NCBI RefSeq assembly: GCF_013149295.1
Contig: NZ_JABGCB010000004.1
Location: forward strand, 124,001 to 188,000
Direction: 5' to 3'
Length of the DNA stretch: 64,000 nucleotides
Origin: Novosphingobium sp. SG751A
Lineage (GTDB): Bacteria; Pseudomonadota; Alphaproteobacteria; Sphingomonadales; Sphingomonadaceae
Part shown: piece by piece, positions 1-64,000 of the stretch
Layout: every line of letters starts with the position of its first letter
How positions within the stretch are numbered: position 1 is the first letter of the stretch
The notes under the pieces: model-generated
Told to the model about the DNA's origin: nothing
Seen by the model: only the letters and a program-made list of their open reading frames with translations
Database searches by the model: none
Program-made: the position numbers and the translations under genes

Positions 1-895
1 GACCGAAGAGGGCAATTTCCACCGCGCGGCCGAAAGGCTGCATATCGCTCAGCCACCCCTGTCGCGCGCGATACAACAGCTTGAGGTCGATGTCGGCTCA
101 TCCTTGCTGGACCGCACCGCACGGCCCCTGCGGCTGACGCCGGTGGGCAAGCTGCTCTATTCGCAGGCCCTCCAGATGCTGGCCCGGATGGAGGATCTGC
201 AAACCATGGTGCGCGCGGCGGCCACCAGCAAGCGGCGGCGGCTGGTGCTGGGTTTTGTTGCCTCGACCATCTATGCGCGCCTGCCTGAACTGATCCGCGA
301 ATTTCGCAAGGCGGCCAGCGATGTCGAACTGGTGATGGTGGAAAGCACCACGCTGGATCAGATCGCCGCGCTTAAAGACGGGCGGATCGACATCGGTTTT
401 GGCCGGATACGTTTCGACGATCCCGCCGTGCGCCGGATCATCCTGCGCCATGAACGGCTGATCGCGGCCTTTCCGATGGACCACCCGCTGGCCCGGCAGG
501 CGGGACCGGTCTCGCTCAAGGAATTGGCCGATGAGCCGCAGATCCTCTATCCGCGCTCGCCGCGCCCCAGCTATGCCGATCAGGTGATTTCGCTGTTCCG
601 CGACCATGCCATCGAGCCGCGCATCGTCCATGAAGCGCGCGAATTGCAGATTGCCATCGGATTGGTCGCCGCCGAGGAGGGCATCGCGATCGTGCCGGAA
701 TCGGTGCGCCGCGCGCGCAGCCACGATGTCGCCTATCGCGAACTGGCCGAACCGGCGACCTCGCCCATCATCATGAGCCATCGCGCCGGGGATACCTCGC
801 CCGAACTGGAACTGATGGGATCGGTCATCGCGCGCATGTATGAGGAATGGGGCTATGGCGTGCCGGCGGGCCTGCGCGTATCCGGCGGGGCATGA
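1..895 (+). CDS. LysR-family transcriptional regulator, 5' end missing
   Basis: The reading frame is open from base 2 and stops at 893-895, so the gene begins before the window. The first visible residues (TEEGNFHRAAERLHIAQPPL then SRAIQQLE) are the recognition helix of a LysR winged helix-turn-helix. About 297 residues are present, so only some 15-20 N-terminal residues are missing. The rest is the periplasmic-binding-protein-like effector domain, with the usual two lobes (for example the DIGFGR segment near base 395). It resembles the CatR/BenM type in its AQPPLSR helix, but the ligand cannot be told. It reads toward the cupin gene about 100 bases downstream and may control it. Confidence 0.93.
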   Translation, partial: TEEGNFHRAAERLHIAQPPLSRAIQQLEVDVGSSLLDRTARPLRLTPVGKLLYSQALQMLARMEDLQTMVRAAATSKRRRLVLGFVASTIYARLPELIREFRKAASDVELVMVESTTLDQIAALKDGRIDIGFGRIRFDDPAVRRIILRHERLIAAFPMDHPLARQAGPVSLKELADEPQILYPRSPRPSYADQVISLFRDHAIEPRIVHEARELQIAIGLVAAEEGIAIVPESVRRARSHDVAYRELAEPATSPIIMSHRAGDTSPELELMGSVIARMYEEWGYGVPAGLRVSGGA

Positions 896-992
896 TGAAA
901 AGCGTTCAACGCGGCGTGAAGCGCTTTGCATCTCAATCGCGTGATGTCGGTATGCTAATCGCGGGCCTTGTCAATTTTTGAGGAAATGGCCG

Positions 993-1403
993 ATGTTGCT
1001 CAAACCTGCCGGATCGATCCCTTCGCAAATCGGCCCTGCCGACTGGTTTACCGGGGCGGTGCGGATCGACATGCTCAATGTCGCGCCAGAGCCGGCGCGC
1101 CATTCCTGCGCTGCGGTCACTTTCGAGCCGGGCGCGCGCACCGCATGGCACACCCATCCGCTGGGCCAGACCTTGATCGTGACGGCGGGCTGCGGATGGA
1201 CCCAATGCGAGGGCGAGCCGGTGCATATCATCCGTGCGGGCGATGTCATCTGGTGTCCGCCGGGCCATAAACACTGGCATGGCGCGACCAGCACCACCGC
1301 CATGACTCATATTGCGGTGCAGGAATCGCTGAACGGCACGCCGGTCCACTGGCTGGAGCATGTGAGTCAGGAGGATTACCTTGGCGGCCTGAACGCGGTA
1401 TAG
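993..1403 (+). CDS. Small cupin, hydroxynitrile-lyase-like (Mn-cupin type)
   Basis: A 136-residue single-domain cupin. Cupin motif 1 is WHTHPLGQ and motif 2 is [15 protein letters not shown]. Counting from the ATG at 993, the predicted metal ligands are H53, H55, Q59 and H94, the same numbers as in the Granulicella tundricola manganese cupin hydroxynitrile lyase (GtHNL). A40, V42 and Q110, the pocket positions mutated in GtHNL studies, also match. This supports ATG 993, which has a GAGGAAA element 8-13 bases upstream, over the in-frame TTG at 978. The in vivo substrate of these cupins is not established; cyanohydrin cleavage is an activity of relatives, not a proven role here. The LysR gene at 1410 starts 6 bases after the stop, suggesting one transcript. 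Confidence 0.88.
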
Positions 1404-1409
1404 GCCCCC

Positions 1410-2318
1410 ATGGCCTTTGCCCGAACCGATCTTGCGGATCTTGCCGCCTTTATCGCCATTGCTCGCCACCGCAATTTTCGCCAGGCGGGGCTGGAACTGG
1501 GCGTCAGCGCCTCGGCGCTCAGCCATGCCCTGAAGGGACTGGAGGAGCGGCTGGGCGTCAAGCTGGTCAACCGGACCAATCGCTCGGTGACGCTGAGCGC
1601 GGCGGGCGAGGATCTGCTGGCCGGGCTGGGCGCTCCTTTTGCGGCGGTGCTGGCCGCCGAGGATGTGCTCAACCGCCATCGCCATACGCCGCGCGGGCGG
1701 ATTCGGCTCAATGTGCCCGATGTGGTGGCCAATATGGTGCTGGCCCCGGTGCTGCCCGAATTTAACCGAAGGTGGCCCGATGTTGAGCTCGATATCTGTG
1801 TCGATAATCGACTGCTGGATGTGTTCGACGAAGGGTTCGATGCGGGCATAAGATTTGGCGGAACGGTGCCCGATGACATGATCGCCCAGCGGATCAGCGC
1901 CGATGTGCAATGGGCGATTGCCGCATCGCCCGCCTACTTTGCGCAATTCGGGGTGCCGCTCCATCCCCGCGATCTGGCCGTGCACCGCTGTCTTCAGGTG
2001 CGTCTGGGCGATGACCGCACCTATCGCTGGGAATTCGAGCGGGGCGAGGAGATCCTCAATCTGAGCGTGCCGGGGCCGGTGACGCATAATTCCACCTCCT
2101 TTGCTGTGGGCATGGCGCTGGGCGGGGGCGGGCTGATTTATGTGCCGGCAAACAGTGTGGCCGATCATCTGGCCAGCGGCGCCTTGCAACAGGTGTTGGC
2201 TGATTGGGTATCGCCCGGGCCTGCGCTGCACATCTATTATCCGGGGCGGCGCAATCTGCCGGTGGGGCTGCGCCTGCTGGTCGAACTGATCCGCGAGATG
2301 CGGCCTTTGGGGTTTTGA
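1410..2318 (+). CDS. LysR-family transcriptional regulator (CrgA-like)
   Basis: A full-length LysR protein of 302 residues. The N-terminal helix-turn-helix covers roughly residues 5-65 (LADLAAFIAIARHRNFRQAG, then SASALSHALKGLEERLGVKL). A linker helix and a two-lobed effector-binding domain follow. The sequence style (FNRRWPDVELDI, GIRFGG near residues 110-150) is that of the CrgA-like group. It lies 6 bases behind the cupin gene and ahead of the alcohol dehydrogenase and MFS genes, all on the same strand, so it is the likely local regulator. No strong ribosome binding site precedes the ATG, which fits translational coupling to the cupin. Confidence 0.93.
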   Translation: MAFARTDLADLAAFIAIARHRNFRQAGLELGVSASALSHALKGLEERLGVKLVNRTNRSVTLSAAGEDLLAGLGAPFAAVLAAEDVLNRHRHTPRGRIRLNVPDVVANMVLAPVLPEFNRRWPDVELDICVDNRLLDVFDEGFDAGIRFGGTVPDDMIAQRISADVQWAIAASPAYFAQFGVPLHPRDLAVHRCLQVRLGDDRTYRWEFERGEEILNLSVPGPVTHNSTSFAVGMALGGGGLIYVPANSVADHLASGALQQVLADWVSPGPALHIYYPGRRNLPVGLRLLVELIREMRPLGF

Positions 2319-2346
2319 TTTTCAGCCTTTGATGAAATTTGCTCAA

Positions 2347-2379
2347 CGCCGCATGGAATGCGCGGGGGCTGATGCGGCG
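2347..2379 (+). terminator. Inverted repeat between LysR and alcohol dehydrogenase genes
   Basis: CGCCGCAT at 2347-2354 is exactly complementary to ATGCGGCG at 2372-2379, giving an 8-bp stem with a 17-base loop in the 111-base gap. No T-run follows, so it may be a weak terminator, an operator for the adjacent LysR protein, or chance in GC-rich DNA. Confidence 0.3.
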
Positions 2380-2429
2380 GGGCGACGGGCGCTAAAAAGG
2401 GGCCTGTCTCCCAACGCAAAGGTTGTCCC

Positions 2430-3446
2430 ATGTACGCTACCGTGCTTTACGGCGCGGGCGATGTCCGTTTCGAGGATGTGCCCGATCCGATCATCCAGCA
2501 GCCCACCGATGCCATTATCCGCGTGACGGCGGCCTGCGTCTGCGGGTCGGACCTGTGGCCGTGGCGGGGCATTCAGGATTACGGCCAACCCACACCCATG
2601 GGCCACGAATATTGCGGCGTGGTTGAGGAAGTTGGCCGCGCCGTCACCTCGATCCGCCCCGGTCAGTTCGTCATCGGCTCCTTCTTTGCCAGCGACAACA
2701 CCTGTCCGCATTGCCGTAACGGCTATCAGTCATCGTGCCAGAACCGCGAATTCGTGGGCGGGGCGCAGGCGCCGCTGCTGCGCGTGCCGATGGCCGACGG
2801 CACGCTGGTGGCCACGCCCGAGACGCCCGGCGCCGATCTGATCCCCAGCCTGCTGGCCGTGTCGGATGTGATGGGCACCGGCTGGTTCGCCGCCGATGCG
2901 GCGCAGGTCGGGCCCGGCGCCACGGCGGTGGTGGTGGGCGATGGGGCGGTGGGGCTGCTCGCGGTGCTGTCGGCGCGGCTGATGGGCGCCGAACGCATCA
3001 TCGCCATGAGCCGACACCCCGCCCGCCAGGCCATCGCCCGCCAGTTCGGCGCAACCGACATTGTGGATGCGCGCGGCGAGGAAGGCGTGGCCATTATCCG
3101 CGACATGACAAAGGGCGTCGGCGCGGACAGTGTGCTGGAATGCGTGGGCACCCAGCAAAGCATGGATCAGGCGATCAAGGCGGTGCGTCCGGGCGGCTAT
3201 ACGTCCTTTGTCGGTGTGCCTCATGGCGTGCAATTGCGCGGCGAGGATCTGTTCTTTGCCCATACCCATCTGCATGGCGGCCCCGCGCCGGTGCGCCGCT
3301 ATCTGCCCGATCTGATCGACAAGGTGTGGGCCAAGGCGATCAACCCCGGCCTTGTGTTCGACCTCGACCTGCCGCTCTCGCAAGTAGCCGATGCCTATCG
3401 TGCGATGGATGAACGCCGCGCGATCAAGGCCATTTTGCGCCCGTAA
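2430..3446 (+). CDS. Zinc-dependent alcohol dehydrogenase, MDR superfamily
   Basis: A 338-residue medium-chain dehydrogenase/reductase. The catalytic zinc site is C38 (CVCGSD), H59 and E60 (MGHEYCG). The structural zinc lobe is altered: C92, C95 and C103 are present but the first of the usual four cysteines is an aspartate (D89). The Rossmann nucleotide-binding segment is VVVGDGAVGLLAV near residues 169-181. It likely oxidises an alcohol or reduces an aldehyde with NAD(P); the substrate is unknown. The MFS gene starts 9 bases after its stop, so the two are probably co-transcribed, and the cupin upstream suggests a shared small-molecule pathway. Confidence 0.92.
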   Translation: MYATVLYGAGDVRFEDVPDPIIQQPTDAIIRVTAACVCGSDLWPWRGIQDYGQPTPMGHEYCGVVEEVGRAVTSIRPGQFVIGSFFASDNTCPHCRNGYQSSCQNREFVGGAQAPLLRVPMADGTLVATPETPGADLIPSLLAVSDVMGTGWFAADAAQVGPGATAVVVGDGAVGLLAVLSARLMGAERIIAMSRHPARQAIARQFGATDIVDARGEEGVAIIRDMTKGVGADSVLECVGTQQSMDQAIKAVRPGGYTSFVGVPHGVQLRGEDLFFAHTHLHGGPAPVRRYLPDLIDKVWAKAINPGLVFDLDLPLSQVADAYRAMDERRAIKAILRP

Positions 3447-3455
3447 AGGAAAACC

Positions 3456-4661
3456 ATGTCCAATCCTGCCCCCGCCGCCCTGATCGATATCCGGTCGGAC
3501 CTGCGCGACCCGCAGCCCGGATGGAGCGCGGTTTTTGCCCTTACGCTGTGCGTTTCCACGCTGATCGCCTCGGAATTCATGCCGGTCAGCCTGCTCACCC
3601 CCATCGCCCGCGACCTTGCGCTTTCGGAGGGCACGGCGGGGCAGGCGATCGCCATTTCCGGCCTGTTTGCCGTCATTACCAGCCTGTGCGTCGCGCGGCT
3701 CAGCGCGGGGGTGGACCGGCGGCATCTGTTGATGGGGCTGACTGCTCTGATGGCGGCGTCGGGCGTGGTGGTGGCGGCGGCGCCCAATTTCATGGTCCTG
3801 ATGGTCGGGCGGGCGATGATCGGTGTGGTGATCGGCGGTTTCTGGTCGATGTCGGCGGCCACGGTCATGCGCCTTGTGCCCGCGCGCGATGTGCCGCGCG
3901 CGCTGGCGCTGCTCAATGGCGGCAATGCGCTGGCCACCACCTTCGCTGCGCCCTTGGGCAGTTTTCTGGGTCAATATATCGGGTGGCGCGGGGCCTTCTT
4001 TGTGGTCGTGCCCTTGGCCGCGCTGACCTTTGCGTGGAAATACTTCGCCTTGCCCAGCTTGCCCGCGCCGATGGCGGCGGATCAGGCGGGGGTTTTCGGC
4101 ATCTTGCGCAAGCCCAAAGTGGCCATCGGCATGGCGGCCACGGCCCTGCTCTTCATGGGGCAATTCGCGGCCTTCACCTATTTCCGCCCGTTTCTCGAGC
4201 ATGTCACCGGCGTAGGGATCTCGACCCTCTCGCTGATCCTGCTGGGCCTGGGTGGCGCGGGGCTGGTGGGCAATGCGGTGATCGGGCGGTTTGTCGCGCG
4301 GTCCTTGCTGGGCACCTTGCTGGTGATGCCGGTTCTGTTGGCTCTGGTGGCGCTGGGTCTGATCCGCTGGGGCCATCAACCTCTGGCCACGGGCGTTTTG
4401 CTGGCGCTGTGGGGCTGTATCGGCACGGCGGCGCCTGTGGCGTGGTGGGCGTGGATGGCCCGCGCCTTGCCCGATGATGCCGAGGCGGGCGGCGGCCTGA
4501 TGGTGGCGGTGATCCAGATGGCGATCACCCTGGGCGCGGCGGTGGGCGGCGTGCTGTTCGATCATCTGGGCTATCGGGCAAGTTTCGCACTGGCCGCGCT
4601 TTTGCTGCTCCTTTCGGGCTTGCTCGGGCTGTTTTGCGTGCCTGAGGGGAGCAAAAGATGA
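3456..4661 (+). CDS. MFS transporter, DHA1 family (AraJ/YdhP-like exporter)
   Basis: A 401-residue inner-membrane protein with about twelve hydrophobic segments. The N-terminal part has the sequence SEFMPVSLLTPIARDL typical of the sugar/drug efflux MFS group (YdhP, AraJ, SotB), and a loop-2 motif (ARLSAGVDRRHLLMGL) follows the second helix. A GAA-rich ribosome site (AAAGGAAAACC) precedes the ATG. It probably exports a substrate or product of the adjacent dehydrogenase/cupin genes using the proton gradient; the cargo cannot be inferred. Confidence 0.92.
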   Translation: MSNPAPAALIDIRSDLRDPQPGWSAVFALTLCVSTLIASEFMPVSLLTPIARDLALSEGTAGQAIAISGLFAVITSLCVARLSAGVDRRHLLMGLTALMAASGVVVAAAPNFMVLMVGRAMIGVVIGGFWSMSAATVMRLVPARDVPRALALLNGGNALATTFAAPLGSFLGQYIGWRGAFFVVVPLAALTFAWKYFALPSLPAPMAADQAGVFGILRKPKVAIGMAATALLFMGQFAAFTYFRPFLEHVTGVGISTLSLILLGLGGAGLVGNAVIGRFVARSLLGTLLVMPVLLALVALGLIRWGHQPLATGVLLALWGCIGTAAPVAWWAWMARALPDDAEAGGGLMVAVIQMAITLGAAVGGVLFDHLGYRASFALAALLLLLSGLLGLFCVPEGSKR

Positions 4662-4817
4662 GTCGATATGGGTCAAAAATACCCTGTCCAGACGCAATTC
4701 GTCGCAAGTTGTAACCGCTCTGTCCTCCCTGACTGCTGCTTGAATGCAACCTTCATCTGCGAGAAATGATCGAACTGACACGCCGCTCTGGTGCGAAATC
4801 TGAAAAGGAGTTGTGTG

Positions 4818-5687
4818 ATGCGTGTCATGTCCAAAAAGTCGGGAATTCTTGTTCTGCTGGCCACCAGCGCTGTTGCCATGTCGACCGGTCTTGCGGCCCA
4901 GCAGCCCGATGCTGCCAAGGCTGATATCACCGTCAACGGCACCCCGATCCCGGATGCCTCGCAAATGACGCCGGGGCCTGAGATCAAGGGCTTCATCTCG
5001 GCGCGCGGCGGAAACCGGGTGCAGGTGACCGGCCCCGACGGCACCAAGTCGGTGATCGCCTATAACGAATCCACCGTGATCAAGGCCAGCAAGGGCCTGT
5101 TCGGCAGCAACAAGATGGACGGCGGGGCGCTGCTCAACGGTCTGCCCGTGACGGTGCGCACGATGCAGTTTCCCGGCGGCCTGCTGGCCAGCCAGATCAC
5201 GCTGCGTCAAGGCGACCTGAAGATGGCGAATATGGTCCGCCATGGCACCGATCAGCGCTTTGCCTCCAACGAGGCGGCGACCGAGGCGTTGCGCGGGCGT
5301 ATGGCCGATATTGATAATTACAACGTCAAGAGCACGACCAATGTCCATTTCGACACCGGCAAGGCGGTGCTCTCGGCGCAGGACAAGGCCGAGCTTTGCA
5401 ACGCGGCCAGCCAGGCAGAAGGTGTCAGCAATGCGCTCCTGCTGGTGGTGGGCTATACCGACGCGACCGGCAGCGACGATTTCAACCAGACGCTGAGCGA
5501 AAAGCGCGCCAGCAGCGTGATCAACTATCTCCAGCAGGCGTGCCACTGGAAGCCCTATCGCATGCTGACCCCGACCGGCATGGCCAAGGCCGATCCTCTG
5601 GCCAGCAATGACACGCCCGAAGGCAAGGCGCAGAACCGCCGCGTTTCGGTCAATGTGCTGGTCAGCAAGGCGGTCGACGGGGTTTAA
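4818..5687 (+). CDS. OmpA-family envelope protein
   Basis: A 289-residue exported protein. The ATG at 4818 is preceded by AAAAGGAG 7 bases upstream, which decides the start over an in-frame GTG at 4791. A signal peptide is visible (SKKSGILVLLATSAVAMSTG, cleavage after LAA near residue 27). Residues about 180-285 form an OmpA-like peptidoglycan-binding domain: VHFDTGKAVLSAQDK, GYTDATGSDDFNQTLSEKRA and NRRVSVNV, including the Asp and Arg that contact diaminopimelate in this fold. The middle region (about 30-150) has a beta-rich stretch without a clear OmpA membrane barrel. It is likely periplasmic or outer-membrane linked, tethering envelope to cell wall. It is monocistronic, followed by a hairpin. 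Confidence 0.9.
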   Translation: MRVMSKKSGILVLLATSAVAMSTGLAAQQPDAAKADITVNGTPIPDASQMTPGPEIKGFISARGGNRVQVTGPDGTKSVIAYNESTVIKASKGLFGSNKMDGGALLNGLPVTVRTMQFPGGLLASQITLRQGDLKMANMVRHGTDQRFASNEAATEALRGRMADIDNYNVKSTTNVHFDTGKAVLSAQDKAELCNAASQAEGVSNALLLVVGYTDATGSDDFNQTLSEKRASSVINYLQQACHWKPYRMLTPTGMAKADPLASNDTPEGKAQNRRVSVNVLVSKAVDGV

Positions 5688-5698
5688 GGGGGGCGATT

Positions 5699-5734
5699 GA
5701 ACCGGCCATTTCCGCAAAAGGGGATGGCCGGTTC
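5699..5734 (+). terminator. Hairpin terminator after the OmpA-family gene
   Basis: GAACCGGCCAT at 5699-5709 pairs perfectly with ATGGCCGGTTC at 5724-5734, an 11-bp stem with a 14-base loop starting 11 bases after the stop codon. No long T-tract follows. Confidence 0.6.
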
Positions 5735-5793
5735 GACCCATTTGCCCATCAGGTCAGGCTTCACGCAGGGCGTGGGCGGGTTAATCCGGCCTG

Positions 5794-7314
5794 ATGAAAC
5801 GGATTGTTCTGGTTCTTGGCGATCAGTTGACACGCACGCTCTCCTCGTTGCGGGCGGCGGATCGCGCGCGCGATGTGGTGCTGATGGCCGAGGTCATGGG
5901 TGAAGCCACCTATGTGCGGCACCATAAGAAGAAGATTGCGCTGGTTCTGGCCGCGATGCGCCATTTCGCCGCCGAATTGCGCGCGGATGGTTGGCATGTG
6001 GATTACATCACGCTGGATGATCCGGCCAACACCGGCAGCCTGCGCGGCGAAGTGATGCGGGCCTGCGCGCGCCATGCCACGGCCGATGTCATCGTCACAG
6101 AGCCGGGCGAATGGCGGCTGATGCAGGATATAGAGAAATGGCCCGCCGCCACTCTGCTGCCCGACGAGCGCTTTCTGGCCGATCGCCATGGTTTTGCCGT
6201 TTGGGCGCAAGGGCGGTTGCGGCCCGGCGGCGGCGGGCGGATGGAGCATTTCTATCGGTTGATGCGCCGCAAAACCGGCCTGTTGATGGAGGGCGAAGCG
6301 CCCGCCGGGGGACAGTGGAATTTCGATGCCGACAATCGCGCCCCGCCGCCCGGCGCACTGGGCCTGCCACAGCCGATGCAATTTGCCTCTGATGCGATAA
6401 CGGGCGAGGTGCTGGACATGGTGCAGCGCCGCTTTCCCGATCATTTCGGTGATCTCTCGCCCTTCTGGTTCGCTACAGACCGGGCGCAGGCCGAGGCCGC
6501 CTTTGCCCATTTCCTGCGCCATGGCCTGCGCGATTTTGGGCGCTATCAGGATGCCATGTTGATCGACCACCGGTTTTTGTGCCATTCGGCGGTGTCGGCT
6601 TATCTCAATCTTGGCCTGCTCGATCCCTTGGCCATGTGTCAGGCCGCAGAGGCCGAATGGCGCGCGGGGCGAGTGCCGCTCAACAGCGCCGAAGGGTTCA
6701 TTCGCCAGATCATCGGGTGGCGCGAATTTGTTCGGGGCATTTATTGGTGGCGCGGGCCAGACTACGCGCGCTCCAATGCGCTTGATGCCCATCGACCGCT
6801 GCCCGGTTTTTACTGGAGCGCCGATACGCCCATGGCCTGCCTTCGCGCCTGCGTCATGCAAACGCGCGAGGAAGCCTATGCCCATCATATCCAGCGTCTT
6901 ATGATTACCGGCAATTTCGCCTTGCTGGCGGGCATCGATCCCCATGAGCTCCACGAATGGTATCTGGCCGTCTATGCCGATGCGTTTGAATGGGTCGAAT
7001 TGCCCAACACCATCGGCATGAGCCAGTTTGCCGACGGCGGTCTGCTGGCCAGCAAACCTTATGCGGCCAGTGGCGCCTATATCGGGCGGATGAGCGATTA
7101 TTGCGGGACCTGCACTTATGATGTGAAGGTAAAGGAAGGGGCCAATGCCTGTCCGTTCAATCTGCTCTACTGGCATTTCATCGCGCGCCACGCCGAGCGG
7201 TTGCGCCGCAATCCGCGCATGGCGCAAATGGTGCGGACATGGGAAAAATTCTCGCCTGAAAAGCAGGAGCAGCTAAAGCAGGACGCCGAGGCGTTTCTGG
7301 CCGGACTTGCCTGA
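5794..7314 (+). CDS. phrB: Iron-sulfur (6-4) photolyase / CryPro, PhrB type
   Basis: A 506-residue member of the FeS-BCP (CryPro) cryptochrome/photolyase class, one residue shorter than Agrobacterium PhrB. The N-terminal Rossmann domain begins KRIVLVLGDQLT. The FAD-binding helical domain holds four cysteines at 349, 437, 440 and 453 (ACLRAC, DYCGTC, NACPFN). Each is one below the PhrB [4Fe-4S] ligands C350, C438, C441 and C454. PhrB repairs (6-4) photoproducts with blue light, using FAD and a lumazine antenna; the same activity is inferred here. The Rossmann start motif follows the ATG directly, so the start is secure. It is flanked by a hairpin upstream and a convergent gene downstream, so it is a single-gene unit. 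Confidence 0.93.
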   Translation: MKRIVLVLGDQLTRTLSSLRAADRARDVVLMAEVMGEATYVRHHKKKIALVLAAMRHFAAELRADGWHVDYITLDDPANTGSLRGEVMRACARHATADVIVTEPGEWRLMQDIEKWPAATLLPDERFLADRHGFAVWAQGRLRPGGGGRMEHFYRLMRRKTGLLMEGEAPAGGQWNFDADNRAPPPGALGLPQPMQFASDAITGEVLDMVQRRFPDHFGDLSPFWFATDRAQAEAAFAHFLRHGLRDFGRYQDAMLIDHRFLCHSAVSAYLNLGLLDPLAMCQAAEAEWRAGRVPLNSAEGFIRQIIGWREFVRGIYWWRGPDYARSNALDAHRPLPGFYWSADTPMACLRACVMQTREEAYAHHIQRLMITGNFALLAGIDPHELHEWYLAVYADAFEWVELPNTIGMSQFADGGLLASKPYAASGAYIGRMSDYCGTCTYDVKVKEGANACPFNLLYWHFIARHAERLRRNPRMAQMVRTWEKFSPEKQEQLKQDAEAFLAGLA

Positions 7315-7334
7315 ACGGCAACTGGCGTCTGGTG

Positions 7335-8051
7335 TCACCATGGCACTCTGGCGCCATCCCACGCGAAAAATCCGCCGCTGTCCGCTGTGGTCAACCCGTT
7401 GATCACAGCCATGAGATGCGCAGCGGCGGTTTGCGCCGTAAACAATTTACCCGACGCCACCGCGCCTTGAAACGGGGCGGAAAGCGCGCTGTCCACCGTG
7501 CCGGGATGCAGTGCGACAAGGATCGCATGGGGGTGGGTGCGGCGCATCTCTATCGCAAAATTGGCGATCAGCATGTTAAGGGCCGCTTTGCTGGCGCGAT
7601 AGGCGTGCCAACCGCCCAATCGGTTGTCGCCGATCGAACCCACGCGAGCTGAGAGCACCGCGAACACGGACCGCCGGTCACGCGGCAGGCGGGGCAGGAT
7701 ATGTTTGGCGATCAGGGCCGGACCGATAGTGTTGACCGCCAGCACACGGGCCATCGCGGCGGCATCGATGGCCCGAAGCGACTTTTCCGGGGCAATGGCG
7801 CGCGTGGCATCATGCAGCAGGCCGCTGCTCAGGATCACCAGTTCGGGAGCGTGTTCGATCCCGCCCACGGCGGCGGCAATGCTGGCCTCGTCGGTGATGT
7901 CGAAGGTGAAAGGCGAGACGCAAGGGGCAAAATCGCGACATGTCCGGCGCGATCCGGCGTGGATGCGCTGATAGAGACCCGACGTCGCCAGACGTTCCAC
8001 CAGCGCGTGGCCAATCGCCCCGCCCGCGCCGAAAACCGCCGCCACGCTCAT
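7335..8051 (-). CDS. Short-chain dehydrogenase/reductase (C-factor-like)
   Basis: A 238-residue SDR. The nucleotide-binding glycine motif is GAGGAIG near the N-terminus (VAAVFGAGGAIGHALVERL), and the active site is Ser in VLSARVGSIG followed by YRASK (AYRASKAALNM). HPGTVDS after it is typical of SDRs. Its ATG at 8049-8051 overlaps the stop codon of the DUF393 gene (ATGA), so the two are translationally coupled. Substrate unknown; the size and motifs resemble C-factor-like carbonyl reductases. It converges with the photolyase gene, leaving a 20-base gap. Confidence 0.9.
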   Translation of the reverse strand: MSVAAVFGAGGAIGHALVERLATSGLYQRIHAGSRRTCRDFAPCVSPFTFDITDEASIAAAVGGIEHAPELVILSSGLLHDATRAIAPEKSLRAIDAAAMARVLAVNTIGPALIAKHILPRLPRDRRSVFAVLSARVGSIGDNRLGGWHAYRASKAALNMLIANFAIEMRRTHPHAILVALHPGTVDSALSAPFQGAVASGKLFTAQTAAAHLMAVINGLTTADSGGFFAWDGARVPW

Positions 8052-8425
8052 CGCAGCCAGCCTTGCAGCATCGGGCGGAGCTTTAGAAACCCGCGATAGG
8101 CCGCCTCCAGCAACCAGAGTAACGGGGGAAACCGCGCCGCCTGACCAAGCAGACGCAAGCGCGGAATGGCGCGCCACATGGCGGCAAAACCGGCAGCACC
8201 ATCATAGATCACATCGCCTTGCCGGGCATGAAAACGTTCGAGCATCAGCCGTCGGTCGAGCGGGCAGGGCTGGGCCGGGTCGGTCAGATCGATGAAGGTA
8301 ATCAGGCCATCACGATCCCATCGGCGCATCAGCGCGATCTCGGGCAGGCACAGCGGACATGCGCCGTCATACCAAACGGTAAGGACAGCGCATCGCGTCA
8401 GGGAGGGAGCGTGAGCAGCGACCAT
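8048..8425 (-). CDS. DCC-family thiol-disulfide oxidoreductase (DUF393)
   Basis: A 125-residue protein from the ATG at 8423-8425. The N-terminal motif WYDGACPLCLPEI carries the DxxCxxC signature that names the DCC family. Members are thought to have a thioredoxin-like redox fold but are poorly characterised. The remainder has a TFIDLTDP strand and a hydrophobic C-terminal part common in the family. It is translationally coupled to the downstream SDR and lies divergent to the mobA-like gene, sharing its 175-base promoter region, which contains a long palindrome. Confidence 0.82.
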   Translation of the reverse strand: MVAAHAPSLTRCAVLTVWYDGACPLCLPEIALMRRWDRDGLITFIDLTDPAQPCPLDRRLMLERFHARQGDVIYDGAAGFAAMWRAIPRLRLLGQAARFPPLLWLLEAAYRGFLKLRPMLQGWLR

Positions 8426-8528
8426 GGGTGCTTTTTTGCGCGTGCTGCGCGTTGAAGGCGACCTGACTTTTCGGGAAGGGATACTCCGGGCACAGGCGCG
8501 CCACTCCACAGCAACATTGACAAGACAA

Positions 8529-8550
8529 TATAGGAAGTATACTTCTTATA
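8529..8550. promoter_or_regulatory. 22-bp palindrome between DUF393 and mobA-like genes
   Basis: The central GAAGTATACTTC at 8534-8545 is a perfect 12-bp palindrome. It extends to 22 bp (8529-8550) with TATA ends and one mismatched pair (8533/8546). It sits 51 bases before the mobA-like ATG and 104 bases before the DUF393 ATG. Size and symmetry suit a dimeric repressor; the MarR protein at 10545 is the obvious candidate, by inference. Confidence 0.6.
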
Positions 8551-8600
8551 TTCAAAGCCGATGACTATTCCCCGGCCACGACTCACAGGAGCGCGCGAGT

Positions 8601-10493
8601 ATGCAATTCCATCTAAATGGTTTTCACAAAGGCGATCCGGCCCTCATGCCCGCCGCCGCGCCCTGCGAATCGCGCGATGAGGTTGATGTCCTGATCGTGG
8701 GCTGCGGCCCGGCCGGGCTGACGCTCGCAGCTCAGCTCTCCCGTTTCCCCACCATCCGCACCCGCATCGTCGAGCAGAAATCCGGCCCCCTGCAATTGGG
8801 ACAGGCCGATGGCATCGCCTGTCGCACGATGGAAATGTTCAACGCCTTCGGCTTTGCCGACCGGGTGATGAAAGAGGCCTATTGGGTCAACGAAACCACC
8901 TTCTGGAAGCCTGACGAAACAGACGCCGCCCGCATCGCACGTCATGGCCGCATCCGCGACACCGAGGAGGGCCTTTCCGAATTTCCCCATGTCATCCTCA
9001 ATCAGGCGCGGGTGCATGATTTCTATCTGGAACTCATGCGCCAATCCCCGACCCGGCTGGAGCCTGACTATGGTCTGCGTGTGGTTGACCTGACCGTGCC
9101 GGAGGACCCCGAAGGGCGGGTGATCGTGCGCCTGCAACCGGTCGATGCCACGGGGGATGAAGGGATGCAGACTGTTTCTGCCCGCTATGTCGTGGGCTGC
9201 GATGGCGCGCGCAGTCAGGTGCGCAAGGGGCTGGGCCGGGCCCTGGAGGGGGAATCGGCCAATCAGGCCTGGGGCGTGATGGATGTGCTGGCCTATTCCG
9301 ATTTCCCCGACATCCGCCTGAAAAGCGCGATCCATTCCAGTCACGATGGCAATATTCTCATCATCCCGCGTGAGGGCGGCTATCTGGTCCGCTTCTATAT
9401 CGAACTGGACAAATTGGATGCCGATGAGCGGGTGAGCGCGAAGAACATCACCGTGGACCGCCTGATCGCGGCGGCCCAGCGCATCCTCCATCCCTATACG
9501 CTGGATGTGAAAGAGGTGGCGTGGTGGTCAGTCTATGAAATCGGGCAGCGTTTGTGCGACAAGTTCGACGATGTGGCCGCAGGCGATGAGGCCAACCGCC
9601 ATCCGCGCGTGTTCATCGCGGGCGATGCCTGTCATACGCATAGCCCCAAGGCTGGGCAGGGCATGAATGTGTCGATGCAGGACACGTTCAATCTGGGCTG
9701 GAAACTGGCCGCTGTCCTGCAAGCGCAAGCAGGCCCCGACCTGCTGCACACCTATTCCGCCGAGCGGCAGGCGATTGCGCGCGAGTTGATCGACTTTGAC
9801 CGCGCCTTTGCCAAAATGTTCAGCGCCAAACCGCGCAGCGCCCAGGGAGAAGAAGGCGTCGATCCGGCGGAATTTCAACGCTATTTTGTCAAACAAGGCC
9901 GCTTTACCGCCGGCACGGCAACGCATTATCCGTCCTCATTGCTCATCGGGCCGGACATGCATCAGCATCTGGCCACAGGCTTCCCCGTGGGGATGCGTTT
10001 TCATTCGGCCCCCGTGATCCGACTGGCCGACGCGCGGCCTATGCATCTGGGCCATGCGGCTGAGGCGGACGGGCGCTGGCGGATCTATCTCTTTGCCGAC
10101 CGGGATGGGATGACGCCGGACGCGGCCCTCTCGCGGCTGTGTCATGCCCTGGAGATGGAGCCGACCTCGCCCCTGCTGCGCCATACACCCAAGGGGGAGG
10201 ATATTGATGCCCTCTTTGATGTGCGGGCGGTGTTTCAGGCGCGCCACGATATGCTCTCGATGGATGCGCTGCCGGGCCTGCTGTGGCCGCGCAAGGGGCG
10301 CTATGGCCTGCGCGATTATGAAAAGGCCTTTTGCGCAGACCCGACGACGGACATTTACAACCTGCGCGGCATCGACCGCGATCAGGGCTGCATGGTGCTC
10401 GTCCGCCCGGATCAGTTCGTGGCCCATGTCCTGCCGCTCGACGGACATGACGCCTTGGCGCAATTCATGGCAGGGATATTGGAGGCTGGATGA
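8601..10493 (+). CDS. mobA: FAD-dependent aromatic hydroxylase, 3-hydroxybenzoate 4-monooxygenase-like
   Basis: A 630-residue flavoprotein monooxygenase. The FAD ADP-binding motif is VLIVGCGPAGLTLAAQL at residues 31-46, and the second FAD motif is FIAGDACHTHSPKAGQGMN near residue 340, followed by DTFNLGWKLAAVL. The long C-terminal part (about 450-630) corresponds to the thioredoxin-like dimerisation domain of phenol and 3-hydroxybenzoate hydroxylases. Length (Comamonas MobA is about 639) and the N-terminal arm favour the MobA subgroup, which makes protocatechuate from 3-hydroxybenzoate with NADPH and O2. Other phenolic substrates are possible. AGGAG lies 11 bases before the ATG. The MarR gene follows 51 bases downstream. 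Confidence 0.87.
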   Translation: MQFHLNGFHKGDPALMPAAAPCESRDEVDVLIVGCGPAGLTLAAQLSRFPTIRTRIVEQKSGPLQLGQADGIACRTMEMFNAFGFADRVMKEAYWVNETTFWKPDETDAARIARHGRIRDTEEGLSEFPHVILNQARVHDFYLELMRQSPTRLEPDYGLRVVDLTVPEDPEGRVIVRLQPVDATGDEGMQTVSARYVVGCDGARSQVRKGLGRALEGESANQAWGVMDVLAYSDFPDIRLKSAIHSSHDGNILIIPREGGYLVRFYIELDKLDADERVSAKNITVDRLIAAAQRILHPYTLDVKEVAWWSVYEIGQRLCDKFDDVAAGDEANRHPRVFIAGDACHTHSPKAGQGMNVSMQDTFNLGWKLAAVLQAQAGPDLLHTYSAERQAIARELIDFDRAFAKMFSAKPRSAQGEEGVDPAEFQRYFVKQGRFTAGTATHYPSSLLIGPDMHQHLATGFPVGMRFHSAPVIRLADARPMHLGHAAEADGRWRIYLFADRDGMTPDAALSRLCHALEMEPTSPLLRHTPKGEDIDALFDVRAVFQARHDMLSMDALPGLLWPRKGRYGLRDYEKAFCADPTTDIYNLRGIDRDQGCMVLVRPDQFVAHVLPLDGHDALAQFMAGILEAG

Positions 10494-10527
10494 GGCGGGC
10501 AAAAGGCTTGAGATCGCCCGTTCTTTC

Positions 10528-10543
10528 GCGCTAGTTAAAGCGC
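10528..10543. promoter_or_regulatory. Small dyad directly before the marR start codon
   Basis: GCGCT at 10528-10532 mirrors AGCGC at 10539-10543 around AGTTAA, ending one base before the MarR ATG. No Shine-Dalgarno sequence is visible, so this could be an autoregulatory site that also covers translation initiation. Weak evidence. Confidence 0.3.
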
Positions 10544-10544
10544 T

Positions 10545-11015
10545 ATGAGCGACCTTGAACATCTCCCCGGCCATCTCATCCGCCGCCTGCAGCAGATCTC
10601 GGTCTCTTTGTTCACCGCCCGCATGGGCGAGGCGGGGCTGGATCTGACATCTGTGCAATTTGCCGCGCTGATGACGCTGCGCGATCATCCGGGGCTGGAT
10701 CAGAAAACCCTTGCGGGTCTGATCGCCTATGACCGGGTGACCATTGCCGGAGTGATCGACCGGCTGGAGCAAAAAGGGCTGGTCGAGCGCCAGACCAGCC
10801 CGACCGACCGTCGCGCCCGCGTGCTGACGCTGACCGACGAGGGGCGGTCTATGCTGGTCCGCGCCGCGCCATGGGTTGATCTGGTGCAGGAGGACATCCT
10901 GTCCGCCCTCTCAAACGAGGAACGCGCGGGTTTCACCGCCCTGTTGGGCAAGATGACCACCGAGGGCAATGAGCTTAGCCGGGCCCCGCTGAGGCCCTCG
11001 CCGGTCACAGATTGA
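10545..11015 (+). CDS. MarR-family transcriptional regulator
   Basis: A 156-residue winged-helix repressor. The DNA-binding core is LTSVQFAALMTLRDHPGLDQ, LIAYDRVTIAGVIDRLEQKG and the wing SPTDRRARVLTLTDEG (about residues 28-100), with the conserved D-R-R of the MarR wing. N- and C-terminal helices form the dimer interface. Placed directly after the aromatic hydroxylase on the same strand, it likely senses a phenolic ligand and controls that gene. Its last 11 bases overlap the convergent cydC end. Confidence 0.92.
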   Translation: MSDLEHLPGHLIRRLQQISVSLFTARMGEAGLDLTSVQFAALMTLRDHPGLDQKTLAGLIAYDRVTIAGVIDRLEQKGLVERQTSPTDRRARVLTLTDEGRSMLVRAAPWVDLVQEDILSALSNEERAGFTALLGKMTTEGNELSRAPLRPSPVTD

Positions 11016-12549
11016 CCGTCTCGGCGGCCAGTTGCGCCATGGTCGGACGATGGCTGACAAGGACCAGCCCGGTTCCGGTCTGATCCAGCCATTGCCTCAG
11101 GCGCTGGCGCAATAAAGCCTCTGTCGCGCGGTCCAGCCCTTCGCTCGGCTCGTCCAGCAACAGCCACGGCCGCCCTGCCAGCAAGGCTCGTGCCAGTGCG
11201 ATCCGCCGCCTCTGTCCGCCCGACAGGCGCGCTCCATCGCCGCCCAGCCATTGATCTAACGGGGCAATATCCTGCGCGCAGGCCACCCACAGCGCCCGCT
11301 CCATGGCCGCCTGCTCGATGCCGGGGCGGGCCAAGGCCAGGTTGTCGGCCAGACTGCCCGCGATCAGGGGGGCGTCCTGCGCCATGACGGCAAAAGTCCC
11401 GCGCAAATTCGCGAGTCCCAAAATGCGCGGATCAACACCGTCCACCCGCAAGGCCTGCGGCGCGTCGCCGCGCAATCCGACCAGCGTTTCAAGCAACCGC
11501 GTCTTGCCGATGCCCGACGGGCCGGAGAGGAGGACCCGCGCGCGCGGACCGAAATCCTGCCCGGCGATATGCAATATGGGATGCGGGGAAACGGGCACCG
11601 GCACCGGCTTTTGCGCGGCTTCGATAGCCCGCAAACGGGCCTCGGCCTGACGCAGTTGCGGGGCGCGCGCATCATGGGCGGCAAGTCCTGCCCATATTTC
11701 CAGCGCGGCCATGGCGGCCAATAGGCCCAATGCGAGCATGGCCGCAGATGCCTGTGCATTTACAGCGATCAGGGCCAGAATAAGGCCGGCAAGCATGGTT
11801 TGCGAAGCGGTGATGCTCCCTTCGATGCGGGCCAGCATACGTTCGGCCTGTGCCTGTGCCCTGACGCTGCCTTCCAGCACGGCGGCCAGTTGCGGAGCCA
11901 GATCGTAAACCGTTATATCGGCGGCGGGGCCGGCCATATCGGCATAATCGGCTTGCGCGGCGGCATGGGCCTGTGCCACCTGCGCCTGCAATCCGGGTAA
12001 TCTGGCGGCCAAAGACCGGGCCGTCAAACGCATGGCCGCCATGCCCAGCGCCATGGTCAAACCCGCGCGCCAGCCCAACATCGCCACCATCACCAGCCCT
12101 GCCGCGCCCGCCATCCAGCCGCCTACGCGCGCCACGCGCCGGATTGCGGCATCCTCCAGTAAATCGACATCGCGCCCAAAGCGGGCGGCCATCGCGCCGC
12201 TCCGCCCCGGATCGCGACCGTTCAGCGCGTCCTGCGCCATGTGTGCAAACAGATGGGCGCGCAGGTCGGCCAGAGCAAAAAGCGCGGCGCGATGGCCCAG
12301 CATGCGCTCGCCATAGCGGCCTGCGGTGCGGGCGATGGCGGCGGCCCGAATGGCGGCGCTGGGCAACAGATAGTTGAACCCGGCGACCGCCAGTGGCCCG
12401 GTCATGCCCGCCACGCATGCGCCGACCAGAAACCAGCCTGCCGCGCTCAGCAGGCCGATTGCTGCCATAGCCGCGCCGCCCGCGCAGACCATGCCCCAGC
12501 GCAACGCGCGCCTCTGTCCGGCCAAAGGTGCGTCAAGCAGGCTGCTCAT
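11005..12549 (-). CDS. cydC: ABC exporter subunit CydC (bd oxidase assembly)
   Basis: A 514-residue fused membrane-ATPase half transporter. The membrane domain has the CydC-typical AGWFLVGACVAGMTG, AIRAAAIARTAGRYGERMLG and LRAHLF segments. The ATPase domain has Walker A LSGPSGIGKTRLLE, signature LSGGQRRRIALARAL and Walker B LLLDEPSEGLD. CydDC exports cysteine/glutathione (and has been linked to heme) and is needed for assembly of cytochrome bd in the periplasm. The ATG at 12547-12549 overlaps the cydD stop codon (ATGA), so the pair is translationally coupled. The divergent cydABX operon confirms the assignment. Confidence 0.93.
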   Translation of the reverse strand: MSSLLDAPLAGQRRALRWGMVCAGGAAMAAIGLLSAAGWFLVGACVAGMTGPLAVAGFNYLLPSAAIRAAAIARTAGRYGERMLGHRAALFALADLRAHLFAHMAQDALNGRDPGRSGAMAARFGRDVDLLEDAAIRRVARVGGWMAGAAGLVMVAMLGWRAGLTMALGMAAMRLTARSLAARLPGLQAQVAQAHAAAQADYADMAGPAADITVYDLAPQLAAVLEGSVRAQAQAERMLARIEGSITASQTMLAGLILALIAVNAQASAAMLALGLLAAMAALEIWAGLAAHDARAPQLRQAEARLRAIEAAQKPVPVPVSPHPILHIAGQDFGPRARVLLSGPSGIGKTRLLETLVGLRGDAPQALRVDGVDPRILGLANLRGTFAVMAQDAPLIAGSLADNLALARPGIEQAAMERALWVACAQDIAPLDQWLGGDGARLSGGQRRRIALARALLAGRPWLLLDEPSEGLDRATEALLRQRLRQWLDQTGTGLVLVSHRPTMAQLAAETVNL

Positions 12550-14144
12550 TGCTCGATCTCCGGGTCGATGGAACATTGGGTGGCGGCCTGAGCGATGAGA
12601 TCGGCATCATGGGTGGCGGTAATGACCATTTGGGTATGCGCCACCTCGATCAGCAGGATGCGGATAGTGGCGGCCGTGGCGGCGTCAAGATCGGCGGTGG
12701 GTTCGTCGAGCAGCAAAATCGGGCGTCTCGACAGGATCGCACGAGCAAGGCCGATGCGCCGCCGCTCTCCGCCCGAAAGGCCCGAAGCGCGATGATCGAT
12801 GACCATGCCCAGCCCGCCGCGCGCGACCATCATTTCGCCAAGGCCCATTCTTTCAAGGACTGCCAGCATCGCCCCGTCATCGGCCATCCCCATCGACAGA
12901 TTGTCGCGCAATGTGCCGGGCAGCAGGGCCACCGATTGCCCGGCCCAACCGATGCAGGGATTGGCCGAGCCGGGCAGAAAATCGGTCCCGTCGGCGGTAA
13001 TCCGGCCTTCTCCGACCGGCACCTGCCCGATCAGGGCCAGCAGCAGCGACGATTTGCCGCTGCCCGTGGGACCGGTCATCGCATGCAGCCCCGGCCCGTG
13101 CCAGTCCCAGTTGAGCGGGCCGATCTGTGCGCCTTCGCGATGGGTCAGGATGACGCCTTGGCCCGTCCATCGCCGGGGCGGGGCGGTTACGGGCACCGGG
13201 GCGGGCAGGGCGTCCATCGCTTCATCCATCGCGCTAAGAGCTGCCTCGCCGCTCTGCTTTTCATGATAGGCGGAGGCCAGACGGCGCAGGCCAAGATAAA
13301 ATTCGGGCGCCAGCGCCAGCACAAAGAAGGCCCTGCGCAAATCGAGCGTTTCAGGCGCCGGAAAGGGGAGCAATCCCAATAGCGAAAAGCCGCAATAGAC
13401 CGCCACCAGCGCCACGCAGAGCGCGGCAAAAAATTCAAGGATCGCCCCGGAGGCAAAGGCAATCGCCAGCACTGAAAGGGTCCGCTTTGCCGCATCCCTG
13501 GCGCTGGCGCCCAGGTGGCGAGACACCCGCTCCTCCGCGCCAAAGGCAAGGATGGTGGGCAGGGCGCGCAAACGGTCGATGAACAGGCCCGACAGGCGTT
13601 CGAGCGCCTGATGCTGGACCTGCGCCCGGCGGGCGGCGGCCGATCCGGCCAGCACCATGCCCAGAATGAAGGGTGCCAGCGTGGCCAGCATGATCGTGGC
13701 GGCAACATGGCTGGCGGACCATGCGGCTAGCATCACCAGCAGCGGGGAGACCCCCGAGGCGATGCGCAGCGGCAGATAGCGCGCCACATAGCCGCGCGTG
13801 GCGGCGGGCGCCTCAATGGCCAGATGCATATCCTCGCCCACCAACCGATCCCGCATCAGCCGGGTGGGCAGCAGGGCGGGCAACAGAGCGGCCTGCCAGC
13901 GGGTTTGGGCGCGGATGGCGGCGGCGATGCCGGTATGATGCGCTTGCGATTGGGCCAGCGCCCGGATCAACCCGCCCGCCAGCAGCACGAAGGGGGCAAA
14001 GCCGGCGATCCCCCTCGAAACGGCGCCCGAAATCACCCATGCCAGCCCCATAGCCCCGACAATCGCGCCAACGGTATCCATTATCCACCAAAGGCTTGGG
14101 ACGAGGGCCGGTCGTGGCGAGGGAAGGGAAGATGGCTTGACCAT
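12546..14144 (-). CDS. cydD: ABC exporter subunit CydD (bd oxidase assembly)
   Basis: A 532-residue half transporter. About six membrane helices occupy residues 1-300, with the CydD-type stretch RLSGLFIDRLRALPTILAFG coupling to the ATPase. Walker A is GPTGSGKSSLLLAL, the signature LSGGERRRIGLARAI and Walker B ILLLDEPTADLD. It forms the heterodimer with CydC for thiol export during cytochrome bd maturation. It is transcribed away from cydA across a 141-base gap, so both operons probably respond to the same low-oxygen or redox signal, though no clear FNR box is visible. Confidence 0.93.
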   Translation of the reverse strand: MVKPSSLPSPRPALVPSLWWIMDTVGAIVGAMGLAWVISGAVSRGIAGFAPFVLLAGGLIRALAQSQAHHTGIAAAIRAQTRWQAALLPALLPTRLMRDRLVGEDMHLAIEAPAATRGYVARYLPLRIASGVSPLLVMLAAWSASHVAATIMLATLAPFILGMVLAGSAAARRAQVQHQALERLSGLFIDRLRALPTILAFGAEERVSRHLGASARDAAKRTLSVLAIAFASGAILEFFAALCVALVAVYCGFSLLGLLPFPAPETLDLRRAFFVLALAPEFYLGLRRLASAYHEKQSGEAALSAMDEAMDALPAPVPVTAPPRRWTGQGVILTHREGAQIGPLNWDWHGPGLHAMTGPTGSGKSSLLLALIGQVPVGEGRITADGTDFLPGSANPCIGWAGQSVALLPGTLRDNLSMGMADDGAMLAVLERMGLGEMMVARGGLGMVIDHRASGLSGGERRRIGLARAILSRRPILLLDEPTADLDAATAATIRILLIEVAHTQMVITATHDADLIAQAATQCSIDPEIEQ

Positions 14145-14246
14145 ATTACAAATCGCTCATATTAGGATGCCCTGCAATTAGCAAGCGAGTCTGTCTGATA
14201 CGCCCGCCTGCCATTTGCCTGCCTTGCGCCTGATGCGCTGGTCAAT

Positions 14247-14267
14247 GGCTGCGCATGTTGCGCGGCC
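14247..14267. promoter_or_regulatory. Dyad in the cydD-cydA intergenic region
   Basis: GGCTGCGCA at 14247-14255 and TGCGCGGCC at 14259-14267 form a 9-bp dyad with one T-G wobble and a 3-base loop, 18 bases before the cydA ATG. It could be a 5'-leader hairpin or a regulator site. Role unknown. Confidence 0.3.
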
Positions 14268-14285
14268 CTAACAGGGACATGTCCG

Positions 14286-15848
14286 ATGGATATGGCGGTT
14301 ATCGAACTATCGCGGCTGCAATTTGCTTTGACAGCCATGTACCACTTTCTCTTCGTACCTCTGACGCTTGGCCTCTCCTTCATGCTGGTCATCATGGAGA
14401 GCGTCTATGTCATCACCAAGCGGCCCATCTGGCGGGTGATCACCCGTTTTTGGGGGCGGCTTTTCGGCATCAACTTCGTGCTGGGCGTGGCCACGGGCCT
14501 GACTATGGAGTTCGAGTTCGGCACCAACTGGGCCTATTACGCGCATTATGTGGGCGATATCTTCGGCGCCCCGCTGGCCATCGAAGGGTTGATGGCTTTT
14601 TTCCTCGAAGCCACGATGGTGGGCGTAATGTTCTTCGGCTGGGACCGGCTCAGCCGGGTTCAGCATCTTTTTGTGACTTTGCTGGTGGCGCTGGGCACCA
14701 ATCTTTCGGCTTTGTGGATCCTGATCGCCAATGGCTGGATGCAAAATCCGGTGGGCGCGGCCTTTAATCCCGAAACCATGCGGATGGAGGTGACCAGCTT
14801 TAAGGAGGTGTTGTTCAACCCGGTGGCGCAGGCCAAATTCGTCCACACGGCCAGCGCGGGCTATGTCTGCGCCGCCACATTCGTGATGGGCGTTTCGGCG
14901 ATCTATCTGCTGCGCGGCAAATGGACCAATGTGGCGCGCCGCTCGATGATGGTGGCCTCGGCCTTTGGTCTGGCCTCGGCGCTGTCGGTGGTCGTGCTGG
15001 GCGATGAAAGCGGCTATGCGCTGACCGACAACCAGAAGATGAAGCTCGCTTCCATCGAGGCCATGTGGGAAACCGAGCCCGCGCCCGCCGCGATCACGCT
15101 GGTTGGCCTGCCCGATGTGGCGGGGCGGACCACGCATTATGCGGTAAAGCTGCCCTATGTGATGGGCATCATCGGCACGCGAAGCCTGTCGGGCAAAATC
15201 GACGGGATTGAGGAGCTGGTGCTGCGCGCCGATGAGCGCATTCACAGCGGGATCATCGCCTATGATGCGGTGGAAAAGCTGAAGGTGGATCGCGGCAATA
15301 TCGCCGCCCGCGCCGCCTTTGAGGCGCATAAGCGCGACATCGGCTTTGCCCTGCTGCTCAAGCGCTATATGCCCGATCCGCGCAAGGCCGATGACAGACA
15401 GATCCTGAAAGCAGCATGGGATACGGTGCCCAATGTGCCGGTGATGTTTTTTCTGTTTCGCGGGATGGCGGCGCTGGGCTTTGGCTTTATCGTCTTCTTT
15501 GCCATGGCCTTTTACTGCGCTTCGGCCTGCCGGTTTTCCAAGCGCTGGTTCCTCAAGATTGCAGTGGTCATGATCCCGCTGCCGTGGCTCGCGATTGAGG
15601 GGGGCTGGGTGTTGGCCGAAATCGGGCGGCAACCATGGGCGGTCGACGGCGTGCTGCCGACCTTCCTTGGCGCGTCCTCGCTGAGCGTGCCGCAGATCTG
15701 GGCCACGATCATCGGCTTTACCGTGCTTTACGGCACGTTGGCCGTGATCGAGATCCGTTTGATGATCGCGGCCATCCGCAAAGGCCCGCTCGATCACCAC
15801 GAACCCATGGCGCAGACACAGGGCTTTGCCCCGCTGCCCGCCGAATAA
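14286..15848 (+). CDS. cydA: Cytochrome bd ubiquinol oxidase subunit I
   Basis: A 520-residue membrane quinol oxidase subunit (E. coli CydA 522). The heme ligands are all in place, one number above E. coli: H20 (b595 side), H187 and M394 (b558), and acidic residues E100 and E108. GDESGY, a long Q-loop (roughly 250-385) and EIGRQPW near the C-terminus mark a genuine long-Q-loop bd oxidase rather than a cyanide-insensitive CioA short form. It oxidises quinol and reduces O2 to water with high affinity. It heads cydA-cydB-cydX. Confidence 0.96.
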   Translation: MDMAVIELSRLQFALTAMYHFLFVPLTLGLSFMLVIMESVYVITKRPIWRVITRFWGRLFGINFVLGVATGLTMEFEFGTNWAYYAHYVGDIFGAPLAIEGLMAFFLEATMVGVMFFGWDRLSRVQHLFVTLLVALGTNLSALWILIANGWMQNPVGAAFNPETMRMEVTSFKEVLFNPVAQAKFVHTASAGYVCAATFVMGVSAIYLLRGKWTNVARRSMMVASAFGLASALSVVVLGDESGYALTDNQKMKLASIEAMWETEPAPAAITLVGLPDVAGRTTHYAVKLPYVMGIIGTRSLSGKIDGIEELVLRADERIHSGIIAYDAVEKLKVDRGNIAARAAFEAHKRDIGFALLLKRYMPDPRKADDRQILKAAWDTVPNVPVMFFLFRGMAALGFGFIVFFAMAFYCASACRFSKRWFLKIAVVMIPLPWLAIEGGWVLAEIGRQPWAVDGVLPTFLGASSLSVPQIWATIIGFTVLYGTLAVIEIRLMIAAIRKGPLDHHEPMAQTQGFAPLPAE

Positions 15849-15860
15849 GGGGTAAGATCC

Positions 15861-17009
15861 ATGCATATTCCGCTTGATTATGAAACGCTGCGGGTGATCT
15901 GGTGGGCGCTGCTGGGCGTGCTGCTGATCGGCTTTGCGCTGACCGATGGCTATGATCTGGGGGTGGGCGCGCTGCTGCCCTTTGTGGGGCGGAACGATGA
16001 GGAGCGCCGTCTGGTCATCAACGCCATCGCGCCTCATTGGGAGGGCCATCAGGTGTGGTTCATCCTTGGCGGCGGGGCGATCTTTGCCGCATGGCCCTTT
16101 GTCTATGCGGTCAGCTTCTCCGGCTTTTATCTTGCCATGTTTCTCGTGCTGGCGGCGTTGATCCTGCGGCCTGTGTCGTTCAAATATCGTTCCAAACACG
16201 CCGATGCGGGCTGGCGCAACCGTTGGGATTGGGCGCTGTTCGTAGGCGGTTTCGTGCCTGCGCTGGTGTTTGGCGTGGCGGTGGGCAATGTTTTGATCGG
16301 GGCACCCTTCCGTTTCGACAGCGATCTGCGCATGACCTATGAAGGCTCGCTGCTTGGCTTGTTTACGCCCTTTACCCTGCTGACCGGTCTGCTCTCGGTG
16401 GCGATGTTGGCGCTGCATGGCGCGGCATGGCTGGCGGTCAAGATCGAGGAGGGGCCGGTGCTGGTCCGCGCGCGCGCCATGGCTCGGATCGCGGCGGTGG
16501 CAACGATCGCGCTGTTCCTGATCGGCGGGCTGATGGTGGCGCGCGGGGGCATGGGCATGGCGATCCGGGGCGTGGTTGACACCCAAGGCCCGTCCAACCC
16601 GCTGCTCTCGACCAGTGTGGGCGCGGCCGGCGCATGGCTGAACAATTACACGGCGCATCCTTGGATGGCGCTGGCGCCGGTGTTGGGGCTTGTGGGGCCG
16701 ATGCTGGCGCTGGTGGGCATCACGGCGCGGCGAGGGTGGCTCAATCTGGCGGGCACGGCGCTGGCCACTACGGGGATTATCGCCACGGTGGGCTGTTCGA
16801 TGTTCCCCTTCATCCTGCCGTCCTCAATTGATCCGCGCTCCAGCCTGACGGTGTGGAATGCCTCGTCCAGCCATATGACGCTGTTCATCATGCTGATCGT
16901 CACGGTCATCTTCCTGCCGGTGGTGCTGACCTATACGGCATGGGTCATGAAGATGCTGGGCGGTCGGGTCACCTTGCGCGATGTGCGCTCCAACCCTGAT
17001 TTCTACTGA
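15861..17009 (+). CDS. cydB: Cytochrome bd ubiquinol oxidase subunit II
   Basis: A 382-residue subunit with about nine membrane helices. The N-terminal segment (RVIWWALLGVLLIGFALTDG then YDLGVGALLPF) and HWEGHQVWFILGGGAIFAAWP are hallmarks of CydB. It starts 12 bases after the cydA stop and pairs with CydA; CydB has the same fold but binds no heme itself in E. coli. The C-terminus (TYTAWVMKMLGGRV) is typical. Confidence 0.96.
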   Translation: MHIPLDYETLRVIWWALLGVLLIGFALTDGYDLGVGALLPFVGRNDEERRLVINAIAPHWEGHQVWFILGGGAIFAAWPFVYAVSFSGFYLAMFLVLAALILRPVSFKYRSKHADAGWRNRWDWALFVGGFVPALVFGVAVGNVLIGAPFRFDSDLRMTYEGSLLGLFTPFTLLTGLLSVAMLALHGAAWLAVKIEEGPVLVRARAMARIAAVATIALFLIGGLMVARGGMGMAIRGVVDTQGPSNPLLSTSVGAAGAWLNNYTAHPWMALAPVLGLVGPMLALVGITARRGWLNLAGTALATTGIIATVGCSMFPFILPSSIDPRSSLTVWNASSSHMTLFIMLIVTVIFLPVVLTYTAWVMKMLGGRVTLRDVRSNPDFY

Positions 17010-17021
17010 AAGGAACATGCC

Positions 17022-17132
17022 ATGTGGTATTTTACATGGGTGCTGGGTCTGGGCCTTGCGGTGGGCTTTGGCATCATCAACGGGCTGTGGCACGAATTCA
17101 ATTCGCCCATTGACGATGATCCTGCTGTCTGA
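17022..17132 (+). CDS. cydX: Small bd oxidase subunit CydX
   Basis: A 36-residue single-pass membrane peptide easily missed by gene finders. It starts 12 bases after cydB with AAAGGAAC just upstream. The sequence begins MWYFTWVLGLGLAVGFGI and continues INGLWHE, matching the CydX/YbgT pattern W-x-F-x-W-x-L-G...LW-x-E. CydX stabilises the heme region of CydAB in E. coli. Its position and motif make the call secure despite the length. Confidence 0.93.
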   Translation: MWYFTWVLGLGLAVGFGIINGLWHEFNSPIDDDPAV

Positions 17133-17167
17133 CCCTGCGTTCTGATCCCCTCTGTCAGCCCCCGCGA

Positions 17168-17198
17168 GGCGACCCCGGCCCTTCCCGCCGGGGCCGCC
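17168..17198. terminator. Bidirectional hairpin between cydX and the tadG-like gene
   Basis: GGCGACCCCGGC at 17168-17179 pairs with GCCGGGGCCGCC at 17187-17198 (12-bp stem, one mismatch, 7-base loop), followed by TTTGCCTTGC. It lies between two convergent stop codons. Confidence 0.65.
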
Positions 17199-17207
17199 TT
17201 TGCCTTG

Positions 17208-18866
17208 CTATTTCACCAGCCTTGCCGATTGCACCACCATGGCAAACAGCGTGTTGAGCGCGGTTGAAACGCTGCCGTCGGTGGAAACGGTCTGGAACAG
17301 ATAGGTACCATCGGTATTCTGGCTGGCGCAGGCCTGCAACTGCTGCTGAATATAGGGCACGTTGTTGGCCGCCGTGCTGTTGAAGGTGGGATGCAGCGTG
17401 TAGTTGATCGTGGCGGGCAGATATTGCGTGTAAAGAATGGCGATGCGCGTGCCGGTCGCCTTGATGGCATTGCATTGCGAGATGTTGTTGGCATTGAGTT
17501 GGGTAATGCCATCGCCCGTATTGTCATCCTCCAGCCCGTCGGTCACCAATATCAGTACGTTCTGGGGCGAGGCCTGCGTGCCGCTGCCCGATGTGCTGGG
17601 CATGGTCGATTGCATCCAGGTGAACATCGAGGTGAAATTGGTATCAGCATTGCCGGTATAGGTGCTCAGGCTGGTCCAATAGGAATTGGCCGCCAGCAAG
17701 GGGGCCTGCGCGCCCATGTTTGGAAAAGTCAGGCCTTGCAGCGTGGCCACATCGGTCATCGTGCCAAAGGGTGAGGTGGAGAGCGGCGCCGGATTGCCCA
17801 CGTTAAACGTGAAGAACTGCATCTTGTAGATCGGTGGGACGCTGGCGGTGGCATATTGCTGTTCGACGCGATAGGCATATTGGATGACGCCTGCGGCGGC
17901 ATCGCCCTCGGCATCGGTGCGCAGCGTGATGGCTGACTGGCCGGGATTGACCGTGGCGTAATTGCGCGCCAGCCACCATGTGTCGGGGAAATTGACGCTG
18001 ACCGTAGTGGTTTTTGAGGCACCTGTGGGCAGATAGGTCAGATTTACCGGATTGGCCGCCGGATTATAGCCCGAACAATAGGTGGCCGACCCGCCCAGCC
18101 CGCCGCCCGTGCCCAGCTTGGTGCCATTGTTGTCATAGACCGTGCCGTCGCAGGCCACGCGGTAAAAGGTGATGCTGCTCGACGCGTTGTTGTTGAGGTA
18201 AATCGGTCGCGAACTGGAATCCACCACATAGGTGCCCGCGTTCCATTGATGCATATTGTTCGAATGGCATGCAAAGTCGCAGCCATCGACGCGCCCATAG
18301 TAATATTGCTCGCCATTCCAGCGCGCGCCCGCCGTCAGATTGGTGATCCCGGTGGTGGTGGTGGGCAGCAGCATCGAGGGCGATGTGTCGAGCGCGATGT
18401 AGAAATTGATGCTGGGCGGCTGGGATGCGCTGGCGCTGGCGCTGCCGCTGATGGGCAGGGTGGCGACGCGCAGGATGCTGCTGAAAATATTGCTGGAACT
18501 GGCCGTATAGGTGATCTTGGCAAGGCGCAGCGTGCCAAGGCTGCCCGATTGGGTGCTGGTGATCGTCACGGTGCGGCTGACATTGCTCAGCCCGCTCAGG
18601 CCGTTGACCTGCTGGTCGAACATGTTTTGGGCGGCCAATTGGGCTGCCGCATCAGTCTGGTTCAGCATTTGCGGGACCACCGCAGCCAGAACCGCCGCGT
18701 CGGCCGCCGCGTTCAGCTTGGTCTGCAATCTTTGCGCCCGGCTGTAATCCACGCCAAATCCGGTGGCAAAGATCAGCGGAATGATGGCCAGCGCCGTCAT
18801 CGCCATCACATTGCCCTGCCCATCCCCGCGCAGGGAACAGAAAATGGAAGAGAAGCGAAAGCTCAT
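17208..18866 (-). CDS. TadG-like protein with von Willebrand A domain
   Basis: A 552-residue envelope protein. The N-terminus is a TadE/TadG pseudopilin-type region: GDGQGNVMAMTALAIIPLIF then ATGFGVDYSRAQ, one membrane helix followed by LQTKLNAAADAAVLAA. From about residue 165 a VWA domain begins with the metal-binding motif DTSPSM (FYIALDTSPSML), and TDGLEDDNTGDG near residue 440 supplies the later acidic part. TadG helps surface assembly of Flp/Tad pili. It follows two TadE-like genes on the same strand with a 10-base gap, but no Tad ATPase, secretin or Flp pilin is in the window. Confidence 0.85.
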   Translation of the reverse strand: MSFRFSSIFCSLRGDGQGNVMAMTALAIIPLIFATGFGVDYSRAQRLQTKLNAAADAAVLAAVVPQMLNQTDAAAQLAAQNMFDQQVNGLSGLSNVSRTVTITSTQSGSLGTLRLAKITYTASSSNIFSSILRVATLPISGSASASASQPPSINFYIALDTSPSMLLPTTTTGITNLTAGARWNGEQYYYGRVDGCDFACHSNNMHQWNAGTYVVDSSSRPIYLNNNASSSITFYRVACDGTVYDNNGTKLGTGGGLGGSATYCSGYNPAANPVNLTYLPTGASKTTTVSVNFPDTWWLARNYATVNPGQSAITLRTDAEGDAAAGVIQYAYRVEQQYATASVPPIYKMQFFTFNVGNPAPLSTSPFGTMTDVATLQGLTFPNMGAQAPLLAANSYWTSLSTYTGNADTNFTSMFTWMQSTMPSTSGSGTQASPQNVLILVTDGLEDDNTGDGITQLNANNISQCNAIKATGTRIAILYTQYLPATINYTLHPTFNSTAANNVPYIQQQLQACASQNTDGTYLFQTVSTDGSVSTALNTLFAMVVQSARLVK

Positions 18867-18876
18867 GGCGCGCGAC

Positions 18877-19503
18877 CTATGGCAGGCGTGGGATCATATA
18901 GTCCTGATCGCTCAGCTTTATCGAGGTGAGCGCGCCAAGACCGATGGGCGGGGTATAGGAAAAGCTGATCTGGCCCAGAAAGATGTAGCCGCCTGCGGTG
19001 CCGACCACGACCTTGTTGGCGCCGCTGGTGGTGTTCTGGCAGACGTTTGAGCCATCGGGCGAGGTGGGCACCATCGGCGTGGTGATCAGATTGGCCGGAA
19101 TGGACACTACGCTGCCCACGGTCAGCGAGGAGGCGACCGTGGCGCCATTGGTCTGGGCCTGGCTCCACACAACATAGGCGTGAGTGGCGTCGCACACGCG
19201 CAGATTGGAGATCTGCAGCGTGGTCTGGGCCGCCGGCATCGGGGTCATCACCAATTGGGCCGAGTTCATATAGGTGGTCAGCGTGGCCGAGGTGACGGTG
19301 GTGGAGGGCGACACATTGCGCCCGACCAGATCGGAGAGCGCCCGCGTGGCCACGGTGACCTTGCGCGAACAGGCAATCATGTCGGCCACCACATAGCCGC
19401 CGATGAAGATGATCAGCAGCACCGGCAGCACAAAGGCGAATTCGACCAACGCCGCTCCATCGCGGCTGCGCGCCAGATGACATACAGGGTGACGAGTTAG
19501 CAC
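18877..19503 (-). CDS. TadE-like pseudopilin
   Basis: The best start is the GTG at 19501-19503, giving 208 residues. It overlaps the stop codon of the upstream TadE gene (GTGCTAA), typical of coupling. The N-terminus RDGAALVEFAFVLPVLLIIF is the TadE signature: a conserved Glu five residues into a hydrophobic helix, in the GxxxxEF context used by type IV-type prepilins. The rest is a beta-rich secreted domain rich in Thr and Ser with few cysteines. It is probably a minor pseudopilin acting with the neighbouring TadE and TadG proteins. Confidence 0.82.
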   Translation of the reverse strand: MLTRHPVCHLARSRDGAALVEFAFVLPVLLIIFIGGYVVADMIACSRKVTVATRALSDLVGRNVSPSTTVTSATLTTYMNSAQLVMTPMPAAQTTLQISNLRVCDATHAYVVWSQAQTNGATVASSLTVGSVVSIPANLITTPMVPTSPDGSNVCQNTTSGANKVVVGTAGGYIFLGQISFSYTPPIGLGALTSIKLSDQDYMIPRLP

Positions 19504-20210
19504 GAAGTGACCCCTGTGGCGCAGAGATAGCCTTCGACCGTGACCACCGAGGTGGCCACGAGCATCCGGTTGCCATTGGCCTGATTGACGAAATTCAGCC
19601 CCAGCGGGGCCGACACCGTGGGCCACAGATAGATGAGCTGAACGATCACCAGCGATTTTTGGGTGCCGCTGATCCCGCCGTTGGTGTTGGTCGTGCCCGC
19701 GCAATTGGATTGGCCATATCCCGTGCCGGTGCTGGTCAGCGTGCCGTTGGTATAGGTAAAGGTCGGCGCGGCGATGGTGGGTGTCGTACAGGTGGCGGGC
19801 ACGACCTGAACATTCACATAGAGCCGATTGCAGGTGAGAAAAGGCGGCAGCGATGCGGGATAGGTCACCGCCGCTCCGCTCGAATCCTTGCCCGAAATGC
19901 CGCTGCATACGGCGGTTTTGAAATCGGCGGCCTTCATGCCGGTATAGGCGCTGGTCCCGCTGCCCAGTTGCAGGGTCTGGGCAGCGCCGGTCAGGATCAG
20001 GCGCGAGGAGGCTTCAACCGCCGTTTCCAGCCCTTCCTGCGCCAGATAGATCAGCGCAATATGCAAAATCGCCAGAAGCAGGGCAATAAAGGCCGGGGCG
20101 ATGATGGCGAATTCCACCGTCGGCCCGCCCGAGGCGTCTTGGCGCAAGCGTTTGGAAAAGCGGGAAAGGGCAAAGCCCCACGCCCCGCCAAGAGCATGAC
20201 CAAATCCCAA
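19497..20210 (-). CDS. TadE-like pseudopilin
   Basis: A 237-residue protein if translation begins at the TTG at 20208-20210; no ATG lies before the hydrophobic helix, so the start is uncertain. The signature is SGGPTVEFAIIAPAFIALLL, with the Glu at the head of the helix as in TadE. The exported part contains several cysteines and ends in GVTSC. It is the first gene of the tadE-tadE-tadG-like operon and lies 91 bases downstream of mreB on the same strand. Confidence 0.8.
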   Translation of the reverse strand: MGFGHALGGAWGFALSRFSKRLRQDASGGPTVEFAIIAPAFIALLLAILHIALIYLAQEGLETAVEASSRLILTGAAQTLQLGSGTSAYTGMKAADFKTAVCSGISGKDSSGAAVTYPASLPPFLTCNRLYVNVQVVPATCTTPTIAAPTFTYTNGTLTSTGTGYGQSNCAGTTNTNGGISGTQKSLVIVQLIYLWPTVSAPLGLNFVNQANGNRMLVATSVVTVEGYLCATGVTSC

Positions 20211-20301
20211 TGCGACCGTCCTGATACTTTACGCGACCCTAAGTGTTTATATAGGATTTTGATTAAGAATATCTTGCCCACATCAACACTGGCCGTTGGG
20301 T

Positions 20302-21360
<1,059 letters not shown>

Positions 21361-21480
21361 TCATAAAAAGACCGGCAGGACCCTTATCCAGATTAGCCGA
21401 ATATGAACCGCAGGCGCGAAGTGCGACGCAATCCCGCAGGCGTAAGACCAACGGCCTTGGCGGCGCTGGAATATGGCCCA

Positions 21481-22659
21481 TCACGCCGCATACGGCGCCC
21501 GGTCCGACCTTGCCCGGCCCGAGTGGTGGGACGCGAATGCCAGAGCGGCCAGCGCAATCCCCATCAGACCCACGCCATGCCAGCCCATTGCCCGCCACGC
21601 CACCATGGCCAGTGCCGAACCCATCGCCCCGCCAAGGAACATGCCGCCCATGAACAGGGTATTGAGCCGCGCGCGCGCCTCGGGGCGCAGGGCATAGACC
21701 ATGTGCTGATGCGAAATCAGCGCCGCCTGCACTGCCAGATCCAGCACGATGCAGCCCAGTGCCAGCCCAACCAACCCGCCTGAAACTCCAGCCACGGCCC
21801 AGCCGACCATGGCCAGCACCGTCCCGGCCGTGATCGCCACGCGCGGCCCGCGCCGATCGGCCAGATGGCCCGCCAGCGGGGCGGCCAGCACGCCTGCCGC
21901 GCCGATGACGCCGAAGGAACCGGCCACCGCCGGGCCCTGACCCAGTTGCTGGATATAGAGCGCCAAAATGCTCCAGAAAGCGCTGAAGGCGGCAAAGAGC
22001 ATCGCCTGCGTCATCGTCGCCCGGCGCAGCACCGGCAGATCACGCCACAAATGCCAGAGCGAGCCAAGCAGCAGGGGATAGGATGGCCCCTGTTGGGGCC
22101 GCGAGACGGGCAGCATCGCGCGCAGCAATCCACCCGCCATCAGCGCCAGCGGCACGCCCAGCCAGAACATCGCGCGCCACCCGGCCTGCTGCCCCACAAG
22201 ACCCGCCAGCGTGCGGCTGAGCAGGATGCCCACCAGCAGGCCTGCCATCACCTTGCCGATTACCGCGCCGCGCCTTTCGGGCGGGGCCATATGGGCGGCC
22301 AACGGCACGATCTGTTGCGCCACCGTGGCCAGTGCACCCACCACCAGCGAACCCAGCAGCAGGGCCGCCGCGCCCGGCGCCATGGCGGTTGCCGCCAGAG
22401 CCATCGCCAGAGCCACAAACTGGGCGGTGATCAGCCCGCGCCGCTCCACCCGGTCGCCCAACGGCACCAGCAGGAACAGGCCGAGCGCATAGCCAAGCTG
22501 CGTCACCGTGGGCACCAGTGCGGTCATCGCGCCGGGAAGGTCGCGCTGGATCAGGCCCAGCATCGGCTGATTATAATAGATATTGGCGACGGCCAGCCCG
22601 GTGGTGGCCGCCATGGCATAGGTCAGGCCTGCGCCCAGAGGCTTTGCCGGGGCGCTCAT
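21481..22659 (-). CDS. MFS transporter
   Basis: A 392-residue, twelve-helix transporter. The N-terminal segment [19 protein letters not shown] and the loop motif [14 protein letters not shown] place it with the YgaY/YtbD-like exporter group. The ATG at 22657-22659 overlaps the stop codon of the upstream flavin reductase gene (ATGA), so transporter and enzyme are made together, suggesting export of an electrophile or its reduced product. The ligand is not predictable. Confidence 0.92.
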
Positions 22660-23789
22660 GACACCGCCTCATCGGCCAGCGCGGGATAATCGGTGTAGCC
22701 ATGTGCGTCGCCGCCGAAGAAGGTGGCCGGATTGCCCTCGTTGAGCGGGGCATCAAGGCGCAGACGCGCGGGCAGATCGGGATTGGCGATGAAGGGGCGG
22801 CCAAAGGCGATCAGATCGCCGCGCCCCTGCGCCAGCGCTTCCTCGGCGCTTTGGCGCGTATAGCCGCCGGCCAGAATGATCGGGCCGGAAAAGCGGCGGC
22901 GAATGTCCTGCATCAGGGCCTCTGCCTGCGGGTCGATGTCGGTGGCGATGTCGCGGCCCTGCACTCTTGGCTCGACCAGATGGAGATAGGCCAGATCGCG
23001 TTTGTCCAGTTCGCTGATCAGATGGGCGAACACGGCCTCCGGCTCGGCCTCGTTCATGCCGAAACCCTTGCCCAACGGGGCCAGCCGCAAGCCGACCCGC
23101 GCGCTGCCGATGGCCGCGATGACGGCATCGACCACTTCAAGCATCAGCCGTCCCCGGTTTTCCGGCGATCCGCCATAGCGGTCGGTCCGCCAGTTGCTGG
23201 CGCTGTTGAGGAACTGGTCGAGCAGATAGCCGTTGGCGCCGTGGATTTCGACCCCATCGGCCCCGGCGGCGATGGCATTGCGGGCCGCCTGCGCAAAATC
23301 GGCGACGATCATCTGGATACCCGCGATGGTCAGTTCCTGCGGTTCGGGAGCATCGGCAAAGGTGCCCTTGCCATCCGGGCCGGGGATGAAGGCCTTGGCG
23401 GGGACGGGCATGGCGGTGGGGGCAACGGGTCGTGCTCCGCCGGGCTGGAATACGCTATGCGATACGCGGCCCACATGCCAGAGCTGGAGGAAAATCCGGC
23501 CGCCTTCTTCATGCACTGCCTGCGCGATCCTGGCCCAGCCTGCGATCTGCTCGGGCGAATGGATGCCCGGCGTCCAGGCATAGCCCTGACCTTGCTGGGA
23601 AATCTGCGTGCCTTCGGAAATGATGAGCCCGGCCGAGGCGCGCTGGCGATAATAATCGACGGCCAGATCGGAGGGCACATTGCCGGGGGCGGCGCGCGAG
23701 CGGGTGAGGGGCGCCATCACGATCCTGCTGGGCAGATCGAGGGCGCCGATGCGGATGGGGGCGAAGAGCGTGTCGGATGTGTGGGGCAT
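22656..23789 (-). CDS. Old yellow enzyme family ene-reductase (NemA-like)
   Basis: A 377-residue FMN TIM-barrel. The ATG at 23787-23789 is chosen because GGAG stands 9 bases upstream; the longer ATG at 23804 lacks one. Motifs include [24 protein letters not shown], the substrate His/Asn pair in [27 protein letters not shown] and [16 protein letters not shown], all diagnostic of the NemA/xenobiotic reductase class. It reduces activated C=C bonds or nitro/maleimide-like electrophiles with NAD(P)H. It is coupled to the MFS gene by an ATGA overlap, and the LysR gene 124 bases upstream on the same strand may regulate it. Confidence 0.94.
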
Positions 23790-23913
23790 TGGGTGGAACT
23801 CCATGGGGGCAGGGCCTATAGGAAGGTCCGGCGGGATGTCCATGGAGTGGGCCTTTTTTCGTTTGCTGATAATCCGGTGATTTTCGCGATCATCTTTGCA
23901 TTTGATGCAAAGA

Positions 23914-24852
23914 TCAAAGGGCGCGATCCCAATAGGGCGGGCTGCCAAAACGTTCGGCCAGAAAATCGACAAAGGCCCGCACCTTGGGCGAGCCGCGACG
24001 ATCAGGCAGGTAGAGCGCATGGATACCTGATTCGCCGGATGGCGCCGCGCCGGCCCGGCCAATATCGGCGTGCCATTCGCTCACCAGGGGGCGCAGGCTG
24101 CCTTGCGCGATCTCTTCGCCCGCCAGCCATGTGGGCAGCATCACCACGCCGAAACCGGCCAGCGCGGCCTCCTTCAACGCCTCGGCCTGATTGGCGCGCA
24201 GCGGGCCTTTGACGCGGATCTGCTCGACGTGCTCACCTTTGGTCAGGCGCCAGCGCCGCTCGCCATCGGTGAAGGCGAAGGTGAGGCAGGCATGATCGGC
24301 AAGGTCGGCGGGGGTTTCGGGCGTGCCCCTTTGCGCCAGATAGGCCGGGCTGGCGCAGACGATCCGCCGATGCGGCGCCAGGCGCCGCGCGATCAGGCTG
24401 GAGGAATCCAGAGCCCCCAGACGGATCGCCACATCGACGCGCCGTTCGACCAGATTGATGACCTCATCGCTCATCAGCAGGTCCAGTTCCACACCGGGAT
24501 GTTCGGCCATGAAGCGGGGGAGAAAGGGGACGATATGCATCCGGGCAAAGGAGGTCGGCAGGCTGACCCTCAGCAGGCCGCGTGGAGGCCCATCACGTTC
24601 ACGGATGCTGCGATGGGCTTCTTCCAGCCCGGCCAGAATGGCCACGGCCTGCGGATAATAGGCTTCTCCGGCGGGCGTCAGCGACAATCGCCGTGTCGAG
24701 CGGTTGAGCAGGATAACGCCCAGTTCTGCCTCCAGCGCATCGACATGGCGGGTATAGGAGGATGCAGCCTGTCCGGCGCGCCGCGCCGCCGGGGCAAAGC
24801 CGCCTTCCTCCACCACAGCCACAAAGGCCCTGATCGCTGCAAACATATCCAT
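23914..24852 (-). CDS. LysR-family transcriptional regulator (CrgA-like)
   Basis: A 312-residue regulator from the ATG at 24850-24852, which gives the canonical start MDMFAAIRAFVAVVEEGGFA. The recognition helix region is AGQAASSYTRHVDALEAELG, followed by RSTRRLSLTPAGEAYYPQA. The effector domain (DVAIRLGALDSSSLIAR) is of the CrgA/DsdC-like group common beside NemA-type reductases. It shares a strand with the reductase-transporter pair, so it could regulate them from a promoter in the 124-base gap. Confidence 0.92.
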   Translation of the reverse strand: MDMFAAIRAFVAVVEEGGFAPAARRAGQAASSYTRHVDALEAELGVILLNRSTRRLSLTPAGEAYYPQAVAILAGLEEAHRSIRERDGPPRGLLRVSLPTSFARMHIVPFLPRFMAEHPGVELDLLMSDEVINLVERRVDVAIRLGALDSSSLIARRLAPHRRIVCASPAYLAQRGTPETPADLADHACLTFAFTDGERRWRLTKGEHVEQIRVKGPLRANQAEALKEAALAGFGVVMLPTWLAGEEIAQGSLRPLVSEWHADIGRAGAAPSGESGIHALYLPDRRGSPKVRAFVDFLAERFGSPPYWDRAL

Positions 24853-24899
24853 GCGCCCTGATAACGAGGATGGAGCATGAGGGCCACCCCGATCCGGCT

Positions 24900-25697
24900 T
24901 CACCAGGCAGTGGCGCCCCCGTCGATGCGGATATCGGCCCCGGTGACATAGCTTGCCTCGGCGCTCGCCAGCCAAGTCGCACACCATGCGATATCCTCGG
25001 GCAGGCCGATCCGTTTGATCATCATGGCTTTGAGCGCTTCGAATTCGAATTGCGGGTCAAAGGCCATATGCCGCTGGGTTTGCTGTGAGAGGATCAGGCC
25101 CGGCGAGATTGAATTGGCGCGAATGCCGTGAGGCGCACCCTCCATCGCCAGTTGGCGGGTCATGGCCAGCAACCCGCCTTTGCCCGCACAATGGGCCAGC
25201 GCGGGCGAGCCGTTGAGCGCGCCATGCGCATTGGCCGAGGCGAAATTGATGACCGAGGCGCTGCCGCTTCGCTTCAGCCATGGCCAGCAGGCGCGTGTGG
25301 CCAGAAAGACGATGTCGAGTTCGCCCTGAAGGGTGCGCTGCCATTCGGCATAGGTCATCTCCTCGACCCAGCGGAAGATCGAAATGGCGGCAGCCGGGAT
25401 CAGCGCGTCGATACGTCCGTGGTTTTGGCCGATAGTTTCGACAGTGGCGAAAACCGCCTGCTCGTTCAGCACATCGCAGGGTTGGGCGACCACCGCCCCG
25501 CCGCATTCGGCCGCCAGTGCATCGAGCGCATCGGCGTCAACGTCCAGCGCGTGGACAATTGCCCCCTGCGCTGCAAACATCCGCGCACAGCCTCGGCCGA
25601 TGCCCGCCCCAGCCCCGGTGATGACCGCGATCCGCCCGATCAACCGCTGTTGCCCGCGCGCCAAGTCGGCAAAGGGCGTTTCTATGGCGTTGGTCAT
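24900..25697 (-). CDS. Short-chain dehydrogenase-like protein with altered active site
   Basis: A 265-residue SDR fold protein. The glycine motif VITGAGAGIGRG (residues 25-36) and CDV and SPGLILSQQ segments are normal. Two active-site elements are not: the YxxxK tyrosine is H169 (HCAGK, with K173 kept) and the NNAG motif is IPAAA near residue 101. The His codon is CAT, one base from TAT. Ser154 is present. Classical hydride transfer via Tyr would be impaired, so it may act differently or on an unusual substrate. It is the last gene of the flavocytochrome operon, and its ATG overlaps the cytochrome stop (ATGA). Confidence 0.88.
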   Translation of the reverse strand: MTNAIETPFADLARGQQRLIGRIAVITGAGAGIGRGCARMFAAQGAIVHALDVDADALDALAAECGGAVVAQPCDVLNEQAVFATVETIGQNHGRIDALIPAAAISIFRWVEEMTYAEWQRTLQGELDIVFLATRACWPWLKRSGSASVINFASANAHGALNGSPALAHCAGKGGLLAMTRQLAMEGAPHGIRANSISPGLILSQQTQRHMAFDPQFEFEALKAMMIKRIGLPEDIAWCATWLASAEASYVTGADIRIDGGATAW

Positions 25698-26071
25698 GAG
25701 GTCTTCCTGATTTTGCGGCCCGAGAATTTTGGATTGTTGCGCGACAGATAGGCCCCCAGCGCGACCAGATCGGCATCACTGATCTCGGTCTTGCGATAGG
25801 GGGCCATCACAGTGGCGCCGTTGCGGACAAAGAAGGCGACCAGTTCGGGGGTCAGATCGCGGCGCTCTTCGAGCAAGGCGGGCAATTTACCGCCATATTT
25901 GGCCGCGAGGGCTGCGGTGCCGGGCTTTTGGTTTTCGCCCGGATTGCCGATGCCCGGCCCGTGACAAGGCGCGCAATTGCGGATGAAAATCGCCTGCCCC
26001 TGAGGCTCAGCATCAGCGGCCAGGGCGGGCGCGGACGAAAGCGCAGCGGCAAGGAGGAACCAACGCATCAT
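25694..26071 (-). CDS. Class I cytochrome c, electron acceptor of the flavoprotein
   Basis: A 125-residue exported cytochrome with signal peptide MMRWFLLAAALSSAPALA and one heme site C33-A-P-C36-H37; M89 (VMAPYR) is the likely distal ligand. The ATG at 26069-26071 overlaps the flavoprotein stop codon. The pairing mirrors PchF-PchC of 4-cresol dehydrogenase, in which the cytochrome takes electrons from the flavin, so it probably does the same in the periplasm or at the membrane. Translational coupling both before and after supports fixed stoichiometry. Confidence 0.9.
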   Translation of the reverse strand: MMRWFLLAAALSSAPALAADAEPQGQAIFIRNCAPCHGPGIGNPGENQKPGTAALAAKYGGKLPALLEERRDLTPELVAFFVRNGATVMAPYRKTEISDADLVALGAYLSRNNPKFSGRKIRKTS

Positions 26072-27690
26072 GCTTCCTTTCGCATCGCGCGGGGCCAGAA
26101 ACCGCCGCGTCCCGGCGCGATGATCCCTTTGGGATCGACCGCATCCTTCAATGTCTCGCAAAACCGGCGCAGCGCGTTGTCGTTGAAATCATAGGTACCC
26201 ATCACCTGATCCTGAAACAGCGGCGGGGTGCGATATTCGCCGTAACCATGGCGCGCGCCCAGTTCGATCAGCTTGCGCATTGTTTCGCGCGAGCGTTGGT
26301 TGACCTTTGGATCGGAGCGCGAAACGGGCAGGCCCGTGGTCAGGGCGAAGATGCGCGGCATCCATGTGAACGGCGCGGTGAAGGGGCCATAAGACATGGG
26401 AAAATCAGTGCCCATTTCGCGCATCCCCTCGGTGAACAGGCGCTGGGCTTTCATCACTTCCTCGCCGCTGCGCGCGACCATGGGGGAAAAGAGGAGGTGG
26501 CCATCGGCGGGTTCGGGGTTGGTGGCGCTGCGCGCGCCAATGGCGAAGATGTTGAGATTTGGTACACCGATCAACACCTTGTGCAGGGCCTCCTCCTCTG
26601 CCTGCGGGCTGAGGGGAAAGCGCAAGGTTTCGATAGTCTCGAATTTTGCGCCGGGTATGGCTTTGGCAAATTGCGCTTGCGCATGGCGCCAACTGGCCTC
26701 GACCACTTCGGCAGGGCCGTAAAAGCTGAGGCCCAGTTGCCAGGCCGGCATCGTTTTTTCGGCAGCATAGCGGTCGATGGCATTGCCGTTCCACACATCA
26801 GACGCAGTGGCGATGTCGCGCAGCGCCTTGTCGGCAAATTGCGCGCCGAACATGGGCGATTCATATAAAGGCATACCAACCAGCCCGGCATCCTCCAGCT
26901 TATTGGCAACCTCGACCAGCGGCACGATATCCTGCCGCCGATAGGCCAGCACACGGCGGTGGAGGAAGCATTCCGGGCGCGGCATCAGGTGTATGCCCAT
27001 GCGCGTGACGATGCCGAAACCGGCCTGAGCGAACAGGCCGTCGACATAGGGGCCAAAGCCATAGCGGAAATCGCCGGAAGTCTTGGCCGAGGACATCGCG
27101 CCCATGCCCGTGCGCATCACCTCGCCATTGGGCAGCACAACCTCCAGCCCGCAATGCGATCCGAAATGATCGCGATAGGAGGACCATGTGTGGCCCACCC
27201 CGTGATCGAGCGCATTGCCCATCACGCTGCCCCAGCCCGGATCGGGCACGTCAATCCACACGTCGAGGCCGCGTTCCTGAATGTGGCGATAGAGGTCGAA
27301 ATAGGAGACGCCCGGCTCGACAATGGCGAAATGGCGCTTGTCATCGACCTCGATGATGCGGTTCATCCGCTTGAGATCGACGATCACGCTGCCCGAGAGA
27401 TTGGGTGCCGAGCCGCCATAGCCAAGGTTGCGCCCGGTCGCGATGGGGAAGAGCGGGATGCCGAAATGATGGGCGATGCGTACGACCGCCTGCACCTGAT
27501 CGGTGGAATTGGGGGCGACCGCAGCGGAGGCCTGCCGCTCTTCGGGCTCCCCCCAGACGGGGGAATAGGCGTCGCGATAAAGCGTGACATCCTCGTCAGC
27601 GGTGAAGAGAGCATCAGGGCCAACGGCGGCGCGCAACCGGGTGAGCGCCTCCTGCCAGAGTTGCGGCGAGAGGTGAGGGGGGAGAGGCAT
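26068..27690 (-). CDS. Vanillyl-alcohol-oxidase family flavoprotein, 4-cresol dehydrogenase-like
   Basis: A 540-residue FAD oxidoreductase. The FAD-binding PP-loop is FPIATGRNLGYGGSAPNL (near residue 82), followed by VEPGVSYFDLYRHI and LDHGVGHTWSSYRDHFG. The C-terminal RTPPLFQDQVMGTYDFND then PKGIIAPGRGGFWP is the VAO/PCMH signature. This family oxidises the benzylic carbon of para-substituted phenols (p-cresol, eugenol, vanillyl alcohol) to alcohols or aldehydes. The VAO His422 region aligns by eye to PFTWMPRIF with no His, so the mode of FAD attachment is unclear. No signal peptide is seen, while the cytochrome has one. The neighbouring cytochrome favours a dehydrogenase rather than an oxidase. 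Confidence 0.88.
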   Translation of the reverse strand: MPLPPHLSPQLWQEALTRLRAAVGPDALFTADEDVTLYRDAYSPVWGEPEERQASAAVAPNSTDQVQAVVRIAHHFGIPLFPIATGRNLGYGGSAPNLSGSVIVDLKRMNRIIEVDDKRHFAIVEPGVSYFDLYRHIQERGLDVWIDVPDPGWGSVMGNALDHGVGHTWSSYRDHFGSHCGLEVVLPNGEVMRTGMGAMSSAKTSGDFRYGFGPYVDGLFAQAGFGIVTRMGIHLMPRPECFLHRRVLAYRRQDIVPLVEVANKLEDAGLVGMPLYESPMFGAQFADKALRDIATASDVWNGNAIDRYAAEKTMPAWQLGLSFYGPAEVVEASWRHAQAQFAKAIPGAKFETIETLRFPLSPQAEEEALHKVLIGVPNLNIFAIGARSATNPEPADGHLLFSPMVARSGEEVMKAQRLFTEGMREMGTDFPMSYGPFTAPFTWMPRIFALTTGLPVSRSDPKVNQRSRETMRKLIELGARHGYGEYRTPPLFQDQVMGTYDFNDNALRRFCETLKDAVDPKGIIAPGRGGFWPRAMRKEA

Positions 27691-27708
27691 CGAAGCGCTC
27701 CTTGAAAA

Positions 27709-28281
27709 TCAGGCCCGGTCGGGCGCGGCCAGCAGCCAGGTGACAAGCGGTGTGCTGTTGCGATGAGGATGGGGCGGGGGCGCGGCGTGAGTGCAATCTC
27801 CCGCGCTGCCGGAACTGTTGAAAGCACTGCTGGCGGCGGCCAGTCCGAAGTCGGACCCTGCTCCGGCCAGCATGCCGGGCGCCCAAGCAGGCAGATCGGT
27901 ATGGGCGACATGGCGCCATGTCCCATCGGGCGCGGGCAGGTGATCGATGCGCCGGCGCACCCGCAGACCCAATTCCCAACCCAGCCGTTCCAGACAGAAC
28001 AGAGTGCCCTGTGTTGTCAGGCCAAGGATGGCCTTAGGCTGGACTGCGCTTGTGAGCACGGCATCATGCCACAGCGCCAGCGGGTCGCCGCGCAGGGCGA
28101 CGGTGCGGGCGCCCCATGCATGCGCAGCGGCGGCAAAGGGGCCGCCCTGCGCATGTGCGATGTCGATAAAGGCGAGCAGTTTGTAGCTGTGGTTGGCTGG
28201 TAAGGTGGTTCCGATGGCGGGGGTGCCAGCGAGGGCGGCGGTGCCGACCGCTCCCTGAAGGAACAGGCGTCTGGTGGCCAA
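27709..28281 (-). CDS. Tat-exported protein of unknown function
   Basis: A 190-residue protein if it starts at the TTG at 28279-28281, which has GGAGAG 5 bases upstream; a longer TTG start at 28320 is possible. The N-terminus ATRRLFLQGAVGTAALAGTP is a twin-arginine signal (TRRLFLQ), implying folded export. The mature part (LLAFIDIAHAQGGPFAAAAH, then WGARTVALRGDPLALWHD) matches no family I know. It begins the operon, 18 bases ahead of the 4-cresol-dehydrogenase-like gene. A role as accessory subunit or substrate-handling protein is possible but unproven. Confidence 0.72.
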   Translation of the reverse strand: MATRRLFLQGAVGTAALAGTPAIGTTLPANHSYKLLAFIDIAHAQGGPFAAAAHAWGARTVALRGDPLALWHDAVLTSAVQPKAILGLTTQGTLFCLERLGWELGLRVRRRIDHLPAPDGTWRHVAHTDLPAWAPGMLAGAGSDFGLAAASSAFNSSGSAGDCTHAAPPPHPHRNSTPLVTWLLAAPDRA

Positions 28282-28315
28282 GGCTCTCTCCTGCTTTTGT
28301 TTGAGCCCTGCTAAA

Positions 28316-28347
28316 ATCAATATTGATGTGTGTCAATGAAGTATTGA
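28316..28347. promoter_or_regulatory. Two adjacent dyads upstream of the flavocytochrome operon
   Basis: ATCAATATTGAT at 28316-28327 is a perfect 12-bp palindrome, and TCAAT-N5-ATTGA follows at 28333-28347. The two share the half-site TCAAT and lie 35-66 bases upstream of the operon's first start codon, as expected for an operator overlapping a promoter. The FadR-type regulator gene next door is a candidate binder. Confidence 0.5.
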
Positions 28348-28424
28348 GTTAAACTTGGGCGGTGGTATTTTTGCCTGTCATTCGCATCAATTGCCCATGC
28401 AAAACGAATCGCGCATATATGACA

Positions 28425-28454
28425 ACACCCTCCGGCCATAGGGTCGGAGGGTGT
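28425..28454 (-). terminator. Hairpin after the GntR-family gene
   Basis: ACACCCTCCG at 28425-28434 and CGGAGGGTGT at 28445-28454 form a perfect 10-bp stem with a 10-base loop, 31 bases after the regulator's stop codon. On the minus strand it is followed by TTGTCAT, a weak T-tract. Confidence 0.6.
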
Positions 28455-28484
28455 CCGGCTTCCTTTGTGCTCTGTCAGCGAGGT

Positions 28485-29219
28485 TTAGCGCAGGCCGAAC
28501 AGTTTTCCTCGCAGTGAGTGTAGATGTGCACGCATCTGCCGCTCGGCCTCGACCGGATCATGGTTGCGAATCGCCTCGACAACCAGGCTATGCTCGTCAT
28601 CGGTGTTTTCCTTGGGGCCGGGTTCGGCGCCAAACACCTGGTCGATCCGGCGGTCGAGCGTGAACTTCATCTGGGCGCGCAAAGTGTCATAGAGCGTCAG
28701 CATCAGCGAATTACGCGTCGCCTGCGCAATGGTGCGATGCAGCTTTTCATCCAGTCTTTTCCATTGCAACATCGACCCGGCCAGCTTCATTTCTGCCAAA
28801 CAATTGTCCATTATTGCAAGGTCTTCCGCAGTTGAATGCATCGCTGCTTCGGCCGCCAGCGGGGGTTCGAGCAGCAAGCGCGCCTGAAGAATATCGTCCA
28901 TGCTGAAGGAGGAGCTGGCCGCCGGTGCGTCGATCAGCTTGCGCGGGCCAATAAAGGTGCCCTTGCCGACATGGCGCCAGATCGCCCCCTCGGCTTCCAG
29001 CCGTTTGAGCAGGGTGCGCAGCCGTCCGCGCGATACGCCAAGCTCTTCGCTCAGTCTGGGTTCGGGGGGCAGGCGCTCCTCCCCGCGTTCGAGCGTCTGG
29101 TCCAGATAGGTCCGCAAGCGGGCTAGGTCGGTTTCGGGCAATTCTTCCTCCTGATGACCTTGCGGGTAGCATATGAATTGCGGTGCGGAAATAAATTCAT
29201 TTGCCAAATTGACGCGCAT
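28485..29219 (-). CDS. GntR/FadR-family transcriptional regulator
   Basis: A 244-residue regulator from the ATG at 29217-29219, normal FadR size. The winged helix is RLPPEPRLSEELGVSRGRLR then TLLKRLEAEGAIWRHVGKGT (about 48-95), the classic GntR pattern. The C-terminal all-helical FCD domain has the metal/ligand-type positions in EKLHRTIAQATRN and DEHSLVVEAIRNHD. Such proteins sense organic acids and sugars. It is divergent to the cyclodeaminase-aldolase-aldehyde dehydrogenase operon and next to the flavocytochrome operon, so it could control both. Confidence 0.92.
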   Translation of the reverse strand: MRVNLANEFISAPQFICYPQGHQEEELPETDLARLRTYLDQTLERGEERLPPEPRLSEELGVSRGRLRTLLKRLEAEGAIWRHVGKGTFIGPRKLIDAPAASSSFSMDDILQARLLLEPPLAAEAAMHSTAEDLAIMDNCLAEMKLAGSMLQWKRLDEKLHRTIAQATRNSLMLTLYDTLRAQMKFTLDRRIDQVFGAEPGPKENTDDEHSLVVEAIRNHDPVEAERQMRAHLHSLRGKLFGLR

Positions 29220-29296
29220 CAAATGTGTAATTATGTCATGTGCATCGATCCGGGCGGCGTTGCTGTCCGATCCGAAAAATATCCGAGGGAATAGGG

Positions 29297-30295
29297 ATGG
29301 GCTTGCATAATACACTTCTGCTTTCCGACGCTGACGTCCGCGCCGCATTTGACTGGGGCGCGGCGGTCGCTGCGCTGGGGCAGGCCTATGGCGCTGCGGC
29401 GGGCGAGGCACAGTTTCCGCCGCGCAGTATGGCGCGCGGAGATGGCCTGTGGCTGCGTACGCTGACCGGGGTGATGCCGGGGCAGAAGGTGATCGGGGCC
29501 AAAATGATCGCCGCTTCGATGACGGCGCGCGCCGCCTCCTATCTCATCCCGCTGTTCGATGGCGAGACGATGGAGTTGACCGCGCTGATGGATGGGGCCT
29601 CGGTGACGGGCCTGCGTACGGCGGCGACTTCCGCTTTGGCGGCTCGACGGCTTTGCCTCAGCCCCGCGCCCAGCATAGCTGTGATTGGTTCGGGCTTTGA
29701 GGCGCGAACCCATCTGGAGGCCATGGCCCGCTCTGGCCCGCTGGGCGAGGTGTTGGTCTACAGTCCGCGTGAGACCAGTCGGGCCGCCTTTTGCGGCGCC
29801 ATGGCGGAAAAAGGTATCGTCGTGAAGCAGGTTGATAGCGCGCAGGCGGCCATTGCCAACGCGGAACTGGTGATTTGCGCTGCGCGTTCGCGTGACGAAA
29901 GCCCGACCATGATGGGCGCATGGCTGCGCCCCGGCATGACGGTGGTGTCCATAGGCTCGACATTGCCGGAGCAGCGTGAGCTTGATCCCGAAGCGATTGC
30001 GCGGGCCGATCTGATTGTGGCCGATATGGTCGAAGAGGTCGCCCATGATACTGGCGATATGATCGCTGCGGACGAGGCTGGGGTTAAGTTCATCGCCAAA
30101 TTGGTAAGCCTGAGCGATGTGATTTCCGGCACGCATCCGGGACGGAGCGCACCCGATCAGGTCATACTCTACAAATCGGTCGGCGCGGCGATTCAGGATC
30201 TGGCCGTGGCCTCGCTCTGCGCGGAAAGGGCCCGTGTGGCGGGCCTCGGCACTACAATCCCTGCCCCGATCATCCCGGTGAACAAGGGTAAGTAA
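29297..30295 (+). CDS. Ornithine cyclodeaminase/mu-crystallin family dehydrogenase
   Basis: A 332-residue protein from the ATG at 29297, with GAGGGA 7-12 bases upstream. The Rossmann segment IAVIGSGFEARTHLEAMA, the preceding TGLRTAATSALAARRL and the later TVVSIGST are diagnostic. Family members are NAD(P)-dependent: ornithine cyclodeaminase, alanine dehydrogenase, ketimine reductase. No specific ornithine-binding pattern can be confirmed by eye. It heads an operon with an aldolase-family protein, an aldehyde dehydrogenase and a TonB receptor, pointing to catabolism of an imported compound, possibly an amino- or imino-acid. Confidence 0.9.
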   Translation: MGLHNTLLLSDADVRAAFDWGAAVAALGQAYGAAAGEAQFPPRSMARGDGLWLRTLTGVMPGQKVIGAKMIAASMTARAASYLIPLFDGETMELTALMDGASVTGLRTAATSALAARRLCLSPAPSIAVIGSGFEARTHLEAMARSGPLGEVLVYSPRETSRAAFCGAMAEKGIVVKQVDSAQAAIANAELVICAARSRDESPTMMGAWLRPGMTVVSIGSTLPEQRELDPEAIARADLIVADMVEEVAHDTGDMIAADEAGVKFIAKLVSLSDVISGTHPGRSAPDQVILYKSVGAAIQDLAVASLCAERARVAGLGTTIPAPIIPVNKGK

Positions 30296-30315
30296 CCCCT
30301 TTCGAAAGGTCGATT

Positions 30316-31326
30316 ATGCCCAGCTATACCAGATCCGAGGCCCGCGCATGGGCGCGTGAAAAGATGCTTGGGGTTGCCAATGTGGTTATCCCGACCATGA
30401 CCGGCGATTTCAAGGGACTGAACGAGATCGCCACCCGCCACGACATCGAAAAGACCATCGAACACGGCTTCGTCGGCACGCTTGCCTGTTCCGAAGTGGC
30501 GATGACTTTGGCCGAGTATCACCGATTTGTGCAGGTCATGGTCGAACAGGCCGCCGGGCGCATCTTTGTCGTCCATCATGCCGTGTTCAACACGCTGGAG
30601 GACAATATCGAGGCCGCCCTGCTGGCGCAGCAGGCGGGTGCGGAGCTGGTTTTGCTGGGTTATCCGCCCTTCTTCTATCCCAAATCGCTGGAGGATGTTT
30701 ACGCCTATACCAAGGCGTTTTGCGATGCGGTCGATATGGCGGTGATGTTGTTTCCGATCCCGACATGGGGCTTTGGCCGGTTCAGTCCGATCGATATGCC
30801 GGTCGATCTGCTGCGGCGTCTGGTCGATGATTGCCCCAATGTTGTCTCGATCAAGGCCGAGGGCGGGATGCCGCATATCATGGGGCCGATCGAGGTGCAT
30901 CGCGCCTTTCATGAGGAAGTCGTCATCTCCTTTCCGATGGAGCATGAGTTCATCCCGTTGGCGCAATTGATCGATGTGCCCTTTTGCGGGACCAATTTTT
31001 CTGCTTTCTTTGGTCCGGTTTTGCCCGGAATTTTCAACATGATCCGCGATGGCCGCTTCGACGAGGCCACCGCCGAGTTCCACCGCATCGACCCCGCGCG
31101 CAAGGCTTTTGCCGGCGTGCCGCAGGCGGGCAATGGCCTGATCAACCGGATGATGTGGAAATATGAAGGCTGGCTTCAGGGCTATAATGGCGGCCCGCTG
31201 CGCCATCCCACGGCGCGGGTCTATCAGCGCGACATGATGGCATTGCGGCGCGGGCAAGAGATCGCGGGCCTTAATCCCACCAGCGATGCCGACGAATTAT
31301 TCTTTATCGGCCGCAATCCGGCCTGA
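30316..31326 (+). CDS. Dihydrodipicolinate synthase/N-acetylneuraminate lyase family protein
   Basis: A 336-residue class-I aldolase-type TIM barrel. The Schiff-base lysine is K180 in NVVSIKAEGG. The segment where DHDPS has the catalytic TPYY reads YPPFFYP (116-122), so the catalytic tyrosine appears to be Phe, and the GTTGE motif is replaced by TLACSEV (55-61). It is therefore not DapA. Length resembles the hydratase-aldolases NahE and PhdJ, which cleave benzylidenepyruvates, but the sequence is not close enough to assign. It sits 20 bases after the cyclodeaminase-like gene. Confidence 0.85.
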   Translation: MPSYTRSEARAWAREKMLGVANVVIPTMTGDFKGLNEIATRHDIEKTIEHGFVGTLACSEVAMTLAEYHRFVQVMVEQAAGRIFVVHHAVFNTLEDNIEAALLAQQAGAELVLLGYPPFFYPKSLEDVYAYTKAFCDAVDMAVMLFPIPTWGFGRFSPIDMPVDLLRRLVDDCPNVVSIKAEGGMPHIMGPIEVHRAFHEEVVISFPMEHEFIPLAQLIDVPFCGTNFSAFFGPVLPGIFNMIRDGRFDEATAEFHRIDPARKAFAGVPQAGNGLINRMMWKYEGWLQGYNGGPLRHPTARVYQRDMMALRRGQEIAGLNPTSDADELFFIGRNPA

Positions 31327-31339
31327 GGGGGGAACTGTT

Positions 31340-32809
31340 ATGGAAAATCCCATCCCCCTCCCGCTGAAGGACCCCAGCCTGCTGCGCAGCGCGATGCTGA
31401 TCGGCGGGCAATGGGTTCAGGCCGACAGTGGCGAAACATTGGATGTGCGCAATCCGGCCAATGATGCGCTGATCGCGCGCGTGCCCAAGGGTGGTGCGGC
31501 CGAAACGCGCCGCGCCATTGAGGCGGCGGAAAGGGCATTGCCCGCATGGCGCGCGACTTTGGCCAAGGAACGTTCGACCATCCTGCGCCGGTTCTATGAT
31601 CTGATGATGGAGAATATCGACGATCTGGCCCTGCTTATCACCTCGGAACAAGGCAAACCCTTGACCGAAGGGCGCGGCGAGGTGCTCTATGCCGCCAGTT
31701 TCATCGAATGGTTCGCCGAGGAAGCCAAGCGCATCAATGGCGAGATTATTCCGCAAAACCTGTCCGGACGGCGCATTCTGGTGCAAAAGGCGCCGGTGGG
31801 CGTGTTTGCCGCGATCACGCCGTGGAATTTCCCCGCCGCGATGATCACCCGCAAGGCCGGGCCGGGCTGGGCGGCGGGCTGCACCGGGGTCATCAAACCC
31901 GCCAGCCAGACCCCGCTGACCGCGCTGGCGCTTGGCGGTTTGGCGCAGCGCGCGGGGCTGCCCGCAGGCGTGTGCAATGTCGTTACCGGGTCGGCCGGGG
32001 CGATTGGCGGGGAATTGACCGCCAATCCCACGGTGCGCAAATTGTCCTTTACCGGATCGACGGAAATCGGCGCGCTCCTGCTCGAGCAATGCGCGCCTAC
32101 GATCAAGCGGACCAGCATGGAACTGGGCGGAAACGCGCCTTTTATCGTGTTTGACGATGCCGATCTGGAAGGCGCGATCCGTGCCGCGATGATGGCCAAA
32201 TATCGCAATTCGGGCCAGTCCTGCATCGGCGCCAACCGCTTTCTGGTGCAATCGGGCATCCATGACGCCTTCGTCTCGCGGCTTGCCGAGGAAACGGCGA
32301 AACTGACCGTGGGCGAGGGCACGGCAGAGGGCGTGGCCATCGGACCGCTAATCGACGCTGCCGCCGTGGCCAAGGTTGAGGAGCACATCGCCGACGCCCT
32401 CTCCAAAGGCGCCGCAATCGCGGCAGGCGGCGCGCGCCATCCTCTTGGCGGCAGCTTTTTTCAGCCTACGGTCTTGAGCGGCGTGCCTCGCCACGCCCTA
32501 GTCTTTGCCGAGGAAACCTTTGGCCCGGTTGCCCCGGTCTTCCGCTTCGACACTGAGGGTGAGGCGATTGCGCTGGCCAATGACACGCCATTTGGCCTCG
32601 CTGCCTATGTCTGCGCGCGCGATGCGGGCCGGATCTTCCGCGTGATCGAGGGGCTGGAGTTCGGCATGGTCGGGGTCAACGAAGGGCTGATCTCCACCGA
32701 GGTCGCTCCCTTTGGCGGGGTCAAGGCATCGGGCCTTGGCCGCGAAGGCGCGCATGTCGGCATCGAGGAATATCTGGAAACCAAATATGTCGCGCTGGGC
32801 GGCATCTGA
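31340..32809 (+). CDS. NAD(P)-dependent aldehyde dehydrogenase (succinate-semialdehyde type)
   Basis: A 489-residue enzyme from the ATG at 31340, which follows a GGGGGGAA ribosome site. Catalytic residues are E261 (MELGGNAPFIVF) and C295 (NSGQSCIGANR). The cofactor region ITPWNFPAAMITRK and FTGSTEIG are typical of the GabD branch. It oxidises a semialdehyde or aromatic aldehyde to the acid; given the upstream aldolase-family gene, it may take the aldehyde released by cleavage. 13 bases separate it from that gene. Confidence 0.94.
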   Translation: MENPIPLPLKDPSLLRSAMLIGGQWVQADSGETLDVRNPANDALIARVPKGGAAETRRAIEAAERALPAWRATLAKERSTILRRFYDLMMENIDDLALLITSEQGKPLTEGRGEVLYAASFIEWFAEEAKRINGEIIPQNLSGRRILVQKAPVGVFAAITPWNFPAAMITRKAGPGWAAGCTGVIKPASQTPLTALALGGLAQRAGLPAGVCNVVTGSAGAIGGELTANPTVRKLSFTGSTEIGALLLEQCAPTIKRTSMELGGNAPFIVFDDADLEGAIRAAMMAKYRNSGQSCIGANRFLVQSGIHDAFVSRLAEETAKLTVGEGTAEGVAIGPLIDAAAVAKVEEHIADALSKGAAIAAGGARHPLGGSFFQPTVLSGVPRHALVFAEETFGPVAPVFRFDTEGEAIALANDTPFGLAAYVCARDAGRIFRVIEGLEFGMVGVNEGLISTEVAPFGGVKASGLGREGAHVGIEEYLETKYVALGGI

Positions 32810-32869
32810 TCCCGGATAAATCACTAAATTACAATAAAATAAATCCGTCTATACGGGGAGGATTACAAG

Positions 32870-35314
32870 ATGAAAAACATCACCTTTCTTGCCACCACCA
32901 TCTCGGTCTTTGCTCTGGCCGGGGCCGCTCATGCGCAGACATCGGCCCAAACACCGCAGGCCGAAACCGGCGCGGGCATTGGCGAAATCATCGTCACGGC
33001 CCAGCGCCGGGCGGAATCTTTGCAAAAGGCGGCGATCCCGATTGACGCCGTGCGCGGCGATGCCTTGGTCCAGCGCGGGATTTCCAATGCGGCCGATCTG
33101 ACCAAGGCGGTTCCGGCGCTGAGCATTCCCGCGCCCGGCGGCTCGGTCGCCTCGATCTTCATCCGCGGCGTGGGCAATATCACCACCAGCAGCTATAACG
33201 ACCCCGCCGTCACGCCCAGTTTCGACGGCGTCGTGCTGGGGCGCAGCGGAGGCATGTTTGGCGCCGCCTTCTATGACCTGGCGCGGGTGGAGGTGCTGAA
33301 AGGCCCGCAGGGCATCCTCTATGGCCGCAATGCCACGGGCGGCGCGATCAACGTTCTGCCCGCGCGCCCGGAACTGGGCAAGAACGGGATGGGCGTCAAT
33401 CTGGCCTATGGCAATTACAATCAGGTCGATGTTGATGCCCATGTCAATCTGGCCACCGGCGAGCATAGCGCGCTGCGTATCGCGGGCGCGCTCTTTTCCC
33501 ACGATGGCTATAACAAAGATGGCACCGATGATGCCAAGCGCCGATCGCTGCGCGCCCAGTTCCTTTATGAGCCGTCAAGTGACCTGTCGCTGCGCATCGG
33601 TGGGGACTACAGCCATGTTGGCGGATTGGGCGTTGGGGGCGATTATCTTGGCTCCTTCGCGCCATCGGCCACGGGTTATGTCTTCACCCCATCGGGCCTG
33701 AGTGCGGGCGAGGGGTTCAACAGCGCGGCCAGCAATGCCTATCGCAAGACCCAGCTTGGCGGGCCAGGCATGGATTTCCGCCAGGCCATGCAAAGCGCGC
33801 TCAGCCAGAACATCACTTATTGGGGCGTCCATGCCGAGGCCAATGTGCAAACCTCCATCGGCAAGTTGACCGTGATCCCGGCCTATCGCGACACGCAGGA
33901 ACATTCGATCATCTACGCTCCCGCCTTCAACACCGGCAGCGTCAATGAAAGCACCAATCAGACCAGCCTTGAAACCCGGCTTGCAGGCAAACGCGGCATG
34001 ATGGACTATGTGTTGGGCGGCTTTTACTTCAAGGAGAATATCCGGGCGAGCAACATATACAATCAGGAATTCGTCCTGCCGATCCAGAACTATCGCGTTA
34101 CCACTGAAAGCTGGGCCTTGTTCGGGCAATTGACCGCGCATATCGGCAACAGCTTCCGTCTGGTGGGCGGGGCGCGCTATACGCATGATACCAAGTCGAT
34201 CGACGGCCTGATCAACAATATCATCGTTTCCTGCGCCAACACGACCACGCCGCCCTTCTGCATCGGCCAGATGCCGCATATGCCCAACCTGTTCAGTGCC
34301 GATGCGGCGATTGGCTGGCTGGGCAGCAATGGCTATATCAATCCGTCGGCGGGTTTCACCGTTCCGGGCAGCAATGCGACTGCTGGTACGGTGGTTTACG
34401 GGTTGAACAGCGGCGCAGGGCAGATCGTCAAAACCTATAATAACATCAAGCAAAGCTCGCCCTTTTCCCGCGTGACTTGGAAGGTTTCGGCCGAATATGA
34501 TGTTGCGCCCACCAGCCTGCTCTATGCCACGGTGGAAACCGGATATCGCGCGGGCGGCTATCAGATGGTCGATTCACCCAGCAAGATCCAGTATAAGCCT
34601 GAATTCATCACGGCCTTCACCGTGGGATCGAAAAACCGCTTCTTCAACAACCGGGTGCAATTGAACCTTGAGGGTTTCTACTGGAAATATCGCGATCAGC
34701 AGATCGCCTATTTCACCGTCGATTCCAACGGCACGCTGATCAATTCCAATGAAAACGCCGGGCGCTCGACGATCAAGGGCTTCGATGTCGATCTGGTGGT
34801 CAAACCCGCCTCGGGCACGACGCTGAGCGGCAAGGTGCAATATCTCGATACGGTCTATAATGACCTGCATCTGACCTCGGCCTCGCCCTTTGACAATTTC
34901 AATTGCCCCTCCAGCCTGACCGGCACTTTCAGCAATGGCGCGCCGGTCAAAAGCTTCAACTGTTCGGGGCGACCCTTGCTGTTCTCGCCCAAATGGACGG
35001 TCAATCTGGGCGCCGAACAGGTCATTCGCGTCGATGAGAAGCGCGAACTGGTTGCCAATGTGAACACCGCATGGCGCGACGATCAGTGGGCGGCTTTTGA
35101 ATTCCTCGATTTCGAACATGTGGCCGCCTATTGGACCACCGACGCCTCGCTGGCCCTGCGCAGCGCCGAGGGCGGTTGGTCGCTGACCGCCTATGTCCAG
35201 AACCTTGAGAACAAGCGCCGCAATCTGGCCCCGCAATCCTCGCCCATGGGTTTTGCCATCGCCCATTATTCGGCGCCGCGTACGTTTGGCCTGCGTTTGT
35301 CGGCCAAGTTCTGA
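32870..35314 (+). CDS. TonB-dependent outer-membrane receptor
   Basis: An 814-residue receptor with signal peptide (KNITFLATTISVFALAGAAHA) and a strong GGGGAGGA ribosome site. The plug domain begins GEIIVTAQRRAESLQKAAIP, and VEVLKGPQGILYGRNATGGA is the canonical plug motif. A long beta-barrel follows, ending in FGLRLSAKF with C-terminal Phe. This IVTAQRR subtype is greatly expanded in sphingomonads, where some members import lignin-derived aromatics or plant compounds. It lies 60 bases after the aldehyde dehydrogenase on the same strand, so it probably takes up that pathway's substrate. Confidence 0.94.
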   Translation: MKNITFLATTISVFALAGAAHAQTSAQTPQAETGAGIGEIIVTAQRRAESLQKAAIPIDAVRGDALVQRGISNAADLTKAVPALSIPAPGGSVASIFIRGVGNITTSSYNDPAVTPSFDGVVLGRSGGMFGAAFYDLARVEVLKGPQGILYGRNATGGAINVLPARPELGKNGMGVNLAYGNYNQVDVDAHVNLATGEHSALRIAGALFSHDGYNKDGTDDAKRRSLRAQFLYEPSSDLSLRIGGDYSHVGGLGVGGDYLGSFAPSATGYVFTPSGLSAGEGFNSAASNAYRKTQLGGPGMDFRQAMQSALSQNITYWGVHAEANVQTSIGKLTVIPAYRDTQEHSIIYAPAFNTGSVNESTNQTSLETRLAGKRGMMDYVLGGFYFKENIRASNIYNQEFVLPIQNYRVTTESWALFGQLTAHIGNSFRLVGGARYTHDTKSIDGLINNIIVSCANTTTPPFCIGQMPHMPNLFSADAAIGWLGSNGYINPSAGFTVPGSNATAGTVVYGLNSGAGQIVKTYNNIKQSSPFSRVTWKVSAEYDVAPTSLLYATVETGYRAGGYQMVDSPSKIQYKPEFITAFTVGSKNRFFNNRVQLNLEGFYWKYRDQQIAYFTVDSNGTLINSNENAGRSTIKGFDVDLVVKPASGTTLSGKVQYLDTVYNDLHLTSASPFDNFNCPSSLTGTFSNGAPVKSFNCSGRPLLFSPKWTVNLGAEQVIRVDEKRELVANVNTAWRDDQWAAFEFLDFEHVAAYWTTDASLALRSAEGGWSLTAYVQNLENKRRNLAPQSSPMGFAIAHYSAPRTFGLRLSAKF

Positions 35315-35323
35315 TCCGGGTGT

Positions 35324-35352
35324 GGGCACGGGGACTTCATGTTCCCGTGCCC
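35324..35352 (+). terminator. Hairpin between TonB receptor and LysR gene
   Basis: GGGCACGGG at 35324-35332 pairs with CCCGTGCCC at 35344-35352, with an 11-base loop. It starts 10 bases after the receptor stop and ends 17 bases before the LysR ATG, so it may terminate or attenuate read-through into the regulator. Confidence 0.5.
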
Positions 35353-35369
35353 TACTAGGGGCGATCCTG

Positions 35370-36278
35370 ATGCGCTTTCTCGATCTCGATCTCAACCTGC
35401 TGGTTGCGCTCGACATTCTGCTGACAGAGCGTAGCGTGACCGTGGCGGCGGATCGGCTTTGTCTTACCCAATCGGCCATTTCCAATTCGCTCAAACGGCT
35501 GCGGCTCTATTTCGGCGACGATCTGCTGGTGATGCAGGGGCGGCAATTGGTGCTGACCCCAAGGGCGGAGGAACTGGTCGAGCCGGTGCGCGCGCTGTTC
35601 GCCACAATCACCGCGACCATCACCGCCACGCCGCGTTTCGATCCCGTTACCGCCGATCGCCAGATTTGCATCATGGCTTCCGATTATGCCGCGCATGTGC
35701 TGCTGGCCCCAGTGCTGCGCCGCCTTGAAACGCTCGCGCCTTTGCTGCGGATCGCCATCCTGCCTATGGCCGATGCGCCGCATGAGGCGCTCGAACGCGG
35801 GCATATCGACCTGTTGCTGACGCTGGAATCCGCGCTAAGTCCCGATCATCCCAGCCAGTTTCTGTTTGCCGACGATCATGTGATTCTGGGCTGGGCGGGT
35901 AATGGCGCGATGCGCGAAGAGATGGATTCGGCGCTGTTCTTTTCGCTGGGCCATGTCGTATGCCGCTTTGGCCGCGCCGGTGTGCCGACTTTCGATGAAC
36001 CCTATTTGGGCCGGATCAGGAAGCGGCGGGTCGAAATGGTCGCGCCCTCCTTTGTCGAACAGGCTGGTCTGATTGCCGGATCGCGGCGGATCGCCGTCAC
36101 CTATCGCCACTTGGCCGAGCAGCTCGCCCGCTTCATGCCTTTGGTCATCCGCGAATTGCCCTTTGCCATTCCGCCCATCCGCGAGGCTGTGCAATGGCGG
36201 ATCAGCAACGACGACGACGAGGCGATCCGCTGGCTGGTCGGCGTGCTTGCCGAAACAGCCGGCGGTCTGCGGGGCTGA
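35370..36278 (+). CDS. LysR-family transcriptional regulator (NodD/NahR-like)
   Basis: A 302-residue regulator from the ATG at 35370; the start RFLDLDLNLLVALD is typical for the NodD/NahR branch. The recognition helix is LTQSAISNSLKRLR. The effector domain has QICIMASDYAAHVLLAP and SPDHPSQFLF, both closely echoed in the LysR protein at 57440, so the two are paralogs. This branch often senses aromatic acids. It follows the TonB receptor and converges on the flavin monooxygenase gene with a 2-base gap between stop codons. Confidence 0.93.
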   Translation: MRFLDLDLNLLVALDILLTERSVTVAADRLCLTQSAISNSLKRLRLYFGDDLLVMQGRQLVLTPRAEELVEPVRALFATITATITATPRFDPVTADRQICIMASDYAAHVLLAPVLRRLETLAPLLRIAILPMADAPHEALERGHIDLLLTLESALSPDHPSQFLFADDHVILGWAGNGAMREEMDSALFFSLGHVVCRFGRAGVPTFDEPYLGRIRKRRVEMVAPSFVEQAGLIAGSRRIAVTYRHLAEQLARFMPLVIRELPFAIPPIREAVQWRISNDDDEAIRWLVGVLAETAGGLRG

Positions 36279-36280
36279 TC

Positions 36281-37405
36281 TTACACCGGCTGCGACAGGG
36301 CGATCACGCTTTCGCCCATGATCTGGGCGATGCGGTGGTCATGGCCGCCTTCCTGCTCCAATTGGCCGATGAGCACGCTGTTTTCCACAACCATGCGGCT
36401 GCGTTCCCAGCGGCGCTGGCCAAAGGCGCGCCACGCCGCCTCGACATCCTGCGCCCCAGCCAGCATCTGGCCCACCAGCAGCCCATCCTCGACCGACAGG
36501 CCCGCGCCCGATGCCAGATGGGGCGTGGTCGAATGCACAGCATCGCCGATCAGCCCCACGCGGCCCTTGTGCCAGGGCAGGGGGATCAGGATCGCTTCGA
36601 GCGGGCGGTAGTTGATGGCCGAATCCGGCCCGATCCCCTCGCGCAGCCCGGCAATCGTCCCCCCGATCGGGGCCAGCAGCGCGCGCATTCTTTCGACCAG
36701 CTCGCCATCGGGCACATGTGGGTTGCCCGGCATTTTCACATTGGCAAACAAATACATCTTGTCGGGCGAGCAGGGGTTGACCCCCACCTTGTAATCCGGG
36801 CCGAAATAGATCTCCGGGCTGGTGACATGGGCCGGGCGGTCGGCCAGCAGGCGCCAGCAGCCCTGTCCGGTAAACCGCGCGCGCGGCGCGTCGGGCAGGA
36901 TCATGCCGCGCGTGGCCGAGCCGAAGCCATCGGCACCCACCACCGCGTCATAGCGTCCGCGGCCGCCATCGCTGAAACGCACGGTGACGCCGTCATCATC
37001 CTGGGCAATATCGGTGATGGTGATGCCCAGCCGCACTTTGGCGCCCAGTTCCAGCACTCTGGCCGAAAAGATCGCGTGAAGATCGGGCCGCAGGATTCCG
37101 CCCGCCTGCGGCAGGCCATCTTCGAGCGAGGGGGCCAGATTTTCACGCTGAAACACCCCATCCTTGGAAAAGAACTTGGTCCTGTCCGACAGATAGCCCT
37201 TTTCGCGCACACTATCGAGCAGGCCCAGCCTGTCAAAGGCGCGCAAGGTCGGCCCGGTGATCGTCATCCCCGCGCCCAGCGCACGCCATTGCGGATCGAC
37301 ATCGATCAATTCCACATCCGCGCCGCATTGGCGCAGCGAAATGGCCGCCGACATGCCACCGACCCCGCCCCCCACGATCAGGAAGGATTTCGCATTCACC
37401 GACAT
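36281..37405 (-). CDS. FAD-dependent monooxygenase (salicylate/6-hydroxynicotinate hydroxylase class)
   Basis: A 374-residue group A flavin monooxygenase. The dinucleotide motif is FLIVGGGVGGMSAAISL (8-24), the DG motif is VGADGFGSATRG near residue 162, and the GD motif is VGLIGDAVHSTTPHLASGAG near residue 285. LRPDLHAIF is also typical. It uses NAD(P)H and O2 to hydroxylate an aromatic ring; the substrate is not evident. It is monocistronic, with a 304-base upstream region shared with the outer-membrane barrel gene. Confidence 0.9.
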   Translation of the reverse strand: MSVNAKSFLIVGGGVGGMSAAISLRQCGADVELIDVDPQWRALGAGMTITGPTLRAFDRLGLLDSVREKGYLSDRTKFFSKDGVFQRENLAPSLEDGLPQAGGILRPDLHAIFSARVLELGAKVRLGITITDIAQDDDGVTVRFSDGGRGRYDAVVGADGFGSATRGMILPDAPRARFTGQGCWRLLADRPAHVTSPEIYFGPDYKVGVNPCSPDKMYLFANVKMPGNPHVPDGELVERMRALLAPIGGTIAGLREGIGPDSAINYRPLEAILIPLPWHKGRVGLIGDAVHSTTPHLASGAGLSVEDGLLVGQMLAGAQDVEAAWRAFGQRRWERSRMVVENSVLIGQLEQEGGHDHRIAQIMGESVIALSQPV

Positions 37406-37709
37406 GTCTCTCTCGCCCCTAATTTTTTCTGCCTGCTTCTATGCCGCAAGGGCCGCCGGGAGAGAAACGCATGGATCTGGATTTTGATTATCCATGGAAA
37501 TGATGGCTCAGGCTCTTTTGCAGCCCGCTGCGCTCGATTATCATCATCACAACAACAATCCTTTACGCAATTGCCGTCTTATCATCAGGCCTCGACAGGC
37601 CCATTTGGCGGCCACACCCGCTGCCAAACACCAGTGGTTCAACGGTTTTCTGACCTGTCAGGAGCCGGGCCAAAGGGCAATAAGAGACAGCGGGCGCAGG
37701 AGGAATATC
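37406..37709. promoter_or_regulatory. Divergent 304-base promoter region, flavin monooxygenase / barrel gene
   Basis: No gene is seen here. It must hold the promoters of both flanking genes. The only structure noted is CATGGAT at 37470-37476 with its complement ATCCATG at 37490-37496 (13-base spacer), 65 bases before the monooxygenase start, a possible LysR-type site. The barrel gene end has a strong AGGAGGAAT ribosome site. Confidence 0.4.
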
Positions 37710-38300
37710 ATGAAGTCTGTCATCTATACTGCCGTTGCTGCTGTCGCTCTGGCCGCTGTTGCCGCCCCCGCTGCGGCCAATGCCCAAAGCTTTACCGGCC
37801 CCTTCGTCGGCGTTCAGGGCGGCTGGGAAGAAAATGACGTGCGCAACCCCGGCACCGCGCTTGGCGTCACCCCTCTGGCCCAGACCAGCGATACCGGTAC
37901 GCTGGGCGTGTTCATGGGCTATGACCATGAAGTCTATCCCCGCATCGTCGTGGGCGCGCAGGCCGAAGTGAACTTTCCGATCAGCTCGCGCTTTGGCAAC
38001 GGGCTGGCCGCAATCTCGCCCAAGCGTTCGGTCGATTTGTCGCTGCGCGCCGGCTATCTGGTGACGCCCAAGACGCTGGCCTATGTACGCGGTGGCTACA
38101 CCAACGCGCTGGTCGGTGCGAATATCGGCAACATCCATAGCTCTGATGATCGCGATGGCTGGCTGCTTGGCGGCGGTGTCGAGCGCAAGCTGACCGACAA
38201 GGTCTCGGCTCGCGTCGAATATCGCTACAGCGATTTCAGCGAAGGCAATGGCCGGTTTGACCGTCACCAGATCTTTGCCGGCGTTGCCTACCGCTTCTAA
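37710..38300 (+). CDS. Outer-membrane beta-barrel protein (porin-like, OmpW/opacity type)
   Basis: A 196-residue protein from the ATG at 37710, with AGGAGG 7 bases upstream. The signal peptide KSVIYTAVAAVALAAVAAPA ends at about residue 26 (ANAQS). The mature part has alternating strands (GPFVGVQGGWEEN, GTLGVFMGYDHEV, RSVDLSLRAGYLV, KVSARVEYRYSDF) and ends GVAYRF with the C-terminal Phe that targets the Bam complex. The eight-strand small-barrel class is likely. It ends before a strong terminator. Confidence 0.86.
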   Translation: MKSVIYTAVAAVALAAVAAPAAANAQSFTGPFVGVQGGWEENDVRNPGTALGVTPLAQTSDTGTLGVFMGYDHEVYPRIVVGAQAEVNFPISSRFGNGLAAISPKRSVDLSLRAGYLVTPKTLAYVRGGYTNALVGANIGNIHSSDDRDGWLLGGGVERKLTDKVSARVEYRYSDFSEGNGRFDRHQIFAGVAYRF

Positions 38301-38388
38301 AATCTGACCTTTCGGCCAAGCGCGCGCGCATGGACCGGTTCAACGCCGGCCAATGCTCCGTCCACCCCCCAATGCGCCTTGGCCGCTG

Positions 38389-39333
38389 TCACCGCGGACC
38401 AGCACCATCCGCTGGTCCGCGGGCTTTTTTGGGCCCGACCGTGATATTGGCCAGCGCGAAATCGATGAAACTGCGCACCGAAGGCAGGATGCCGCGCGGG
38501 GTGGGATAGACAATGAACAGGCTGTATTCGGGCGTGAACCAGTCGGGCAGCACGCGCACCAGATCGCCATCATCCAGCCGCGCATCGACCAGCGGTTCGG
38601 GCAAAAGCGCAAGGCCAAGCCCTGAACAGGCCGCCTCAATCTGGATCTGAAGATCGCCCGTCACCAGGCGCGGCTGGAAATCCAGTTTGAAGGACACATC
38701 CTCCTCATTGAGCATGGTCCAGCGGGCGCTTTCATCCACCATGTCGGTATGGCGCGCGATGATCGGCATGTCGATCAGATCGGCCGGATCGCGAAAGGGC
38801 GGATGCTGGGCCAGAAAATCGGGATGGGCCACGAGGATGCGCCGAATGCGCCCGATTTCGCGCGCGACAAGGCTGCTGGAATCGGGAAATTGTGCTTGTG
38901 CCGACAGGATCACATCGAAACGGTCCTCCAGCGGGTGAAGCTGGCGATCGGTGGATTCGACCACCACAGACACTTTGGGATGGGCCGCCAGATAGCGTGG
39001 CAGGATGGGGGCGAGGAAATTCTGGGCGATGATGACCGGGCTGCCCACGCGAATGGTGCCCGATGGCTCGCGTTGAAATTCCAGCACGCTTTCGCAGGCC
39101 ACCCGCGCCCCGTCGATCACCAGCATGCAGCCTTCATAAAAACTCTTGCCCGCCTGGGTCAGCACAACGCTTCGGGTTGAACGCTGGAGCAGGCGAACAT
39201 GCAACCTTTCCTCAAGCGCGGCGACATGGCGGCTCAGCCGGGCCTTATCAACGCCGGTCGCGCGCGATGCGGCGGTAAAGCCGCCATGCTCGACCACGGC
39301 GGCGAAAAAGGCAAAATCGTTGAGATCCATCAT
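38389..39333 (-). CDS. LysR-family transcriptional regulator (CrgA-like)
   Basis: A 314-residue protein from ATG 39331-39333 (a second ATG follows at once). The helix-turn-helix is VEHGGFTAASRATGVDKARL then SRHVAALEERLHVRLLQRST. The effector domain contains DVILSAQAQFPDSSSLVARE. The last dozen codons coincide with the neighbour's transcription terminator, so its normal protein end may have been overwritten or extended. It is divergent to the exported lactonase gene (172-base gap) and is its likely regulator. Confidence 0.92.
   Translation of the reverse strand: MMDLNDFAFFAAVVEHGGFTAASRATGVDKARLSRHVAALEERLHVRLLQRSTRSVVLTQAGKSFYEGCMLVIDGARVACESVLEFQREPSGTIRVGSPVIIAQNFLAPILPRYLAAHPKVSVVVESTDRQLHPLEDRFDVILSAQAQFPDSSSLVAREIGRIRRILVAHPDFLAQHPPFRDPADLIDMPIIARHTDMVDESARWTMLNEEDVSFKLDFQPRLVTGDLQIQIEAACSGLGLALLPEPLVDARLDDGDLVRVLPDWFTPEYSLFIVYPTPRGILPSVRSFIDFALANITVGPKKARGPADGAGPR
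38392..38430 (+). terminator. Strong intrinsic terminator, embedded in the LysR 3' end
   Basis: CCGCGGACCAGC at 38392-38403 and GCTGGTCCGCGG at 38411-38422 make a perfect 12-bp stem with a 7-base loop, then GC and six T (38425-38430). It serves plus-strand transcription from the barrel gene. It lies within the final codons of the convergent LysR gene (stop at 38389), which encodes GPADGAGPR there. Confidence 0.85.
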
Positions 39334-39505
39334 GATGCGGGTCGCCCCCTCAGAGCATCCGGCCCCGGGGCCGATGATCGCGGCCGATACGCCTTTTCGA
39401 TGCGCAGAGCCACCCGGATCGCGAAGTTTTCCCGTTTCTCCTGCCTGCTTGACGCTGATGCGTGAACCGGCCACCAATGGCGCCGCATTTGGCAGGATAC
39501 AGATC

Positions 39506-40660
39506 ATGGTTTTCAAGGTTTTGCTCGGCTCGCTCGGTGTGATGCTGGGTGCTTCTTCGGCTTTGGCCACGCCGCTGCTGATCGGCAGCTATACCGGGGG
39601 CGAGAGCAAGGGCATCTACCTCTATCAATTCGATGATCGCACCGGCCATATCGACCCGCGCCCGACGCAGGTCAGCCCGGCGGAAAACCCGTCATGGCTG
39701 GTGCTGTCGGGTGATCATCGTCTGCTCTATGCGGTGGATGAAAACGGCGAGGGCGGGCGCGATCCGGTGGGCCGCGCCTCGGCCTATCGGATGGACCCGG
39801 CCAGCGGGCGACTGACCTTCATCAACCGCACATCTTCGCTGGGGGCCGAGCCGACCCATGCCAGCCTGAGCAAGGACGGGCGCTATCTGTTCGTGGCCAA
39901 TTATGCGGTGTCGGCGGACCCGGGCGGCACGCTTGCTGTGTTGCCGGTGGGCCAGGGCGGGGCGCTGGGGCCGGCCACGCAAATCAAGACCTATCGCGCC
40001 AGCATGGTCAATCCCGCGCGACAGGCCTCGCCCCATGTCCATTCGGTTGTTTCCTCGCCCGATGGCCGGTTTGTTTTCGTTCAGGATCTGGGGGGCGACC
40101 GGATCTATGCCTATCGCTATGACCCGGCCCGGCGCGAGATGCCGCTCTCGGCGCTGCGCGATCAGCCTTTTGCTGAAATGCCAGCAGGATCGGGCCCGCG
40201 CCATCTGATTTTTTCGCCCGATGGCCGCCATGCCTATGTCACGTTGGAAATGACCGGACAGGTGGCGGTGCTGGACCATAGCGAGGGCCATTTGACGCTG
40301 CGTCAGACGGTCACGCTGGCGCCCGAAGGCTTTGCGGGCAAGGTGGGTGCTGCGGCGCTGCATTTCTCGCCCGACGGCCGTTTCCTCACGGTCACCAATC
40401 GCGGCAGCGACAATCACCTGCTCAGCTATGCGATTTCGCCGGTTGATGGATCGCTCAAACTGGCCGACCGCCGGGCGGTCGAGGGCAATGAGCCACGTGA
40501 ATTCGCCTTTTCGCCCGATGGCCGCTTTGTCCTGATCGCCAATCAGCGCAGCCATGGGGTCAAAGTGTTCCGCCGCGATTCCGCCAGCGGCGTGGTTGGG
40601 CCAGAGGTGGAGACGCTGAGCATCGATCAGGCCTCGGACCTCAAATTCCTCTCGCGATAG
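39506..40660 (+). CDS. Exported lactonase, beta-propeller (6-phosphogluconolactonase/Pgl fold)
   Basis: A 384-residue protein of the seven-bladed lactonase family. The ATG at 39506 begins a signal peptide, VFKVLLGSLGVMLGASSALA, so unlike cytoplasmic Pgl it should act in the periplasm. Repeats typical of the propeller are visible: LIGSYTGGESKGIYLYQFD, HASLSKDGRYLFVANY, HVHSVVSSPDGRFVFVQDLG, HLIFSPDGRHAYVTLE, FAFSPDGRFVLIANQ. Relatives hydrolyse sugar lactones or related ring esters. The divergent LysR gene suggests induction by substrate. Confidence 0.9.
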   Translation: MVFKVLLGSLGVMLGASSALATPLLIGSYTGGESKGIYLYQFDDRTGHIDPRPTQVSPAENPSWLVLSGDHRLLYAVDENGEGGRDPVGRASAYRMDPASGRLTFINRTSSLGAEPTHASLSKDGRYLFVANYAVSADPGGTLAVLPVGQGGALGPATQIKTYRASMVNPARQASPHVHSVVSSPDGRFVFVQDLGGDRIYAYRYDPARREMPLSALRDQPFAEMPAGSGPRHLIFSPDGRHAYVTLEMTGQVAVLDHSEGHLTLRQTVTLAPEGFAGKVGAAALHFSPDGRFLTVTNRGSDNHLLSYAISPVDGSLKLADRRAVEGNEPREFAFSPDGRFVLIANQRSHGVKVFRRDSASGVVGPEVETLSIDQASDLKFLSR

Positions 40661-40814
40661 CTTGGCTTTTCGCACCGTTCATTCAGCCACAAGTCACAGT
40701 CGCGGTCGGATAATAGATTAACGGTCTGGCCATATCCCTTTGGCCATCCCGGCGCGATGGCATAAAAACAATATGTCGCGCAGGGCGGACCACGATTGGA
40801 TCATGGAGGCTGTC

Positions 40815-41210
40815 ATGACGATGAAAAGAACCTTCTCGCTTCTGCTGCTGGGCCTCAGCACGCTGCCTCTGGCGGCCTGCGCGGATGATTATGGCTATGG
40901 CGTCCGCGCGGGCTATGGGCCGGGGCCCTATGCCTATAACGGGTGGTATGATGGCTATTACGGCTCGATCTATGACGGTTACTGGGGCAATGACGGATAT
41001 TTCTATTACCGTCGCGGGCTTGGCGACCGGGTGTATATCCGAGGTGATCGAGGCCATTTCATGCGTGAGGCGCCGCGCGGACCGCATAATTTCCAGCCCT
41101 TCCATGGATCCATGTCGCCCGGAGAGCGGATGCAGATGCCGCATTTCCCCGGTGGTGGGGGCGGCGGCAGGCAGGGGGGCGGAGGTGGCGGCGGCCACCG
41201 TCACCGGTAA
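40815..41210 (+). CDS. Tyrosine/glycine-rich lipoprotein
   Basis: A 131-residue small protein from the ATG at 40815, which has GGAGG 5 bases upstream. TFSLLLLGLSTLPLAAC ends in a lipobox (LAAC), so it should be lipidated and envelope-anchored. Residues 25-65 are Tyr/Gly-rich (YGYGVRAGYGPGPYAYNGWY), and the tail is poly-Gly ending HRHR. I do not recognise a family. Low complexity suggests a surface or structural role. It is a single gene ending in a long hairpin. Confidence 0.75.
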   Translation: MTMKRTFSLLLLGLSTLPLAACADDYGYGVRAGYGPGPYAYNGWYDGYYGSIYDGYWGNDGYFYYRRGLGDRVYIRGDRGHFMREAPRGPHNFQPFHGSMSPGERMQMPHFPGGGGGGRQGGGGGGGHRHR

Positions 41211-41212
41211 TT

Positions 41213-41244
41213 CGTTTGGGGGAGGCGACCGCCTCCCCCAAACG
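41213..41244. terminator. 14-bp hairpin between the lipoprotein and a TonB receptor
   Basis: CGTTTGGGGGAGGC at 41213-41226 and GCCTCCCCCAAACG at 41231-41244 are perfectly complementary around GACC. It fills the 36-base gap between two convergent stops and can serve both strands, although no T-tract follows. Confidence 0.75.
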
Positions 41245-41246
41245 CA

Positions 41247-43505
41247 TCAGAAACGCAGAGATCCGCGAATGCCAAAGGTGCGCGGCGCGCGCAGTTGATT
41301 GTACAGCACACCATTCTTGACCGGGCTTTGAAAGCTGGCGGAAAAGACCCTGGTATCCTCGATATTGTTGACAAAGGCGGTCAACGTATAGCGCCCGCCC
41401 GCCGGTTCATACGCCAGCCGGGCGTTGCTGGTGGTATAGGCCCCCTGACGCCCATCGGGCAGATAGTCGATGGAGACATAGCTGGCGCTCTGGATGCGGG
41501 TGTCGGCGCCAAAGGTCAGGTTGGCTCCGTCCGCCAGATCGAACTTATGCTCATAGGCCAGATTGATCGTCCAGTCAGGCGCATTGACCAGCGGACGGCC
41601 CGAACAGTCAACGCTGAAGATGGCCGCGCCCGTGGTGGCGGCAATGCGCGAGGTGGGCGCAACCGCGCAACCGGCCGCAGGCGTCGCCCCGGACGAGGAA
41701 TAGGCGTAATAGCCAAAGGTCTTGTAGCGCGCGTGAAGCCACTGAATATCGGCGGTCAGCAGGTCATGGGGCGTGGGCTTGAACAGCACTTCGGCCTCAA
41801 GACCATAGAGCTTGGCCCCGCCCGCGTTCTCGGTCAGAAACACCGGGGCATAGACCGCACCGCCCGGCGTTGTCGCCACCTGAACCGGGCCGAGATGCGA
41901 AATCTGCTGGTTGCGATAATCCCACCAGAAGGCCTCGACATTCAATTGCAGGCGGTTGTCGAGAAAGCGGTTCTTGGACCCGATCGTATAGGCGGTCAGG
42001 TTTTCGGGCGCGGAATAGTTCTGCCCCGATGCGGCATAGAGCGCGCCCGATTTGAACCCGGTCGCCACCGAGGCATAGAACAGGCTGCGCGGGGCGACGT
42101 CATATTCGACGCCTGCTTTCCATGTGGCCTTGCGGAAATGGATGTCCGTTGTGGCCACCGCAGGGATGCTGGCGAAAATGGGTGTGAAATTGCCGGTGCC
42201 GGGGCTGACAAAGCCGACGAAGGGCATGGTGGTGAAATTGGTCGCCTGCTGTTTGCGATCATCGGTATAGCGCAGGCCCCCCGTCACGCGGAACGTGGGC
42301 GCCAGCGTCACGGTTGCCTGGCCAAAGGCGGCGAGGCTTTGCGTATCGAGCAGCGAATTGACCTGCAACCCGTTGCTGCCCTGATCATAGCGCTGGTTGG
42401 CGTCGACATGTTCGTTGAACCAATAGGCGCCCGCCACCCAGTTTACCGGGCCGGAGCGATTGGCAAGCCGCGCCTCGACCGAACCCTGACGCGATTTTTC
42501 AATGTCGCGGATCAGGAAGGAGGAGGCATAGGACAGGAAATTGAGGTCCGTCTTGCGCCATGCCGGGATCACCGTCAGCGTGGCAAAACCCAGATCGGCA
42601 TTGGCGGTCAGCGCCGCGCCATAATAGCTGTTGTCCTGAAACCCGTCGCCCTTGGCGGTGATCTGGGGCACGGGCGCGGTGGGGCTCTTGCTCAAATAGG
42701 CGGCCACCACCGCCGGATCGCTCGGCCCAAGGCGGCCATTGCCGAGCAGGGGCATGATCGTGCCGCCCGAACCCTTGCCGCCCACATGGCCGTAATCCAG
42801 CATCAGCGTGGCATTGATCCCGGCGCGATTGTCGAACTTCACCTGACCGCGCAGGGCGCCGGTGTTTTCATCGTCATAGCCATCGCTCATATAGCCGTCG
42901 TGGCGGGCATATTGGCCCGAAAGCCGCGCGGCCCATTGTTCGCCCAGCGCCAGATTGATCGCCGCCGAGGTCTTGAACGCATTGTAATTGCCATATTCGG
43001 CGTTCACGAAACCGCCCGTCTCGCCCAGCTTGGGCTTGGCCGTGATGACATTGAGCGCGCCGCCGCTGGCATTGCGGCCATAGAGCGTGCCTTGCGGACC
43101 TTTCAGCGCCTCGATCCGTTCCAGATCGTAGAACAGCGCGGCAGGGGCGGCCGGGCGCGACAGGTAAATACCGTCGAGGTTGAAGGCCACGCCCTGCTCG
43201 GCAAAGGCATTGGCGCCGAAACTGCCGATGCCGCGCATATAGATCTGGGTGAAGGAGGCCGCAGGGGCCACCTGCAAGGCGGGCACCAGACGCGACAGGT
43301 CGGTCGCCTGCGTCACCGATTGTTTGACCAGCGTGTCGCCCGTAACGGCGCTGACGGCAAGGGCGGCCTTTTGCAGATTTTCCTCGCGCCGCTGAGCGGT
43401 CACCACGATGTCCTGCAGGCCCGCATTTTGGCCCACATTGGGGCTTTGCGCCATCGCCGGCCCGGCGATCAAGGCGGACGCCATCAGCAGATATTTCAAG
43501 TGCAT
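41247..43505 (-). CDS. TonB-dependent outer-membrane receptor
   Basis: A 752-residue receptor. The ATG at 43503-43505 is favoured because GGGGAG stands 6 bases upstream; the ATG at 43511 abuts that site. Signal peptide HLKYLLMASALIAGPAMA. The plug has LQDIVVTAQRREENLQKAAL and ALKGPQGTLYGRNASGGALN; the barrel ends TFGIRGSLRF. It is divergent to the LysR gene at 43609 with a 103-base gap, so the regulator probably controls uptake of an inducing substrate. Confidence 0.94.
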   Translation of the reverse strand: MHLKYLLMASALIAGPAMAQSPNVGQNAGLQDIVVTAQRREENLQKAALAVSAVTGDTLVKQSVTQATDLSRLVPALQVAPAASFTQIYMRGIGSFGANAFAEQGVAFNLDGIYLSRPAAPAALFYDLERIEALKGPQGTLYGRNASGGALNVITAKPKLGETGGFVNAEYGNYNAFKTSAAINLALGEQWAARLSGQYARHDGYMSDGYDDENTGALRGQVKFDNRAGINATLMLDYGHVGGKGSGGTIMPLLGNGRLGPSDPAVVAAYLSKSPTAPVPQITAKGDGFQDNSYYGAALTANADLGFATLTVIPAWRKTDLNFLSYASSFLIRDIEKSRQGSVEARLANRSGPVNWVAGAYWFNEHVDANQRYDQGSNGLQVNSLLDTQSLAAFGQATVTLAPTFRVTGGLRYTDDRKQQATNFTTMPFVGFVSPGTGNFTPIFASIPAVATTDIHFRKATWKAGVEYDVAPRSLFYASVATGFKSGALYAASGQNYSAPENLTAYTIGSKNRFLDNRLQLNVEAFWWDYRNQQISHLGPVQVATTPGGAVYAPVFLTENAGGAKLYGLEAEVLFKPTPHDLLTADIQWLHARYKTFGYYAYSSSGATPAAGCAVAPTSRIAATTGAAIFSVDCSGRPLVNAPDWTINLAYEHKFDLADGANLTFGADTRIQSASYVSIDYLPDGRQGAYTTSNARLAYEPAGGRYTLTAFVNNIEDTRVFSASFQSPVKNGVLYNQLRAPRTFGIRGSLRF

Positions 43506-43608
43506 GCTCATCTCCCCATGTGATTTTTATGGGGCAAGGATGGCAGGGGCTGTTGCATAAGAGAAATATTTTGTATTTATCCAATGAATAACAAAAACGA
43601 ATGAGAAT

Positions 43609-44538
43609 ATGCGCTTCAAAGGACTCGACCTCAATCTGCTTCAGGTTCTCGATGTGCTGATCGACCGGCGCAGCGTGACCCGTGCGGCCCAGCAACTGCA
43701 TGTCAGCCAGCCCGCGATCAGCGCGGCCCTGTCGCGCCTGCGCCGCCATTTTGACGATGCGCTGGTGGTTCAGCACGGCAAGCATATGGTGCCCACGCCC
43801 TTTGCCCTGCGGCTGCAGCCGGGGCTCAAGGCAGTGCTGGGCGATCTGGACGCGCTGGTGGGCACACCGGCCCATTTCGATCCGGCCACATCCACGCGGG
43901 TGTTCCGTATGATGGTTTCGGATTTCATCCTTGTCGCGGTGCTGGGCGATCTCTTGCCGCAAATCGAGAGCGAGGCCCCGGAACTGCGCTTCGTCATCGT
44001 GCCGCCCCACGATCAGGCCATCGCCATGCTGGAGGCGGGCGAGATCGACCTGCTGATCACCCCGCGCAATTATGTCAGCGAAAAGCATCCGGCGGTGTCC
44101 TTTTTCAAGGAGCGCCATGTTGTGGCCGGATGGAACGACAATCCCCTCATGGCCCGCCCGACCACGCTGGAGGATATGCTGGATGCCAGCTTCATCTCGG
44201 TTCAGATCGGGCGGACGGTCAGTTCATCCTTCGCCATCCACGAATTGAGCCAGATGGGCATCACCATCAACAGCGCGCTGACCACCACGACCTTTGCCGC
44301 GGTGCCGCAATTGCTGATCGGCACGGGGCGTCTGGCGATCCTGCATGAATCGCTGGCGCGCAAGGCGGCGCAATATCTGCCCATCAGTTACTGGCCGCTG
44401 CCGGTGACCATCCCCACCATGGACGAGGCGATCCAATGCCACCGCGCCCGCGCCGAGGACCCGGCGCTGATCTGGCTGATCGAGCGTTTCACCCAATGGG
44501 CCGAGCGCGTGATGGAAGAGCGCGAAGGGCGGGGCTGA
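43609..44538 (+). CDS. LysR-family transcriptional regulator (NodD/NahR-like)
   Basis: A 309-residue protein beginning RFKGLDLNLLQVLDVLIDRR, with recognition helix VSQPAISAALSRLRRHFDDA. The effector domain has RVFRMMVSDFILVAVLGDL and LLITPRNYVSEKHPAVSFF. It belongs to the same branch as the regulators at 35370, 45675 and 57440. It stands between a divergent TonB receptor and a convergent Rieske oxygenase whose stop codon directly abuts its own (44538/44539). Confidence 0.93.
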   Translation: MRFKGLDLNLLQVLDVLIDRRSVTRAAQQLHVSQPAISAALSRLRRHFDDALVVQHGKHMVPTPFALRLQPGLKAVLGDLDALVGTPAHFDPATSTRVFRMMVSDFILVAVLGDLLPQIESEAPELRFVIVPPHDQAIAMLEAGEIDLLITPRNYVSEKHPAVSFFKERHVVAGWNDNPLMARPTTLEDMLDASFISVQIGRTVSSSFAIHELSQMGITINSALTTTTFAAVPQLLIGTGRLAILHESLARKAAQYLPISYWPLPVTIPTMDEAIQCHRARAEDPALIWLIERFTQWAERVMEEREGRG

Positions 44539-45570
44539 TCAGCCCTCATGCTCGCGCGTCAGGCATCGGGCGATGAACTGGCGGGTGTGGCGCCCGCCCG
44601 CATCGCTGGCGATGTCGATCATCGGCAGGTCAGGCATGTCGCGCATCCGCGCCTGCTGTAATTCCAGCACTTCCATATCCTCGGCAAAGGTGCGGGCGGT
44701 CTGATCAAAGACCTCGTCGGGAATGCCGTCGGTCAGGATGTTGGTGGCCATCGACCAGAAGTAATGCGTGGTCGTTTCGGTTTCCGGCGTGATGCCATGA
44801 AAGCCCAGCATCGAGAAACCATGCTCGCGCCGCCCGTCATAGGCCCCCGTGCCCGGATCGCAGGCGCCGGTGTGGATGCGGATCATCACCGGTTCGAACT
44901 CGATCTCCTGCCAGCGGTCCACCTTGCCGGTAAAGCCCGCGGCGGCAACATAGGTGGGCGGCGGATCGGAATCGGGCATATGGCGCAGGACGCGCACGCC
45001 ATTGGGCAGCTTTTCCGATTGGGTTTTGGTGCGGAAATGCAGGTCCGGATCGCCGCCGATCGTGTGGGCATGGATATAGGGCAGGTGCGAGAGATCCATC
45101 AGATTATCGACCAGCAATTGCCAATTGCCCGCCACATGGAAATAGGAACTGCGCCAGGCCAGTTTGGGATCGTCATGCACCGGATAATCGGGGATCAGCG
45201 CCGGATCGGCCCTCTCCGCATCGCCCATCCAGATCCACAGCAAGCCCTGCCGCTCGATCAGGGGATAGGCGCGGACGCGGGCGATATCGGGGATCTTATC
45301 CTGCGCCGGAATGCGGGTGCAGCGCCCGTCTCCGCCGAACTCCATGCCATGATAGGGGCAACGGATCGCTTCGCCCACCACCGGCCCGCTCGACAGCGCC
45401 ATGGCGCGATGGGCGCAGCGGTCGTCCAGCGCGAAGACCTTGCCCGCCTCGCTGCGCCACAGAACGACCAGGCGGTTCAAGAACGTGCGCGCCACCCGCG
45501 CGCCGGGCGCCAGATCGGCGGCCCAGCCCGCGACATACCAGATGTTGCGAAGGAATGGCTTGGTAGTCAT
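44539..45570 (-). CDS. Rieske oxygenase, vanillate O-demethylase (VanA)-like
   Basis: A 343-residue oxygenase from the ATG at 45568-45570. The Rieske [2Fe-2S] ligands are C52-x-H54 and C71-x2-H74 (DRCAHRAMALSSG, RCPYHGMEF). The mononuclear iron motif is D159-x2-H162-x4-H167 (MDLSHLPYIHAH). Order and spacing match VanA and related demethylases such as toluene-sulfonate and dicamba O-demethylase. It would remove a methyl group as formaldehyde from a methoxy-aromatic. No reductase (VanB) is adjacent, so it must borrow one. It is divergent to LysR 45675, with a long inverted repeat between. Confidence 0.9.
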   Translation of the reverse strand: MTTKPFLRNIWYVAGWAADLAPGARVARTFLNRLVVLWRSEAGKVFALDDRCAHRAMALSSGPVVGEAIRCPYHGMEFGGDGRCTRIPAQDKIPDIARVRAYPLIERQGLLWIWMGDAERADPALIPDYPVHDDPKLAWRSSYFHVAGNWQLLVDNLMDLSHLPYIHAHTIGGDPDLHFRTKTQSEKLPNGVRVLRHMPDSDPPPTYVAAAGFTGKVDRWQEIEFEPVMIRIHTGACDPGTGAYDGRREHGFSMLGFHGITPETETTTHYFWSMATNILTDGIPDEVFDQTARTFAEDMEVLELQQARMRDMPDLPMIDIASDAGGRHTRQFIARCLTREHEG

Positions 45571-45616
45571 GTGGCTTCTCTCTCCCTGCGGTTGCGGGGA
45601 GATTAGAAGCATCTGG

Positions 45617-45670
45617 CATAATCCGTCAGACTGTTTGATATAATCATGATAATCAGCCAGACGGATTATG
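45617..45670. promoter_or_regulatory. 11-bp inverted repeat in the Rieske-LysR intergenic region
   Basis: CATAATCCGTC at 45617-45627 is exactly mirrored by GACGGATTATG at 45660-45670 (32-base spacer), with the 8-bp palindrome ATCATGAT at 45643-45650 between. The region is AT-rich in a GC-rich context. The right arm ends 4 bases before the LysR start codon, as expected for an autoregulated divergent LysR target. Confidence 0.6.
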
Positions 45671-45674
45671 ATGC

Positions 45675-46619
45675 ATGGACTATCGCCGCTTTGACCTAAA
45701 CCTGCTGGTGGTGCTCGACGCCTTGCTGGAGGAGCGCGGCGTCCATGCCACGGCCCGCCGTCTGGGCATGAGCCAGCCCAATGTCAGCTTTGCTCTGGCC
45801 AAATTGCGCCGGGCGATGGGCGATCAACTGCTGGTGCGCGACGGGGCGGGGATGCGCCCGACGGCACTGGGCGAAGCCTTGCGCGATCCGTTGCGCCGCC
45901 TGCTGCATGGGGTGGAGCATGACATTCTGGCCGGGCGTCATTTCGATCCGGCGGGCGCCACGCGGCATTTTGTGCTCTCCACCTCGGATATTGGAGAGCT
46001 GGTGTTTCTGCCGCGCCTGATGCAGGAATTGGAGCGCGCCGCGCCACAGGTGACGCTCGAATGCCGCTCGCTGCGCCCGACCGATCTGGTGCAGGCGATG
46101 GGAGCCGGGGCGGTCGATCTGGCGCTGGGCTATTTCCCCGATTTGGGGCAGGGGCCTTTCATGACGCAAAAGCTGTTCGACCATCCCTTCACCTGCATCA
46201 TGCGTGAGGGGCATCCGGCGCTGGATGCGCCTTGGACGCAGGAGGCCTTTCTGGCGCTGGGCCATATCGTCGTTTCCTCCAGCGGGCGCAGTCAGGAACT
46301 GTTCGAGATACAGCTCGATTCCATGGGACTGCGCCGCCGTGTCGCGCTGCAATCACCCCATTTCATGAGCGTGCCGCTGCTGGTGGCCGGCTCGGATCTG
46401 ATCAGCACCGTGCCCAAGGCGGTGGGGGCCATTTTTGCCAGTATGGCCCCGCTGCGTCTGATCGATCCGCCCTTTGCCGCACCGCTGATCGGCATCGCGC
46501 AATATTGGCATTTGCGGGTGCAGGACGATCCGGGCGTGATCTGGCTGCGCTCGCTGATTGCGCGGCTGTTTCTGGGGCGCGATCCTTCGCCGCTTAACCC
46601 AGATGCAGCGCCGCGATGA
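45675..46619 (+). CDS. LysR-family transcriptional regulator (NodD/NahR-like)
   Basis: A 314-residue regulator starting MDYRRFDLNLLVVLDALLEE, with recognition helix MSQPNVSFALAKLRRAMGD. The effector domain includes HFVLSTSDIGELVFLPRLM and VDLALGYFPDLGQGPFM. It is divergent to the VanA-like gene across 104 bases containing a perfect inverted repeat, so it is its probable activator. No Shine-Dalgarno sequence is visible before the ATG. Its last 26 bases overlap the convergent antiporter gene. Confidence 0.93.
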   Translation: MDYRRFDLNLLVVLDALLEERGVHATARRLGMSQPNVSFALAKLRRAMGDQLLVRDGAGMRPTALGEALRDPLRRLLHGVEHDILAGRHFDPAGATRHFVLSTSDIGELVFLPRLMQELERAAPQVTLECRSLRPTDLVQAMGAGAVDLALGYFPDLGQGPFMTQKLFDHPFTCIMREGHPALDAPWTQEAFLALGHIVVSSSGRSQELFEIQLDSMGLRRRVALQSPHFMSVPLLVAGSDLISTVPKAVGAIFASMAPLRLIDPPFAAPLIGIAQYWHLRVQDDPGVIWLRSLIARLFLGRDPSPLNPDAAPR

Positions 46620-47601
46620 CGCCCGCAAACACCAGATAGAGCAGCCCCATCCCCGCCAGCAGCCCACGTGAGGCCATGCCGCGCCGGAACACAAGGAACA
46701 TGATAAGGATCGCCGCCATCGTTGCGCCTGCGGCCACCAGCAGGGGCGGCGTGAGCAGCCATGGCGTGAAGAACAGGCCCAGCGCGGTGGGGATCGTTGC
46801 TTGAATCATCATCGCGCCCGAAATATTGGCCAGCGCCAGCCTATACTTGCCCTGACGCACCCAGATTATGGCATTCATCGTTTCAGGCAATTCGGTGGCG
46901 ATCGGGCTGAACAGCAGGGCCAGCAATTGCGGACGCAGGCCCAACGCCGGCCCCAGCGCTTCCAATTGCCGCACGAAAGTCTGCGAGGCGACAAAGATCA
47001 CCACCAGCGCCGCCAGTACCTGAAAGATGGCCATGCCCGTGGCGGGCACCGCGCGCCGGGACTGGAATTTCAGCGGTTCGATGCCTTCTTCGGCATCATC
47101 GCCTTCGCCGCCCAACTCCTGACGGACATACAGCGCATAGGCGGCAAGGAACAGCACGCCCAGCCAAGGTTTCCACGCAAAGGCGATCAGGCCCAGCGTG
47201 ATCTTGGCGGCAAAGATGGCGAGGAACCAGCCCTGATCCTTGCTGAGATGGAGAAAGGTGTGCGCGATTTCAGGTGAGGCAGCAAGCCGCCGCCCCGTCA
47301 GCAGCAGCACCACGCCCACCGTGGCATAGGCAATGGTCGAGAGCGCCAGCGGGCCGCCCAGCGCCGCGCCCACGCCCAGTTCCTTGGCCGCAGCCCCCGT
47401 GCCAAAGGCCACCGCCACCAGCGTGACCACGCTTTCGGGCAGGGCGGTGCCGAAAGCGGCCAGAATCGTGCCGGTCGCCTTCTGGCCCACGTCCAGCTTT
47501 TCGCCGACCCATTCGACGCCATTCACGAAATATTCGCAGGCCAGATAGATCACGACAGCTGACCCGAGCAGCAGCGCGATGGTGATCGTCAAAGAAGACA
47601 T
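46594..47601 (-). CDS. Ca2+:cation antiporter (CaCA family)
   Basis: A 335-residue membrane protein with about ten or eleven helices from the ATG at 47599-47601. The two alpha-repeats of the family are plain: FGTALPESVVTLVAVAFGTG in the first half and FSPIATELPETMNAIIWVRQ in the second, each with the ion-binding PE pair. An acidic loop (GGEGDDAEEGIEP) separates the halves. It exchanges Ca2+, and possibly Mn2+, for Na+ or H+. The yybP-ykoY element in its 5' leader argues for a role in Mn2+ homeostasis, or for Mn2+ as the sensed signal. Confidence 0.9.
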   Translation of the reverse strand: MSSLTITIALLLGSAVVIYLACEYFVNGVEWVGEKLDVGQKATGTILAAFGTALPESVVTLVAVAFGTGAAAKELGVGAALGGPLALSTIAYATVGVVLLLTGRRLAASPEIAHTFLHLSKDQGWFLAIFAAKITLGLIAFAWKPWLGVLFLAAYALYVRQELGGEGDDAEEGIEPLKFQSRRAVPATGMAIFQVLAALVVIFVASQTFVRQLEALGPALGLRPQLLALLFSPIATELPETMNAIIWVRQGKYRLALANISGAMMIQATIPTALGLFFTPWLLTPPLLVAAGATMAAILIMFLVFRRGMASRGLLAGMGLLYLVFAGVIAALHLG

Positions 47602-47672
47602 GAACAGATTCCACAGGGCCGGGTATTGGACACATGAACCGGGCACGCGCCCGACCCCGAGTGCATGCCGAT

Positions 47673-47771
47673 CCATGGTCTCGCCGAACCGTAAAGGCCG
47701 CACATGCCATGGCCGAGGCCAAGTTTGTTGACATGCGCTCCGCTGAAAATGCGGATGGCTACTCCCCAAGG
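47673..47771 (-). promoter_or_regulatory. yybP-ykoY (manganese) riboswitch
   Basis: Read on the minus strand from 47771, the leader has CCTTGGGGAGTAGC (through 47758), then GCATGTCAACAAACTTGG, and closes with CGAGACC at 47683-47677 and CCATGG at 47678-47673. GGGGAGUAGC, GUCAACA and GAGACC are the conserved core of the yybP-ykoY class, which binds Mn2+ through two facing loops. CCTTGG and CCATGG form the closing stem with one U-U mismatch. It ends 71 bases before the antiporter start codon. Assignment is by motif recognition; a covariance search would be decisive. Confidence 0.88.
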
Positions 47772-47802
47772 GAGGTCGCGCTTTGGCCCTTTCCGGCCCG
47801 CA

Positions 47803-47808
47803 TGTCAA
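47803..47808 (-). promoter_or_regulatory. Candidate -35 box for the riboswitch transcript
   Basis: TTGACA on the minus strand at 47808-47803 overlaps the ABC-F stop codon (47807-47805). A start about 35 bases downstream falls near 47773, right at the 5' end of the riboswitch. The -10 region is not clear. Confidence 0.45.
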
Positions 47809-49397
47809 CCGGAGGGATGGGGCAGTACGATTTCCCGGGTGATGCCGATGGCGTTGAGGAAGGCGCGATCATGGCTGATGACGAAGATCGCCCCGTCATA
47901 GGCGCGTAACGCGCGCTCCATGACCTCGATCGAGGGCAGATCGAGATGGTTGGTCGGTTCATCCAGCAACAGCAGAGGCGGCATGGAACGCGCCGAAAGG
48001 ATGCAGGCCAGACCCGCGCGCAGACATTCCCCGCCGCTCAATCCGGCCACGATGCGGTCCGCCTCAACATTGCGAAAGGCAAATCGGGCCAATGCCGCTC
48101 GCGCCTCATTTTCGGTAAGAGCAGTATTGAGCCGTCGCATATTGTCGAGGATCGTGGCGCCATGGTCGAGAATGTCGACATGCTGATCGAGGATGGCCAG
48201 CGGCTCATCGGGCCGCCTGATCGCCCCCGAATGCGGCGCCAATTGCCCGCAGGCCAGCTTGAACACCGTACTCTTGCCCGCCCCATTGCGCCCGGTCAGA
48301 GCGACCCGCTCGGGGCCTTGCAGAGTGAAGGAGAGGTCATCCACCACCTTCCGCCCCGCCGCATGCCATGAAACATGGTCAAAGGACAGCAACTGTCGAT
48401 GGGCGGGAAAAAGCGAGGAAGGCAGTTCGATTTTCAGCGGTGTCGCGATGTCCAGCCGTGCCTTGGCATTGGCGAGCAGGGCCGAAGCCTCGACAACCTG
48501 TTGATCGGACAACACCCGGCCCCGTCCGCCTGTGTTTTGCGCCCTCTCGCGCTGACGGCCCAGCAGGATTTTGGGCGCGCTGCCGCTGGCGGCATAGGCC
48601 TCGCCGCGGCGGTCGCGGCGGGCCTGACGTTCGCGGACCTGTTGCGCCTGCCGCGCGGCGGCGCTCCTTTCGCGCTCGGCCTGTTCGACATCGGCCTCCA
48701 TCCGGGCCTGCGCTGCATCGCGCGCCTCGACATAGGAGGACCATCCGCCGCCATGCCATGTCGTGCCGGTGGGCGATAGGGCCAGGATACCATCGACATG
48801 ATCCAGCAAGGCGCGATCATGGCTGGCGATCAGCGCCCCGCCGCGCCAGTCGGCCAACAGGCCCGCCATCGCCTCACGCCCGTCGGCATCAAGATTGTTG
48901 GTCGGCTCGTCCAGAAGCAACAGGTCGGGCCCATCGAGCCACAGGCGCGCTATGCTCAGCCGGGTCCGTTCTCCGCCGCTGAAAGTCGACAGGGCGCGGG
49001 CATGGTCCACCGGGCCAAGGCCGGATGCGGCCAAAGCCTCGTCGAGCCTCGCAGGCAGGGTCCAGTCTGCTTCGGCAAAATCCGCTTCGCTGCCCTTCCC
49101 GGCCTCGATCCGTTCCAGCCGGGCCAGCGCATCGCAAATCCCCAGCGCTTCGCCTGCTGTCAGGCTTTCCGACGCGGGGTTCTGTCGCACCATGCCGATG
49201 GTGCCCATCCGCGTGATATGGCCCGACAGAGGCGAGATTTCGCCCATGATCGCGCGCAGCAAGCTGGATTTGCCCGAACCATTGCGTCCGACAAGGCCGA
49301 TGCATTCACGATTCAGGCTGAGAGAGAGATCGGAAAACAGCACGCGCCCGGCGGGCGTGGCGATGGAAACGCCATCAAGAGTGAGAAACGCAGGCAT
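47805..49397 (-). CDS. ABC-F family ATPase
   Basis: A 530-residue protein from the ATG at 49395-49397, with two ABC domains and no membrane helices. Domain 1: Walker A GLVGRNGSGKSSLLRA, signature FSGGERTRLSIARL, Walker B LLLLDEPTNNLD. Domain 2: ALTGRNGAGKSTVFKL, LSGGECLRAGLAC and LLLLDEPTNHLD. The inter-domain linker (about 225-290) is rich in Arg, Gln and Ala, predicted coiled helices (AERERSAAARQAQQVRERQA). ABC-F proteins act on ribosomes as translation factors or antibiotic-protection proteins; which applies is unknown. The riboswitch transcript begins at its 3' end. Confidence 0.92.
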   Translation of the reverse strand: MPAFLTLDGVSIATPAGRVLFSDLSLSLNRECIGLVGRNGSGKSSLLRAIMGEISPLSGHITRMGTIGMVRQNPASESLTAGEALGICDALARLERIEAGKGSEADFAEADWTLPARLDEALAASGLGPVDHARALSTFSGGERTRLSIARLWLDGPDLLLLDEPTNNLDADGREAMAGLLADWRGGALIASHDRALLDHVDGILALSPTGTTWHGGGWSSYVEARDAAQARMEADVEQAERERSAAARQAQQVRERQARRDRRGEAYAASGSAPKILLGRQRERAQNTGGRGRVLSDQQVVEASALLANAKARLDIATPLKIELPSSLFPAHRQLLSFDHVSWHAAGRKVVDDLSFTLQGPERVALTGRNGAGKSTVFKLACGQLAPHSGAIRRPDEPLAILDQHVDILDHGATILDNMRRLNTALTENEARAALARFAFRNVEADRIVAGLSGGECLRAGLACILSARSMPPLLLLDEPTNHLDLPSIEVMERALRAYDGAIFVISHDRAFLNAIGITREIVLPHPSG

Positions 49398-49603
49398 AAT
49401 GACACCGGAAAATTGCAAAACAGGACGGGCTTGATCAGCGCGCCTTCCGGTCCATTTTATCCTCCTGCAGGCATGCCGGCCCAGTGCCGATGCTCAATGC
49501 CAATATGTTTCCTATAACGACAAAGGCGCCCTGTCGCAATCGTCCTGTGCAGGATCCGTGATCGTTCAGGCGATGGTCCGGGATCTGCATTATCGCTCTT
49601 GCC

Positions 49604-49624
49604 ATATCCCCCCAGGGGGGATAT
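49604..49624. promoter_or_regulatory. CsoR/RcnR-type operator before the rcnA-like gene
   Basis: ATAT-C6-A-G6-ATAT spans 49604-49624: perfect 10-bp arms about one central A. CsoR/RcnR-family tetramers recognise G/C tracts flanked by AT-rich inverted repeats (E. coli RcnR: TACT-G6-N-AGTA). It ends 11 bases before the exporter ATG, so a bound repressor would block promoter and ribosome access. The family's regulator gene lies directly after the exporter. Confidence 0.82.
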
Positions 49625-49635
49625 TTGCCCCGCCC

Positions 49636-50508
49636 ATGACCGATCTCACCGCCCTTATCGCCCAGGATGCCGCCCATGGCTGGCTCTTCATTCCCAGCGC
49701 TATCGTGCTGGGCGCGCTGCACGGGCTGGAGCCGGGCCATTCCAAGACGATGATGGCCGCCTTCATCATCGCCGTAAAAGGCACAGTGCGTCAGGCGGTG
49801 CTGCTGGGGCTGGCGGCCACGCTGTCGCATACGCTGGTGGTTTGGCTGGTGGCGATGGGGGGAATGTGGGCTTTCGGCTCATTCCGGGCCGAGGACACCG
49901 AACCCTATTTCCAGTTGGCCTCGGGCGCGGTGATTGTGGCCATGGCGATCTGGATGATCTGGCGCGCACGCGCCGACCTGCGCGCGGCCCATGCGCATGA
50001 CCATCATCACGGACACGATCATCACGATCATCATCATGGCCATCACCACGATCATCACCACGGGCATGGCCACCACCACCACGAACCCACCGAGGAAGAA
50101 ATTCACGAACTGGAACTGGCCACCGGCGGCTATGTCGATGCCCATGAGGCCGCCCATGCCGAGGACATCCGCCGCCGCTTTTCGGGTCGCTCGGTCACCA
50201 CGGGTCAGATTGTGATCTTCGGCCTGACGGGCGGACTGGTGCCTTGCCCCGGCGCGATCACGGTGCTGATGCTTTGTCTGCAATTGCACCGGGTGGCGCT
50301 GGGTGCGGTGCTGGTGGCGGGCTTCTCGGTGGGGCTGGCGCTGACGATGGTGGCTTCAGGCGTGCTGGCGGCGCTTTCGCTGCGCCATCTGGAAAAGCGC
50401 TGGAGCGGATTTGGCGATGCGGTGCGCAGGGCCCCGCTGATCTCGGGCGCGGTGATCCTGATCGTGGGGGCGGTGATTGCGCTTGACGGCGCGCGCCATC
50501 TGCTCTGA
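49636..50508 (+). CDS. rcnA: Nickel/cobalt efflux protein, RcnA/NicO family
   Basis: A 290-residue membrane exporter from the ATG at 49636. The NicO metal motif HGLEPGHSKTM is at residues 29-39 in helix 1. A cytoplasmic loop at about 119-149 is extremely His-rich (HAHDHHHGHDHHDHHHGHHH and on), as in RcnA, and the second half has GLVPCPGAITVLM. RcnA exports Ni2+ and Co2+. Operator upstream and repressor downstream make a self-contained metal-resistance module. Confidence 0.92.
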   Translation: MTDLTALIAQDAAHGWLFIPSAIVLGALHGLEPGHSKTMMAAFIIAVKGTVRQAVLLGLAATLSHTLVVWLVAMGGMWAFGSFRAEDTEPYFQLASGAVIVAMAIWMIWRARADLRAAHAHDHHHGHDHHDHHHGHHHDHHHGHGHHHHEPTEEEIHELELATGGYVDAHEAAHAEDIRRRFSGRSVTTGQIVIFGLTGGLVPCPGAITVLMLCLQLHRVALGAVLVAGFSVGLALTMVASGVLAALSLRHLEKRWSGFGDAVRRAPLISGAVILIVGAVIALDGARHLL

Positions 50509-50517
50509 ACCGGCGCG

Positions 50518-50784
50518 ATGAGCCACGCCACCGACAAGGACCTGACCAACCGCCTCAAGCGCGCCAACGGTCACCTCGCCAGCATCATCACGATGATCGA
50601 GGATAACCGCAGCGCGCTTGATGTGGCCCAGCAACTGGCCGCTGTGGTGGCCGCGCTGGACAAAGCCAAGACGCGGCTGGTGGCCCATCATATCGAACAT
50701 CACCTGACCGATACGCTGGGCGAACTGACGCCGGAACTGCGCGAGAAACTGGCGCAACTGTCGGAACTCGCCAAATATCTTTGA
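50518..50784 (+). CDS. CsoR/RcnR-family metal-sensing repressor lacking cysteine
   Basis: An 88-residue all-helical regulator starting 9 bases after rcnA. The family core is NRLKRANGHLASIITMIEDN, DVAQQLAAVVAALDKAKTRL and HHIEHHLTDTL. The invariant metal-ligand cysteine of the family (RcnR C35; SCLDIAQQL in NreA-like proteins) aligns to A33 here (RSALDVAQQL), and the whole protein has no cysteine. Histidines H3, H57, H58, H61 and H62 remain. Coordination must therefore differ from RcnR, CsoR and FrmR. The matching operator upstream of rcnA implies it is still a functional DNA binder. Confidence 0.9.
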   Translation: MSHATDKDLTNRLKRANGHLASIITMIEDNRSALDVAQQLAAVVAALDKAKTRLVAHHIEHHLTDTLGELTPELREKLAQLSELAKYL

Positions 50785-50802
50785 GACTTACCGGCGGGCC
50801 TT

Positions 50803-51216
50803 TTACCAGCGAGGACGCCAGCGCGGGCCGTCATCGCCATGGGCGGCGCTCTCCATCCACTGGCCGATCCGGTCATAGCGCCAGCCGATCTCGCGCACCG
50901 AGCGGACGTCGCCCTCGGCGCATTCATGGCGCTGGCGGTCTTCAAGGCCGTCGATGGCGGCATGGATGCGATTGGCGGTGCCGGGGTCGATATCGCCTTC
51001 GTCCACCTCATGATCCAGCCGGTTTTCCAGCCCATGGGCGCGCTGACCCGAACAGATGAAGCGCATCATCCGGTCCGCGCCTTCGTCGTGCCAGCCTGCC
51101 GCATAGGGGGCAGGCGCCCCATTGCCGACATAAACGCCCCAGCTTTGCGCCTGCGCGCTCCCCGCCATCACCAGACCCGCCGCCCCGATGGCCATTGCTC
51201 CGATCCAATGCCGCAT
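50803..51216 (-). CDS. Exported protein of unknown function
   Basis: A 137-residue protein from the ATG at 51214-51216, with GGGAGAAG about 5 bases upstream. The signal peptide RHWIGAMAIGAAGLVMAGSA ends at AQAQS. The mature part is charged and helical (MMRFICSGQRAHGLENRLDH, GTANRIHAAIDGLEDRQRHE) with two cysteines, C55 (FICSGQ) and C103 (HECAEG), that may form a disulfide, and a C-terminal GPRWRPRW. I do not recognise the family. It converges on the metal repressor gene. Confidence 0.72.
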   Translation of the reverse strand: MRHWIGAMAIGAAGLVMAGSAQAQSWGVYVGNGAPAPYAAGWHDEGADRMMRFICSGQRAHGLENRLDHEVDEGDIDPGTANRIHAAIDGLEDRQRHECAEGDVRSVREIGWRYDRIGQWMESAAHGDDGPRWRPRW

Positions 51217-51331
51217 GTCACTTCTCCCGTATCGGCAACGTGCCGATGAGACGGTTTTAGCGTGGGTGAACTTCCGACAAGCTGAATGTAATTGTCGTAA
51301 GATATTCATCTTGGAGCTTTTGCGGCACAGC

Positions 51332-51733
51332 CTATCCCAGACGCTCCAGCAGATCGGACAGCATCGGGCGCAGGCGGCGGATTTCTTCGCGGTGGGTGGC
51401 GCTCAGCCCCTCCAGCGCCACACGCGCCTTGTCGGTCAGGAGCAGCATGGCCTGACGCCGATCCTGCGCCGAGGGCGCGCGCGTCAACCAACCCTGCGTT
51501 TCCAGCCGGTCGACAAGCCCGCTGGCGCTGTGCGGCTTCAGGATAAGCCTTTCGGCCACATAGCCGATGGTCGCCCCGCCTTCGGGCGCGGCGCGAATTG
51601 CCAGCAAGGCCTGATGCTGTTGCGGCGTCAGACCAAAGCTTGCCGCCTTGTCCTCGCTGAACACCAGAAACTGGCGCAGCGTATGCCGGAATTGCGCCAG
51701 CAGGGCATAATCGGCTTCCTCCAGTTGAGACAC
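51332..51733 (-). CDS. MarR-family transcriptional regulator
   Basis: A 133-residue repressor starting at the GTG at 51731-51733, since AGAGGAAAT precedes it and no in-frame ATG fits. The core is FGLTPQQHQALLAIRAAP, VAERLILKPHSASGLVDRLE and the wing SAQDRRQAMLLLTDKA with the D-R-R triad. It is divergent to the ClC-family channel gene; a palindrome in the shared gap is its probable operator. Confidence 0.9.
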   Translation of the reverse strand: MSQLEEADYALLAQFRHTLRQFLVFSEDKAASFGLTPQQHQALLAIRAAPEGGATIGYVAERLILKPHSASGLVDRLETQGWLTRAPSAQDRRQAMLLLTDKARVALEGLSATHREEIRRLRPMLSDLLERLG

Positions 51734-51753
51734 GGCATTTCCTCTTCTTGATT

Positions 51754-51772
51754 TATATCGTACTGCGATATA
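51754..51772. promoter_or_regulatory. MarR-type operator between marR and clcA-like genes
   Basis: TATATCG-TACTG-CGATATA, perfect 7-bp arms with a 5-base spacer, lies 20 bases upstream of the marR GTG and 29 bases before the channel's ATG at 51802. TATCG-N5-CGATA-type palindromes of about 17-19 bp are usual MarR sites, so both genes may be repressed together. Confidence 0.75.
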
Positions 51773-51801
51773 GTTGCGCGATGCACAATTCGGAGCCATC
51801 T

Positions 51802-53562
51802 ATGTCCGTTGCCCCCTTGCCGCCATCCCATTTCGCCCCAGACTTGCCAAACCTGCGCGATCATACCGCCGATCATCGCATGGTGTTGCTGGCCCTTGCC
51901 GCGCTGGCGGTGGGCGCAGGGGGCGCTGCCGGGGCGTGGGTGCTGCTGCGGCTGATCGCGTTGGCCACCAATCTGTTCTGGTATGGGCGCCTGTCGGTGG
52001 ATGCCCCGCCCATGGCGGCGGGGGCCAATCCGGCGATGATCGTGCTGATGCCTGTTCTGGGCAGCCTGATCGTCGGACTGATGGCGCGCTATGGTTCGGA
52101 AAAGATTCGGGGGCATGGCATTCCCGAAGCTATCGAAACCATCCTCTATGGCGAGAGCCGATTGTCGCTGAAAGTGGCCATTCTCAAGCCCCTGTCCTCG
52201 GCCATTTCCATCGGCAGCGGCGGACCTTTTGGCGCCGAAGGCCCCATCATCATGACCGGCGGGACCATCGGCTCCCTCTTTGCCCAGCGTTTTCACCTCA
52301 GCGCCGCCGAGCGTAAAACGCTGCTGGTATCGGGCGCGGCAGCCGGGATGACGGCGATCTTCGGCACTCCACTGGCGGCGGTCCTGCTGGCGGTCGAGGT
52401 GCTGCTGTTCGAATGGAAACCGCGCAGCTTTGTCCCCGTGGTGCTGGCCTGTCTGGTCGCCCATGTGCTGCGCGGAGTTTGGCTTGGCGCAGGGCCGATG
52501 TTTCCGGCCAGCCTGACGATGCCTGCCGGGTTCTGGGCGCTGGCGGCGGCGCTTGGGCTTGGGCTGTTGCAAGGGGGGATGGCGGCGCTGCTTTCCAGCG
52601 CGCTTTATCGGGTGGAGGATGGTTTCCACCGGCTGCCGGTTCATTGGATGTGGTGGCCCGCGATCGGCGGTCTGGTGGTGGGGCTGGGCGCGCTGATCGA
52701 TCCGCGTGTGCTGGGGGCGGGCTATGCCAATATTCAGGCGCTGCTGGATGGCGCGATGGGCGCGCGGGCGATCGCGCTGCTCTTGGCGGTCAAGGCCACC
52801 GTCTGGCTGATGGCGCTGGGGTCTGGCACATCGGGCGGGGTGCTGGCGCCTTTGCTGATGTTGGGTGGGGCGCTGGGCGCGCTGGCGGGCCTGTGGCTGC
52901 CGGGGGACGAGGGCGTCTGGGCGATGATCGGCATGGCCGGGATCATGAGCGGGGCGATGCGCGCGCCGCTGACGGGGGCCTTGTTCGCCGCCGAACTGAC
53001 CGGGCATTTCGAGGCTCTGCCCCTTACGCTGGCCTGCGCGATCGGCGCCTATGGGGTCAGTGTACTGGTCATGCGCCGCTCGATTCTGACCGAAAAGATT
53101 GCCCGGCGCGGCCGTCATATCCGGCAGGAATATAGCGTCGATCCGCTGGAGCTGTTTCAGGTGGAGCGGATCATGACCCCCGCGCCCCAGACCATGGCCG
53201 ACACGATGCTGGTGTCCGATGCGCTGGCCTTCTTTGCCGATGGTGCGTGGCATCGCTCCTATCCGGTGGTCAATGCGGCGGGGGGGCTTGTGGGCATGGT
53301 TTCACGCGGGGATGCGCTGAGCTGGCAAAGCGGCGGGAGGGAGGCGGACCTGTGCCTGCGCGATGTCCTCTCGGATGCTTCGGAGCCTTATGTCTGGCCG
53401 CAGACGCCTATCGGCGTGCTGGCCGATCTTATTCTGGAAACCGGCAAAGGGCGCATTCCTGTGCTGTCTCCCGCCGATGGCCGCGTGATCGGCATGGTGA
53501 CTCGCCACGATCTGTTAAAGGCCCGTCAGGCCGTGCGCGCCGATGAAACGCTGCCTGCATGA
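51802..53562 (+). CDS. ClC-family chloride channel/antiporter with C-terminal CBS domains
   Basis: A 586-residue membrane protein. The ATG at 51802 is preferred, with GGAG 6 bases upstream; an in-frame ATG at 51781 also exists. Selectivity-filter segments are GSGGPFGAEGPIIMTGG (keeping the gating Glu), GMTAIFGTPLAAVLLAVE and GSGTSGGVLAPLLMLGG. Two CBS domains follow (VERIMTPAPQTMADTMLVSD and the stretch ending RVIGMVTRHDLL), which usually bind adenine nucleotides. It moves Cl- or a similar anion, possibly exchanged for H+. The divergent MarR gene suggests induction by a small molecule or acid stress. Confidence 0.9.
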   Translation: MSVAPLPPSHFAPDLPNLRDHTADHRMVLLALAALAVGAGGAAGAWVLLRLIALATNLFWYGRLSVDAPPMAAGANPAMIVLMPVLGSLIVGLMARYGSEKIRGHGIPEAIETILYGESRLSLKVAILKPLSSAISIGSGGPFGAEGPIIMTGGTIGSLFAQRFHLSAAERKTLLVSGAAAGMTAIFGTPLAAVLLAVEVLLFEWKPRSFVPVVLACLVAHVLRGVWLGAGPMFPASLTMPAGFWALAAALGLGLLQGGMAALLSSALYRVEDGFHRLPVHWMWWPAIGGLVVGLGALIDPRVLGAGYANIQALLDGAMGARAIALLLAVKATVWLMALGSGTSGGVLAPLLMLGGALGALAGLWLPGDEGVWAMIGMAGIMSGAMRAPLTGALFAAELTGHFEALPLTLACAIGAYGVSVLVMRRSILTEKIARRGRHIRQEYSVDPLELFQVERIMTPAPQTMADTMLVSDALAFFADGAWHRSYPVVNAAGGLVGMVSRGDALSWQSGGREADLCLRDVLSDASEPYVWPQTPIGVLADLILETGKGRIPVLSPADGRVIGMVTRHDLLKARQAVRADETLPA

Positions 53563-53565
53563 TGA

Positions 53566-53590
53566 CGGGCGCAGCCGTCGGCTGCGCCCG
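53566..53590. terminator. Hairpin between ClC gene and TonB receptor
   Basis: CGGGCGCAGCC at 53566-53576 and GGCTGCGCCCG at 53580-53590 pair perfectly (11 bp) around GTC, starting 3 bases after the channel stop codon and lying between convergent genes. Confidence 0.75.
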
Positions 53591-53655
53591 CCTTCCATCC
53601 GCTCAGGCCTTTGGGAGGACTGATGTGTGCAGCGCGCGGATGGAAGCCTTTACCA

Positions 53656-55944
53656 TCAGAATTTGACCCCGAAACTGGCGCCAAAGGTGCGGGGCGGCTG
53701 GATCGTGGCCCATGATACGCCCGATGGCGCAGGGGCAAGAGACGTGCCGGGGACCGACCCGCCGACATAGCTGAGCACCGCGCTGTTCTCCAGATTGCGC
53801 ACCCAGGCCCGCGCAAACCATGCATGATCGGGCGCGGCATATTCAAGGCTCAGGTCGGTCTTGCTGTAGGCCCCCTGCCGCGAGGCGCCGTCGTAATTAT
53901 AGCTCATCCAATAGCTGGCGCTGAAGCGCACCCCGGCGCGCAGCGTGACATTGCCGCCATTGGCCAGATCCCAGACATGCGAATAATCGACCGCCCCGGA
54001 CAGGGATGGCGCATAGTTGAAGGGACGACCGCTCTTGTCCTGATTGAGGCCGCTGGTGAAGAGGAAGGGATAGTTGAAATTGTCATATTTCGACCCCAGC
54101 ACTTCCATCGAAACGCCGATCTGGTCATGTGGCGAAAAGCGATAGGTGATGTCCAGATCCGCGCCATAGGTCTTGCCTGCGCCCGCATTGACCACCGAGG
54201 GCACGATCACCGGCGGCAGCGAGGGCAGGGGGAAGAGGAAGATGGTCTGGATCTGCTGGTTCTTGTAATTCCAGTAGAAACCCTGAAGATTGACCTGAAG
54301 TTTCCGGTCAAGGAAACTGTTCTTGATCCCCAATTCGTAGGAGGTCAGCTCCTCGGGCTTATAGGTCAGCAAGGGCACCAGCGTCGGGTCCACGCTCAAC
54401 CCCGGCGTCAGGCCGGGCGTCGGCCCCGCGCCGAAGCCGCCCGCCTTGTAACCGGTGGCGATATTGCCATAGAGCATCGACTGGGGCGCCAGATCGAGAT
54501 CGAAGCCCACCCGCCATGTCGCCTTCTGGCTGACCGCGCGCCAGTCCAGCTTGAATGTGTACTGGCTGTAGGGCGAATAGCTGATGTCATTGCTGGTATA
54601 GCCGGTTTCATGCTTGGAATCATGGGTATAGCGGATGCCGCCGGTGATCCTCAGCACCGGCAGCACGCGATAGGTGGCCTGGGCAAAGAAAGCATAGGAA
54701 TCGGTCTTGTCATAGGGCGTACCGGTGGTCTGCAGATACATGTTCGCCTGTTCGGGCGAGGTCGCGCCGATAATCGGGAAGCTTTGCTGCACGCTGACGA
54801 TATTGGGCAGGCTCTCGCTCAGTCCATAGGCGCCCAGCACCCATTTCAACCGGCTGCCGCGATCATCATGCGATCCCAGACGGACCTCGATGCTCTTCGA
54901 TTTGTCGCTGACATTCTGCTGAAAGGCAAAGCCGTCGTCGGCGCTTTTCCAGTCCTGTTTATATTCGCGATAGCTGGGCAGAACGGTCAGCACGCCAATG
55001 CCGACATCCTGATCCAATTGGGCAAAGATGCCCCAGTTGCGGTTGATGACATGGGCGTCAGAAGGCACAATCTGGGTGTTGCCGCCCACCGGCGAGGGCA
55101 TGGTGTTCTGCATATACCACGGGTTGTTGATGCCCAGCGCGGCGTTGAAATAGAAGCTGCCGTCGCTGCTCTTGACCGGAACGCGCTGGGCGCCCTTGCC
55201 GCTCTGATTGTCGAAATCCACGCCCAGCAACAGGCGCGTGCCCGACGAAGGCTTCCACAGCAGCTTGAGACGCGCCCCGCGTCCGTCCTCGTCATTGTTG
55301 CCATTGGTCAGATAGCCCTTGTGGTTCGAGGTGTGAAACGCCACGCGCGCCGCCAGCGTATCGGACAAGGGCAGGTTGAAAGCGCCCTCGGTCTCGACAT
55401 TGTCGTAATTGCCGAAAGTGACATTGGCATAGCCGCCCCGCACGAAATCGGGATCGCGGGTCACGATATTCATCACGCCTGCCGTGGCGTTGCGGCCATA
55501 GAGCGTGCCTTGCGGACCTTTCAGTACCTCCATCCGCGCCAGATCATACATCTGCCCGCCCGCGCCCGAGGGCAGCGTCAGCGCCACGCCGTCGAGGTTG
55601 AAGGTCACCCCGCTGTCGGCATAGGGGTTGGAGGCGGTGTTGCCGACCCCGCGAATATAGACATTGGTCACGCCCATTTCGTGCATCACCTTCACGCCGG
55701 GCACGACATCGGCCACATCCTGTCCGGTGGTGATGCCCTTCTGCCGCAACGCATCCTCGCCCAGCACAGTGATCGAGAGCGGCGTCTTCTGGACCGAGGA
55801 AACGTGGCGCTCGGCGGTGACCAGAATTTCCTGAATGCCATTGTCTGTCTTGGCGGCGGACGTTTCAGCGGCCCGCGCCCCGCTCGTCATCAGCATGAAG
55901 GCCATCGCGGCCAGACCCGATGTGCGGATCAGATGTATTCTCAT
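53656..55944 (-). CDS. TonB-dependent outer-membrane receptor
   Basis: A 762-residue receptor from the ATG at 55942-55944, after AAGGGAGGGG. Signal peptide IHLIRTSGLAAMAFMLMTSG then ARAAE. The plug has EILVTAERHVSSVQKTPLS and MEVLKGPQGTLYGRNATAGV; the barrel ends TFGASFGVKF. The gene lies 23 bases after the PepSY-domain gene on the same strand. PepSY membrane partners are common beside ferric-siderophore receptors, so iron-chelate uptake is likely, but this VTAERH subtype also imports other ligands. Confidence 0.93.
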   Translation of the reverse strand: MRIHLIRTSGLAAMAFMLMTSGARAAETSAAKTDNGIQEILVTAERHVSSVQKTPLSITVLGEDALRQKGITTGQDVADVVPGVKVMHEMGVTNVYIRGVGNTASNPYADSGVTFNLDGVALTLPSGAGGQMYDLARMEVLKGPQGTLYGRNATAGVMNIVTRDPDFVRGGYANVTFGNYDNVETEGAFNLPLSDTLAARVAFHTSNHKGYLTNGNNDEDGRGARLKLLWKPSSGTRLLLGVDFDNQSGKGAQRVPVKSSDGSFYFNAALGINNPWYMQNTMPSPVGGNTQIVPSDAHVINRNWGIFAQLDQDVGIGVLTVLPSYREYKQDWKSADDGFAFQQNVSDKSKSIEVRLGSHDDRGSRLKWVLGAYGLSESLPNIVSVQQSFPIIGATSPEQANMYLQTTGTPYDKTDSYAFFAQATYRVLPVLRITGGIRYTHDSKHETGYTSNDISYSPYSQYTFKLDWRAVSQKATWRVGFDLDLAPQSMLYGNIATGYKAGGFGAGPTPGLTPGLSVDPTLVPLLTYKPEELTSYELGIKNSFLDRKLQVNLQGFYWNYKNQQIQTIFLFPLPSLPPVIVPSVVNAGAGKTYGADLDITYRFSPHDQIGVSMEVLGSKYDNFNYPFLFTSGLNQDKSGRPFNYAPSLSGAVDYSHVWDLANGGNVTLRAGVRFSASYWMSYNYDGASRQGAYSKTDLSLEYAAPDHAWFARAWVRNLENSAVLSYVGGSVPGTSLAPAPSGVSWATIQPPRTFGASFGVKF

Positions 55945-55967
55945 ATTCCCCTCCCTTATGGTTGATT

Positions 55968-57176
55968 TTATTTCCAGACCCATTCGGTCCGGCCTGCCTT
56001 GCGCCGCCGCGTCCACAATTGGGCGTACATGACCGCGCCCGAGATCATCAGATAGAGCAGCCCCAGCGCCGCCAGCCCCGCCATCACGCGCCCCGGCATC
56101 CCCAGAAAATCGCCGCGATGGATGCGCTTGAGCCGTTGATGCCATTCCCATCCGGTGGGAAAGATCAGGCGTGGATAGCCCGGCTCGTTCATGGAGAGCG
56201 TGCGGCCGGTGTTGGTGTCATAGATGTTTTGCGAAGTGTCGGCGTCGGCGGCGATAACGATCCCCTGCCGATAGCCAGCGAAATAGCGCAGCCGCAGCAC
56301 CTTGATCCCCACACCGGGATGATCCGCCCCAAAAGCGCGCAAGGTGGCCGCGCTCATCCCGGCCAATTCATCATCGCGCATCGGCGTGCTGAAATCCCCG
56401 GCAAAGGGATCGGGACCACGGGCGGCGGGCGGGGCCATCATAAGCTCAACCCCCGCTGCCACATTGTCCACCGCCAGCGCCAATCCGCTGGCCACCAGCC
56501 ACAGCACCGGCAGGGCAGCGGTCAGCGCGACCGCGCGATGCAGCACCCGCCAGCGCGATCCGCCGCCCCAGAAAGGCGCATGACGCCCGATCTTCGCCCG
56601 CGCCCGATAGAGCCGAACATATTGCGCCAGCCCCGTAACCATCATCACCGCGATGGCCAGCCCCGCCAGCGCATTGACCGAGGCCGCCAGCAGGCCGAAA
56701 TGCCCTAACCGGTGCCACTCCTTTAAATCGCTGCGGGTGGATCGCATGTCGGGCGGCGGCTGATCCCATGGCAAGGCGGCATCGGGCAGCGGGCGACCAT
56801 CGGCCAGGTCGAAGATCAGGTCGCGCCCGTCCATCTTTGCATGGCCCGCCACCTGCCCCGCAAACCCGCGAATTTCCACCAGTTGCAACCCGGCATCGGG
56901 CATCGCCTTGCGCGCCAGCGCGGCGGTGCGGGCAATCCCTTGCGCATAATCCAGCCCGGCGGGCAGGGCAGGGCTGTCATAATCGGTGGCCGAAACCACG
57001 GCATAATTGGGCGGGCCATAGATATGCTCGCGGATCTTGCGCATGTCCGCCCCGGTTTCGGGCGCATGGCCCAGAATGGCAGTCATGTCGGCGGCTTCTA
57101 TGCCCGCCCCCGTCGCGACGATAAACGCCATCACAGGCAAGGTTGCAAAGGCGCAAAGGCGGTGCCGGCGCAGCAT
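55968..57176 (-). CDS. PepSY-associated membrane protein (PiuB-like)
   Basis: A 402-residue inner-membrane protein with four helices: one at the N-terminus (LCAFATLPVMAFIVATGAGI), two central (ASVNALAGLAIAVMMVTGLA; RAVALTAALPVLWLVASGLA) and one C-terminal (LAALGLLYLMISGAVMYAQL). A periplasmic PepSY domain lies between helices. The KEWHRLGHFGLLAAS and WEWHQRLKRIHRGDFLG histidines are conserved in the family and probably bind heme or assist reduction. Family members work with TonB siderophore receptors, possibly as ferric reductases. It is co-transcribed with the receptor. Confidence 0.85.
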   Translation of the reverse strand: MLRRHRLCAFATLPVMAFIVATGAGIEAADMTAILGHAPETGADMRKIREHIYGPPNYAVVSATDYDSPALPAGLDYAQGIARTAALARKAMPDAGLQLVEIRGFAGQVAGHAKMDGRDLIFDLADGRPLPDAALPWDQPPPDMRSTRSDLKEWHRLGHFGLLAASVNALAGLAIAVMMVTGLAQYVRLYRARAKIGRHAPFWGGGSRWRVLHRAVALTAALPVLWLVASGLALAVDNVAAGVELMMAPPAARGPDPFAGDFSTPMRDDELAGMSAATLRAFGADHPGVGIKVLRLRYFAGYRQGIVIAADADTSQNIYDTNTGRTLSMNEPGYPRLIFPTGWEWHQRLKRIHRGDFLGMPGRVMAGLAALGLLYLMISGAVMYAQLWTRRRKAGRTEWVWK

Positions 57177-57439
57177 GATCGTCTCCCTCCCGGCATCAGG
57201 CGCAACGGCCCGGCTCGGCTTGTTTTTTGGCTGTTCCTGCGGCGTCCGTCCGTTGCGCTGCAGGGGTTCGAGTTTCCTAGCGCGGCGCCCGCCTTTGCGG
57301 CAAACCGATAGGTTCGGATCGGCATGAGAGATCGGATAGGATTGACAGCGGGCCCGCTTTGCTGGCGATTGGGCGAGGAAACTGGGGCCTGAATGCTGCG
57401 TCAGACGGCAATACGGAGCTTGGAAGTCGGGGGAAAGCG

Positions 57440-58420
57440 ATGCGTTTTGAAAGGCTTGATCTCAATCTTTTGGTGGCGCTCGATGTGCTGCTGGCCGAAC
57501 GCAGCGTCTCACTGGCCGCCGAGCGGTTGTTTCTGTCGCAATCGGCGGCCTCAAGCGCGCTGGCCCGGCTGCGCGAATATTTCGGCGACGAACTGCTGAT
57601 TACCAAGGGGCGGCAAATGACGCTGACTGTGCGCGCGGAAAATCTGATCGAGCCGGTGCGCGCGGTGCTGGATCAGATCCGTTCCACCATCACCGTATCC
57701 CAACCCTTCGACCCGGCCAGCGCCGATCGGCAGGTGCGCATCATGGCTTCGGATTATACGACGCAGGTGTTGCTGGCCGATGCCTTGGCCGATTTTGCCA
57801 GACTGGCGCCCGGACTGCGGTTCGAATTGCAGCCGATGGGGCGCAAGCCGGTCGAGGCGGTGGATCGCGGCTTTGCCGACCTTCTCATCACTATCGACTT
57901 CGCCGTCTCGCCCGATCATCCCAGCCGGTTCCTGTTCGAGGATGATTATGTGGTGGTGGGCTGTCGCTCCAACCGCACCCTGTCGCGCCCCCTCACGCCC
58001 GAGATCTATTTCGGCCTTGGCCATGTCACCGCGCGGTTGGGGCGCGGCCATATGCCCGCCTTCGACGAATGGTTCACCCGCCGCCAACGCCAGACCCGCC
58101 GGGTCGAGGTGGTCGCGCCCAATTTCCTTTCGCTGCCGCTGCTGGTGCTGGACACTGATCGCGTAGCCACGATGCACCGCCGTCAGGCCGAGCGCATGGT
58201 GCGGATCTTTCCGCTGCAGATCGCCGAATTGCCCTTTACCATGCCCGCCATCCGACAGGTGGTGCAATGGCATTGCGCGAACAACAGCGACAAGGCGCTG
58301 GCATGGATCGTTGAGCATCTGATCCTTTTTGCACAAGGCGACAAAAACGATCAGGCCGAGCCGCAGGAAGAACACGACGCAATGCTGCGGCGCTTCACTC
58401 TGGATTACCGCGCCCGTTAG
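57440..58420 (+). CDS. LysR-family transcriptional regulator (NodD/NahR-like)
   Basis: A 326-residue regulator from the ATG at 57440 with GGGGGAAAG upstream. The N-terminus RFERLDLNLLVALDVLLAER and helix LSQSAASSALARLREYFGDE resemble LysR 35370; QVRIMASDYTTQVLLAD and SPDHPSRFLFEDDYVV extend the similarity through the effector domain. It is divergent to the PepSY-TonB receptor operon across 263 bases, so it probably controls that operon. The C-terminal tail is acidic and longer than in its paralogs. Its stop overlaps the convergent AhpD-like gene by 4 bases. Confidence 0.93.
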   Translation: MRFERLDLNLLVALDVLLAERSVSLAAERLFLSQSAASSALARLREYFGDELLITKGRQMTLTVRAENLIEPVRAVLDQIRSTITVSQPFDPASADRQVRIMASDYTTQVLLADALADFARLAPGLRFELQPMGRKPVEAVDRGFADLLITIDFAVSPDHPSRFLFEDDYVVVGCRSNRTLSRPLTPEIYFGLGHVTARLGRGHMPAFDEWFTRRQRQTRRVEVVAPNFLSLPLLVLDTDRVATMHRRQAERMVRIFPLQIAELPFTMPAIRQVVQWHCANNSDKALAWIVEHLILFAQGDKNDQAEPQEEHDAMLRRFTLDYRAR

Positions 58421-58767
58421 GCCTTGGCGGCCGCGAACTGATCATAGGCCTCCACCGCCTGCGCGGCATACATCAGGCTGGGGCCGGCGCCCATATAAAC
58501 GGCAAGGCCCATGGCATCCATCACCTCGTCCCGCGTGGCGCCATGTTTGAGCGCGGCCTGCGCATGAAAGGCCACGCAGCCATCGCAGCGGATCGCCACG
58601 GCAATGCCCAGCGCGATCAGCTCCTTGGTCTTGCTGTCCAGCGCGCCATTGGCGGTGGCGGCGCTGGCCATGGCGGAGAAGTTCTTCATCACATCGGGCG
58701 CGCCGATGCGCACTTCCTTGATTGCTCCCGACAGATCCTTGGCCATCTGCGGCCAGTCCTTGTTCAT
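58417..58767 (-). CDS. Carboxymuconolactone decarboxylase/AhpD-family protein
   Basis: A 116-residue helical protein with the redox motif RCDGCVAFHAQAALKHG, i.e. C-x2-C-x3-H of the AhpD-like CMD family, rather than the decarboxylase proper. AAAGGAGGTTTACC is a strong ribosome site. Members act as alkylhydroperoxidases or thiol-disulfide proteins, often hexameric. It is the last gene of the operon SQR - membrane protein - TolC - this gene, 12 bases after TolC, where a role in handling reactive sulfur or peroxides is plausible. Confidence 0.9.
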   Translation of the reverse strand: MNKDWPQMAKDLSGAIKEVRIGAPDVMKNFSAMASAATANGALDSKTKELIALGIAVAIRCDGCVAFHAQAALKHGATRDEVMDAMGLAVYMGAGPSLMYAAQAVEAYDQFAAAKA

Positions 58768-58779
58768 GGTAAACCTCCT

Positions 58780-60048
58780 TTACGGCGCCAGCGCGCCCGC
58801 CAATGCGTTAAGCTGCCATGCCGCGAGCAGGCGTTGCCCCTCGGCCTCGATCCTGCCCGCCTCGGCGGCGGTGGCCTCGCGCTCGGCGTCCAGCACGGCC
58901 AGCGTGGGTTTGGCCCCGACCTTGGCCTCCAACTGCACGCTGCGCAGCGCCTCGGCGGCGGCGATCGCACGGGCGGCGCTGGCCTCGACCATGCGCTGGG
59001 CGGTTTTCAGGCCGGTCCATGCCGAAATGACGGCGGTGTCGATCTGTTCGCGGGCCTCGCGGGCGCGGGCTTCGCTGGCGTCCACTCCGGCGTCGGCCTC
59101 ATGGATCTTCGCCGCCGTGCGCCCGCCTGCCCAGATGGTCCAGCGGCCCCGGACGCCCACGGCCATCGCATCCGCGCGGTAATCGGGAAAGAACTGGTCG
59201 CGCGTGCGCGTCGCCTCGGCAAAGGCGCCGAGGGTGGGCAGGCTTTCGGCCCTTGCGCCTCGGGCACCGGCTCGCGCGATGTCGATGCCTTTTTCCGCCT
59301 GCGCCAGCGCGGGATTGGCGCGGTGCGCGCTCTCCGTCGCCTCGTCCAATGTCGGCGGCGTGGCGGGCAGGGGCGGCAGCGGGGCCAGATTGCCCGCCTC
59401 ATGCCCGGTGGCCCGCGCAAATTGGGCCTCGGCGGTGATGCGGCGGCCCTGCATGGCGGCAAGGCCCGCCTCGCCCTCGGCCCGGCGCGCGGTGGCGGCG
59501 GCAAGGTCGGAGGCGGGGATCTCGCCCGCGTGAAAGCGCAATTGGGCCTGCCGCTCAACCTCGGCCAGCTCGGTGGTCAGTTGCTGAAACCGCGCCTCGA
59601 TCCGCCGTGCGGTCAAGACCTCGGCATAGGCGGCCACCGCTCCCACCACCACGCGCGATCGCGCATCGGCCAGAGCGAGGTCGGCCATGGCCTTACCCCC
59701 CTTCGCCTGATCGATGGCGGCAGATACGCGGCCCCCGGCATAGAGCGGCATTTCCGCCCCCGCCCGCAGCGCCAGAGGCGTCACATTGCGCGCGGTAAAG
59801 CCAAAGAAACCACCATTGTCGATGCGGCCCGCGCCGATCTGTCCATCAACGCTGAACATGGGATTGCTCTGCGCCCGCGCTCCGTCCAGCCGCGCCTTGG
59901 CCTCGGCCTGCCCCGCCTGCGCTTCGGCAAGGGCGGGGGCATGGGCCAGAGCATCGGCGATTGCTGTGTTCAGATCATTGGCCTGCGCCGCATTGGCCCA
60001 TGCCGGAACCGCCGCCACCAGCGGCAGCAGTATGAGTAAGCGGCGCAT
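58780..60048 (-). CDS. TolC-family outer-membrane efflux protein
   Basis: A 422-residue protein from the ATG at 60046-60048, with signal peptide RRLLILLPLVAAVPAWANAA. It is rich in Ala/Glu/Gln amphipathic helices (ALAEAQAGQAEAKARLDGAR; EAGRIEAEGQRLLAAWQLNA), the TolC coiled-coil tunnel, in two repeats with strand segments such as RAGAEMPLYAGGRVSA and VGVRGRWTIWAGGRTAA. It should be the outer channel for the RND pump encoded divergently at 62102-64000. It is 12 bases after the small membrane protein gene. Confidence 0.88.
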   Translation of the reverse strand: MRRLLILLPLVAAVPAWANAAQANDLNTAIADALAHAPALAEAQAGQAEAKARLDGARAQSNPMFSVDGQIGAGRIDNGGFFGFTARNVTPLALRAGAEMPLYAGGRVSAAIDQAKGGKAMADLALADARSRVVVGAVAAYAEVLTARRIEARFQQLTTELAEVERQAQLRFHAGEIPASDLAAATARRAEGEAGLAAMQGRRITAEAQFARATGHEAGNLAPLPPLPATPPTLDEATESAHRANPALAQAEKGIDIARAGARGARAESLPTLGAFAEATRTRDQFFPDYRADAMAVGVRGRWTIWAGGRTAAKIHEADAGVDASEARAREAREQIDTAVISAWTGLKTAQRMVEASAARAIAAAEALRSVQLEAKVGAKPTLAVLDAEREATAAEAGRIEAEGQRLLAAWQLNALAGALAP

Positions 60049-60060
60049 ACCCAACCCTTC

Positions 60061-60264
60061 TTACTTGAACGTCGTGCCCGGCTTGACGCCCATGGCCCGA
60101 AACAGGATCGCGGCGGGGCAAAAACCGGTCACGCTGGCCTGAAGCATATTGGCTCCGGCAAACATGGTCAGGTAAATCCATGCCGGGTGGATGAAATGGG
60201 CGGCCAGCGCGCTGGCCAGAACGACGGTACCGGCAAAACGCATTACAGCGGTATCAAGTGTCAT
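60061..60264 (-). CDS. Small DUF2892 membrane protein (YgaP membrane-part-like)
   Basis: A 67-residue protein from the ATG at 60262-60264, with GGAGAG upstream. Two hydrophobic helices surround TVVLASALAAHFIHPAWIYL and AGANMLQASVTGFCPAAILF. The FCP motif ending the second helix is the hallmark of DUF2892, which in YgaP is fused to a rhodanese domain. Here the rhodanese is a separate gene at 61741. The start overlaps the SQR stop (ATGA). Confidence 0.88.
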   Translation of the reverse strand: MTLDTAVMRFAGTVVLASALAAHFIHPAWIYLTMFAGANMLQASVTGFCPAAILFRAMGVKPGTTFK

Positions 60265-61574
60265 CGCAGGCTCTCCTTGGTTGTTTCTTTCAATTTGCTG
60301 ATCCCCAGCATGTTTAGCGCGAGCTTCTCGTAAAGCGGCTCGCTGGTTCCGGAGCGGACTTTGTGGAGGAAGTATTTCTCGAAACCGACCTTGGCCAGAT
60401 GGACCCATTTGCCATGGGACGCCCAGTTGACGTTGCGCGGCGGGATCTGGGGCTGGGCGACAAAGGCGACGCCGCCGTCGCCGAAATCGGCCAGACAGAC
60501 CGCGTTCCAGCTTGGCACCTCGTCGGGTTCGCGCCCGTCCAGTTCGGCGGCGATATTATGGGCCACCGCCGCTACCATGCTCTCGATCATAAAGCCGGTC
60601 TTGGGCACACCCACCGGCACCGGGGTCGGCCCGATGGGCGGGATCGCCACGCAGACGCCCAGCGAATAGATGTTTTTGAAGGTCGGGTTGCGCTGATGTC
60701 GGTCGGCCAGAATGAAGCCGCGCGGATTGGTCAGGCCCTCGATGCCATAGACCGCCTTGACGCCCCGAAACGCGGGTAACAGCATCGAATAGCCGAAGGG
60801 CAGATCATGTGTCTTTTTGACCGCGCCGTCCTCGCCCAATTCCTCGACATGCATCATGCCCGGTTCGACCGCGGTGACGCGGGCATTGGTGATCCATTTG
60901 ATATGCCGCTCGCGCATCTCGCTTTCCAGCAGGCCTTTGGTGTCGCCCACGCCGTCAAGGCCAAGGTGGCCGATATAGGGCTCGCTGGTGACAAAGGTCA
61001 TCGGCACGCGGTCTCGGATTTTGCGGCGGCGCAATTCGGTGTCGAGGATCAAAGCAAATTCATAGGCCGGGCCGAAACAGGACGCCCCCTGCGCCGCGCC
61101 CACCACGATGGGCTTGGGATCGGCGCAAAAGGCATCGAAAGCGTCGGCGGCATCGGCCGCGTGATCGGTGCGGCATACCGAAACGGTGTGGCCTTCGGGC
61201 CCGAAACCGGGGATCTCGTCAAAGGCCAGTTCCGGTCCGGTGGCGATTACCAGCCAGTCATAGGTCATGCTGGTCCCGTCGCGCAGGTCGATGCGCTGAT
61301 CGGCCGGATGCACGCGCAACGCGCCGACACTCGTAAAGCCAATGCCCTTTTTCTTCATCACCGGGGCCAGCGGCACCCGGATCGCATCGGGTTCACGCCA
61401 GCGCACCGCCACCCATGGGTTGGATGGCACGAACCAGTAATCGTCGCTGTCGGAAATAACGGTGACTTCAGCGCGACCCCTTGTGGCGTCGCGGATTTCA
61501 TAGGCCGCGACCGTGCCGCCAAGGCCGGCTCCCAGCACAACGATTCGGGGCAAAGTGGTTCCGGGCAAGGACAT
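60261..61574 (-). CDS. Sulfide:quinone oxidoreductase-family flavoprotein
   Basis: A 437-residue FAD protein from the ATG at 61572-61574, with GGGAGAG upstream. The FAD motif is RIVVLGAGLGGTVAAYEI (10-27). Redox cysteines are C166 (GAAQGASCFGPAYEF) and C308 (YSLGVCVAIPP), with a third, C134, upstream; SQRs use such a Cys pair to take sulfane sulfur from H2S before passing electrons to quinone. The late WASHGKWVHLAKVGFEKYFL helix pair is typical of membrane-surface attachment. It leads the minus operon with DUF2892, TolC and AhpD-like genes. Confidence 0.9.
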   Translation of the reverse strand: MSLPGTTLPRIVVLGAGLGGTVAAYEIRDATRGRAEVTVISDSDDYWFVPSNPWVAVRWREPDAIRVPLAPVMKKKGIGFTSVGALRVHPADQRIDLRDGTSMTYDWLVIATGPELAFDEIPGFGPEGHTVSVCRTDHAADAADAFDAFCADPKPIVVGAAQGASCFGPAYEFALILDTELRRRKIRDRVPMTFVTSEPYIGHLGLDGVGDTKGLLESEMRERHIKWITNARVTAVEPGMMHVEELGEDGAVKKTHDLPFGYSMLLPAFRGVKAVYGIEGLTNPRGFILADRHQRNPTFKNIYSLGVCVAIPPIGPTPVPVGVPKTGFMIESMVAAVAHNIAAELDGREPDEVPSWNAVCLADFGDGGVAFVAQPQIPPRNVNWASHGKWVHLAKVGFEKYFLHKVRSGTSEPLYEKLALNMLGISKLKETTKESLR

Positions 61575-61658
61575 GGTTCTGCTCTCCCAATGCTGTGCGG
61601 GCCCAGCGATTTGTGGATTTTGGCGGCGGCAAGGGAATGTAGCCGCTTTCAATCCTGC

Positions 61659-61688
61659 TTGACTAATATTATATTTAAGGCATATAAG
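61659..61688 (+). promoter_or_regulatory. Promoter in the SQR-rhodanese divergent region
   Basis: TTGACT at 61659-61664, 17 bases, then ATATAA at 61682-61687 (or TATAAG at 61683-61688) form a sigma-70-like promoter toward the rhodanese gene. TATAT...ATATA within it is a loose dyad that might bind an ArsR-type sulfide sensor such as BigR/SqrR; no such gene is in the window. Confidence 0.5.
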
Positions 61689-61740
61689 CAAGTGGTGTTT
61701 TTGTCGGGCCGTTCTGCCCGGGGCATAAGGATGCAATGTC

Positions 61741-62079
61741 ATGATCTTCGGCTTTGGAAATTCGGCCCAGCACCGCGAAATCAACGCCCATGAACTGGCC
61801 AATATGCTGGCCGCGAATCAGGCGGTGGTGGTCGATGTGCGCGAGCCGGACGAATTTGCAGGCGGCCATATTCCCGGTTCGATCAACATGCCGCTGTCCA
61901 CCTTTCAGCCCGGCCGCCTGCCCGCGCCAGAAGGGCGCCAACTGGTGCTGACCTGCCTTGGCGGCAAGCGTTCGGGCATGGCGCTGGATAAATGCGCCGC
62001 CGCGCAGGCCAGTGTGGATACCCATCTGGCGGGCGGTTTCGGCGCATGGACCAAGGCTGGTCTGCCGGTCGAGCGCTGA
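61741..62079 (+). CDS. Single-domain rhodanese-like sulfurtransferase
   Basis: A 112-residue protein. The rhodanese fold shows VVVDVREPDEFAGGHIPGS, and the active-site loop is LTCLGGKRSG with the persulfide cysteine (C72). AAGGA stands upstream of the ATG. It may move sulfane sulfur made by the divergent SQR-like enzyme to thiols. It leads the operon with the RND adaptor and pump. Confidence 0.92.
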   Translation: MIFGFGNSAQHREINAHELANMLAANQAVVVDVREPDEFAGGHIPGSINMPLSTFQPGRLPAPEGRQLVLTCLGGKRSGMALDKCAAAQASVDTHLAGGFGAWTKAGLPVER

Positions 62080-62101
62080 AGCATAAAAGGGGAGAGGGCG
62101 G

Positions 62102-63106
62102 ATGCGTGGATGGCTGGCGATGGCATTGCCGATGGCGGCTGCTTTGGCGGGATGCGGTTCGGATCAGCCTGCGCCTGAAACGGCCAGGGCCGCCGCCGGG
62201 CCGCGCCTGACCGTCAAAGCCGGCGATACGCCCGATTGGCAAAGCGTGTCGGCCGAAGTGACCAGTCAGGATCAGGCGCAGGTGCTGGCGCGTATTCCCG
62301 GCGTCCTGTCCACCCTTTCCGTGCGGGCGGGCGACAGTGTGCATAAAGGGCAGGTAATCGGCCGCATCATCGACAATCAGCTCTCCTACCAATCCGCCGC
62401 CTATGGCGCGCAGGCCGCCGCCGCGCAGGCGCAGGCAGCGCAGGCCCATGCCGAACTGGAAAGGGTGAAATTCCTTGCCGCCAATGGCGTCTATGCCAAG
62501 GCGCGGCTGGAACAGGCCGAGGCGGGCGCGCAGGCCGCCAGCGCCCAGACACAGGCCGCCCGCGCCCAGCAGGCCGGCATCCGTGCCATGGCAGGCAATG
62601 GTGCAGTGATCGCCCCCGCAAATGGCCGCGTGCTGCGCGCCGATGTGCCGGCGGGCGCGCCGGTGGCGCCGGGCATGGTGGTGGCGGTGGTCACATCCGG
62701 CCCGATGGTCCTGCGGCTGGATATGCCCGAAGCGCTGGCCGCCAAAATCCGCCCCGGCGCCAAAGTCCGCGCTGAAGGGATGAACGGCACCGTCACGCGC
62801 ATTTATCCGGCGGTTCAGGCCGGTCAGGTCAGCGCCGATGTGGCGCTCCCAGGGCTTGACGCCGCCCTGATCGGGCGGCGGGTGGCCGCGCAGCTAGAGG
62901 TGGGCACCCATCGCGCGATCATCGTGCCGCGCGGCTTCATTTCCACGCGCTATGGGCTGGATTATGCCACGGTGATCGGGCCAAAAGGCGCCGCTTCGCA
63001 AGTGCCGGTGCAGATCACGCCTGCCGCCGATGGTATGGTTGAAATTCTTTCCGGCGTCCGGGATGGCGATGTGCTGGTCGGCGTCGATCAGGGAGCGGGG
63101 CGATGA
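62102..63106 (+). CDS. RND efflux periplasmic adaptor, lipoprotein
   Basis: A 334-residue membrane-fusion protein. The N-terminus RGWLAMALPMAAALAGCGSD has lipobox LAGC, so it is probably lipidated. The lipoyl half-motifs (VLARIPGVLSTLSVRAGDSV; APANGRVLRADVPAGAPVAP) flank an Ala/Gln-rich helical hairpin (AAAAQAQAAQAHAELERVKF), then beta-barrel parts. It links the inner pump to TolC. ATGA overlaps the pump start at 63103. Confidence 0.9.
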   Translation: MRGWLAMALPMAAALAGCGSDQPAPETARAAAGPRLTVKAGDTPDWQSVSAEVTSQDQAQVLARIPGVLSTLSVRAGDSVHKGQVIGRIIDNQLSYQSAAYGAQAAAAQAQAAQAHAELERVKFLAANGVYAKARLEQAEAGAQAASAQTQAARAQQAGIRAMAGNGAVIAPANGRVLRADVPAGAPVAPGMVVAVVTSGPMVLRLDMPEALAAKIRPGAKVRAEGMNGTVTRIYPAVQAGQVSADVALPGLDAALIGRRVAAQLEVGTHRAIIVPRGFISTRYGLDYATVIGPKGAASQVPVQITPAADGMVEILSGVRDGDVLVGVDQGAGR

Positions 63107-64000
63107 ATCCGGGTCTTTCGGGTCGCATCACGAAAGCCACCATTGCCTCGCCCCTGACCCCTCTGTTTCTGCTGGCCGCGATCCTTGTCGGGCTGATCGC
63201 CACGGTGACGATCCCGCGAGAGGAAGAGCCGCAGATCAAGGTGCCGATGGTCGATATTCGCGTGGCCGCACCGGGGCTTTCGGCGGCGGACGGGGTGGAA
63301 CTGGCGGGCAAGCCGCTGGAGCAGATCGTCAAGAGCATCGACGGCGTCGAGCATGTCTATACGCAAGCCGAGGATCATGGCGTGATGGTCACGGCACGCT
63401 TTGCCGTGGGGCAGGACCCCGAGGCGGCGGCGACCCGTGTGGATGAAAAGATCAAGGCCAATATCGACAAGATTCCCGCAGGCGTCCTGCCGCCGCAGAT
63501 CACGGTGCGCGGCATTTCTGACGTGCCGATCCTCGTGCTGACCCTGACCCCCAAGGGCGCGGGATGGGATGAGCGCAGCCTCTATACGCTGGCTGCCAAG
63601 CTGCGGAGCGAGGTGGCCAAGGTGGACGACGTGGGGCTGACCTTCATCACCGGGGGCCAGCGCGAGGCGATCCGCGTGATCCCCGATCCGGCAAGGCTGG
63701 CGGCGGCCCATGCGCCTCTGTCCTCGGTCATGGAGGCGGTGCGGCAGGGCGGGCGGTCCTTCCCGGCGGGCGCAGTGCGCGAGGATGGGGCGGCGCTGGC
63801 CGTTACCGCAGGCGCGCCTTTGACCAGCGTTGATGAACTGCGCCGTTTGACGGTACGCGCGGCGGGCGGGGCGCCGGTGTTGCTGGGCGATGTGGCCCGG
63901 GTGGAGCAAGGCGGGGCGCAGGACCAGGCGCATAGCTGGCGCTGGGCGCGCGAGGGCGGCGCATGGTCGATGGCGCCTGCGGTTTCCATCGCCATTGCCA
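63103..64000 (+). CDS. RND efflux pump permease, 3' end outside window
   Basis: The frame is open from the ATG at 63103 to the window end, about 299 residues of a protein normally about 1,030 long. Helix 1 (ASPLTPLFLLAAILVGLIAT) is followed by IPREEEPQIKVPMVDIRVAA, the start of the large periplasmic loop found in HAE/HME-type pumps; GVEHVYTQAEDHGVMVTARF and DEKIKANIDKIP are typical porter-domain strands and helices. The REEEPQI stretch, with PMVDI in place of PxxxV, suggests the subgroup found next to rhodanese and SQR genes. Export substrate unknown. Confidence 0.9.
   Translation, partial: MNPGLSGRITKATIASPLTPLFLLAAILVGLIATVTIPREEEPQIKVPMVDIRVAAPGLSAADGVELAGKPLEQIVKSIDGVEHVYTQAEDHGVMVTARFAVGQDPEAAATRVDEKIKANIDKIPAGVLPPQITVRGISDVPILVLTLTPKGAGWDERSLYTLAAKLRSEVAKVDDVGLTFITGGQREAIRVIPDPARLAAAHAPLSSVMEAVRQGGRSFPAGAVREDGAALAVTAGAPLTSVDELRRLTVRAAGGAPVLLGDVARVEQGGAQDQAHSWRWAREGGAWSMAPAVSIAIA

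Follow-up and report, generated by a model that had tools for sequence, protein, structure and literature searches.

Which metal ion does a CaCA-family antiporter carry when its gene lies directly behind a manganese-sensing RNA? The gene that raises this question (46594-47601 on the minus strand, ATG at 47601; 335 aa) is situated in the window, the whole 64,000-nucleotide stretch of an alphaproteobacterial genome that was analysed here. A preliminary description of this DNA had placed a yybP-ykoY riboswitch ahead of the gene and offered two readings of the pair: Mn2+ export, or Mn2+-sensed calcium exchange. The first is supported by the Rfam assignment, by recurrence of the arrangement across phyla and by a precedent in Bordetella, and we put at roughly 85% the probability that a functional Mn2+ riboswitch turns on an Mn2+ exporter of CaCA fold. 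The window protein would probably serve for Mn2+-induced Mn2+ export, which may be coupled to protons. Loss of the usual CaCA ion-site motifs in the subfamily speaks against calcium exchange.

The RNA is the more readily identified of the two partners. Positions 47775-47616 of the minus strand match the Rfam model RF00080 (yybP-ykoY) over its whole length with 58.3 bits (E 8.5e-13), above the gathering cut-off of 45 bits, and this is the sole match at E <= 0.001 in the whole 5.73 Mb genome. The aptamer proper runs from P1 to P1 at about 47673-47771, exactly the interval first assigned to it, and the three conserved boxes and the closing stem stand in the order originally described: P1 strands CCTTGG (47771-47766) and CCATGG (47678-47673), with one mismatch, the L1 core GGGGAGTAGC (47758-47767), GTCAACA in L3 (47726-47732) and GAGACC (47682-47677). 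L1 matches GGGGAGUAG at 47767-47758, and L3 (47732-47726) includes the Mn-contacting adenosine. In the structure of the X. oryzae riboswitch, Mn is contacted by A48 of ACA48UACU, which is the final A of GUCAACA (PMC6754395); by our own correspondence, the last A of the window L3 (47726) would be its equivalent. An independent covariance model, R1, built from 15 actinobacterial leaders only, also matches the site (47779-47663, 33.8 bits, E 5.7e-6), and a weak R1 match elsewhere in the window (43963-44057, E 0.65) is chance-like. The Mn riboswitch before a CaCA gene is therefore real as an observation.

The transporter is a member of the CaCA superfamily both by its two PF01699 repeats (E 5.5e-26) and by its fold. 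Its closest solved relative by sequence is NCX_Mj, and an AlphaFold model made with 71 sequences (pLDDT 91, pTM 0.87) finds its best structural matches all among CaCA proteins: NCLX (Z 33.5), VCX1 (30.6), NCX1 (30.5) and NCX_Mj (21.5). The fold and the two alpha repeats are shared with the NCX_Mj/YrbG-type CaCA proteins of TIGR00367; unlike them, the window protein has its GSN motifs replaced and falls below the TIGR00367 cut-off (69.4 against 179.65 bits). Repeat 1 contains GTALPE followed by GGPLAL, repeat 2 ATELPE followed by GAMMIQ, and the subfamily signature is GTALPE / ATELPE / GAMxxQ; Thr52, Glu56, Thr236, Glu237, Glu240, Met264 and Gln267 are invariant in 71 sequences from both clades. 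Ordinary CaCA controls from the order, hand-picked from the highest-scoring PF01699 places and not a random draw, have GTSLPE, GSNI.N and GSN(I/L/M)FN motifs in 12 of 12 cases, and the window protein lacks the GSN-type motif that ordinary Na+/Ca2+ exchangers carry in both repeats. The controls also differ from the window locus in their leaders: neither the aptamer core nor an R1 match (E <= 1) is found upstream of any of the 12.

When the window protein is aligned with NCX_Mj (at low identity, with repeat 2 placed directly and repeat 1 by hand across a loop), the changed positions correspond to what we take to be Asn81, Asp240 and the Na+-site serines. In our reading, the divalent site is kept (both Glu, both Thr), the Na+ sites are lost and an extra Glu is gained. 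Since Na+/Ca2+-exchanger ion-site positions have been replaced and the divalent site retains its two Glu and two Thr, Mn2+/H+ exchange would be the preferred mechanism, H+ being a more likely counter-ion than Na+.

An unlikely alternative widens the substrate range: the protein would be a pump for several divalent transition metals (Mn2+ plus Fe2+, Cd2+ or Co2+), with Mn2+ as the sensed signal. Met264, beside the presumed site and invariant in 71 of 71 sequences, could favour soft metals, and a gene for Ni/Co efflux, from another family, is found some 2 kb away from the Mn-riboswitch gene. This is NicO (NF007454, 398 bits), with a metal-sensitive repressor (PF02583) behind it, at 49558-50781 of the window on the plus strand, opposite to that of the ABC-F gene upstream of the riboswitch. 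Less probable again, at under one in ten, is a calcium exchanger whose riboswitch ties the export of calcium to the Mn2+ level or responds to Ca2+ too. The CaCA fold and the Pfam family name would suit it, as would a Streptococcus yybP-ykoY RNA for which PMC9495176 reports Ca2+ binding and a role in regulating Ca2+ efflux. The window protein, however, has GGPLAL and GAMMIQ in place of GSN motifs, the Bordetella gene is described in PMC8546581 as not induced by calcium, and the other genes under the same aptamers belong to the GDT1, MntP and TerC families.

Mn2+ export has a published precedent. The report on BP3410 of Bordetella pertussis describes a CaCA protein under a yybP-ykoY riboswitch as a Mn exporter: the gene is induced by Mn, aptamer and promoter mutants are unresponsive, the working protein leaves about 5-fold less Mn in cells, and the common B. 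pertussis allele is non-functional (PMC8546581). In a table passage of a 2023 review, the entries under Ca2+:cation exchangers are the two Bordetella proteins (PMC9936198). BP3410 is taken as a homologue by way of three other Bordetella species, not by comparison of the B. pertussis sequence itself; the proteins of those three genomes share 54-55% identity with the window protein and likewise follow RF00080, which scores above the cut-off in two of them and 42.7 bits in B. ansorpii. In a tree of 71 proteins, a branch with 100/100 support parts 59 rows, among them those of the window, Bordetella, Actinomycetota and Bacillota (B. pertussis itself is not in the tree), from a distant clade of 12, so that the window's riboswitch-linked CaCA protein shares a clade with the Bordetella homologues. 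Like BP3410, it is a CaCA protein directly behind RF00080; unlike it, it comes from an alphaproteobacterium, and its gene is open where the common B. pertussis allele is non-functional. The pairing is known in kind since 2021. The preliminary description had noted that this riboswitch class usually stands before MntP or P-type ATPases, and the surprise which that implies is reduced because the Bordetella paper had already established the combination. What is added here is breadth, a residue signature, the exchange of exporters and a set of divergent actinobacterial aptamers.

At E 1e-15 the protein occurs in 5 of 385 genomes of the class sample and in 51 of 398 of the phylum sample, mostly as the distant clade; it is present in 2 of 147 genomes of the order sample, both with RF00080 just upstream (58.3 and 41.3 bits), and in 11 of 195 genomes of the genus. 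Eight of the ten other carriers in the genus have an aptamer upstream by R1 (E 0.006 or better), and R1 finds none in L204 and L205 (for L205, the match begins at residue 109). The core has been preserved in the congeners L196-L203, which have 60-96% protein identity. Named genomes, when scanned, yielded 581 loci, of which the best 80 were analysed. Among these 80, RF00080 is above the cut-off in 42 (16 + 15 + 6 + 5), always on the strand of the gene and with no more than 177 nt between its end and the matched region. Four more have the ordinary core below the cut-off (L066, L069, L076, L088), 15 actinobacterial loci have GGGGAGTAG 168-226 nt before the match within a conserved leader, and three Bacillota loci have a related leader. 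An aptamer of any form is thus present in about 64 of the best 80, the other 16 having no visible aptamer (one, L141, has no upstream DNA). Among closer loci (L030-L040), RF00080 is found at E <= 0.01 in 6 of 11 and not before L032, L033, L039 or L040, with only 86 nt upstream in L031; in the distant clade (29-33% identity) it is found at the same threshold in 3 of 21.

Several loci have peculiarities of their own. L042, L045 and L047 place the distant CaCA clade behind RF00080, and a tmRNA gene lies downstream in L042, L045 and also L046, which has no RF00080 match. In L095 (2681-3000), a tRNA gene stands where the 5' half of the aptamer is expected, and an apparent 3' half and platform remain before the CaCA gene: a disrupted switch or a misassembly. 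Pseudomonas brassicacearum (L065) has an M-box Mg2+ riboswitch (2274-2448, minus strand) back to back with the Mn2+ riboswitch (2824-2990, plus strand). In the tree, this species groups with alphaproteobacterial rows and Asticcacaulis with beta/gamma rows; both have aptamers, a sign that switch and gene may have been transferred together.

The 15 actinobacterial loci (L091, L096, L104-L106, L109-L113, L120, L134, L136, L138, L140; core 168-226 nt before the CaCA match) form a subgroup with GUCGACA in L3 that lies below the Rfam cut-off and is also found before GDT1. With RF00080 at E up to 5, five of seven actinobacterial loci tested score 17.3-28.9 bits, and no match appears in the other two (L104, L138) or in the three Bacillota loci. 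A P1-P2-P3-P4 structure drawn by hand from one row of the 15-leader alignment pairs in 95.2% of cells, and in far fewer when slid; 12 of its pairs change on both sides, against a shuffled mean of 4.3, a count reached in 0 of 500 shuffles, with P1 varying on one side only. R1 recovers the three Bacillota leaders (E 2e-7 to 3e-9) and, of 46 proteobacterial aptamer-bearing loci, 45 at E <= 5 and 24 at E <= 0.01 in the expected place. From this cross-recovery and the shared structure we conclude that, as far as sequence comparison can tell, the actinobacterial, Bacillota and proteobacterial leaders are one RNA family. The idea that the GUCGACA variant swaps the Mn-contacting adenosine for G was dropped: the contacting A48, as identified in PMC6754395, is kept in the variant. 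The changed base sits in a stem, where it pairs with C in 15 of 15 rows (columns 41-69).

Run against 17 whole genomes, R1 has matches at 31 places in 15 of them, the 15 being the actinobacterial ones. Twelve are before CaCA (11 are the model's own training sequences and one, L176, is new), ten before GDT1 (five by motif, five by Pfam), eight before TerC (four by Pfam, four by resemblance of the start) and one is without a locus. The two Clostridium genomes give no whole-genome match at E <= 0.001 though their loci match, which we take as a loss in the first-look filter. A second aptamer subtype, GGAGGGGAGTAYTCC with GTCAACACGG or similar, precedes TerC in actinobacterial genomes.

What stands behind the switch varies within the order too. 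There, RF00080 gives 27 matches: 23 before GDT1 (identified by one or two ExGDKT motifs), one before MntP (by Pfam), two before CaCA and one (L029) with nothing recognised behind it; Infernal's stricter filters lose weak matches, so 27 of 147 is a lower bound. L029 (24.6 bits, partial, no Mn gene recognised behind it) is probably a false match. Compared with the window, the loci with RF00080 before GDT1/UPF0016 (MneA type), MntP or TerC have the same aptamer in the same position, but the transporter that it regulates comes from an unrelated family. Neither GDT1 nor MntP gives a match in the window genome at E <= 0.001, and its two PF01699 matches we take to be the two repeats of one protein. 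The exporter therefore seems to have been exchanged, the CaCA protein apparently filling the role of GDT1, or of MntP in one relative. All five other congeners in the order sample have GDT1, two of them behind RF00080; the other CaCA carrier in that sample (G125) keeps a GDT1 gene elsewhere, and so the exchange is not complete there. Among 17 genomes inspected outside the order, nine contain RF00080 twice. In eight of the nine, one copy is before CaCA and the other, by motif, before GDT1 (six) or MntP (two); in Bordetella ansorpii only one of two RF00080 sites is tied to a gene by motif.

Downstream of the aptamer, four elements on the minus strand can form two mutually exclusive helices. Element A, the 3' strand of P1 with an extension (CATGGATCGG, 47668-47677), is complementary to A' (CCGGTTCATG, 47633-47642), which would compete with P1; element B (GGGTCGGG, 47650-47657) pairs with B' (CCCGGCCC, 47616-47623). 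The A:A' and B:B' helices recur in 35 proteobacterial leaders: 32 of the 46 aptamer-bearing loci, picked mainly for short spacing, plus the window and two congeners, with 80-93 nt between GAGACC and the start codon (81 in the window). For A:A', 12 pairs change on both sides against a shuffled mean of 8.5 (8 of 500 shuffles as high), and such changes occupy 54 cells, where shuffling gives 16.0 and sliding no more than 34. These changes are confined to the upper part of the helix; the four pairs that use GACC of P1 form in 87% of cells and show no two-sided change, and the competition of A' with P1 therefore rests on complementarity (10 possible pairs with A in the window). For B:B', seven pairs and 12 cells change on both sides, against 2.4 and 3.0 in shuffles and at most three pairs and six cells when slid. 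Covariation of both helices thus supports a putative bistable expression platform. This joint count is stronger evidence than shuffle tests of A against A' in single leaders, where the fraction is at or below 0.05 in 12 of 36 (the window at 0.010), in two of those 12 (L086, L098) the partner of A was another stretch, and the free fold of many leaders kept B:B' rather than A:A'.

Both termination and translation control were considered as ways in which such a platform might act on the window gene. Early termination without Mn is reported for Bordetella (PMC8546581). The window leader, searched for an intrinsic terminator, yields none; it has no U-tract after A', a feature present in some relatives such as L108, and its sequence has no strong Shine-Dalgarno that would explain the action of the platform. 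A weak Shine-Dalgarno-like GTGGAA (47609-47614, minus strand) is predicted to open partly when P1 is forced: for the GGA ahead of the start, the opening goes up from 0.05-0.29 to 0.25-0.54. The forced-P1 state is 13 kcal/mol less stable in a calculation that leaves out Mn2+ and tertiary contacts, and averaged over the start region the opening is the same in both states (0.45). These folds are only suggestive of translation control.

Ahead of the aptamer lies a candidate -35 box, TTGACA (47803-47808, minus strand), which does overlap the stop codon TGA of the ABC-F gene (47807-47805), as had been pointed out. The same description had read it as a promoter starting transcription at the aptamer. 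A consensus scan found no sigma-70 promoter in the window leader, whose -10 is poor. TTGAC nevertheless stands 40-42 nt ahead of the core GGGGAGTAG in 16 of 21 alphaproteobacterial leaders examined (it is absent there in L066, L086, L100, L108 and L122; L036, a further alphaproteobacterial locus with RF00080, is not among the 21). The conserved position supports the promoter despite the poor -10, and the RNA would start at about P1. That the aptamer is a decayed relic or a functionless chance match, as the poor -10 and weak Shine-Dalgarno might hint, is very improbable given 58.3 bits in Rfam and a core kept in congeners (L196-L203) and in remote species.

Together, these elements suggest how the switch may work. 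As cellular Mn2+ rises, the ion would bind between L1 and L3 and stabilise P1, as has been shown for the family elsewhere. With strand A held in P1, the competing A:A' hairpin would be blocked and B:B' free to form, and the B:B' fold would in turn allow the antiporter to be made. The CaCA protein would then export Mn2+ against a counter-ion, more probably H+ than Na+.

A wider proposal, towards which the evidence tips by a little, is that the ATELPE/GAMxxQ branch of CaCA is a general class of riboswitch-controlled Mn2+/H+ exporters in at least three phyla (Pseudomonadota, Actinomycetota and Bacillota). Its members would have rebuilt the Na+/Ca2+ site (Glu237, Met264 and Gln267 invariant) and would replace GDT1 or MntP behind the same switch, with an actinobacterial aptamer subgroup (GUCGACA in L3) that the Rfam cut-off misses. 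A single published case from a pathogen would then become a predicted exporter class with a sequence signature, and the metal named in 'calcium/sodium antiporter' annotations of this CaCA branch may be wrong. Nature has in effect run an exchange experiment by placing one switch before three unrelated exporters within a single order, and the altered CaCA site could be used to test how the fold of a Ca2+ exchanger comes to take Mn2+.
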